Shown here piece after piece: positions 1 to 31,942 of a stretch of 31,942 nt of DNA. The notes beneath the pieces are model-generated. The model saw nothing but the letters and a program-made list of their open reading frames with translations, ran no database searches and had not been told where the DNA came from. Every line of letters begins with the position of its first letter. Position 1 is the stretch's first letter. The stretch is from a virus. Location of the stretch: the IMG/VR virus record IMGVR_UViG_3300037468_000435, positions 1 through 31,942 of that record; one strand, written 5' to 3'. A program made the translations under genes and the position numbers.

Positions 1-5
1 GCAAC

Positions 6-245
6 ATGCCAAAATATACACAAGAAATAAAGGATAAGGCTTTGCAAATGGCAGAGTCAGGAGTCTCTTTAAAAGAGATTCAGAGACAACTTGGACCTAA
101 CCCTAAGGCGGTTCAAAGATACTTCAAGAAAGCAGGTAAAGACTACCAAGCTTTCGTATTGAAGCAGAAAGCAATTAAGGAAGCGCAGAAAGCAAAAGAA
201 GCGCCAGTTAAGAAAGCTGAAGCTCCAAAAGTATCAAAGAAGTAA
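6..245 (+). CDS. Small helix-turn-helix DNA-binding protein with basic tail
   Basis: 79 residues. Residues 3-45 look like a homeodomain-like helix-turn-helix of the transposase/recombinase type: a first helix (QEIKDKALQMAESG), then VSLKEIQRQLG and a recognition-like helix NPKAVQRYFKKAG. The C-terminal third is a Lys/Ala/Glu-rich tail of the sort seen on small nucleic-acid-binding proteins. A role as regulator or DNA-binding accessory protein is inferred from this fold alone. The start lies only 5 bases into the window, so its ribosome site cannot be judged and a longer N terminus is possible. A hairpin terminator follows directly, so it ends its own transcription unit. Confidence 0.7.
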   Translation: MPKYTQEIKDKALQMAESGVSLKEIQRQLGPNPKAVQRYFKKAGKDYQAFVLKQKAIKEAQKAKEAPVKKAEAPKVSKK

Positions 246-254
246 TTTGCTTCG

Positions 255-283
255 GGGATAGCAATATCCCTTTTCTTTTTTTT
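255..283 (+). terminator. Hairpin plus T-tract terminator
   Basis: A 6-bp stem GGGATA/TATCCC is closed by a GCAA (GNRA-type) tetraloop and followed by a tract of T with a single C. It lies 9 nt after the stop codon at 245 and separates the helix-turn-helix gene from the next unit. Confidence 0.7.
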
Positions 284-318
284 ATTCATAATCATATAAT
301 ATAATCGGAGGAAACGAA

Positions 319-504
319 ATGAGTAATACGTCAAAGAAAGCGAAAGAAGATTACATCAAAGCTTGGCAGAATTATATCGGAGAGATATATGGCTTGGCTT
401 TTTGTAGTGATATTCCTTTATCACAGGAAATACGTGGACATATCGAAGCTTTAAAAGCTTTAGTCCCAAAAGTCGCAGAGACTAAAACATCGTGGGGTAA
501 ATAA
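319..504 (+). CDS. Hypothetical small protein
   Basis: 61 residues, no recognised family. The sequence is mostly helical and amphipathic, with one Cys (FCSDIPLS). The start is well placed: GGAGG at 307-311 followed by ACGAA before the ATG. The next gene starts one base after its stop, so the three genes at 319-944 appear to form one operon. Function unknown. Confidence 0.6.
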   Translation: MSNTSKKAKEDYIKAWQNYIGEIYGLAFCSDIPLSQEIRGHIEALKALVPKVAETKTSWGK

Positions 505-505
505 A

Positions 506-748
506 ATGGGAAACGGAAAATATGACGAAGATGGGTTATGCGTAGATTGTGGAGAACAACATCCCTGCAATTGCGAAATAAATAACTTGAACGATGAGAA
601 TGGCAACAAAGAAACGTATATTGGACTATGTCCTAAATGCGAAGAATTACAACGATACTGGAAAGATAAGAAATGCGATTGCGGATATGTATTCGTTTTT
701 AATGAAGATGATTTCCAAGAAGTTGACAAGGAGGCGGGCAATGAATAA
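506..748 (+). CDS. Small double zinc-ribbon-like protein
   Basis: 80 residues with eight cysteines in two similar sets: C12-x2-C15 with C21-x-C23, and C42-x2-C45 with C57-x-C59. This spacing suggests two zinc-binding knuckles. The second half (LCPKCEELQRYW...KKCDCGYVF) is the more ribbon-like. Such proteins often bind nucleic acid or protein partners, but no specific function can be named. The C terminus is acidic. Its last codons contain the Shine-Dalgarno site and overlap the start of the next gene (ATGAATAA overlap), which indicates translational coupling. Confidence 0.65.
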   Translation: MGNGKYDEDGLCVDCGEQHPCNCEINNLNDENGNKETYIGLCPKCEELQRYWKDKKCDCGYVFVFNEDDFQEVDKEAGNE

Positions 749-944
749 ACCGCAAGACAACGAGATATTCGTCGAAGACAGTGAGTCTAATGAGGACGAA
801 TATATAGATATCGAAACAAAGAGACAAATGGACATTCTCCAAAAGGAGATAGAGTCAGTTCGATGGGATATAGAATACCACGAGAAAAAGCTACGAGCCG
901 CAGAAGACAGATTAAGTATCTTGTCTAAAGTCAGGTTCGAATAG
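741..944 (+). CDS. Small acidic coiled-coil protein
   Basis: 67 residues. The N-terminal 25 residues are strongly acidic (EDSESNEDEYID). Residues 28-66 form a predicted coiled coil (MDILQKEIESVRWDIEYHEKKLRAAEDRL). The reading frame is open further upstream, but the ATG at 741 has a good ribosome site (AAGGAGG at 728-734) and gives the usual short overlap with the preceding gene, so that start was chosen. No family recognised. Last gene of the 319-944 unit. Confidence 0.6.
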   Translation: MNKPQDNEIFVEDSESNEDEYIDIETKRQMDILQKEIESVRWDIEYHEKKLRAAEDRLSILSKVRFE

Positions 945-962
945 ATTAATTAATTTTCATAA

Positions 963-1058
963 AAACCCGGTATGGCGCTATTGGTTTACGGGTTTCCTTT
1001 GAAAGGTCATAGGTAGGGGACCTACTCTTATGCTAGCAGTAAGCAACAAATCCCTACC
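963..1058 (+). other. Structured leader/terminator RNA with alternative folds
   Basis: Follows the 319-944 unit. First hairpin: AAACCCG (963-969) with CGGGTTT (989-995). After it come two mutually exclusive folds: TAGGT (1010-1014) with ACCTA (1020-1024), or GGTAGGG (1012-1018) with CCCTACC (1052-1058). The second closes a 33-nt loop holding a small CTTA/TAAG stem. A T-rich tract follows. It could be a terminator or a switch-like RNA; no known riboswitch family is recognised. Confidence 0.45.
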
Positions 1059-1170
1059 ACTATTTCTTTCGTTTCTTATAATTTATTCTTCTTTTGTTAT
1101 ATCGGTTTGTATCGGTTTGTTCTCTTTGTACAACAAAAACTAACGTTTGTATCATGTGTCAATTTGAACA

Positions 1171-1196
1171 AAGTGAATCAAAGTGATATCAAGTGA
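1171..1196. repeat. Three AAGTGA boxes at exact 10-bp spacing
   Basis: AAGTGA occurs at 1171, 1181 and 1191, each about one helical turn from the next, so all three would face the same side of DNA. This arrangement is typical of a protein-binding array (iterons or operator). Confidence 0.55.
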
Positions 1197-1589
1197 GGAT
1201 TGGAAGAGTGTTTTTGTTGTAAATATTGTAAATATTGATATCACTGAATACTACAATACTTATCAGAAACGCAGTTTCCATACTTTAATTTTATATATCC
1301 TCGTGAGTTAATCTTACGTATTTCGATGGACATTCCTGTTCTAAACGCATTACTCACATTCCTGTGTATCCCTTGTGTTTCATATATAAAACTAGGGGAT
1401 TGTCTCCACTACTCAGCGCGAGTGAGAGATCGCATTCTATCACATTCGAGTGATTACTATAGTTATTATATTATTATTTATTATTTTTAAAAATATCAAT
1501 AAATACAATAATAACAATATTGTATCCCTTGTAAATATTGATACAAAATAAAATATAATAAAAATATATAAAATATTTTTCCCGGTTCT

Positions 1590-1628
1590 TTCTTTAGACG
1601 TACGTTATCAGTTCTTTAGACGTACGTT
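1590..1628. repeat. 17-bp direct repeat containing ACGTACGT
   Basis: TTCTTTAGACGTACGTT is present at 1590-1606 and 1612-1628, a 22-bp period (two helical turns). The right half is palindromic (ACGTACGT). Likely a paired binding site. Confidence 0.6.
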
Positions 1629-1669
1629 TGGCTTTCTTATATGCGGACGAAGTCGATCGTAACAATACC

Positions 1670-1790
1670 GCTACATCGTTCGGGAGGTAGGTAGTTAATG
1701 CTTGATGGATGTGGCTACATCGATCGCTGACGGAGGCGTGCCAAGTAAAGTATATACATCGTAGTAATATTTATATATTAGATAGTATTA
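1670..1790 (+). promoter_or_regulatory. Early composite promoter 1 (two upstream elements plus TATA)
   Basis: Upstream element GCTACATCG[T/A]TCG is present at 1670 and 1714, 44 bp apart. TCGTAGTAATATTTATATA begins at 1759, 45 bp after the second copy, and carries the TATA-like core. The start codon of the downstream gene is at 1832, about 65 bp past the TATA core. The same two-part layout occurs at 2492 and 3117. Confidence 0.6.
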
Positions 1791-1831
1791 TCTATATTAT
1801 TAGATAAATAAAATCTAATGGAGTAATTAAA

Positions 1832-2089
1832 ATGGAGACGAAAGATAAATACGATATATATAGAGAAGTCGTTAAAAGAGTATTAGATAATCTATACGAT
1901 CTTGGAAGCGATTATTTAGAATTAGTATTCGATACCAACGAATGCGTTATAGATGGAGAATGCGATGGAGTTACATTCAAAGCGAGAATTCAATACGCAG
2001 ATAATAAGATTATCTATACCACTTCAGAATCAGACGATGTAGACGAATATACCATCGAAGATTTCGAAGTAACGTTTGGAGATAATTAA
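1832..2089 (+). CDS. Hypothetical acidic early protein
   Basis: 85 residues, strongly acidic, no recognised family. The predicted fold is an N-terminal helix (residues 5-22) followed by a run of beta strands (LELVFDTNECVIDGECDGVTFKARIQYADNKIIYTT) and an acidic C-terminal part. Ribosome site GGAG at 1820-1823 is 8 nt from the ATG. It is the first gene of an early unit with composite promoter 1. About half of its cytosines lie in CG dinucleotides, unlike the structural genes. Acidic early viral proteins can act as DNA mimics or inhibitors, but nothing specific supports that here. Confidence 0.6.
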   Translation: METKDKYDIYREVVKRVLDNLYDLGSDYLELVFDTNECVIDGECDGVTFKARIQYADNKIIYTTSESDDVDEYTIEDFEVTFGDN

Positions 2090-2090
2090 A

Positions 2091-2384
2091 ATGGAGAACG
2101 AAGAATATAATCGAATAGTAGAAGACTTACACCCTCAAGACTGTGAATGCGATGAATGCGAAGAACGTATGTTCGAAGAAGATCATAACGCATTAGTAGA
2201 AGAATTATCTGAAGCATTCGATAGAGATATCGAACAAACAGTTGAACCATACAAAAGCATTCATATAAAGAATCGAGATATGATAATCAAAATAGCAGCG
2301 TTGGTTCATCGAGAAGGAGTAACGAAGTTACCAGCCAATTTTCTTTTCACAATCATAAATACAATGTTAATCGAAAAGAAATAA
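2091..2384 (+). CDS. Hypothetical acidic early protein with Cys cluster
   Basis: 97 residues from the ATG at 2091, which has GGAG 9 nt upstream; an in-frame ATG at 2076 lacks a ribosome site. The N-terminal half is acidic and carries a C-x-C-x2-C cluster (CECDECEE, about residues 18-25) that could bind a metal. The C-terminal half (IIKIAALVHREGVTKLPANFLFTIINTML) looks like two helices. Directly downstream of the 1832 gene in the same unit; a 12-bp stem-loop terminator follows 15 nt after the stop. No family recognised. Confidence 0.6.
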   Translation: MENEEYNRIVEDLHPQDCECDECEERMFEEDHNALVEELSEAFDRDIEQTVEPYKSIHIKNRDMIIKIAALVHREGVTKLPANFLFTIINTMLIEKK

Positions 2385-2399
2385 GAACTAATCATATTC

Positions 2400-2463
2400 A
2401 TAGACTAACTGGACTCCATAACGTATCTCCATACGTTTTACTCATTCAGTTAGTCTATCTTTT
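2400..2463 (+). terminator. Nested stem-loop terminator of early unit 1
   Basis: Outer stem of 12 perfect base pairs (ATAGACTAACTG at 2400-2411 with its complement at 2447-2458). Inner hairpin AACGTAT/ATACGTT (2420-2426 with 2431-2437) is closed by CTCC. A short T-rich tail follows. The same design recurs at 3863-3928. Confidence 0.6.
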
Positions 2464-2469
2464 CCTGTG

Positions 2470-2560
2470 CTTCGGTGACTGGACCGAAGTTGCTACATCG
2501 TTCGGGCCTAAAGCAATAATCGATATACCTTATCGTAGTAATATTTAAATAGTAGATATA
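2470..2560 (+). promoter_or_regulatory. Early composite promoter 2
   Basis: A 7-bp hairpin CTTCGGT/ACCGAAG (2470-2489) is followed at once by the upstream element GCTACATCGTTCGGG (2492-2506). TCGTAGTAATATTTAAATAG begins at 2533, 41 bp from the element start, and contains the TATA-like core. The downstream start codon is at 2603, about 60 bp from the core. Confidence 0.6.
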
Positions 2561-2602
2561 GTTTATTATATTGAGATAAAAAGAATCTCGGAGATGAGTA
2601 AA

Positions 2603-3088
2603 ATGAGTAAAACGAAATTAAATGGAGAAAAGATAGAATTCGATTGGGGATCTTGCCAATACGACACAGCAGCTGAAATCTATCATCAGCTTCTAGACAA
2701 ACAATTAGACGAAACAAAATTCGTAGAAAGTAAGAAGATCGAACCAGATCTAGACGCATTAAGAAAAGAATTTATAGATAATGCGAAAGCTATTCTAGAC
2801 GACGACGAAGAAGAATTAAAAAAAGAATTAATTCGCATTAGTAAAGCAACAACGCCAGAAGACTTCTTCAATATCGCAAGAGAACTAGCTTGGGATCTAT
2901 GGTCAGCGATATTTATAGCAGACTATTTCATAGACTACGATATTCGAGAAGAATTAGAATTAGAAACTTTCGGGCCAATCTTAAACAGACTAGCTCAAGG
3001 AGAAAACTTCAGAGTAGCAGTCTTAGCTTACTTACTAACAAAGTACTACGAGACAGACGAAGAAGCTTTCAAACACTTCGATACGTAA
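2603..3088 (+). CDS. Hypothetical acidic helical early protein
   Basis: 161 residues from the ATG at 2603. That start has GGAG with 9-nt spacing, whereas the in-frame ATG at 2594 directly abuts the GGAG and is unlikely. The protein is almost all helix and very acidic (LDDDEEELKKELIRI, YDIREELELETFG). No enzymatic motif or known family was seen. Sole gene of early unit 2. A T-rich tract follows the stop. Confidence 0.6.
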   Translation: MSKTKLNGEKIEFDWGSCQYDTAAEIYHQLLDKQLDETKFVESKKIEPDLDALRKEFIDNAKAILDDDEEELKKELIRISKATTPEDFFNIARELAWDLWSAIFIADYFIDYDIREELELETFGPILNRLAQGENFRVAVLAYLLTKYYETDEEAFKHFDT

Positions 3089-3116
3089 ATTAATTTTTTT
3101 TTCGTTCAAACTTACC

Positions 3117-3180
3117 GCTACATCGTTCGGAGGTTTGTAAAATTCTCATCGGTCGTAGAAATATTTAAATAGTAGATAGT
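3117..3180 (+). promoter_or_regulatory. Early composite promoter 3
   Basis: Upstream element GCTACATCGTTCGGAGG at 3117-3133. TCGTAGAAATATTTAAATAG begins at 3153, 36 bp later, with the TATA-like core near 3161. The downstream start codon is at 3221, about 60 bp away, as in the other two early units. Confidence 0.6.
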
Positions 3181-3220
3181 ATTTTTAGTATTGAGATATT
3201 AAATATATGGAGTTGAGAAA

Positions 3221-3352
3221 ATGAGTATAAGTAGAAAAGATATAGAGAGAAATAAGAGAGTTTTAGAAGAAGTGAAAAGAGATATAAAAGAGAGAGATGG
3301 ATTTTTAAGTAGTGAGATAAGAGATGAAGAAGGAGATGAAATAAATGAGTAA
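3221..3352 (+). CDS. Tiny charged early protein, cytosine-free gene
   Basis: 43 residues (MSISRKDIERNK...), helical and highly charged, no family recognised. Ribosome site GGAG is 8 nt before the ATG. The reading frame contains no cytosine, so the protein lacks Ala, Pro, Thr, His and Gln. It lies in a 209-nt C-free stretch (3155-3363). Its stop overlaps the start of the next gene by 8 nt. Support for expression: composite promoter 3, good ribosome site and overlap with the following gene. Confidence 0.55.
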   Translation: MSISRKDIERNKRVLEEVKRDIKERDGFLSSEIRDEEGDEINE

Positions 3353-3533
3353 AGAGATAAAAGCGATAGATAAAGATGGATTTTCGATGAGTCAGACAGA
3401 AATTCTAAAAGCCATCGATAAAGAATATGGAGAAGATTACGGAGATCTTTTCTATAGTCTAACCAAGAAAGATTACAAAGACGTTCGTAGAATATTACGA
3501 TATTTAGAAAAGAGAAAGGAGACGAGAAAATGA
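3345..3533 (+). CDS. Hypothetical small basic early protein
   Basis: 62 residues. Residues 14-35 (SMSQTEILKAIDKEYGEDYGDLF) and 41-58 (KDYKDVRRILRYLEKRK) are predicted helices; the second is basic. This might be a small DNA-binding or adaptor protein, but no family is recognised. Ribosome site GGAG in the preceding gene. Overlaps both neighbours (start inside the previous gene, ATGA overlap with the next), so the three genes at 3221-3739 should be translationally coupled. Confidence 0.55.
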   Translation: MSKEIKAIDKDGFSMSQTEILKAIDKEYGEDYGDLFYSLTKKDYKDVRRILRYLEKRKETRK

Positions 3534-3739
3534 GAAAAGAAATCGAAGAAATATTCAAAGTAATACTTGAGAATAATCAGATAGATGACAGACGAGAATA
3601 CGATCTAGAAGATTTAAAGAAAGCTTACAACATAACAGACAGAGACGCAGCAGATTTATTCGAAGCTATATTAGACGCGAGCGAGTTATCTGAGAATGAG
3701 TTCCAACAATTACTTAAGACTTACAACGTAACATACTAA
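3530..3739 (+). CDS. Hypothetical small acidic early protein
   Basis: 69 residues, all-helical prediction (EEIFKVILENN, LEDLKKAYN, RDAADLFEAILDASELSENEFQQLLKTYN). No known family. Its start overlaps the previous stop (ATGA), with an AAGGAG ribosome site just upstream. Last gene of early unit 3. The charge is opposite to that of the preceding protein, so the two might interact; this is speculation. Confidence 0.55.
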   Translation: MRKEIEEIFKVILENNQIDDRREYDLEDLKKAYNITDRDAADLFEAILDASELSENEFQQLLKTYNVTY

Positions 3740-3809
3740 CGCATTCGCATTCGTAGAATAGTAAAAGCAAATTCGCATTCCTAGAAAACGAGAAAGCAAA
3801 AACGCATTC
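3740..3809. repeat. Four CGCATTC heptamers
   Basis: CGCATTC occurs at 3740, 3746, 3774 and 3803 in the first 70 bases of the 499-nt spacer after the 3530 gene. A fifth copy lies near 1434 in the other long spacer. The spacing is irregular, which suggests separate protein sites rather than a tandem expansion. Confidence 0.45.
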
Positions 3810-3862
3810 TTATTTTCAAAGGCCGTTCATATTTAGCAGTAGCGTTATTACATATCATATTC

Positions 3863-3942
3863 AAAGACTAGCGAGTATCCATATACTTTATCTCAAAAGT
3901 AATCTTCATACTCAGCTCGCTAGTCTTTTTCTTTTATTTTTC
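3863..3942 (+). terminator. Nested stem-loop terminator of early unit 3
   Basis: Outer stem of 13 perfect base pairs (AAAGACTAGCGAG at 3863-3875 with its complement at 3916-3928), followed by a T-rich run. The loop can form AGTAT/ATACT and ACTTT/AAAGT hairpins. An alternative GAGTAT/ATACTC pairing would disrupt the outer stem. Design and stem core (AGACTA/TAGTCT) resemble the element at 2400-2458. Confidence 0.6.
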
Positions 3943-4040
3943 TTTTTAATCGTTCGTTCTATCGAGCGCACTTTCCAAACATCGCCACATCAATCGAGCG
4001 TACAAAGTCGATCGTTTTTAAAATCGCGCGAGTATAGTTA

Positions 4041-4090
4041 TTAGTATAGTAGTATAGATATTAGTATAGTAGTATAGATATTAGTATATT
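4041..4090. repeat. TTAGTATAG-type tandem repeat
   Basis: A 20-bp unit TTAGTATAGTAGTATAGATA is present twice head to tail (4041-4060, 4061-4080) and starts a third, diverging copy. More TAGTATA words occur at 4131-4158 and 4741-4835. Together they fill both flanks of the cytosine-free gene. Confidence 0.7.
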
Positions 4091-4098
4091 AAAAATAG

Positions 4099-4158
4099 AA
4101 AGATTTATAAAGAGAGAAAGAGAGTATAAATAGTATATTAGTATAGTATTTTAGTATT
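4099..4158. repeat. Left flanking direct repeat of cytosine-free gene
   Basis: Begins AAAGATTTATAAAG, continues with purine-rich GAGAAA sequence and ends TAGTATATTAGTATAGTATT. The same order recurs at 4719-4770. The TTTATAAA core resembles an archaeal TATA box. Confidence 0.55.
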
Positions 4159-4238
4159 GAGAAAAGAAAAGATTTATATATAAAAGAGTATTTTTAAGAG
4201 AGAAATATATAAAAAAAATATATTTTGGAGTAAAAAAA

Positions 4239-4598
4239 ATGGAGAAAAAAAATAAAGAAATGGAGAAAGAAAATAAAATAAATATGGAGATAGTAAGAAG
4301 AAAAGATTATATATTTTTAGTAAATTTTTTTAATGAGATAAAAAATTTAGATTTAGAAAAAGATAGTAATAAAAAAATAGTAAAAGATTTATATTTTAAA
4401 TTTAGTGAGAATAAATTTAGTAATATAAAAAGAGTAATAAATAGAAGTTTGAGAAAAGAAATAAAAGAAAATTTATTAAATGAGTTAAAAGAAAATAATA
4501 TGAGTATAGAAGAATATATGAGTATTGGAGAAAAATTAAAAATAATGAGTAAAAAAAATAAAAGTAATAATTTTAATTTAGTAAAAATAGAAAATTAA
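4239..4598 (+). CDS. Cytosine-free gene, small basic helical protein
   Basis: 119 residues, Lys/Asn/Glu/Ile-rich, no known family. The coding strand has no cytosine, so the protein contains no Ala, Pro, Thr, His or Gln, and no Cys or Trp either. The gene still looks real. It has a ribosome site (GGAG at 4227-4230 before ATG 4239) and TATA-like sequence (GATTTATATATAAAAG) about 65 bp upstream, and a long A/T hairpin terminator sits on its stop codon. Predicted helices include YIFLVNFFNEIKNLDLEK and NIKRVINRSLRKEIKENLL. Because the whole surrounding 813 nt lack C, the composition reflects the DNA region and not only the protein. Function unknown. Confidence 0.55.
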   Translation: MEKKNKEMEKENKINMEIVRRKDYIFLVNFFNEIKNLDLEKDSNKKIVKDLYFKFSENKFSNIKRVINRSLRKEIKENLLNELKENNMSIEEYMSIGEKLKIMSKKNKSNNFNLVKIEN

Positions 4599-4625
4599 TT
4601 TAAGATTTAAATTAATTTTTTAGAA
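4591..4625 (+). terminator. A/T-only hairpin terminator
   Basis: A 13-bp perfect stem (4591-4603 with 4607-4619) with a GAT loop spans the stop codon of the cytosine-free gene and runs into a T-rich tail. Confidence 0.65.
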
Positions 4626-4997
4626 ATTTTTTATTTTTTTTTTTTAGATTTTTAAAATATTTTTGTGAGAAATTTTTTAGATTAAAAAAAAATTAGAAAA
4701 TAATTTTTTTAAAAAAGAAAAGATTTATAAAGGAGAGAAATAGTATATTAGTATAGTATTTAGTATATTTTTAGTATAGTAAATAGTATAGTAGTATAGA
4801 AAGTTAGAGAATAGTATAGTAATTAGTATATTGAGTTATAGTCAGCCCGCTACAAGTATATTACGTGCGCGAGAAAATATTAGGCACGTTTCGATTCTTA
4901 ATTATAGAAAAATTCCCACGCTCTGGCGTAGGTATTTCTCCGTATATCTTATAGATATAAAGGAAAAATATAAATATATCTAAATATAATATATATT
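4599..4997. other. Spacer before packaging genes
   Basis: 399 nt without a gene. Up to 4842 it is cytosine-free and holds the terminator, T-rich and A-rich runs, the right-hand flanking repeat and TAGTATA words. From 4843 composition returns to normal. Inverted repeat ACGTGC/GCACGT (4863-4868 with 4884-4889) and small hairpin ACGC-TCTG-GCGT (near 4918-4929) precede the promoter of the next gene. Confidence 0.5.
4719..4770. repeat. Right flanking direct repeat of cytosine-free gene
   Basis: Matches 4099-4158 in order: AAAGATTTATAAAG, GAGAGAAA, then TAGTATATTAGTATAGTATT, with an internal deletion of about 9 nt relative to the left copy. Confidence 0.55.
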
Positions 4998-4998
4998 A
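4964..4998 (+). promoter_or_regulatory. Archaeal promoter of the small terminase candidate
   Basis: GAAAAATATAAATATATC carries a TATA box centred near 4971. About 26-27 bp downstream lies the ATG at 4998, so the transcript should start at or next to the start codon (leaderless). The sequence is a relaxed version of the late promoters at 7750, 14905 and 19743. Confidence 0.65.
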
Positions 4999-5774
4999 TG
5001 GTTATGAATTTAAAACAAGATCGCAGTATAACAAAACAAGCAAGGTTCGACATTGATTTGAAAGAGCCCGAGATGACAAAGGACTTGAATGTTACTAGAA
5101 TTAACCAGGCTGTCATTGAAATTACCAAGAAAAATCGCTATGAAATCATGCGTTGTGTGAACTGCCCTATACTCTTGGAATGCTCATATCCCAAAAGAAG
5201 GTTGGAAAAGCTTAGAATTTCAGCAAAGGAAATCTCAGAAAAGATATATAGTGAAGAGATAGAACTCGACAATACTGCAGAGAACATTCTAAGGGCCCAG
5301 AACAAACGTGATCAAGTCTTCAACGGCTACATTCGAGACAATGCTTACCAAGAGTTAAAGAACGACCGCTGTATTTATGAAAGAGAGGAAATCATTAATG
5401 CACTTCAAAGGTTCGTAGATAGCGGCTATGACATCTCCAACCCTCGAGTTTATTTAGTCGTACAGGAATTGATAGGCAATATTCTCAATTCAGGACGTGC
5501 AAACAAAGCATTCACAAATTTGGGGCTAATTCTCAAGAAAGACACACCAGCAGGCCCTATTTATTATAAGAACCCTCTAATTGAAAGTAAAATAGAGTTC
5601 TCAAGATTAATAATCGAAGCAACTGAAGCTTTGGATAGAATGCTTAAATCAGACGAGAAGTCTGTATTGGCTAACAACTTTACGGATCATTTACTCAAAC
5701 AACTTAAGATAAGAGAAAAAGAGCATCATAAAGTTACGATAATAGATATAGAGTCTGAGGAAGACAATAAATAG
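4998..5774 (+). CDS. terS: Candidate terminase small subunit
   Basis: 258 residues. Position directly before the large terminase subunit and a helical P27-like middle part (NPRVYLVVQELIGNILNSG... GPIYYKNPLIESKIEFSRLI) suggest the DNA-recognition subunit of the packaging motor. This is a resemblance by eye, not a proven family match. The N-terminal third carries C53-x2-C56-x5-C62, and C125 lies further on; together these could bind zinc or an iron-sulfur cluster, which is unusual for small terminases. The start at 4998 fits a leaderless transcript from the promoter 27 bp upstream. The C terminus is acidic. The tRNA gene starts 2 nt after its stop, so both are probably on one transcript. Confidence 0.55.
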   Translation: MVMNLKQDRSITKQARFDIDLKEPEMTKDLNVTRINQAVIEITKKNRYEIMRCVNCPILLECSYPKRRLEKLRISAKEISEKIYSEEIELDNTAENILRAQNKRDQVFNGYIRDNAYQELKNDRCIYEREEIINALQRFVDSGYDISNPRVYLVVQELIGNILNSGRANKAFTNLGLILKKDTPAGPIYYKNPLIESKIEFSRLIIEATEALDRMLKSDEKSVLANNFTDHLLKQLKIREKEHHKVTIIDIESEEDNK

Positions 5775-5776
5775 GA

Positions 5777-5849
5777 GGGCGAATAAGCTAACCTGGTAGA
5801 CTACCCGGTTTGCAACCGAGTTATATGGGTTCAAATCCCATTTCGTCCA
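5777..5849 (+). tRNA. tRNA-Ala (anticodon UGC)
   Basis: The cloverleaf can be drawn by eye. Acceptor stem GGGCGAA/TTCGTCC has the G3-U70 wobble that marks alanine tRNAs; discriminator is A73. T8, A14, G18-G19 and A21 are present. The anticodon stem-loop CCCGG-TTTGCAA-CCGAG reads UGC. T arm is ATGGG-TTCAAAT-CCCAT. There is a C-A mismatch in the D stem and another in the anticodon stem, so it is somewhat degenerate. No 3' CCA is encoded. No promoter of its own is visible; it lies 2 nt after the preceding stop codon. Confidence 0.85.
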
Positions 5850-5850
5850 T

Positions 5851-6040
5851 GCCTCGAAAGGGGACATCCAGGGCCTGGAACGTATCAGGACACGTCAAAC
5901 ACTGAGACAAGATACCCAATAATCGACGTAAGCTTGGGTTGAGTGCTCCTTTTGCCGGATATCAGAGGAACAAAACCGGACAGTGCGCATCAGACTTACG
6001 GGTCTGTATCATGGCGTGGGGGACTACTACAACGTTCCCA
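5851..6040 (+). ncRNA. GC-rich structured RNA candidate between terminase genes
   Basis: About 190 nt with 52% GC (94 of 180 bases counted over 5851-6030), far above the AT-rich neighbours. Visible helices: CCTC-GAAA-GGGG (5852-5863, GNRA loop); TCCAG-GGC-CTGGA (5867-5879); ACCCAA/TTGGGT (5914-5919 with 5934-5939); CAGAC/GTCTG (5991-5995 with 6002-6006); TGGGGG with TTCCCA (6017-6022 with 6035-6040). The loop of the third holds CGTAA and that of the fourth TTACG, so they could pair as a kissing loop. No known RNA family is recognised. Alternatively it is a diverged coding region: the frame ending at 6141 is open from 5932 but has no good start codon. Confidence 0.45.
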
Positions 6041-6054
6041 ACATAATATTCAAA

Positions 6055-6141
6055 ATGGAAGAAACAATCTCTTATATTAACATTACGAAGGAGATAGATT
6101 ATATCTTCGATAGATATGGTAAAATAATAGAGAATTTATAA
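6055..6141 (+). CDS. Possible 28-codon leader ORF before large terminase
   Basis: Starts MEETISYINITKEIDYIF and ends with a TAATG overlap onto the large terminase start. No ribosome site lies before its ATG. The same frame is open back to 5932 without a standard start, so it may be the tail of a longer or decayed product. The stop/start overlap suggests it could couple translation of the terminase. Weakly supported. Confidence 0.3.
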   Translation: MEETISYINITKEIDYIFDRYGKIIENL

Positions 6142-7724
6142 TGGAAGAATTTGTAGATGGATGGGTAAAAAGTGCACAAGAAGCCGAAGAGCTTCTGAAA
6201 AGGTTTGAAAGCGATCCTGTTGCTTTTATTGAACTATTCATAGAAAGGGAACTCTCACCCAAACAAAGAGACTTTATCAATTCTACTAAAACTCATAAAC
6301 ACGTAGTTGCAATTTGGAGCAGACAGACGGGCAAGTCAACAGTCATTGCTTCGTACATTGTATGGAGACTTCTTTACGGCACGGGATGTATCATCAATGG
6401 AGAACATATGCCAGAACACATAGCCGTCGTAGCTCCTATTAAAGAACAGCACAATATGATTTATGGTAAGATACGTTCTTTGATTGAGAAGAATGAACAC
6501 ATCTTTGGGTTCATTGAAAAGATGAACTCGGAAGAAATTCGTATGAAGAATGGAAATGAAGCGAAGTTTATGTCTGCAAGTCCTGGAGCTCATATTAGAG
6601 GATATACAGCCACTTGCATCGTTATAGATGAGTCTCAAGATGTAATAGACGACAAATACTCAGCCGACATTATGCCATTTGGTTCTACAACTAACGCACT
6701 GGTAATTGAAGCTGGAACTCCGAAGACAAAGAATCATTTCTTTGCCACTACAACGGATCGCTCGGGAAAAATCAAGGTAGTTCGACAGCCTTGGTTCGAA
6801 TGTCCTTTCATTAGTAAAGAATACGTAATGGGCCAAAAGGCCATAAGCCCAGACGCACTATGGCGGCAAGAATACTTATGCGAGTTCATAGAGGAAGGAG
6901 TTTTGGTTTTCCCAAGTAGGCTGTTTGAGCCTGAAGAGAAGGCAGGAAAACTTACTGGTAGATGGAATTTAGCAGATTATTCTTATATCGATAAGCCCGA
7001 AAAATTAACGAAAGAAAAAATGATTATGATTAATGCCTCATTCAATGATGGCGCCCAATATGCAGCTGGATTGGACCTCGGTAGACAGAACGACCAAACA
7101 GTTTATACTATATATAGGGTGGATACTCGTCCGATTAAGATAGAAGTTATGCTTGATTTTCCTTTAGATACGAACTATAAGGTAATTGCGGCCACGATCT
7201 CGAACTTCCATAAGGTGTATCAGCCGTCCGAATTCAATATAGACTACACCAACGAAAAGAGTTTCATCGAGATGCTACAGGAAAACAACATTCCTGTAGT
7301 CGTGGACCCAAAAATGACCCGTGGAGCTATCCAATTTACCTCTAAAAACAAGTCTGAGATGGTAAATACGGTCAAAATATTGCTCGAAAACTTCCAATTA
7401 TGTGTTCCAAGGAATGCAGAACAGCTTATTTCACAGTTCTTAAATCAGCAATTCGAGATGTCAGAGCAAGGAAAATACAAGTTTTTTCATCCCTCAAATG
7501 AGCACGATGATGCTTTATGGAGCACTTTGCTTGCTTTAAAGAACGTTACACTGCTTACTGCTATGGATATTATCACCTGGAAGAATCCTTGGGAACATTT
7601 TGATGACAAAGTGCATGGTGAAAATAGGAAAACAGCAGGAGAAGTGCTTGCTACGAACCAAAGATTTGCACGTGAAAGACGAGAATATGTTCCTGCAGAA
7701 CAAAGACGTAGTGCAAGGTTTTGA
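6141..7724 (+). CDS. terL: Terminase large subunit (packaging ATPase and nuclease)
   Basis: 527 residues, usual length for the family. It powers DNA translocation into the prohead and cuts the concatemer. The N-terminal ATPase has a Walker A motif SRQTGKST (residues 60-67), Walker B CIVIDE (159-164) with the catalytic Glu, and a likely coupling motif EAGTPKTKN (190-198). The C-terminal RNase H-like nuclease has the acidic residues expected: D312 in YAAGLDLG, D368 in NIDYT and the HDDA pair near 455-458. A basic C-terminal tail (RRSARF) follows. The start overlaps the stop of the short frame upstream. Works with the candidate small subunit at 4998 and the portal at 7788. Confidence 0.95.
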   Translation: MEEFVDGWVKSAQEAEELLKRFESDPVAFIELFIERELSPKQRDFINSTKTHKHVVAIWSRQTGKSTVIASYIVWRLLYGTGCIINGEHMPEHIAVVAPIKEQHNMIYGKIRSLIEKNEHIFGFIEKMNSEEIRMKNGNEAKFMSASPGAHIRGYTATCIVIDESQDVIDDKYSADIMPFGSTTNALVIEAGTPKTKNHFFATTTDRSGKIKVVRQPWFECPFISKEYVMGQKAISPDALWRQEYLCEFIEEGVLVFPSRLFEPEEKAGKLTGRWNLADYSYIDKPEKLTKEKMIMINASFNDGAQYAAGLDLGRQNDQTVYTIYRVDTRPIKIEVMLDFPLDTNYKVIAATISNFHKVYQPSEFNIDYTNEKSFIEMLQENNIPVVVDPKMTRGAIQFTSKNKSEMVNTVKILLENFQLCVPRNAEQLISQFLNQQFEMSEQGKYKFFHPSNEHDDALWSTLLALKNVTLLTAMDIITWKNPWEHFDDKVHGENRKTAGEVLATNQRFARERREYVPAEQRRSARF

Positions 7725-7749
7725 AGCTTTGCGTAGTCCCAATATTAAA

Positions 7750-7774
7750 ATAGAAAACTTTATAAATATCAAAA
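7750..7774 (+). promoter_or_regulatory. Late promoter 1 (portal module)
   Basis: ATAGAAAAC then TTTATAAATATCAAAA, one mismatch from the promoters at 14905 and 19743. The TATA box is centred near 7763. About 25 bp downstream is the ATG at 7788, so the portal transcript is predicted to be leaderless. Confidence 0.8.
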
Positions 7775-7787
7775 GTTAATGTATATT

Positions 7788-9938
7788 ATGGCAAATAATA
7801 CTTCTGATGATAATAAAATACTTCTAGCAGGAGCTGATGGGAAATCAGATTTAGATAATGGCTTTGGTTCTTTTTCTTCAAATGATGAATTGAAAAAATA
7901 TCAGACTATCATCGACGATGCTAAGAGGGAAAGATCGATGAACAAAGACTTCGTTAAAGATATGGAAAAAGTCTACGAAGAATTTAAAAATAAAGGTGTA
8001 TTTAATGAGGATGGTTCTTTTAATGAAAACCGTGCAATGGTCAAGGGAAACGTAAGAGATTTAAAATCTTGGTCAAATGCAAATCCATCTCTTATTCTTG
8101 AAGTTGCTGATAATGCAAAAGTAAGGCTATGGGAAAGAAAAAACAAATATGAAGACGCTGGAGAAAACTTCGTTGTGAAGGAAAAAGTTGAGACAGCAGA
8201 AGATGATAGGGTTTTAGGTATTCCTTATGCACAGGCTATGGCAGGAGACAGAGTATTTATAATAAACGGGAAAATATTCACAGGTTGGGCCTTATATTTC
8301 TCGCTTTCATCAATTAAATCACCCGAAGACTATGCAAGAAATGTTGACTTGGTTTACAACGTACCTTATCTATTCGCAAGCATTCAGCTTAAAGCTCAAT
8401 TAGGTCTTGGTTGTGGTTTCGATGTTAATTATGGAGCTGAATCTGATGAAACTGCAGAAGAAAAGCTCACTAAGAAATTCTTATTTGACAAACTCAAGAT
8501 TAATACACAAAAATTAGTAAAGACTGGCTTCCATTTATTCTCATACGGGAACTCGTACTGGGCCATCAGGAGGGATGCTAACGGTAATCCTGATAAAATA
8601 ACAATTCTACAGCCAGAAAGGCTCAAGATATTCTTGGACCCAATGACTACAAGGATTATGTTCTATATCTATCTTCCCCCGATCATAGGTGGAACAACCA
8701 TAGCATCCTATCCTTCTGATGGGAAAGTTAATCCTAACATCCTCACCGGGATGACCTTGAGCTATCCTACACCCATAGTGATGCATCCCGAGGATGTTTT
8801 ACATTTTAAGATAAACGACTTTACAGAGTATCCATTCGGTTTCTCTGATGTAAAGACTTGTCTTGACCCAGCAACAGCAAGACTTGATGTAAATATCTTA
8901 GCTCCTATTATCTTTAAGAAGTATTCGAAACCTATGGTACATTGGGCTTTGAATACAGAAGGTATGGGACCTAAACAAGTTGAAGATAAAAAGACTGAAA
9001 TGGTTAATATGTTAGAGAATATGGAACCAGGTTCAGACCCTGTAACTACTGATAGGTGGAAACCTACTATAATTTCTGTGACGGACAAAGGGCAGGCTAT
9101 GTTCAATCTTACCGGAGATATGGACACACAGATTTTCGCTGCTACGGGTGCCCCCGAGACTTACTTCAAGTCTAAAGGTTCAACTGATAGAATGATTTCA
9201 GAACAAGATAAGACATTCTTGTCTCGATTGAAAATCCCTCAAGAGATCGTAGCAGACCAAATTGAGGAAAAACTAATCAAGCCAAGGATATACTATGAAT
9301 TGTGCAAAAAACAGGCTGCCAAGAAGTTGCTCGGCGAGGCCGACCAATTAGATGACTTCCTTAAATCTTTCGATAGCTGGATGGCATCTGAACCAAAGAT
9401 ACCAAAAGTGAAATGGAAAGAGATATTCAAACAAGATGAAACACAATTAATTGCAAATACAGTTGTTCTACTCAATAATGGAATAATTGATAAGAACAGA
9501 GCTGCAGCAAAATTAGGAATTATAACACCATCTGACCAGGGTAAACAAGATTTATATAAAACCGGAATAGATGACCCAATCTCTCACGAAGCTAAGATAA
9601 ATGAAGATATCGCTAAAGCTCAGCAAGAACAAAAAGTAAGAGATGAATCAGGAAAAGATAACAATCCTAATATGCAAAATCAAATGCAGCAATTAAGAGG
9701 ACAAGCTGTTGTAACTGGCCAGAAGGATCAATCTTCAAGAAACATAAATGATGTGAAAGACCCATCACAATTAGGAGGGTCTAGATATGCACAACACGAA
9801 ACACACGGTAAGCAAGGAGATTTATCACAGAAGTCAAGTGGATTAAAAGCTAAACCACCAGAAACAGCAGATAATGCAATCAAAGTAGGTTCAAAGATAG
9901 ATGTCGTTGACGGAGTAATAATCAAATATGATAACTAA
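7788..9938 (+). CDS. Portal protein
   Basis: 716 residues from the ATG at 7788. The in-frame ATG at 7779 is too close to the TATA box to be transcribed as a start. It forms the dodecameric ring at the capsid vertex through which DNA enters and to which the terminase and connectors bind. Characteristic portal sequence includes LVYNVPYLFASIQLKA, KITILQPERLKIFLDP, HPEDVLHFKIND and FGFSDVKTCLDPATARLDV, followed by the long helical clip/stem part. The last 130 residues are Gln/Lys-rich and low in complexity (QEQKVRDESGKDNNPNMQNQ), probably a disordered tail; this makes it longer than many portals. Start of the first late module. Confidence 0.92.
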   Translation: MANNTSDDNKILLAGADGKSDLDNGFGSFSSNDELKKYQTIIDDAKRERSMNKDFVKDMEKVYEEFKNKGVFNEDGSFNENRAMVKGNVRDLKSWSNANPSLILEVADNAKVRLWERKNKYEDAGENFVVKEKVETAEDDRVLGIPYAQAMAGDRVFIINGKIFTGWALYFSLSSIKSPEDYARNVDLVYNVPYLFASIQLKAQLGLGCGFDVNYGAESDETAEEKLTKKFLFDKLKINTQKLVKTGFHLFSYGNSYWAIRRDANGNPDKITILQPERLKIFLDPMTTRIMFYIYLPPIIGGTTIASYPSDGKVNPNILTGMTLSYPTPIVMHPEDVLHFKINDFTEYPFGFSDVKTCLDPATARLDVNILAPIIFKKYSKPMVHWALNTEGMGPKQVEDKKTEMVNMLENMEPGSDPVTTDRWKPTIISVTDKGQAMFNLTGDMDTQIFAATGAPETYFKSKGSTDRMISEQDKTFLSRLKIPQEIVADQIEEKLIKPRIYYELCKKQAAKKLLGEADQLDDFLKSFDSWMASEPKIPKVKWKEIFKQDETQLIANTVVLLNNGIIDKNRAAAKLGIITPSDQGKQDLYKTGIDDPISHEAKINEDIAKAQQEQKVRDESGKDNNPNMQNQMQQLRGQAVVTGQKDQSSRNINDVKDPSQLGGSRYAQHETHGKQGDLSQKSSGLKAKPPETADNAIKVGSKIDVVDGVIIKYDN

Positions 9939-10365
9939 TAATATGTATCCGGTGCTATATTCTGATTTCCTTAGAATTAAAAGTACTGGGAATTATGTTA
10001 TTATGTATGCAATTTTAGATGATAGAGTTCATTTAGAAATGGCAATAGAAAACGGCGTTTTTGTAACTCAGAAGTTTCTAACAGATATTGATGCTGAAAT
10101 AGAAAAGAAAGCAGATAATTATAGGAATGATAAAACAGAGATGTTTTTGAAAATGTCTTTAAACACTAACACTTTCTATAGATACTATCCTACTAAAGAA
10201 CAGATAGGAGAATTGAAGAAAATTAAACTCTACAAGAATTTGGAAGTTAAGGAAATTGTAGTTGGTGTTTATGATGCTAAGAATTTGAAGATATTCGAAT
10301 CAGACCAGTTAATAAAAGCTTTCAATGGCAATACACTCATAATGAAAGCACATAAGGTGAAATAA
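9928..10365 (+). CDS. Hypothetical protein, portal-linked
   Basis: 145 residues, alpha/beta, no recognised family. Overlaps the portal gene by 11 nt (GGAG lies 12 nt before the first ATG); an alternative ATG at 9943 lacks a ribosome site. Motifs worth noting: YSDFLRIKSTGNYVIMYAILDDRVHLEM and a second half rich in Lys and Ile. Position suggests a head-assembly or neck protein but nothing in the sequence proves it. Overlaps the next gene by one base. Confidence 0.6.
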   Translation: MITNNMYPVLYSDFLRIKSTGNYVIMYAILDDRVHLEMAIENGVFVTQKFLTDIDAEIEKKADNYRNDKTEMFLKMSLNTNTFYRYYPTKEQIGELKKIKLYKNLEVKEIVVGVYDAKNLKIFESDQLIKAFNGNTLIMKAHKVK

Positions 10366-10796
10366 TGGTAGTTCAACCTATGTGGTATAGGACGTTCCTG
10401 AATGATGAAAATGGACAACCCTACACAATTGCAAATCCATTACCTGTTGATGCAACTTTAACTGGAGCTACTGTTTATACAGTCCCACCATATTGCTATT
10501 CCGGAGATTTCGTAGGTAATCAAGCAGATGTTGTTTTGGTTACTCCTCCTGCAGGAAAGCAATTAGAGGCAATTGGTTGTTTTGTAACAGGTCAATCAGC
10601 TGTATTCGATTTAAAGATTTACTTCAAGACTTCAGGAATTGTTGTTCAACAACATTTCGTAAACGGAACACTTGGAGCTTATATTCCTACAAAATTGACA
10701 GGTGCAATCAATGAACCAATATCATTATTGATAACAGGTTCTGGTGTAGCTGATAAATGGTTTGTAGTTGTTAATTATGCATTGGTGCCGCCATGA
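10365..10796 (+). CDS. Small beta-rich virion protein (head/neck decoration candidate)
   Basis: 143 residues, predicted beta sandwich, no helices of note. The N-terminal IANPLPVDATL stretch is typical of small phage surface proteins. The rest (PAGKQLEAIGCFVTGQSAVFDLKIYFKTSG ... KWFVVVNYALVPP) has the alternating pattern of a jelly-roll-like fold. AGGTGA ribosome site. First of several such proteins at 10365-13679. Inference: decorates the capsid or neck; no catalytic features seen. Confidence 0.6.
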   Translation: MVVQPMWYRTFLNDENGQPYTIANPLPVDATLTGATVYTVPPYCYSGDFVGNQADVVLVTPPAGKQLEAIGCFVTGQSAVFDLKIYFKTSGIVVQQHFVNGTLGAYIPTKLTGAINEPISLLITGSGVADKWFVVVNYALVPP

Positions 10797-11215
10797 GTAC
10801 AATAACAGGAACAGATCCATCTGGTTTGATTAAAGCAATTCAAACTGATGTATATGGAAATTTGATAGTAATTACAAATCCCGAAGTACATTCAAAAGTT
10901 GTAATATATGGTGATCAAATGGTTGGTGCAGGAGCTACTATGGTATTAGCAACTTATACAGTCCCAGCTAGTAAGAGATTTTTTTATAAAGGAGGTCTTG
11001 TTGGAGGTGGTGAAGAAGGACAATTTAGTTTTGAAATATCCACTGCAAGAATTGGATTATGGAGAAATAGCGGTTCTGCTAAAAGTGCTGTAATTACGTT
11101 TCCAGAATTTCCAGAAGCTTCAACAGGTGCTATTATTACTATTAGTGTAAAAAATATAAGCAATAAAACAAGACAATTCGAAGCTACTCTATATGGGTAT
11201 ACTATGGTAATTTAA
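10793..11215 (+). CDS. Small beta-rich virion protein (head/neck decoration candidate)
   Basis: 140 residues. The N-terminal part (TGTDPSGLIKAIQTDVYGNLIV) looks like a virion-binding linker. Residues 35-140 are a predicted beta sandwich (LATYTVPASKRFFYKGG ... ISVKNISNKTRQFEATLYGY). ATGA-type overlap with the preceding gene. Likely a surface protein of head or neck, by composition and context only. Confidence 0.6.
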   Translation: MSTITGTDPSGLIKAIQTDVYGNLIVITNPEVHSKVVIYGDQMVGAGATMVLATYTVPASKRFFYKGGLVGGGEEGQFSFEISTARIGLWRNSGSAKSAVITFPEFPEASTGAIITISVKNISNKTRQFEATLYGYTMVI

Positions 11216-11228
11216 GGAGGAGACAAAA

Positions 11229-11381
11229 ATGGATTTAAGTGAACAAAAGAAAAAATTAGCAAAACTGGAAACAGAATTCAATATCATGAAGCTCGAAACG
11301 AGACTCATGGAGATGGACGAAGAAAAAATAAAAATTCAAGAGTCTATTGAGAAACAAAGACAGTCATTGAAGGAGGTATAG
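11229..11381 (+). CDS. Small coiled-coil protein
   Basis: 50 residues, almost entirely one amphipathic coiled coil (KKLAKLETEFNIMKLETRL). Ribosome site AAGGAGGAG lies just upstream of the ATG. Its last codons contain the GGAGG ribosome site of the next gene, 4 nt before that start. Might be a chaperone or trimerisation partner for the beta proteins on either side. A similar small helical gene sits at 12174. Confidence 0.6.
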   Translation: MDLSEQKKKLAKLETEFNIMKLETRLMEMDEEKIKIQESIEKQRQSLKEV

Positions 11382-11385
11382 AACG

Positions 11386-12147
11386 ATGGCAGACGAATTC
11401 GGACAATGGGTTAAAGGTCTTTCGGAAGCGAATGACACAATAGTCAGTACTGATGGTTTACTACCAGTAGCTGTAAAAAAAGGGACAACGTGGGTACCAT
11501 TTGAAGTGGACTCAAGCACTGGTTACTGGCCAGTTGATGTAAAGAACAGTTCAATTGCTGTAACTGGAACTGTAGCAGTTTCAGGTGTTACGGGTGATGT
11601 AGGTGTTATAAATGGAACAACTCCATTTGACGTAAATGTCACAAACACAAGTATAGCAGTAACTGGAACGTTCTTTCAAACAACACAACCAGTATCTTTT
11701 ACAAGACTTGATTACACCACAGATGATGTAGCACTTTATGGTTCAACAGGAAACCAGCTTGTAGTAAATACAGATGGAAGTATAAATGTAGCATTTTCAA
11801 GTACAGCTTCTGTAAATACATACCACAGAAATTCAGCAACACTTGTTAAAGGAACTCCAAATACAGTTGTAACAAGATCACCTGGTGCAAATGAATATTT
11901 CAAAGCATTTAGTGTAACTGGAACTGGATTATGCCACTGGGAACTACAATTAGGAACTACAGGTTCAGAAGTCACAATAATGGATGTATGGACAACACCA
12001 AGCCATCCATTTGAATATGTTGACATACCTGATAGCTTACTTGTATCAAGCACGCAGACAATCAGAGTTAGAGGAACTAATTCAGAAAATGCAGCAAGTC
12101 CAGCAAGTGACTTTACAGGATACGCAACATTGATAAGAACTACATAA
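11386..12147 (+). CDS. Beta-rich virion surface protein with internal repeat
   Basis: 253 residues. Residues 40-105 contain related repeats (NSSIAVTGTVAVSGVTG and NTSIAVTGTFFQT) of the VTGTVAV type common in head fibres and tail fibres. The C-terminal 110 residues look like a separate beta sandwich (KAFSVTGTGLCHWELQLGTTG ... FTGYATLIRTT). GGAGG ribosome site. A T-rich terminator-like run (12150-12172) follows. Inferred to be a capsid or neck fibre. Confidence 0.65.
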   Translation: MADEFGQWVKGLSEANDTIVSTDGLLPVAVKKGTTWVPFEVDSSTGYWPVDVKNSSIAVTGTVAVSGVTGDVGVINGTTPFDVNVTNTSIAVTGTFFQTTQPVSFTRLDYTTDDVALYGSTGNQLVVNTDGSINVAFSSTASVNTYHRNSATLVKGTPNTVVTRSPGANEYFKAFSVTGTGLCHWELQLGTTGSEVTIMDVWTTPSHPFEYVDIPDSLLVSSTQTIRVRGTNSENAASPASDFTGYATLIRTT

Positions 12148-12173
12148 GTAGTTTATTTTTTTTATTTTTTATT

Positions 12174-12362
12174 ATGATAAGATACAGCCACAAAGTTTTG
12201 TTGAAGAAAAACCAAACTCAACTATTGGGTCTTCAACATGATTTGGCCTTATGCGGAAGAAATGAAAAGATTGAACAGTTAATAGAGGAAAAGAAAAAAC
12301 AAATCGAATGGATTGAAAAAGAAATTGAAGAGGGTAAGGACCCAGGTGTCCACATACTATAA
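12174..12362 (+). CDS. Small coiled-coil protein
   Basis: 62 residues. Residues 8-52 are helical, ending in a strongly charged coiled coil (EKIEQLIEEKKKQIEWIEKE). The start follows a T-rich tract and no clear ribosome site is visible, so the start is less certain. It ends one base into the next gene (TAATG). Pairs in position and type with the coiled-coil gene at 11229. Function unknown. Confidence 0.5.
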   Translation: MIRYSHKVLLKKNQTQLLGLQHDLALCGRNEKIEQLIEEKKKQIEWIEKEIEEGKDPGVHIL

Positions 12363-12982
12363 TGGCAACACAAGATATTTCAATATGGGATGAAGCGAAT
12401 ACTAAAGCAGTAGATATAATTACTGATAGTAGTTCAAAAAATAGACTTATGGTTGATGCTAAAGTATCTACTTCTCCTGGAACTTATGTTGATAATGAAG
12501 TTACTGCTATGATTGAAGCAGGTCAAGCTTTTACAGCAAACTCAAATGCAGTTATAACGATAAATGCAAATACAACTCTTTATATTCAACTTGTCACACC
12601 AGCATCTCCTGAAATACATTTAAGAGATGTATCATTAAATATTACAAAAGGAGGAGCTTCAGTTCCCACAAATATGTATTTATCAGAAGCTCCAACAGTA
12701 ACTACTGATGGAACTCAACTTATTGTTTTTAATACAAATAGAAATAGTACGAATACAGCAACTATGATTGTTTATTCAGGTTCAACAGTATCAAATACTG
12801 GAACAAGATTACTTGCTTATGTAACTCACACAGATTGGGAAACTTACGTATCTCCATCTTATACTTCACCTTTTAAATGGATATTGAAACCAAGCACAAA
12901 ATATTTAATCACAATAGAAAATCCAAGCAACCAGTCAATTAGTATGACTTGGTTTGTATTTTGGCTAGAGGAGGATCACTAA
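12362..12982 (+). CDS. Beta-rich virion protein
   Basis: 206 residues, predicted beta sandwich of a type often met in phage structural clusters. Recognisable pattern: a short N-terminal arm, then TLYIQLVTPASPEIHLRDVSLN, a middle part with NTNRNSTNTATMIVYSG, then PFKWILKPSTKYLITIENPSNQS and an aromatic C terminus. No enzymatic residues seen. Overlaps the preceding stop and the next start (TAATG on both sides). Likely a head or neck surface protein. Confidence 0.6.
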   Translation: MATQDISIWDEANTKAVDIITDSSSKNRLMVDAKVSTSPGTYVDNEVTAMIEAGQAFTANSNAVITINANTTLYIQLVTPASPEIHLRDVSLNITKGGASVPTNMYLSEAPTVTTDGTQLIVFNTNRNSTNTATMIVYSGSTVSNTGTRLLAYVTHTDWETYVSPSYTSPFKWILKPSTKYLITIENPSNQSISMTWFVFWLEEDH

Positions 12983-13269
12983 TGGCTTACTATCTATATA
13001 TGGCAAGGATAATGACAGATACAACTAATTGTTATGGTTTTGATAATACAGCTGAAGCTGCTAATAAAACAGACTTTGATACAAATTATAAAGCTAGTTG
13101 TATTCAAGTAGATGATTTAGAAAATCAAGAATCTACATTTATTGTAAGATTAACTTATGCTCAATTCAAAGTAAAAATAGATGGAACTAATATCCTTTGG
13201 ACAGATGTAAAATTAGAAATAGCAACTAATCATTACGATTTATATTTGTTAACAAATGGACCGGTGTAA
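12982..13269 (+). CDS. Hypothetical small virion-cluster protein
   Basis: 95 residues from the ATG at 12982, which has a GAGGAGG ribosome site and overlaps the previous stop; the frame is open further upstream but without a ribosome site. Mixed alpha/beta with a central STFIVRLTYAQFKVKIDG strand pair. No recognised family. Sits inside the beta-protein cluster, 2 nt before the next gene. Confidence 0.55.
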   Translation: MAYYLYMARIMTDTTNCYGFDNTAEAANKTDFDTNYKASCIQVDDLENQESTFIVRLTYAQFKVKIDGTNILWTDVKLEIATNHYDLYLLTNGPV

Positions 13270-13271
13270 AA

Positions 13272-13679
13272 ATGGCAAGCGAATTAACAAATCAAGCAGT
13301 ATATTATGATGAAAGAGGAAATAAATTAAATATCCTTTCAACATCAGTTTCCTATACAGTTACAGCTGGAACTGTTGGAGATCAAGCAACACCAATTGTA
13401 GCAGCGGTAGTTGGAAAAAAGATTAGAGTCTTATCTATGGCTTTATCATCTTCAATCAATGGACCAAGTTGTTATTTGAAAAGTGGAACAGGTGCAGGAA
13501 GTATTCAAATATCAGAATTAATTTTGAGAAATATCCAAGGTTCATTACAAGCTCTTAATTATCAAAGAAGTGCTTATTATCCTATTTATTTATATCAAAC
13601 AGAAGTAGGTAAAGCTCTTGTATTAAATGCAAGTGCTGCAGGAACTGCATCTGTTCAAGTAGTATATGTATTAGTTTAA
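13272..13679 (+). CDS. Small beta-sandwich virion protein
   Basis: 135 residues. After a short arm (VYYDERGNKLNILS) comes a compact beta sandwich with the pattern VGKKIRVLSMALSSS ... CYLKSGTGAGSIQIS ... YLYQTEVGKALVLNASAAG ... VQVVYVLV, resembling small phage decoration or fibre-head domains. No catalytic site. Start 2 nt after the preceding stop. Probably capsid surface or neck. Confidence 0.6.
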   Translation: MASELTNQAVYYDERGNKLNILSTSVSYTVTAGTVGDQATPIVAAVVGKKIRVLSMALSSSINGPSCYLKSGTGAGSIQISELILRNIQGSLQALNYQRSAYYPIYLYQTEVGKALVLNASAAGTASVQVVYVLV

Positions 13680-13691
13680 GGAGGAACAAAA

Positions 13692-13946
13692 ATGGATACA
13701 AAAATTGAAGAAAAGAAAGGCAAATTCCTCGAGGGACTTCAAGCAAAGCATAATACCAAAGTTGAAGATGCTGACGCAATGAAACCTAAAGGAATAAAGG
13801 TAGAAGGATTATTGAACGATATGAATTCTTTCCCAGAGAAAATACACATAGCTGGCCCAATAGGCGAAACTAGTGTAAGAAAAAGTAAGCCACAAGAAAA
13901 TGACTTACACGGAAAGGATGGACAGCCAATGGCTGGTAATAAGTAA
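13692..13946 (+). CDS. Hypothetical small hydrophilic protein
   Basis: 84 residues, Lys/Asp/Gly-rich and mostly disordered, no family recognised. GGAGG ribosome site. Last gene of the portal module; an inverted-repeat region follows. Part of its sequence (EKIHIAGPIGETSVRKSKPQ) resembles a flexible linker. It might be a minor head or assembly protein. Confidence 0.55.
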   Translation: MDTKIEEKKGKFLEGLQAKHNTKVEDADAMKPKGIKVEGLLNDMNSFPEKIHIAGPIGETSVRKSKPQENDLHGKDGQPMAGNK

Positions 13947-13953
13947 GTAAAAA

Positions 13954-14030
13954 GGTTAATCCAGAATATCATAGGATATACTTTATTTATCCTATTTTAA
14001 ATAAATTGATTAACCCTATATATACTTATT
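13954..14030 (+). promoter_or_regulatory. Nested inverted repeats followed by TATA element
   Basis: Outer arms GGTTAATC (13954-13961) and GATTAACC (14008-14015); inner arms ATAGGATA (13971-13978) and TATCCTAT (13988-13995). The 3' outer arm merges into ACCCTATATATAC, whose TATA core is about 60 bp before the ATG at 14075. Probably terminator plus promoter, or an operator. The same ACCCTATATAT word follows an inverted repeat at 23461. Confidence 0.5.
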
Positions 14031-14074
14031 AAAAACAAAACACAGGCTTAAAAAGTAAAATAAGGAGGTTTACA

Positions 14075-14902
14075 ATGATGCCAAAACTAGCGAATGAATG
14101 GGCGAAGAAAACACAAAATCTGTCGCCAGAAAAAAGAAAAGAATACCAAGAATGTGATGCAGGTTCTAGTGCAGCTAGTGGCGCACTAACAAAGGAAGAT
14201 ATACCTAAACCTATGCATCAACCAGAAGTACAAGACGTCTTTATGAATGTAAAGAAAGACGTCCAACCAATAAGAGGCGGTCTTGAATATGCTGAAGATG
14301 ATACTCTTATGGGTAGACTTGCAAAGAGAATGGCTTCAAGAGATTTAATCGATAGTTTAAATCTTGGAAGAGGAACAAAAGCTCAGAGAAGTGGAAAAGC
14401 TTCATTAGCTGATAATTCAGATAATTTTGCTGATATGGACGTAATAGCTGATAAAGATGTGCCAAGAAAAAAGGTCATTTCAGGTCCTGCTAAAGAATTC
14501 AAAGAAGGTGAAAAAATAGAACACGAACATGACGACACTATAAAAAAGTTAGTCAAAAATGAAGTTCCTCCTTCTGATGGTCCAAAAGAAATAGCAAAGG
14601 ATCATATCGAAGAACATAAAGATTATTACAACAAAGAAACAGGATTACCTGCTATGGAAAAGGGATTAAAAAAAAAGATGACTAATGAATCGACTTCTAA
14701 GGAAAATAAAGAAGTTCAAGAAGCAACTGTTATCCCTGCTCTCTCCTCACCAGAAAAAGGTTTTGGTCTTCATAATCAAACTGTTGATGTCACTGCTAAT
14801 AATTTTAGTGACCCTATTAGCAGCACTCAGATAGCACCTATGCCTGGACGCTCAATGTACGAACAAGCAAAACTCGCTGGGAATAAATTCATTATCGATT
14901 GA
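14075..14902 (+). CDS. Hypothetical charged head-assembly protein
   Basis: 275 residues, highly charged, few hydrophobic stretches, likely extended or disordered. No recognised family. AAGGAGG ribosome site; ATG at 14078 is an alternative start. The position before the prohead protease suggests an internal head or assembly factor. Contains LMGRLAKRMASRDLIDSLN, the one clear amphipathic helix, and a Lys-rich region near residue 200. Own promoter possible at 14016. Confidence 0.55.
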   Translation: MMPKLANEWAKKTQNLSPEKRKEYQECDAGSSAASGALTKEDIPKPMHQPEVQDVFMNVKKDVQPIRGGLEYAEDDTLMGRLAKRMASRDLIDSLNLGRGTKAQRSGKASLADNSDNFADMDVIADKDVPRKKVISGPAKEFKEGEKIEHEHDDTIKKLVKNEVPPSDGPKEIAKDHIEEHKDYYNKETGLPAMEKGLKKKMTNESTSKENKEVQEATVIPALSSPEKGFGLHNQTVDVTANNFSDPISSTQIAPMPGRSMYEQAKLAGNKFIID

Positions 14903-14904
14903 AA

Positions 14905-14929
14905 ATAGAAAAATTTATAAATATCAAAA
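14905..14929 (+). promoter_or_regulatory. Late promoter 2 (protease/capsid module)
   Basis: ATAGAAAAA then TTTATAAATATCAAAA, identical over 25 bp to the promoter at 19743. The TATA box is centred near 14918. The ATG at 14949 lies about 31 bp downstream, predicting a leader of only a few nucleotides. Confidence 0.8.
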
Positions 14930-14948
14930 ACTAAAGTAATATATTAAA

Positions 14949-16460
14949 ATGGAACAGGTTCTGGAACGATTAGAGTTGTCAAGTAGAATGGACGTTTGGT
15001 CTTCTAGCTTAGGTAAAATTGAGATTGCTGATGATAGTAAAAGAGCTATTCTTATCATCCCATTAATGCACTTTGGTCCTAATAAAAAAGGCTTGTATTG
15101 GACAAAGGAAATGCTCGAAAAAATGGCACCTATGTTTAGAAGTGTCACATATAGATATGACCTTAATGGTCAAGAAGGTTCTTCTCATACTGTTGAAAAA
15201 TTATCAAGTCCTCACTTTGATGTCGGTTGGACATATTCTGATGAAGAAGGAGCTTGGTACGATAATAAAGATAAAACTCTCTGGGTCAAAGGTGAAGTGA
15301 CTCATCCACAAGTTATTGAAAAATTAAAGCGTTCTACTACAGACGGCAAGAGAGAAGTTAATTTTGCTTCTATGGGTGTTGTTGTAGAACACGCAATATG
15401 TTCTATTTGTGGTAATGAATATGGCACTTGCGAGCACGAGAGATTAAAAGAATATGATGGACATCTTTGCTATAAAGTTCCAACAGAAGTTTCAAAAGCA
15501 CTACATGTTGCTTTAACTAATGACCCAGCTGATGGAGAAGCAGAAATCAAGTCCTGTATATTTCAAGAATTAGGAAGTGATAATATGAATATGGCACCAT
15601 TAGATACACAACAACCGTACAATCAGTTTACATCGAAACCACATCCCAATCAAATCCCAGGTGGACTGGCCCCCTCAAGCCCGCAAACGGCGCAGCCAGG
15701 TTCAGCACCGAGCCCGGAAATGGTTCTGAGAGATTTAGCTGAAAGAATTAAAACGATAGAACAAAAGATTGCTGAGAAAGCAATGCAAGAAGGTACGCCT
15801 GAACTTGTAAATTCTGCGCCTCAAAACCAGTTTATGCAAGATAATATGGGTACAACAGAACAGTTCGATATGGAGGAACCTAAAATGGAAGTAAAAGCAG
15901 GTCAAGCGACAAATGCTCAAACTCCAGTGAACCCTCCAGCAAAGAAGGCAGAAATGCAAGAGATGCCACAAGTAGCAACAGCACAAGCGCCTGTGGACCC
16001 AATGCAACAGATTATGCAGATGCTACAACAGATTCTGCAACATCTTAACAAGGGCCCAGAGACGCAGGACGCCAATAGTCTAATTAATACGACTAAAGGA
16101 CAGTTCAAAAATGCTGACGAGAACATGGCAACTGAACACATGGCGCCTGGAGATGCTGTAGGTAATTCAGAGAGTGAAGGCAACAAGAAGAACAAAGAAT
16201 ATATGCTTGAGCCAGGAAAAGTGGCAACAGCAGATATGAGCAAAGAGTTTGCGGATATGAAGGCGGAAATCAAAGCTTTAAGAAGTAAGCTAGAAATCCA
16301 GGACAACGATGTTCCAGAATTTGGTGGTGCAAATCATCAGAGACAGAATGTTGAAGTAGCTGACATGACTGCAGATGAAAGGGCTAAGAAATTTGGAGAT
16401 TTCGGAAAATTCGACGCAATCTTCAACGGAGCAAGCTCAGCAAAGAGATACAGCAAGTAG
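14949..16460 (+). CDS. Prohead protease fused to scaffold-like C-terminal domain
   Basis: 503 residues. The N-terminal 200 residues resemble prohead serine proteases of the T4 gp21/S77 type: GPNKKGLYWTKEML (43-56), likely catalytic His119 in GEVTHPQV, likely catalytic Ser141 in NFASMGVVV, then HVALTNDPADGEA. A Cys-rich insert (C151, C154, C161, H163, C174) may hold zinc. From about residue 215 the chain is Gln/Pro/Met-rich with coiled-coil parts (QQIMQMLQQILQHL; SKEFADMKAEIKALRSKL), as expected of a scaffold that is cleaved out during maturation. The family call is by motif order. Directly followed by decoration and capsid genes. Confidence 0.8.
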   Translation: MEQVLERLELSSRMDVWSSSLGKIEIADDSKRAILIIPLMHFGPNKKGLYWTKEMLEKMAPMFRSVTYRYDLNGQEGSSHTVEKLSSPHFDVGWTYSDEEGAWYDNKDKTLWVKGEVTHPQVIEKLKRSTTDGKREVNFASMGVVVEHAICSICGNEYGTCEHERLKEYDGHLCYKVPTEVSKALHVALTNDPADGEAEIKSCIFQELGSDNMNMAPLDTQQPYNQFTSKPHPNQIPGGLAPSSPQTAQPGSAPSPEMVLRDLAERIKTIEQKIAEKAMQEGTPELVNSAPQNQFMQDNMGTTEQFDMEEPKMEVKAGQATNAQTPVNPPAKKAEMQEMPQVATAQAPVDPMQQIMQMLQQILQHLNKGPETQDANSLINTTKGQFKNADENMATEHMAPGDAVGNSESEGNKKNKEYMLEPGKVATADMSKEFADMKAEIKALRSKLEIQDNDVPEFGGANHQRQNVEVADMTADERAKKFGDFGKFDAIFNGASSAKRYSK

Positions 16461-16470
16461 GTGAAAAAAA

Positions 16471-16911
16471 ATGGCAGGAGTAATATCAACACCGATTTTC
16501 GTGAAAGACGGTCAATATCTTTCACTAACTTGCGATAATGCCGTAACACTCGGTAACGTCGTTAAGTTAACAACTACAGGTACGGATACTTGTGATGTTG
16601 GTTCAGTTGCCTCAGGGCACCCAACAATCATGGGCGTTGCAGTATCTGGAGACAGATTTAGTAGAACACAGACAGATGGCGTAATATCTGCGGGGCAGAA
16701 AGTAACCGTTTGTACCAGAGGAGTTGTAAATGTTCTAACAGGAACAAGCACAATTTTGAAAGGTTCATACGTTGAAGCAGCCGCAGCAGGAACAGTTGAT
16801 TTATCAGGCACAGCCGGAACCGCAAACAGTGTGGTGGACGTGATCGGTGTAGCACTTGATGGCAACAGTGGCGCAGCAGCAACCATAAGAGTTGCGCTAA
16901 TGAGATTTTAG
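16471..16911 (+). CDS. Capsid decoration (cement) protein
   Basis: 146 residues, beta-rich and Gly/Ala/Thr-rich, of the DUF2190-like type placed between protease and major capsid genes in many tailed viruses. Pattern: VTLGNVVKLTTTG early, a central SAGQKVTVCTRGVVNVLTG and a C-terminal VIGVALDGNSGAAATIRVALMRF. Expected to bind the capsid surface and stabilise it. AGGTGA ribosome site. Codon use is richer in GC than that of the tail genes, like its capsid neighbour. Confidence 0.8.
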   Translation: MAGVISTPIFVKDGQYLSLTCDNAVTLGNVVKLTTTGTDTCDVGSVASGHPTIMGVAVSGDRFSRTQTDGVISAGQKVTVCTRGVVNVLTGTSTILKGSYVEAAAAGTVDLSGTAGTANSVVDVIGVALDGNSGAAATIRVALMRF

Positions 16912-16925
16912 GTAGGTGAAGAAAA

Positions 16926-17801
16926 ATGGCACAACCAGCATCAAGCGCATCAACATGGGCACTGTTCAAAGAACAGGTTGACGACACTATAATTAAGGCC
17001 TTACAACCAAAGATAATCTATCCTTTGCTTGCAAAGACATATCCAGCTAACGGAGCTGTTGTAGAATACAACACAACTGACAGTTGGTTATCTCCAGAGG
17101 TAGAATCTGAAGGTGGCGAGTATCCATCAGGAATACTACAGTTCACCAGAAACTTCGCAACAATCAAAGACCTCGGTATTGCACCAAGAATTCCAATGAA
17201 TTGGATCAAAGATGCAAGATGGGATCTTGTCAACGATCATGTTGAACAGATTGGTTTCGGTATCGCAAGATACATAAACAGTGATTTCTTGACTGCACTG
17301 AACATATTCGTAGCAGGTGGAACTTACGCAGGACAGACATACAGCGGTCCAGCAGGACACGTAACTACAGCAACAGCACTTTGGTCAGCAGTGGGTGCAG
17401 ATATTATAAAAGATATCTCGGACGCACTTGCAGTACTTGAAGGCGACGATGCAGGAGATGGAAGAAAATTCCTTGTTCTACACCCAAGCGCATTTAAGTT
17501 CTTAAGAATTGAACCAAATCTATTGAAATACTTGAACTACGGAAATGCTGAGCTAATACAGAAAGGTATTTACCCAACTCCATTTGGTGTTGACATCTTG
17601 GTCACAAGCCAGGCAGCAACAACTTACGGACTATTGGTAAACGTCGATCTAGCTGCAATAAGGTACTACGAAAGAGAACCTTTGACTATAGAGATTGAAA
17701 AGGCTGCAAGGTCTAAACACATCGATATAGTTGCCTACATCAGGTATGCAATAGCTTGCGCAAGACCAAAAGGACTTGTAAAGATAAACACAATAGCTTA
17801 A
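16926..17801 (+). CDS. Major capsid protein, HK97 fold
   Basis: 291 residues. Position after protease and decoration protein, length, and sequence pattern match HK97-fold capsid proteins without a large propeptide. A short N-terminal arm leads to an E-loop-like part (WLSPEVESEGGEYPSG), a spine helix (DHVEQIGFGIARYINSDFL), the P-domain (GRKFLVLHPSAFKFLRIEPN) and the A-domain with conserved end (YGLLVNVDLAAIRYYEREPLTIE ... IVAYIRYAIACARPKG, cited in parts). Ribosome site AGGTGA. Codon choice is more biased than in neighbours, as expected for the most abundant protein. A T-rich terminator follows. Confidence 0.92.
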   Translation: MAQPASSASTWALFKEQVDDTIIKALQPKIIYPLLAKTYPANGAVVEYNTTDSWLSPEVESEGGEYPSGILQFTRNFATIKDLGIAPRIPMNWIKDARWDLVNDHVEQIGFGIARYINSDFLTALNIFVAGGTYAGQTYSGPAGHVTTATALWSAVGADIIKDISDALAVLEGDDAGDGRKFLVLHPSAFKFLRIEPNLLKYLNYGNAELIQKGIYPTPFGVDILVTSQAATTYGLLVNVDLAAIRYYEREPLTIEIEKAARSKHIDIVAYIRYAIACARPKGLVKINTIA

Positions 17802-17806
17802 GGCTA

Positions 17807-17858
17807 TTATTTTTTCTTTTTTTTATTTTTCCATCCAAAGTGGACGTTATAAAACGTT
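17807..17858 (+). terminator. T-rich terminator and hairpin after capsid gene
   Basis: A long T-rich run (17810-17830) fits an archaeal terminator. Downstream a small hairpin ACGTT-ATAA-AACGT (about 17844-17857) contains TTATAAAA, which may double as a TATA element for the gene at 17898. Confidence 0.55.
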
Positions 17859-17897
17859 GTGAGGTAACGGCTTACAAAGAACGAGGAGGAATACAAA

Positions 17898-18332
17898 ATG
17901 TCATACGAAGATACATTAAGAAGTCTGAAAGTTAAAAACAACCTATATGTAGGTGGAACATTAACAGCAGTAGGTGGAGTAGCACCAGGTCCAGGATCAA
18001 TTACAGCAACAGAATTAGCATCAGATGCAGTAATAACTGTAAAAGTTCTAAACGCTAATATTACTAAAGCTAAACTAGAGACAGCTTTACAACCATCACA
18101 CGTTGTTAAGTACGCAGGTACATTTAACACTTTAGGTGGAGATGTAACTGAATCAATTAGCGTACCAGGAGCATTAGGAACTGATATAGTAATGGTATCT
18201 GTAAAAACAGCAGGTGCTTCACCAGCATCGATTGTAGCAGCTACAGGAGCATCAAACGCAATTACTGTAACAATGTCTGTAGACCCAAGTACTGATCACG
18301 TACTACAATACTTAGTATTAAGAGCAGCATAA
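17898..18332 (+). CDS. Small beta-rich capsid-associated protein
   Basis: 144 residues. The N-terminal helix and strand (YEDTLRSLKVKNNLYVGGTLTAVGG) resemble trimerisation or attachment segments of head and tail fibres. The rest is Ala/Thr/Val-rich beta. Strong GAGGAGG ribosome site and placement after the capsid gene suggest an abundant structural protein, perhaps a second decoration or spike protein. A T-rich terminator (about 18336-18357) follows. Confidence 0.65.
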   Translation: MSYEDTLRSLKVKNNLYVGGTLTAVGGVAPGPGSITATELASDAVITVKVLNANITKAKLETALQPSHVVKYAGTFNTLGGDVTESISVPGALGTDIVMVSVKTAGASPASIVAATGASNAITVTMSVDPSTDHVLQYLVLRAA

Positions 18333-18382
18333 GCTCTTTTATTTTTTTCTTTTTATTTATGCAATACCAAGGAGGTATCAAA

Positions 18383-18715
18383 ATGGAAGTAATGTTAAAG
18401 GATAACATGAGGATGCTAGATGTAGATGAAGCAGATTTCACCATCAAACAAGATGAAACAAAACCACTATCAGAAAGACAACTAAAGTCTTATTCTATCA
18501 AGCAATATCTGTTGAAAGGTTTTATAAAACCAATAGCAGAACCAATATCATTCACATTCAAAACTGCTCAAGTAGTAATTTTACCAAATGACAATTATGC
18601 TTATTTTTTAGATAATGAAATGTACTACAAGAAAGAGGCTGGAACAAGTACAGTCGAAAGTATCCAAAAAGATGCAGTGCCAAGTGAAGCACTGAAACTA
18701 TTAGAGGTACAATAA
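18383..18715 (+). CDS. Hypothetical protein after capsid module
   Basis: 110 residues from the ATG at 18383, which has AAGGAGG at proper spacing; an in-frame ATG at 18359 lies before that ribosome site. Mixed alpha/beta with ERQLKSYSIKQYLLKGFIKP and a beta hairpin near residues 65-85 (VVILPNDNYAYFLDNEMYYKK). No family recognised. One base separates it from the next gene. Confidence 0.55.
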   Translation: MEVMLKDNMRMLDVDEADFTIKQDETKPLSERQLKSYSIKQYLLKGFIKPIAEPISFTFKTAQVVILPNDNYAYFLDNEMYYKKEAGTSTVESIQKDAVPSEALKLLEVQ

Positions 18716-18716
18716 A

Positions 18717-19079
18717 ATGGCAACTGTTGTATTAGATTTTGTAATTGAAAAAGATAGAACTTTCTCCAAAATTCTCCAATTATTTGATGATACAACAGGA
18801 TTACCAGTCAATCTTACAGGATATTCTGTTAGAATGCAAGTAAAACCTTTTGCTGGATCTGGTACTACTTATATGACATTAACTTCTACACCAGCTGCAG
18901 GTATTGCTATAACTAATGCAACACAAGGTATAATCACTATTTCTCAAACAGCTGTTCAAACTGCAGCTCTTACTTTTAGTCAAGGAGTATATGATTTAAT
19001 TATTGTTTTATCAGGTGTAGTCACCGAAAAATATCAGGGAACAATTACCGTTCTTCCAAACGTGACATCATCAGCATAG
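18717..19079 (+). CDS. Beta-sandwich virion protein (BppU-N-like)
   Basis: 120 residues. The pattern (early aromatic/charged strand, then LPVNLTGYSVRMQVKP, T-rich middle, GIITISQTAVQTAALTFSQGVYDLIIVLSG, ending TITVLPNV) resembles the small beta-sandwich proteins that in phages form N-terminal domains of baseplate or fibre adaptors. The resemblance is by eye. Here it sits between capsid and connector genes. Confidence 0.6.
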   Translation: MATVVLDFVIEKDRTFSKILQLFDDTTGLPVNLTGYSVRMQVKPFAGSGTTYMTLTSTPAAGIAITNATQGIITISQTAVQTAALTFSQGVYDLIIVLSGVVTEKYQGTITVLPNVTSSA

Positions 19080-19087
19080 GTGAAAAA

Positions 19088-19369
19088 ATGAGTAATAACG
19101 ATATAAATACACAACTCGCACAAGCAATAGGAGAAATTAGTCAAGCTACTAAACAAATGGCTATTACTCAAGCAACAATTCAAGAGAATTTAAAAACACT
19201 GAATGATCAAAATATATTACACGCGAGCAAAAATGAAGATGAACACAAAAAGATAGCAGAACAAATAATGTTACTGACTGGAAGATATTGGTGGTTGATA
19301 TTAGGACTACTAGCTATCGTACTTTTAGTAATGGGCTATAAAGAAGCTTTGAAATTTATTGGTGCTTAA
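19088..19369 (+). CDS. Membrane-anchored coiled-coil protein
   Basis: 93 residues. Residues 1-65 form a soluble, Gln-rich coiled coil; residues 69-90 (WWLILGLLAIVLLVMGY) are one transmembrane helix near the C terminus. This layout fits a tail-anchored membrane protein. With the next gene it forms the only membrane pair of the window and might act in lysis (holin/spanin-like), but no lysis enzyme is visible. GGTGA ribosome site. TAATG overlap with the next gene. Confidence 0.6.
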   Translation: MSNNDINTQLAQAIGEISQATKQMAITQATIQENLKTLNDQNILHASKNEDEHKKIAEQIMLLTGRYWWLILGLLAIVLLVMGYKEALKFIGA

Positions 19370-19743
19370 TGATGGATACTGGATTTTTAGTACTTGATAT
19401 TGTATATGCAATATCCGTTGTTGTATTCGGTATATTAACAGCTCTTTATCACACAGCATATATTAAAATGCATAAAACTAGAGTTATACAAAGTGTATGT
19501 ATTTTAATGCTATCATTATTTGTAGAAAGTGTTTACTTTCTTGCAACTTCAATATCAATGACATTTAACTCAGATTTAATAAAAGAAATGTTAATGATCC
19601 CTTGGCTTTGGTCTATCCCAAAACTATTCCTATTATTTGCTGCTATGTATTTCCTTTATGTGACTTTAGCACCAAATGAACAACATGGCAAGAAATGTAG
19701 AGAGTTAGAAAAAGCGAGTGAAATATCAACTTTAAAGAAATAA
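19369..19743 (+). CDS. Three-helix membrane protein
   Basis: 124 residues. Predicted transmembrane helices at about 5-27 (LVLDIVYAISVVVFGILTAL), 40-60 (IQSVCILMLSLFVESVYFLA) and 77-101 (PWLWSIPKLFLLFAAMYFLY), with a charged cytosolic-type tail. Start overlaps the preceding stop; an ATG at 19372 is equally possible. Holin-like by topology and size only. Ends directly before late promoter 3. Confidence 0.6.
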   Translation: MMDTGFLVLDIVYAISVVVFGILTALYHTAYIKMHKTRVIQSVCILMLSLFVESVYFLATSISMTFNSDLIKEMLMIPWLWSIPKLFLLFAAMYFLYVTLAPNEQHGKKCRELEKASEISTLKK

Positions 19744-19767
19744 TAGAAAAATTTATAAATATCAAAA
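19743..19767 (+). promoter_or_regulatory. Late promoter 3 (connector/tail module)
   Basis: ATAGAAAAA then TTTATAAATATCAAAA, identical to the copy at 14905. The TATA box is centred near 19756. Transcription should begin close to 19782, at the AGGAGG ribosome site (19781-19786), giving a leader of about 10 nt before the ATG at 19792. Confidence 0.8.
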
Positions 19768-19791
19768 CACAACTATTAATAGGAGGAAAAA

Positions 19792-20748
19792 ATGGTTTTA
19801 CTAAGAGCATTGAATTACGACTTCTCTGCACAAGAAGTTAGCGACATTACTACCGATGTGAAGGCAGGCGTCATAACTATTAGTGTATTGAATAGTACTG
19901 GCTTTTCTGTAAATGACTATCTTATTATCGAACCCTATACTGAGAGAGCTGAAATAGTTCAAATAGCTTCTAAAGCAGGAAATACAGGGTTGACTTTAGC
20001 TTCTGTTTGTAAATTTAGTCATAGAACTGCTGCTAGATTATTTAGAGTTCCATTCAATCAAGTAAGATACTATTCTGCTTCTATTGTAAGTGGACCTTAT
20101 ACACTAATAGTTGCTGCTGATACAGAGATGGATTATTCTGATATCTTCACTGTTTATTCTTATAGTGCAGGAACAAGTGCAATGTTTTTCAAGAGAACAT
20201 TTTACAATTCAACATCTTTAGTTGAAAGCGATATTGCTGTTTCTGATTATTGGCAAACTAGTGATGAAGAACTTATAATTACTCCACAAGAGTTAAGAGT
20301 ATATATGCAATTTGACAAAAATGATTATCCTAATGAAGCTGATATGAGAACTATCATAAGGATGGCACAGGATCAACTTACTTTAGATGCAGCAACAACT
20401 GACCAAAGAATTTTGAGAATAGGACTATTTATGTTGAGTAAATGGTATGTTTTAAGAGGACTTGCAACACGTTCTATTTCAAAAGGTTATATTACGATCA
20501 ATGCAGAAGGAAGAGTAATTACTAAAGCTTACCAAGAATTTGTATTGGAAGCTGAAAATACAATCGAAGAATACAAGGGTTTCTTAATCAGTAACTTGAG
20601 GCATGAAACATCAAGTACGAATTTCATGACTAAAGGAGATATTGATGCTGAAACAAGACAAAACATAATTGATAGAATGCAAGGAACTTCAAATGCAAGA
20701 TTAGAACAAAGAAACTATGCTTACGGCGTCAGAAGAACGAGGTATTAA
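19792..20748 (+). CDS. Head-tail connector protein with extra N-terminal beta domain
   Basis: 318 residues. Residues 1-160 are beta-rich (ITISVLNSTGFSVNDYLIIEPYTERAEIVQIA in part) and look like an added surface domain. Residues 165-300 resemble adaptor proteins that bind the portal: ITPQELRVYMQFDKNDYPNEADMRTIIRMAQDQLT, then a helical core (IGLFMLSKWYVLRGLA). Position at the head of the connector genes supports this. AGGAGG ribosome site. The family call is an inference. Confidence 0.6.
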   Translation: MVLLRALNYDFSAQEVSDITTDVKAGVITISVLNSTGFSVNDYLIIEPYTERAEIVQIASKAGNTGLTLASVCKFSHRTAARLFRVPFNQVRYYSASIVSGPYTLIVAADTEMDYSDIFTVYSYSAGTSAMFFKRTFYNSTSLVESDIAVSDYWQTSDEELIITPQELRVYMQFDKNDYPNEADMRTIIRMAQDQLTLDAATTDQRILRIGLFMLSKWYVLRGLATRSISKGYITINAEGRVITKAYQEFVLEAENTIEEYKGFLISNLRHETSSTNFMTKGDIDAETRQNIIDRMQGTSNARLEQRNYAYGVRRTRY

Positions 20749-21169
20749 ATTGGATACTCCAAACCAATACGATGTCGGGATGGCACAAGACTTTGATTAT
20801 ATGACTGAGGATATAGGTCATTATATCACTGTATATAATAGGATAAATGATTTAAGTTACGAAGAACAAGAAGATGATGAAATATTACCAGATACTACAA
20901 CAAATGATATGAATCAATATGGAGATGCTTTCCAAGAGATTGCATTTTTACAAGAACTAAATACTAAACATGAAATGGTTCACTCAGGACAATTGAAAGT
21001 GGGTGATGTCAGGATTGTACTTAAAGCAAATTCCCAAGTAAAAGAAGAGGCTCTGGTTTTAGATAATGATGTTAAATACAAAGTTGTTAAGATAACAAGA
21101 GTTCACGGTATGAGTAATTCAATACCAATATGGATAATAGCTTGGGGAGCAAAGGTACCATTCAGATAA
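20717..21169 (+). CDS. Head closure / stopper protein candidate
   Basis: 150 residues from the ATG at 20717, which overlaps the connector gene by 32 nt. A TTG at 20750 with GAGG 7 nt upstream is an attractive alternative start. The C-terminal half (GQLKVGDVRIVLKANSQVKEEA ... YKVVKITRVHG ... IWIIAWGAKVPFR, in parts) has the beta-barrel pattern of head-closure proteins. The order connector, closure, gp10-like, terminator supports the role. Confidence 0.6.
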   Translation: MLTASEERGIKLDTPNQYDVGMAQDFDYMTEDIGHYITVYNRINDLSYEEQEDDEILPDTTTNDMNQYGDAFQEIAFLQELNTKHEMVHSGQLKVGDVRIVLKANSQVKEEALVLDNDVKYKVVKITRVHGMSNSIPIWIIAWGAKVPFR

Positions 21170-21170
21170 A

Positions 21171-21713
21171 ATGGCAAAAATCAAACCAGAACCAAAGAAT
21201 TCAACAAATGAAATTCAAAATGAAATTGATCCAAAAGCAGATATCAATACAAATTTAAAAGCTAAGAAACAGAAAAAATATAAAGAAGGTGATAACAGAT
21301 ATCACATATTAATGGCTTTAGGAAAAGAAGCTCAAAAAAGGTATAACAAAAATATGCTTGAAGGAGCAGGGAATTACAATTTATCAAAACTCCAAAATAC
21401 ACTTAAATTCATACCAAACCTACAGACATTCGAAAATGAATATTATCTGGAAGGTGATTCAGAAGAACAAACAAGAATTGCTTATTACTTCGAATACGGA
21501 ACAGGTTTGTTCAATACAAGAAGCCGAAAAAAATACATAACTCCAATCAATTTCGAACACATGAAGTGGAAAGATAAGAAATCAGGTAAAATGATATTTG
21601 CAAAAAGGACAAAGGGTGTCCGTCCAGTTTTTGCTATGACAAAAGCAGTACTGAGCATCAAATATGATTTGGACTATTTATTACCTAAAATCGAAAAAAA
21701 ATTAGGTATTTAA
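21171..21713 (+). CDS. HK97 gp10-like neck/tail-completion protein
   Basis: 180 residues. N-terminal 35 residues are charged and probably disordered. The core has the gp10-like signature: an edge strand with YYFEYGTGLFNTRSRKKYITP, then KRTKGVRPVFAMTKAV, matching the usual order of an 'EYGT' turn, a P-containing loop and a final 'G..P.F..A' helix. Expected at the head-tail joint. The next gene is the tail terminator candidate. Confidence 0.7.
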   Translation: MAKIKPEPKNSTNEIQNEIDPKADINTNLKAKKQKKYKEGDNRYHILMALGKEAQKRYNKNMLEGAGNYNLSKLQNTLKFIPNLQTFENEYYLEGDSEEQTRIAYYFEYGTGLFNTRSRKKYITPINFEHMKWKDKKSGKMIFAKRTKGVRPVFAMTKAVLSIKYDLDYLLPKIEKKLGI

Positions 21714-21729
21714 TCAAGGAGATTAAAAA

Positions 21730-22419
21730 ATGACTGAAGAATACATATACGAGAGAGAACGTGATCTACTAGATTATTTTAGAAACCATTTGGTTGATCC
21801 TATAAACAGAGGTATAGTTGTAACTGAACCATTCACTGCAACTGCTCTTCAAACAGATTTCTACTTAGCACAACCTTTGATTAAAAACGTAGCTGATACT
21901 ATTTCTTATGTAAGAGGTATAACAACTACTACTCTTAGAAAAGGTTACGATTATAAAGTAATTTATGGCGAAGGTAAAATAGAGAGAACTAAAATTGTTC
22001 TTACTACTGGATTACAAGCAGGAGATATTCTATCTATTACTTATCTTTATGGCCCCTCTCTAATTGAAAGAGAATTCTCAAGATCTGACACACAGCTTCC
22101 AAGAGTCGTCTTAATGTTTTTAACAGGCTCGGAAGGTCTAGCTGCATTAGGAGATTATATGGATGTTGAAGGTGTTGGTACACAAGGTTCATATTTCGAT
22201 GCAGCTTATAGATTTGAGATAAGGGACCAATATGCCACAAGAGCAAGAAAATTAGCATCTGAAGTAGCAAATCTTTGCAAAAAAATGAGGCATGCAAATA
22301 TATTTAGAGTCAACATAACTAGGGTGTCAGATATGCAGAACTTCGATTACGATATGGAGAAGGCTGCTTATATATGGCAACTTACTTTAGAGATACAGTG
22401 GGAAGTAATGTTTGAATAG
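21730..22419 (+). CDS. Tail terminator (tail completion) protein candidate
   Basis: 229 residues. Placed directly before the tail tube gene, as tail terminators are. N-terminal helix (ERERDLLDYFRNHLVDPINRG), a beta-rich middle part (KNVADTISYVRGITTTTLRK), and a C-terminal part (EIRDQYATRARKLASEVANL ... AAYIWQLTLEIQWEVMF) with the helix-plus-strand pattern of terminator proteins. Larger than the usual 120-150 residues because of the inserted beta part. AAGGAG ribosome site. Confidence 0.6.
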   Translation: MTEEYIYERERDLLDYFRNHLVDPINRGIVVTEPFTATALQTDFYLAQPLIKNVADTISYVRGITTTTLRKGYDYKVIYGEGKIERTKIVLTTGLQAGDILSITYLYGPSLIEREFSRSDTQLPRVVLMFLTGSEGLAALGDYMDVEGVGTQGSYFDAAYRFEIRDQYATRARKLASEVANLCKKMRHANIFRVNITRVSDMQNFDYDMEKAAYIWQLTLEIQWEVMFE

Positions 22420-22433
22420 ATGGAGGAAGAAAA

Positions 22434-23435
22434 ATGACAACTTATAGAGGATATAAAACCGCAGTCCAATATGATGATGAAACTGCGTATGGAACAGGAG
22501 GAGTACCTAATACTGCTATTCCAGCAAAAATAACAACTCTTTCAATAGAGAAGACTAACACACCAATTAGAATAGTAGGACTTGGTGAAGGAAGAAACGA
22601 GACTTTCGTGGGTTACGGAATTTTTGAAGCAACTTGGAATATGGAAATGGAACTAGCTAGTTTTGAGTTCTTGCAATTTGCATTCTCACCAGTAGGTGGT
22701 TCCGGATCAACAGCATCACCTTATTATTTAGAGGAACTAGATTTTACAGGTTATGGAGCAAATATGATGAAATCTTTTGCTATGGAAGTTGCATCTCTTG
22801 GAACTCCAGCTGAAGTAGAAACACTAAACGGCTGTGTTATCAACAACGTTGGTTTTAGTTTAAATGTGGGTGAAACATTAAAATGTACACTGGATGGTTT
22901 TGCTAAAACAAGTACAACTGGTACATCAGCTACTGCATATACACCAAATACAACCAAACCTTGGATATTTGCGCAAGGAACTTTCTCTTATGATGGTTCA
23001 GTTGTAGGCAGAGTCACAAGTGCATCAATAAATATTACAAACAATATTGACCCAGAAATGGGAAGACAAATTGGTTCAAGATTTGTTGAGGCTGCAGAAT
23101 TTGGTCTGAGAAAATATGATTGGGTATTAACTGTTAAAATGACTGATGCTGTTTACGCAAGTTTAGTTCAAGACTTTTACGGAGCTGCAACTACTGCTGC
23201 AACAGGAATCCCTAATTCTGAACTTGAAATGGTAAATATTATACTTATTTTAACAGAGGGTGCAACAACAGGACAGAGAAATGCACAGATAAAATTGTCT
23301 GATTGTTCAATTGCAAGTATAAGCAAACCTGTAAATATAAGTGATAATATCATAGAACTAACCATAAATGGTCAGGCAAAACGTGGAACTACAGATACAT
23401 CCAATAGGCCAATTAAGTGGTGGACTGCAACTTAA
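22434..23435 (+). CDS. Major tail tube protein
   Basis: 333 residues, beta-rich. Starts TYRGYKTAVQYDDETAYGTG, a common opening of tail tube proteins, followed by repeated beta-sandwich segments (EATWNMEMELASFEFLQFAF; VINNVGFSLNVGETLKCTLDG; VTSASINITNNIDPEMG). Expected to form stacked hexamers around the tape measure. GGAGG ribosome site. An intergenic inverted-repeat/TATA region separates it from the assembly chaperone, which allows different expression levels. Confidence 0.82.
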   Translation: MTTYRGYKTAVQYDDETAYGTGGVPNTAIPAKITTLSIEKTNTPIRIVGLGEGRNETFVGYGIFEATWNMEMELASFEFLQFAFSPVGGSGSTASPYYLEELDFTGYGANMMKSFAMEVASLGTPAEVETLNGCVINNVGFSLNVGETLKCTLDGFAKTSTTGTSATAYTPNTTKPWIFAQGTFSYDGSVVGRVTSASINITNNIDPEMGRQIGSRFVEAAEFGLRKYDWVLTVKMTDAVYASLVQDFYGAATTAATGIPNSELEMVNIILILTEGATTGQRNAQIKLSDCSIASISKPVNISDNIIELTINGQAKRGTTDTSNRPIKWWTAT

Positions 23436-23505
23436 ACACGGTATATATTTTTTATTAATTACCCTATATATTTAGTTAATTAAAATAGTCCGTGTATATA
23501 TACGG
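23436..23505 (+). promoter_or_regulatory. Inverted repeats plus TATA element after tail tube gene
   Basis: Outer arms ACACGG (23436-23441) and CCGTGT (23490-23495); inner arms TTAATTA (23455-23461) and TAATTAA (23477-23483). The loop holds ACCCTATATAT with its TATA core about 62 bp before the ATG at 23526. A second TATA-like run lies in CCGTGTATATATACGG (23490-23505), itself able to form a hairpin. Confidence 0.5.
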
Positions 23506-23525
23506 AATAACCAAGGAGGTTAAAA

Positions 23526-23849
23526 ATGGCAGAAAACAAATATGGAAATGTAACAACAAGTGAAGGAACTTGGGAAATTGTGAAGCCTAAGGCAGGCATA
23601 AGAAATAGAGCTTTGGAAAAAGCAGAAACATCAGATGGTGGCTTTAAGAGGATGGTTCTTCTAACTACAATGCTACCAAGCTGTATCAACAAAAGACCTT
23701 CTAACATCGATCCAGATGTACCTATTGAACAGGTATTAGATGGACTTGAAATAGAAGATTACGATAAACTAATCGATGGATTAGGACGCTTAATTAATCC
23801 GGCTGCTTATGAAGAAGAAGACGCAAAAAAAGCATCTGGGACTTTGTAG
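23526..23849 (+). CDS. Tail assembly chaperone, G-type short product
   Basis: 107 residues. Position between tail tube and tape measure, small acidic helical protein (PIEQVLDGLEIEDYDKLIDG; RLINPAAYEEED), and a frameshift signal at its 3' end all point to a lambda gpG-type chaperone that coats the tape measure during assembly. Most ribosomes should stop at the TAG at 23847-23849. AAGGAGG ribosome site. Confidence 0.8.
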   Translation: MAENKYGNVTTSEGTWEIVKPKAGIRNRALEKAETSDGGFKRMVLLTTMLPSCINKRPSNIDPDVPIEQVLDGLEIEDYDKLIDGLGRLINPAAYEEEDAKKASGTL

Positions 23850-24040
23850 ATAAAGGAATATTACCCTCAAAGTCCCCTTTTCGATTTTGGATAAATGATT
23901 ACCTATTAGTTCGAAAAGGGTATACCAAAACAGATTTAGAGAATATGACAATTCAAGAATATGATTTCATTACAAACTTAATGTTTGAATTGAATAAATC
24001 AAAAAAGGATAGTGGAAGTATATTTGGAGGAGGAATTTAA
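23526..24040 (+). CDS. Tail assembly chaperone, GT fusion by -1 frameshift
   Basis: At 23825-23831 the zero frame reads A_AAA_AAA, a -1 slippery heptamer. Six nucleotides later starts a 9-bp perfect stem (GGGACTTTG 23838-23846 with CAAAGTCCC 23868-23876), and a second 10-bp stem follows (23875-23884 with 23911-23920). After slipping, translation continues from 23831 as SIWDFVDKGILPSKS... through a 70-residue T-like domain to the TAA at 24038, giving about 171 residues. The T part has no ribosome site or start of its own near the shift, and its last codons hold the ribosome site of the tape measure gene. Equivalent to lambda gpGT. Confidence 0.82.
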
Positions 24041-24041
24041 A

Positions 24042-25397
24042 ATGGTCGCACCCGCACTTGGAGCATTGATAATGAGAGGTGGAGCAGCTATGGCTGGCAG
24101 TAAATCAGCTAGTTCAGCTGCAGGCTCAATTTTAGGTTCAGGTGGAAAAGCAGGATTGGATAAATTAATGAGTATAAATGTCTCTATGGATAAAGTCTGG
24201 AAGACAGTTAAAAAGATATACGAAAAACTATCAGAAGTTTCACCTATGTTGAAACAAACAAATGAGATATTCAAAAAAGCTTGGAATGTGACTTTAAGAC
24301 CTTTCGGAGATTTCATAGGTAAATTCCTCAGACCTTTAGCTGTATGGTATTTGAAAATAGCAGTTAAATGGTATCAGTGGCTATCAGGTGTTCTTGGTAC
24401 AGGTGGAGGAGAGAATGATACTAGAACAGGAAAAGATGATTTAATTAAGCAAAAAGAAGCAGAGAAAATAGGAGCTGAAATGCGAGGAGATACTGTTGGT
24501 ATGGCTACAGCTGATGCAGAAATCAAAGAATTGAAAAAGACTTGGTGGGATTCTATTACTAAATTTTTCACAGAGACTTTGCCAGAAGTTGCAACTAATG
24601 CATGGAATGGGATTGTTACTTTCTTTACAACTACATTACCTGAAGCTGCAGCAACTGCTTGGGCTTTTGTAACTGTATTTTTTACAGAGACTTTACCTAA
24701 ATTTTTTACTGAAGATTTACCTTATGCTTTAGGACAATTTGCAGCAACTGTGGTGAAATTTTTTACTGAAACAATACCAAAAGCAGCAGAAGATACTTGG
24801 AATGCTATTGTAACATTCTTTACTGAAACTTTACCCAAAGTAGCACAAGATGTATGGGATTCAATTGTTAAATTCTTTACTGAAACTTTACCCAAAGTAG
24901 CACAAGATGTATGGGATTCAATTGTTAAATTCTTTACTGAAACATTACCAACGACTTTACAAGCAGGATGGGATGCTGTAAAAAGGTTTTTCACCGAAAC
25001 TATTCCTGGATGGTTTAATACGATGATACAAAAATTCAAAGATATATGGAATGACATTAAAGGTATATGGGATAAAGTAAAAAATATAGGCGGAAAAATA
25101 GTTGATAATGTTGTTGCAGGATTCAAAGGTGAAGAAAAAATAACTGGTCCACCCCCTAAAAAAGCTGTAGGTGGTCCTGTTAGAGAAACAGGTTTATATA
25201 ATCTTCACGCCGGAGAAAGGATAATGACTGCAGGAGAAACTGCAAGAGCTAAAGGAAAAGGAGCAGGTAGTCAATCTTTTAATAATTATATCAATATAAC
25301 AGCTAATCTATCCAATGATATGGATGTAAAATCATTAGCAAGAAAATTAGCTGAATATCAAGAAACAGAATTAAGAAGGAGAGTTTCATATCTATAA
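24042..25397 (+). CDS. Tape measure protein with 19-residue repeats
   Basis: 451 residues from the ATG at 24042 (GGAGGAGG just upstream; an earlier in-frame ATG at 24012 lacks a site). It sets tail length and may act in DNA entry. The N terminus is Ala/Gly-rich and hydrophobic, then helices. At about residues 180-320 a 19-residue unit of the form FFTETLPKVAQDVWDSIVK occurs seven to eight times. The C terminus has a Gly-rich tail with LHAGERIMTAGE, common in tape measures. It is short; at the usual 1.5 angstrom per residue it would specify a tail of roughly 65-70 nm. Confidence 0.85.
   Translation: MVAPALGALIMRGGAAMAGSKSASSAAGSILGSGGKAGLDKLMSINVSMDKVWKTVKKIYEKLSEVSPMLKQTNEIFKKAWNVTLRPFGDFIGKFLRPLAVWYLKIAVKWYQWLSGVLGTGGGENDTRTGKDDLIKQKEAEKIGAEMRGDTVGMATADAEIKELKKTWWDSITKFFTETLPEVATNAWNGIVTFFTTTLPEAAATAWAFVTVFFTETLPKFFTEDLPYALGQFAATVVKFFTETIPKAAEDTWNAIVTFFTETLPKVAQDVWDSIVKFFTETLPKVAQDVWDSIVKFFTETLPTTLQAGWDAVKRFFTETIPGWFNTMIQKFKDIWNDIKGIWDKVKNIGGKIVDNVVAGFKGEEKITGPPPKKAVGGPVRETGLYNLHAGERIMTAGETARAKGKGAGSQSFNNYINITANLSNDMDVKSLARKLAEYQETELRRRVSYL
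24816..24942 (+). repeat. 57-bp exact tandem repeat in tape measure gene
   Basis: The unit starting TTCTTTACTGAAACTTTACC is present at 24816-24872 and 24873-24929 with no visible differences, then begins a third time at 24930 and diverges after about 13 nt. Each unit encodes 19 residues. Nucleotide identity implies recent duplication. Confidence 0.8.
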
Positions 25398-25409
25398 AGA
25401 GGCAATAAA

Positions 25410-26030
25410 ATGGTAAGTAATGATATTAACTGGATTGGTGGAACACCATTAGGTAAAATTCAAGATTGGACAGATAGTAAAACTTCTACAATAACTCCTA
25501 TTAGTTTTCCTGGTCAAGCAGAAGGTATGACAGAGGGAATCGATACTTTAGGTATCATTGCTTATTTTAATATATCTGGTAGATTTACTGGGAAGTTTAG
25601 AGATATTCAAAGCTACGTTTATCAGATAAAACAAATTGCAGATGGATTTCAAATTTCTTCCCAATTATTTAAAAGTCCTTTTGTAAATACTGTAGATAGA
25701 TATAATCATGCGAAAGTAGGAATAATTAGTACTACCACTGGAGTAACATCAAGCAAATTAATCGATTCAACAGTCACATTTATAACTAACGGTATTATAG
25801 CAGGTGATAAAGTAAAGAACTTAAACACCGGAGAAATTGCAAATGTAACAGCTATTGATTCTCAAAATCAGTTATCTATTAGTTCAAATATCTTTACAGA
25901 AATAGGACATACTTATGCTGTTACTGCAACTATGAATGTTAAAGTCTTAAGTTTTGAAGTAAGATGGGAATTACCTGGTCTATCATATTGTGATTATACT
26001 TTAAGTGTTATGGCGGTGAAAGGAGTATGA
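25410..26030 (+). CDS. Baseplate/distal tail protein candidate
   Basis: 206 residues, beta-rich. Position after the tape measure and before the hub fits a distal tail or baseplate adaptor. The outer parts (TITPISFPGQAEGMTEGIDTLG; YFNISGRFTGKFRDIQSYVYQIKQI; C-terminal LSFEVRWELPGLSYCDYTLSVMAVKG, quoted in parts) look like one split domain. A middle segment (about residues 100-170, VGIISTTTGVTSSKLIDSTV) looks like an inserted small beta domain. Overlaps the hub gene start. Confidence 0.6.
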   Translation: MVSNDINWIGGTPLGKIQDWTDSKTSTITPISFPGQAEGMTEGIDTLGIIAYFNISGRFTGKFRDIQSYVYQIKQIADGFQISSQLFKSPFVNTVDRYNHAKVGIISTTTGVTSSKLIDSTVTFITNGIIAGDKVKNLNTGEIANVTAIDSQNQLSISSNIFTEIGHTYAVTATMNVKVLSFEVRWELPGLSYCDYTLSVMAVKGV

Positions 26031-26032
26031 CT

Positions 26033-28039
26033 ATGCAAGATTACGTCGAAATCAATGGTATCGACGTAACTGAGAAAAGAATTATGTGGGAATATATTTC
26101 AGAATGGAAATATGCTATTGATTCTCTGAATATAGATTTTTCACCTTCTTTATTAGATTTAATTCCTACACTTGCAACAGGTATGAGAATAAAAGTTAAA
26201 AGAGGATTTGTAACTCCTACTGATGAATTTATTATTGATGGTGATATTACACAAGTTAAACCTCAAGCAGACAGAATATCTTTAGTTTGTAAAGGTAGAA
26301 TGATTGATGCTGTTAAAGCAGGAAGAGTTAAATCTTGGGATAAAGATATTGATGTTGAACAAGGTATTGGTTCTGAGATATTTAAAACTATATGTAGTGA
26401 TTGTAGTTTGAATTATGATTCTACAACTATACCTTCTACAGGAACCGCAGATGCAGATAAAGTTGTAAAATTCATTCAAAATGATGAAGACAATTTTGAG
26501 ATGATGAATAGGTTGACAGAACTTTATGAAAGAGTAATAACTTACGACTATGATCAAGGAAAAGTTTATTGGCAGGATAGAGGCATTACTGATTATGGTC
26601 ATCCTCTCGTTGTCGGAGTAGATATTCAAAATCAAATCAAATGGAAAGAAAATATGGAACAGTTGATAAATAAAGTTAAAGTTCACGGAGCTACAGTTTA
26701 TGATAAAATAAATCCCGCAGTATTTGCAGGCCCCGCAACTATTTTTCAATTGACAAGAACACCAGAAGATACAGAAGTAAGACAAGACTCTGGAACAGGA
26801 GCTCTTTATAGGAGAGGTCAAAAAGGTGTTGGAACAATAGGAACTGATTTTGATTATTATGTAGATGTTGAACAGAAACAAATTATATTCGGTACAAACA
26901 AATCAAACATTTGGGTAAGATATGGAGCTCAAGTTCCTATGCCAATAGTTGCAACAAATCCAGTATCAATAGAACAATATGGTGGACCTAATCAAATTCC
27001 TCATTTCAAATCTTTCACTTTTAGTGATCTTAAAGATGTAAATGATGCTGAAGATAGAGCTAGAACTATCTTAAATAAATATTCTACTCCTTTCTGGGAA
27101 ACAAGAGAAGATGTTCAAATTCAAGATGAAACTATACAAACTTACGGTCTAATCAAACCAGGTTATCTAGTAAATGTTATAGATTCTTTCAATAATAAAA
27201 ATATGAATTTATTCGTAAAAATAGTCAGCAAATCTTTTCCACATATAGGTGATAGAATTACTATCGGTGATGAAATCTGGAGAACAGAAGATTGGCAAAC
27301 AGAACAAATGAAAAAGATAAATCTTCTATTCAATAACTTGAATAAGAACCAAGATATACTGATTACGACAATTGATAATACAGAGGACATAACTTATGAA
27401 AATAGATATATGTATTTTGAAAAATTGAATATTGCAGGAGAAACAGGATTTTATGGAAATGCTGCTAAAGGTATTTATGGATTGTCAAAATATGGAACTT
27501 ATGCTTCTTTATCAGCTTTCATCTTAGGTAGTCCAATTTCAGGTTTATTAGGAATTAATAAATTAGGTTCTGGAGCTTTATTCTGGGAAACTGTAAGATT
27601 ATTACAAGGTGATGATACATATAAAGAATTGATTGGTGATGATGTATTTTATGATAACGTTAATTCTACCGGTGTAACTTGGAATACAACTACAAAAACT
27701 ATAACCATTGCAAATGCAGGAATACTTTATACGAATGCTTTAGTTTTAGGTGAAACCTTTAATTATGCTACTATATCCTTTGCGAATATTGCTGGTAATT
27801 ATAATGTTTATATATCAGCGAATGGAAAAGCAAATTGGCAAGCTTTAACACTAAATACAAAAACAGCTTTGATAAATAAAGATACTACAGGAATATATTT
27901 AAGGATAGAAGATGCTCTTGTTCCAACATTCCCAATAACATTTCCTATGGGTTTTTCATCAATTTTCACATTATCAAATACATACGATGCTGGAGGTAAT
28001 ATAAGTTTACCAGCAATCAAGTTAATATTGGAGGAATAA
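26033..28039 (+). CDS. Baseplate hub / tail-tip protein
   Basis: 668 residues from the ATG at 26033, 7 nt after AGGAG; the ATG at 26027 is too close to it. The N-terminal 370 residues have the hub pattern: an opening beta domain (YVEINGIDVTEKRIMWEYIS), IIDGDITQVKPQADRISLVCKGRM, then FIQNDEDNFEMMNRLTELYERVITYDYDQGKVYWQDRG (quoted in part) and KVKVHGATVYDKINP. A coiled region follows (NNLNKNQDILITTIDNTEDI) and the C-terminal 200 residues form a separate beta-rich domain that may carry fibres. No peptidase or lysozyme motif is visible. Confidence 0.78.
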   Translation: MQDYVEINGIDVTEKRIMWEYISEWKYAIDSLNIDFSPSLLDLIPTLATGMRIKVKRGFVTPTDEFIIDGDITQVKPQADRISLVCKGRMIDAVKAGRVKSWDKDIDVEQGIGSEIFKTICSDCSLNYDSTTIPSTGTADADKVVKFIQNDEDNFEMMNRLTELYERVITYDYDQGKVYWQDRGITDYGHPLVVGVDIQNQIKWKENMEQLINKVKVHGATVYDKINPAVFAGPATIFQLTRTPEDTEVRQDSGTGALYRRGQKGVGTIGTDFDYYVDVEQKQIIFGTNKSNIWVRYGAQVPMPIVATNPVSIEQYGGPNQIPHFKSFTFSDLKDVNDAEDRARTILNKYSTPFWETREDVQIQDETIQTYGLIKPGYLVNVIDSFNNKNMNLFVKIVSKSFPHIGDRITIGDEIWRTEDWQTEQMKKINLLFNNLNKNQDILITTIDNTEDITYENRYMYFEKLNIAGETGFYGNAAKGIYGLSKYGTYASLSAFILGSPISGLLGINKLGSGALFWETVRLLQGDDTYKELIGDDVFYDNVNSTGVTWNTTTKTITIANAGILYTNALVLGETFNYATISFANIAGNYNVYISANGKANWQALTLNTKTALINKDTTGIYLRIEDALVPTFPITFPMGFSSIFTLSNTYDAGGNISLPAIKLILEE

Positions 28040-28042
28040 AAA

Positions 28043-28780
28043 ATGGCATGGGACGATACTCAAACAGCAATAAGCGAAATAGGATTTACAGATTGGAATA
28101 GTATGGTAACATACACTAAATCCGTAATAGAAACATCTGGCGTTGTAAATGCTACTTCGATAAAAATATCAGGAACTGCTATAACTTCATCCGCAGCAGA
28201 ACTGAATATTTTAGATGGTGTGACATCCTCAACTGCAGAACTGAATATTTTAGATGGTGTAACTGCAGGATTTGCAGATATAAATAAACTCACTGGTTTA
28301 ACTACAACAGCAACAGAATTAGGTTATGTGCATGATGTGACAAGTGCTATACAAACACAATTAAATGCAAAACTTCCTGTTGAATTAATTACTCCAACTG
28401 TAGATCACACTTATAGTGGATTAACAAGAATAGGAACAGCTGGAGAAACACTTGCAATTTGGGATGTTTGTTATTTAAAATCTGATGGTAAGTTTTGGAA
28501 AGCAAACGCAACTTTACCTGCAACAACTAGAGGTCATTTAGCTTTAGCGACAGGAGCTATGAGTGCAGATGGTACAGGACAATTTCTTATTTACGGATAT
28601 GCAAGAGACAATAGTTGGACTTCGAGTATTGGAGGAAATATTTATGTAAATTCAACTGCTGGAGGTCCTACACAGACTCAACCTACAGGAACAGGAAAAG
28701 CAGTTAGGATAATAGGACAAGCATATTCTGCAATTACAATATTTTTCAATCCTGATAATACATACGTGGAGTTGACATAA
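28043..28780 (+). CDS. Tail fibre protein with LDGVT repeats
   Basis: 245 residues. The region at about 50-100 carries the AELNILDGVT repeat that is widespread in phage tail fibres (SSAAELNILDGV, SSTAELNILDGV, then two degenerate copies). This region is expected to form a trimeric shaft. The C-terminal part (TYSGLTRIGTAGETLAIWDV onwards) is a beta domain that may cap the fibre. The two best repeats are identical over 26 nt (28196-28221 and 28235-28260). GGAGG ribosome site. Confidence 0.8.
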   Translation: MAWDDTQTAISEIGFTDWNSMVTYTKSVIETSGVVNATSIKISGTAITSSAAELNILDGVTSSTAELNILDGVTAGFADINKLTGLTTTATELGYVHDVTSAIQTQLNAKLPVELITPTVDHTYSGLTRIGTAGETLAIWDVCYLKSDGKFWKANATLPATTRGHLALATGAMSADGTGQFLIYGYARDNSWTSSIGGNIYVNSTAGGPTQTQPTGTGKAVRIIGQAYSAITIFFNPDNTYVELT

Positions 28781-28782
28781 AA

Positions 28783-30720
28783 ATGACTACATTAACTATA
28801 ACATCATCTGGAACAACTACAGGTAGTTGGGGAGCTCTAACAGCAGCTTATGAACAAAGAGCAGCTCAATCATTTAAAGTTACTACTGGAGATTTTATAG
28901 TTAATAATATCAAAGGCTACTTTTGTAAATTTGGTGCACCTGTTGATAGTATGAAAATAAGTATTCAAGCAGATAGTGCAGGAAGTCCAAGTGGAACTGA
29001 TATAGATTCAACTTATGCAGTAACTTCTTTAAGTTCGAATTTTACAACAAATCCTACTTTTACATTAATGACTTTTGCTTTTAATAGCAATATCATTCTA
29101 ACTAGAAATACATTATATTGGGTTGTTGTTGATAGAACAGGAACACACGTTGATACTCAATTATACCAGTGGTATTATAATAACACTACAAATGATTATG
29201 CTGACGGTAGTTTAAAATTCTTTTATAATAGTATTTGGAATAATGTAAATTACGATGCTAGACTAGAAATAAACTATCAAATTGCACCACCCACAAATAA
29301 TATCGTTGCATATTATAGAATGGACGGTTCAAGTGTAGATGTAGTTAATGCTTTGAATGGAACAGATACTACAATAACCTATTCTGCAGCTAAGATAAAC
29401 TCAGGAGCTTCATTCAACGGAACTTCAAGTGGTATAAGTGTAGCCGATAATAACTTACTTGATATACTCGGTGACATAACTATAAGTGCTTGGGTAAATT
29501 GGACAAGTGGAAGAACAATTGTAGCGCATTGTTTATCTGCAGGAGCATCTGCTAATCCGTTTGATTTTGGAACAGATGGAACTCATTTAGTGTTTGTTAG
29601 AAGTGATGCTGGTTATGATTCACAAACATCAGCTGCTTTTACATCTATATCTGGGGGTTGGCATCACGTTGCAGTAACTCATAGCCCTTCGTTAAGTCAA
29701 TTAAAATTCTATCTTGACGGAGTTCAAGTTGGAACTACAATTACTATGACAAAAGTTCCTACAGCAACAACTGCAGCAATGACAATAGGTAGAAGGGCAG
29801 ATGGAAATTATTTTGGTGGAATGATAGATGAACTAGGAATTTGGTCTAGAGTATTAGAACCTGCTGAAATAGCATATATCTATAAATCAGGAAGTGGAAT
29901 GTCTTATCCTTTCAATAATGTTAGATTGAATGCTTTATATCATTATAAATGTGATGATGGTAGTGGAACTACTTTAACTGATACAATGGGTGCATTGAAT
30001 GGAACTGTTACGAGTGCTTCAATATGGAATGCAACAGCAAAAGTTGGACCTTATTGTATAAATCCCAATAATTTATATACAGGAACTATAGGAACAGTTT
30101 CAACTTTTAATTTTATACACCAAATAAATGCGAACTGGACTTTAAATCACTGGTATTATAAATCAACCGCATTAACAGGAAGTTGTAATACTTTTGGTTC
30201 TGGCCCAGGAGGAGATACAAATGATATTCAAAGCAACGTAACAAATACGTCTGTATATTTCCATATAGGAACAAGTACAGCTCCTTATGTCGGGCCTATT
30301 TTTCAATTTAATAAAACAGACGTATCTGCAACAGAAGGATGGATGATGTTAACAATCACTTGTAATATAAATAGTAATCCTAAATATAGAGCTTACTTAA
30401 ATGGTGTAGAACAATATAACGCTAATTCAGGACCAGGATTAGCGGGTGTTGGAAACGCAAGTAATACTTTGAGAGTTGGAAATTATGCTTCAGGTGGAGC
30501 TTATTTTATGAAAGAAAGAATGGATGAAATTACTTTTTGGAGCAGAGATTTAACAGCAACAGAAGTTGTGGGATTATATAATACAGGTTTAGGACTTATG
30601 TATCCTTGGGTTATTCCTGAGGCCGGTGCATCTGGCTGGGTTAATAAAATATTCGATGTAATTCCTGCTAAAATAAATGATATACTTGCAAGTGCAATAA
30701 GTAAAGTAAACGGAGTGTAA
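28783..30720 (+). CDS. LamG-type adhesin / receptor-binding fibre
   Basis: 645 residues. Residues 1-168 are a beta-sandwich anchor-like domain (AAQSFKVTTGDFIVNNIKGY ... GSPSGTD ... NTLYWVVVDRTG). Residues 173-375 and 383-605 are two concanavalin/LamG-like domains with the usual marks: a YYRMDGSS- or YHYKCDDGSG-type opening, GGWHHVAVTH, LKFYLDGVQVG or YRAYLNGVEQY, and the ending MIDELGIWSRVLEPAEIAYIY or RMDEITFWSRDLTATEVVGLY (each cited in part). Such domains bind glycans or proteins, so a role in host attachment is likely. The last 40 residues form a helical tail. Confidence 0.82.
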   Translation: MTTLTITSSGTTTGSWGALTAAYEQRAAQSFKVTTGDFIVNNIKGYFCKFGAPVDSMKISIQADSAGSPSGTDIDSTYAVTSLSSNFTTNPTFTLMTFAFNSNIILTRNTLYWVVVDRTGTHVDTQLYQWYYNNTTNDYADGSLKFFYNSIWNNVNYDARLEINYQIAPPTNNIVAYYRMDGSSVDVVNALNGTDTTITYSAAKINSGASFNGTSSGISVADNNLLDILGDITISAWVNWTSGRTIVAHCLSAGASANPFDFGTDGTHLVFVRSDAGYDSQTSAAFTSISGGWHHVAVTHSPSLSQLKFYLDGVQVGTTITMTKVPTATTAAMTIGRRADGNYFGGMIDELGIWSRVLEPAEIAYIYKSGSGMSYPFNNVRLNALYHYKCDDGSGTTLTDTMGALNGTVTSASIWNATAKVGPYCINPNNLYTGTIGTVSTFNFIHQINANWTLNHWYYKSTALTGSCNTFGSGPGGDTNDIQSNVTNTSVYFHIGTSTAPYVGPIFQFNKTDVSATEGWMMLTITCNINSNPKYRAYLNGVEQYNANSGPGLAGVGNASNTLRVGNYASGGAYFMKERMDEITFWSRDLTATEVVGLYNTGLGLMYPWVIPEAGASGWVNKIFDVIPAKINDILASAISKVNGV

Positions 30721-30724
30721 GAAA

Positions 30725-31660
30725 ATGGTATCGAATTCAATAGTAACAAACGATGGAAAGAACATTATGCTATATAGAGCTTTTACTGCAAATACAAGTT
30801 TGAGTGCTAGTTCAAATTTAGCACCAACTAAATTTAAAGTAGGAATAGATCAAGCAGATGTTACTGTTGCTGATACAGATTTAACTATCCCTGTTCTAAT
30901 AGGAAATGGAACAGTTAATGATAACGGCGCCAATGTTTTCACAGGTTCTTTAGGAGGAACTACCTCAACAATAAATACATCTACATATAAACAAGGTTCA
31001 GCTACTGGAGATAATTCTTCTCAGAATCTATTAGCAAATGGAACAAATGTTTCTAAAGTATGGACGAAAGCTGCACTAACTAATGCTATGGTTTTAACTA
31101 AACCATTCTCAGCTTGGATTTATATTTTGGATGCTACGACATTAGCAAAATTTGCTACTGCAGGAACTGCTCTTGAATTTAGATTTAGAACTACAGGAGA
31201 TGGAGCTACTTTATATAAATCATATACAAGAACTGCAGCTCAATTAACACAAGGTTGGAATTATATAACTTCAGGTTCAACTTTAGTTTCAGGTTTAACT
31301 AATGGAGCGGGTGGACCACCATCCGGAACTATAAACGAATGTGTAATTTTGATTACTACTAACATTTCAACAGATGCTTTTATAACAGGTGATGTAGTTT
31401 ATGATTTGTTAAGACAGTGGGCTGCAGCAGATGTTTTAGGTTCATACAGTTCAGGTTATCCATCTTTTAATACTTCATCCAAACAAGTTACAATAAGGTG
31501 TTATTTAAATTCATTACAAGCATCTGGATTTTTAATAAACAGCTTGGGTTTATTTAACGAAGATACTGCTCCAAAATCAATGAATTTAGCAAAATTTAGT
31601 GCAGAAAGTAAATCTGACTCTGATGAATTTGCATTCGTAATGGTAAATAGGGTGTTATAA
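30725..31660 (+). CDS. Tail fibre / receptor-binding module protein
   Basis: 311 residues. The N-terminal (MLYRAFTANTSLSASSNLAP) and C-terminal parts (LQASGFLINSLGLFNEDTAP; SKSDSDEFAFVMVNRVL) resemble fibre or collar proteins that join tail-tip parts. The middle (about 60-250) is a carbohydrate-binding-like beta sandwich (KPFSAWIYILDATTLAKF; WNYITSGSTLVSGL). No enzymatic motif. Starts 5 nt after the LamG gene and abuts the next gene. Confidence 0.65.
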   Translation: MVSNSIVTNDGKNIMLYRAFTANTSLSASSNLAPTKFKVGIDQADVTVADTDLTIPVLIGNGTVNDNGANVFTGSLGGTTSTINTSTYKQGSATGDNSSQNLLANGTNVSKVWTKAALTNAMVLTKPFSAWIYILDATTLAKFATAGTALEFRFRTTGDGATLYKSYTRTAAQLTQGWNYITSGSTLVSGLTNGAGGPPSGTINECVILITTNISTDAFITGDVVYDLLRQWAAADVLGSYSSGYPSFNTSSKQVTIRCYLNSLQASGFLINSLGLFNEDTAPKSMNLAKFSAESKSDSDEFAFVMVNRVL

Positions 31661-31897
31661 ATGGTGACAGAAAAAGAATATTTGGATAAGTATTATACAA
31701 CTGAGGGACAAATAGCTCTTGAAACTAGATTAAGGACTTTAAGTAAATTATATATTGAAAGTATCCAATATCCTTTCGAAGCTCAAATGCTTGGCTTCAT
31801 CAAATTGAAAATACATTCAAGAGAACATCATCAAGGAATGATAGACGAATTGTGTCAAATACTTGGTAAAACTAAAGTTGAAATAAAGGTGAAATAA
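31661..31897 (+). CDS. Hypothetical small fibre-region protein
   Basis: 78 residues, helical, charged, with His residues near the C-terminal half (KLKIHSREHHQGMIDELCQIL). No family recognised. Starts immediately after the preceding stop and is followed after one base by another start. By position it may be a fibre chaperone or minor tail protein. Confidence 0.55.
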   Translation: MVTEKEYLDKYYTTEGQIALETRLRTLSKLYIESIQYPFEAQMLGFIKLKIHSREHHQGMIDELCQILGKTKVEIKVK

Positions 31898-31898
31898 A

Positions 31899-31942
31899 AT
31901 GACGATAAGCAAATATACGGACGGAGAAACAATAGACGCTCT
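31899..31942 (+). CDS. Partial gene cut by window end
   Basis: Starts MTISKYTDGETIDA and runs off the end of the window. GGTGA ribosome site upstream. Too short to assign; by context probably another tail-tip gene. Confidence 0.55.
   Translation, partial: MTISKYTDGETIDA

Follow-up and report, generated by a model that had tools for sequence, protein, structure and literature searches.

The linear 31,942-base IMG/VR virus record IMGVR_UViG_3300037468_000435 (positions 1 to 31,942, the whole of the stretch analysed and called the window below) carries a gene-bearing island of 813 nt whose + strand contains no cytosine. A clade of tailed viruses maintains this island in its genomes. Virtually no sense-strand position within it is occupied by C, whereas G is kept, and the exclusion of C has outlasted the sequence of the protein encoded there. 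The explanation that we favour, tentatively and as something short of probable, is a "C-proof" transcription unit, one that could be expressed when cytidine cannot enter or survive in RNA.

Small early-type genes occupy positions 1-4029 of the window, packaging and structural genes run from 4998 onward, and all features of interest lie on the + strand. The virus is assigned to the tailed viruses (Caudoviricetes) by the similarity of its predicted terminase large subunit, portal and HK97-type capsid genes, which occur in that order. With regard to an archaeal affiliation, promoters in the window are of the TATA type, and the terminase matches Halogranum and Halorubrum viruses, yet also Thermus, Meiothermus and Synechococcus phages; an ATP-dependent DNA ligase is encoded in the contig of one relative (L005, below). 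Neither a provirus nor a host was found in the genome collections searched. The features of the window are as follows.

3155-3363, +: second C-free stretch, with promoter, leader and 43-codon gene (counterpart at 7500-7665 of L005)
3221-3352, +: C-free open reading frame (ORF) of 43 aa
4030-4842, +: C-free island, 0 C in 813 nt (base counts)
4031-4088, +: left flank, with TATAG motifs in tandem repeats of 20 nt (repeat search, TATAG positions)
4104-4111, +: TATA-like box AAAATAGAAAGATTTATAAAG (sequence, promoter scan)
4173-4184, +: putative second TATA-like element TTTATATATAAA (sequence)
4227-4230, +: GGAG, ribosome-binding-like motif (sequence)
4239-4598, +: C-free ORF of 119 aa, helical, with a homologue in L005 (38% identity; ORF and homology searches)
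4588-4622, +: A/T-only inverted repeat at the ORF end, leading into T-runs, terminator-like (folding z -4.2)
4611-4655, +: T-rich tract, candidate oligo-T terminator of archaeal type (sequence)
4724-4731, +: further TATA-like box, in the right flank of the island (sequence, promoter scan)
4739-4842, +: right flank, with TATAG repeats (6 present, 1.9 expected) and the potential for AU/GU hairpins as RNA
4843-4854, +: C cluster of the right border, CAGCCCGCTACA (6 C in 12 nt)
4998-5774, +: CxNCP-motif gene, downstream neighbour of the island, perhaps the small terminase subunit (51-56% identity to relatives)
6141-7724, +: terminase large subunit (phrog_2, E 1.4e-30)
7779-9938, +: portal (PF04860, E 8.6e-10, slightly below the curated cut-off)
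16926-17801, +: HK97-type capsid (PF25209, E 1.3e-12)

Extent and anatomy of the C-free units

The island is composed of 409 A (50%), 282 T (35%), 122 G (15%) and no C, is bounded by C at 4029 and 4843, and is flanked by DNA with 14-16% C. Other long C-free runs in the window measure 209 nt (3155-3363) and then 66 nt. Among 300 genomes simulated by a third-order Markov model of the rest of the window, the longest C-free run has a mean of 51.6 nt and a maximum of 77 nt, and the longest such runs in the comparison viruses are 84 nt in SIRV2 (a rudivirus of 25% GC), 76 nt in crAss001 and 37 nt in T4; chance or AT-richness as the origin of the island is rejected by these simulations and these other AT-rich viruses. 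The original prediction of an 813-nt + strand island with about 15% G and no C is exact (0 of 813), and the 119-codon gene that it placed there, whose product lacks Ala, Pro, Thr, His and Gln, is present at 4239-4598, with Cys and Trp absent as well. C exclusion covers coding and non-coding parts alike and is strand-specific; as had been argued, it is the nucleic acid that is constrained rather than the protein.

The repeats and TATA-like element expected inside the island were found, the former on both flanks and the latter more than once. The promoter at 4104-4111 has AAATAG as its upstream element where the other early promoters have TCGTAG at the same place, indicating that even the promoter's C has been replaced, and the island has six GG dinucleotides, each of them part of a GGAG. 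A hairpin terminator had also been predicted; the inverted repeat at 4588-4622 is indeed there, and is terminator-like. Archaea terminate transcription at oligo-dT (PMC2253867). The predicted sharpness of the borders holds too, and each of the four viruses in which the right border is seen has a C cluster there (CAGCCCGC in the window, CCCTGCCC in L005, CCCAGCCC in L004 and CCAACCGTCC in L008); comparable C clusters occur elsewhere in these genomes at 2-4% of C positions.

The second C-free run (3155-3363) lies in the same early block, and the probability of such a 209-nt run by chance at one place is about 1e-14 (at 14.3% C). Its counterpart in L005 is a small unit of 166 nt that starts at the promoter (7500) and meets its first C (7666) right behind the T-run, so there the C-free zone coincides with the transcription unit. 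The C-free stretches are the sense strand and include promoter, ribosome-binding motif, ORF and T-run; with no C on the sense strand from promoter to terminator, they have the make-up that natural C-less transcription units would have.

Conservation of C exclusion among relatives

Two relatives were found through the terminase and three more through the portal. L005, whose terminase is 62% identical, has a 726-nt run with 0 C at 7976-8701 in addition to the 166 nt at 7500-7665. The L008 island is 897 nt with 1 C, that is, 787 C-free nt from the contig end, one C and 109 further C-free nt, and the L004 contig starts within the island and has 81 C-free nt up to the same right border. In L005 and L008, which come from other metagenomes and have terminases about 60% identical, the island lies directly upstream of the packaging genes, and the CxNCP-motif gene at 4998-5774 is a syntenic anchor. 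The L011 contig is cut within the gene that follows the island and does not show the island region. In the most distant relative, L009 (49% identical across the aligned portal), C-free runs reach 45 nt at most and there is no island. Normal C content at the same place in relatives would have spoken against the original prediction; those relatives that have the region are C-free there too, and the presence of the same island in independent relatives makes it a feature of one clade rather than of one assembly.

The three known islands (window, L005 and L008) together contain a single C in 2,436 nt, with an upper bound of about 0.2% against 15% in the surroundings. Island G is 15% in the window, 21% in L005 and 19% in L008 and tracks each genome, which argues that C alone is selected against; near-zero C with G retained means that every C is selected against or removed, on the + strand only. 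The 119-aa protein is 38% identical to its L005 counterpart, with an alignment score above all 2,000 shuffles. Its similarity to the 139-aa L008 protein is marginal (34 of 2,000 shuffles score as well), and the latter is not similar to the L005 protein (623 of 2,000). Base composition is therefore better conserved than the gene. The flank repeat units are about 20 nt in the window and mostly 14-16 nt in L004, L005 and L008; TATAG is common to all of them, and is enriched in most island flanks and not in the coding parts. One base excluded over 700-900 bp while the sequence diverged implies that single cytosines are selected against individually.

We know of no described case of natural one-strand exclusion of a base over 700-900 bp, and a limited literature search for cytosine-free regions in viruses found none of this kind. 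Telomeric and other strand-asymmetric repeats also have one strand that is C-free, which in their case is simple and G-rich, whereas the island is mostly unique, gene-bearing and G-poor. The island points to an unrecognised C-directed process in infection, be it the poisoning of CTP, a C-specific decay of RNA or a process specific to one DNA strand.

Explanations for C exclusion

The strand rule, the occurrence of whole promoter-gene-terminator units at two places and the cost attached to each C are together best fitted by a constraint on the RNA or the template strand. Under the favoured explanation, every single sense-strand C (a C in the RNA, or a G in the template) would carry a cost, because expression of the unit would be needed while incorporation of cytidine into RNA, or its persistence there, fails. 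Such conditions could arise through depletion of CTP, through a cytidine chain terminator such as viperin-made ddhCTP, or through a C-specific ribonuclease that either host or virus supplies. The 119-aa protein, which is short, basic and helical, might in that case have an early regulatory or counter-defence role, perhaps exerted on the TATAG repeats that surround its gene, and the stretch at 3155-3363 with its small C-free gene would be another such unit. In favour of this, viruses with terminases about 60% identical have, at one corresponding place, 0 C in 813 and in 726 nt and 1 C in 897 nt. Against it, the C-free zone exceeds the apparent unit at both ends, by about 70-155 nt ahead of the TATA box and by about 85-200 nt past the T-run, so that longer transcripts or a DNA-level cause are needed, and early genes generally keep normal C at third codon positions (19-23% outside the C-free units), so that avoiding C is not a general property of early transcripts. 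The original prediction had included a transcription or replication process needing a G-less template strand, which is a possible cause and lies near the explanation favoured here.

Several known systems bear on this explanation, although any link between them and the window virus is hypothetical. In vitro, archaeal RNA polymerase without CTP runs on a C-less template to the first C (PMC10899632). Cassettes of this type, which serve for in-vitro transcription by archaeal and other RNA polymerases, resemble the island in having a C-less sense strand downstream of a TATA promoter, with the first C stalling the polymerase when CTP is withheld, and differ in being man-made and tens of nt long (58 in that study), while the island is natural, 700-900 nt long, conserved, and contains a gene and repeats. 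Viperins occur in archaea, the viperin product is a chain terminator, and Asgard archaeal viperins, in which the ddh-synthase site is conserved, are anti-phage when expressed in bacteria (PMC11291487). Such a cytidine-directed attack on viral RNA synthesis is one that a C-free transcript could escape. Nucleotide depletion is likewise a known anti-phage defence, with dCTP and dGTP cases (PMC12409349). It is possible, if doubtful, that this virus has natural three-letter genes, whole units without cytosine that are expressible if CTP is absent or poisoned or if C-containing RNA is destroyed; if true, these would represent sequence-level counter-defence against nucleotide-directed immunity.

A somewhat unlikely alternative is a replication or packaging element whose + strand is exposed as ssDNA (an origin, a persistent gap, an R-loop or a pac-like region by the terminase). 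A C-specific single-strand enzyme would then attack exposed C, or C would allow unwanted priming, with the TATAG repeats as binding sites and the right-border C cluster as a stop or start signal. The exclusion of C from flanks that do not look transcribed, with repeats on both sides, would fit such an element, as would the ends of the L004 and L008 contigs inside the island and the excess of C over G to the right of the border (20:9 in L004, 43:29 in L005 and 75:29 in L008). It is the C-free reach beyond the unit and the fixed place beside the packaging genes that keep a DNA-level reading alive. It leaves unexplained, however, the other C-free gene, which in the window as well as in L005 lies 700 nt upstream and has a promoter of its own; the island has no replication gene, and the window border shows no flip in C/G skew (25:23).

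The island gene might instead encode a C-specific nuclease or toxin to which its own gene is immune, which we consider unlikely. There is precedent for such self-exemption in that ACA-less mRNAs are spared by MazF, again a gene without the sequence that makes RNA vulnerable; the island differs in lacking a whole base, also outside the apparent transcript, and the RNase here is hypothetical. Function searches of the 119-aa protein (Pfam, PHROGs, NCBIfam, PADLOC and PDB sequences) gave nothing convincing and no match above cut-off. The window protein has a weak, sub-threshold profile similarity to T4 RegB (Pfam E 0.053; PHROG endoribonuclease E 0.14), and the context of early genes with GGAG motifs is also reminiscent of RegB. 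This similarity is not significant (PF10715, 14 bits against a cut-off of 27) and does not recur for the proteins of L005 and L008. The L008 protein is perhaps not a homologue at all, and the remainder of the viral genome contains C. Two AlphaFold models, with a pLDDT of 55, are too weak for a fold search. Searches for homologues of the island gene alone found only L005, and L005 was also the only match in a search of viral contigs with the promoter + D pattern.

We regard as quite improbable a targeted strand-specific cytosine deaminase that drove C to T on the non-template strand. It would account for a strand-specific effect on coding and non-coding DNA alike, and was one of the causes first proposed. 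However, T occupies only 8 of 45 Val and Gly third positions (fourfold sites), where about 21 are expected if lost C became T (P ~3e-5) and about 13 if C was merely excluded; lost C was not replaced by T as in a deaminase-hypermutated region, and A rises along with T in the island. A gene of the dCMP deaminase family in the L005 and L009 contigs would be in keeping with this cause, but none was seen in the window or the L008 contig; the matches are nucleotide (dCMP-type) enzymes, and L009 has the enzyme without the island. A further proposed cause, avoidance of cytosine-targeting restriction or modification of duplex DNA, is untenable because minus-strand C (equal to plus-strand G) stays at 15-21%.

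It is very improbable that the absence of C is historical, through copying of a promoter-leader module that lacked C by accident and from whose leader the genes grew. Early leaders of both viruses (window and L005) are C-poor or C-free for 52-75 nt and resemble copies of one another, but at 38% protein identity and with differing repeat units a neutral relic would have regained about 15% C, against less than 0.2% observed, and conservation across diverged relatives contradicts it. Highly improbable, too, is a three-letter composition that keeps RNA or ssDNA unstructured. Although G-C pairs are impossible within a C-free strand, A-U and G-U pairs let the island RNA fold far better than shuffled versions of it (z -7, a value probably inflated by the A-rich coding part facing the T-rich tail). 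Its folding energy over 813 nt is near that of the upstream control (-119 against -145 kcal/mol), the hairpins of the window flanks have z of -4.3 and -3.5, and there would be no need to remove every single C. An assembly, sequencing or bisulfite artefact is next to impossible, since, even though the DNA is AT-rich and of low complexity and two contigs end in the island, the island recurs at the corresponding place in independent metagenomes, where its sequence has diverged and a homologous ORF is intact, which refutes it, and bisulfite would convert C on both strands while the other strand keeps its C.

Additional features of the early block and the island locus

The early block (1750-4029 in the window and 6130-7975 in L005) has dinucleotide frequencies opposite to those of the late genes. 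CG is at 1.74 and 1.56, respectively (0.55 and 0.76 in late genes), GG is at 0.45 and 0.48, CC is low, and TG is low in the window; NNY codons of these blocks end in C mostly if the next base is G. Stem-loops after early genes at 3863-3928 and about 2400-2460 of the window have the same outer shape with different but complementary stems (AAAGACTAGCGAG/CTCGCTAGTCTTT and ATAGACTAACTG/CAGTTAGTCTAT), and may be a covarying terminator or RNA element. The motif GCTACATCGTTCGG is repeated at about 1668, 2491 and 3117 of the window, shortly upstream of early promoters.

Tiny second ORFs are present within the islands of L005 (8526-8591, MKDEELVFLIDDLFIFNLFKK, 21 aa), where it overlaps the stop of the main island gene, and of L008 (656-736, MVFDNVDFLIDIIDYDFIFYMFEYRK, 26 aa), and both contain FLID. 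Immediately to the right of the L008 island, 892-1146 is made up of C-rich, G-poor tandem repeats of the CTTACACGACTTTACACTAAGAAAATCC type, so that the composition switches at this border from C-free to G-poor. Genes of the dCMP/cytidine deaminase family are located in two of the relatives, at 14734-15216 of L012 (the contig of L005) and at 11097-11546 of L015. A tRNA-Ala (TGC) gene that was not found at the relatives' loci lies at 5777-5849 of the window, between the CxNCP-motif gene and the terminase gene, and a tape-measure-like gene contains a 57-bp tandem repeat at 24756-24949.
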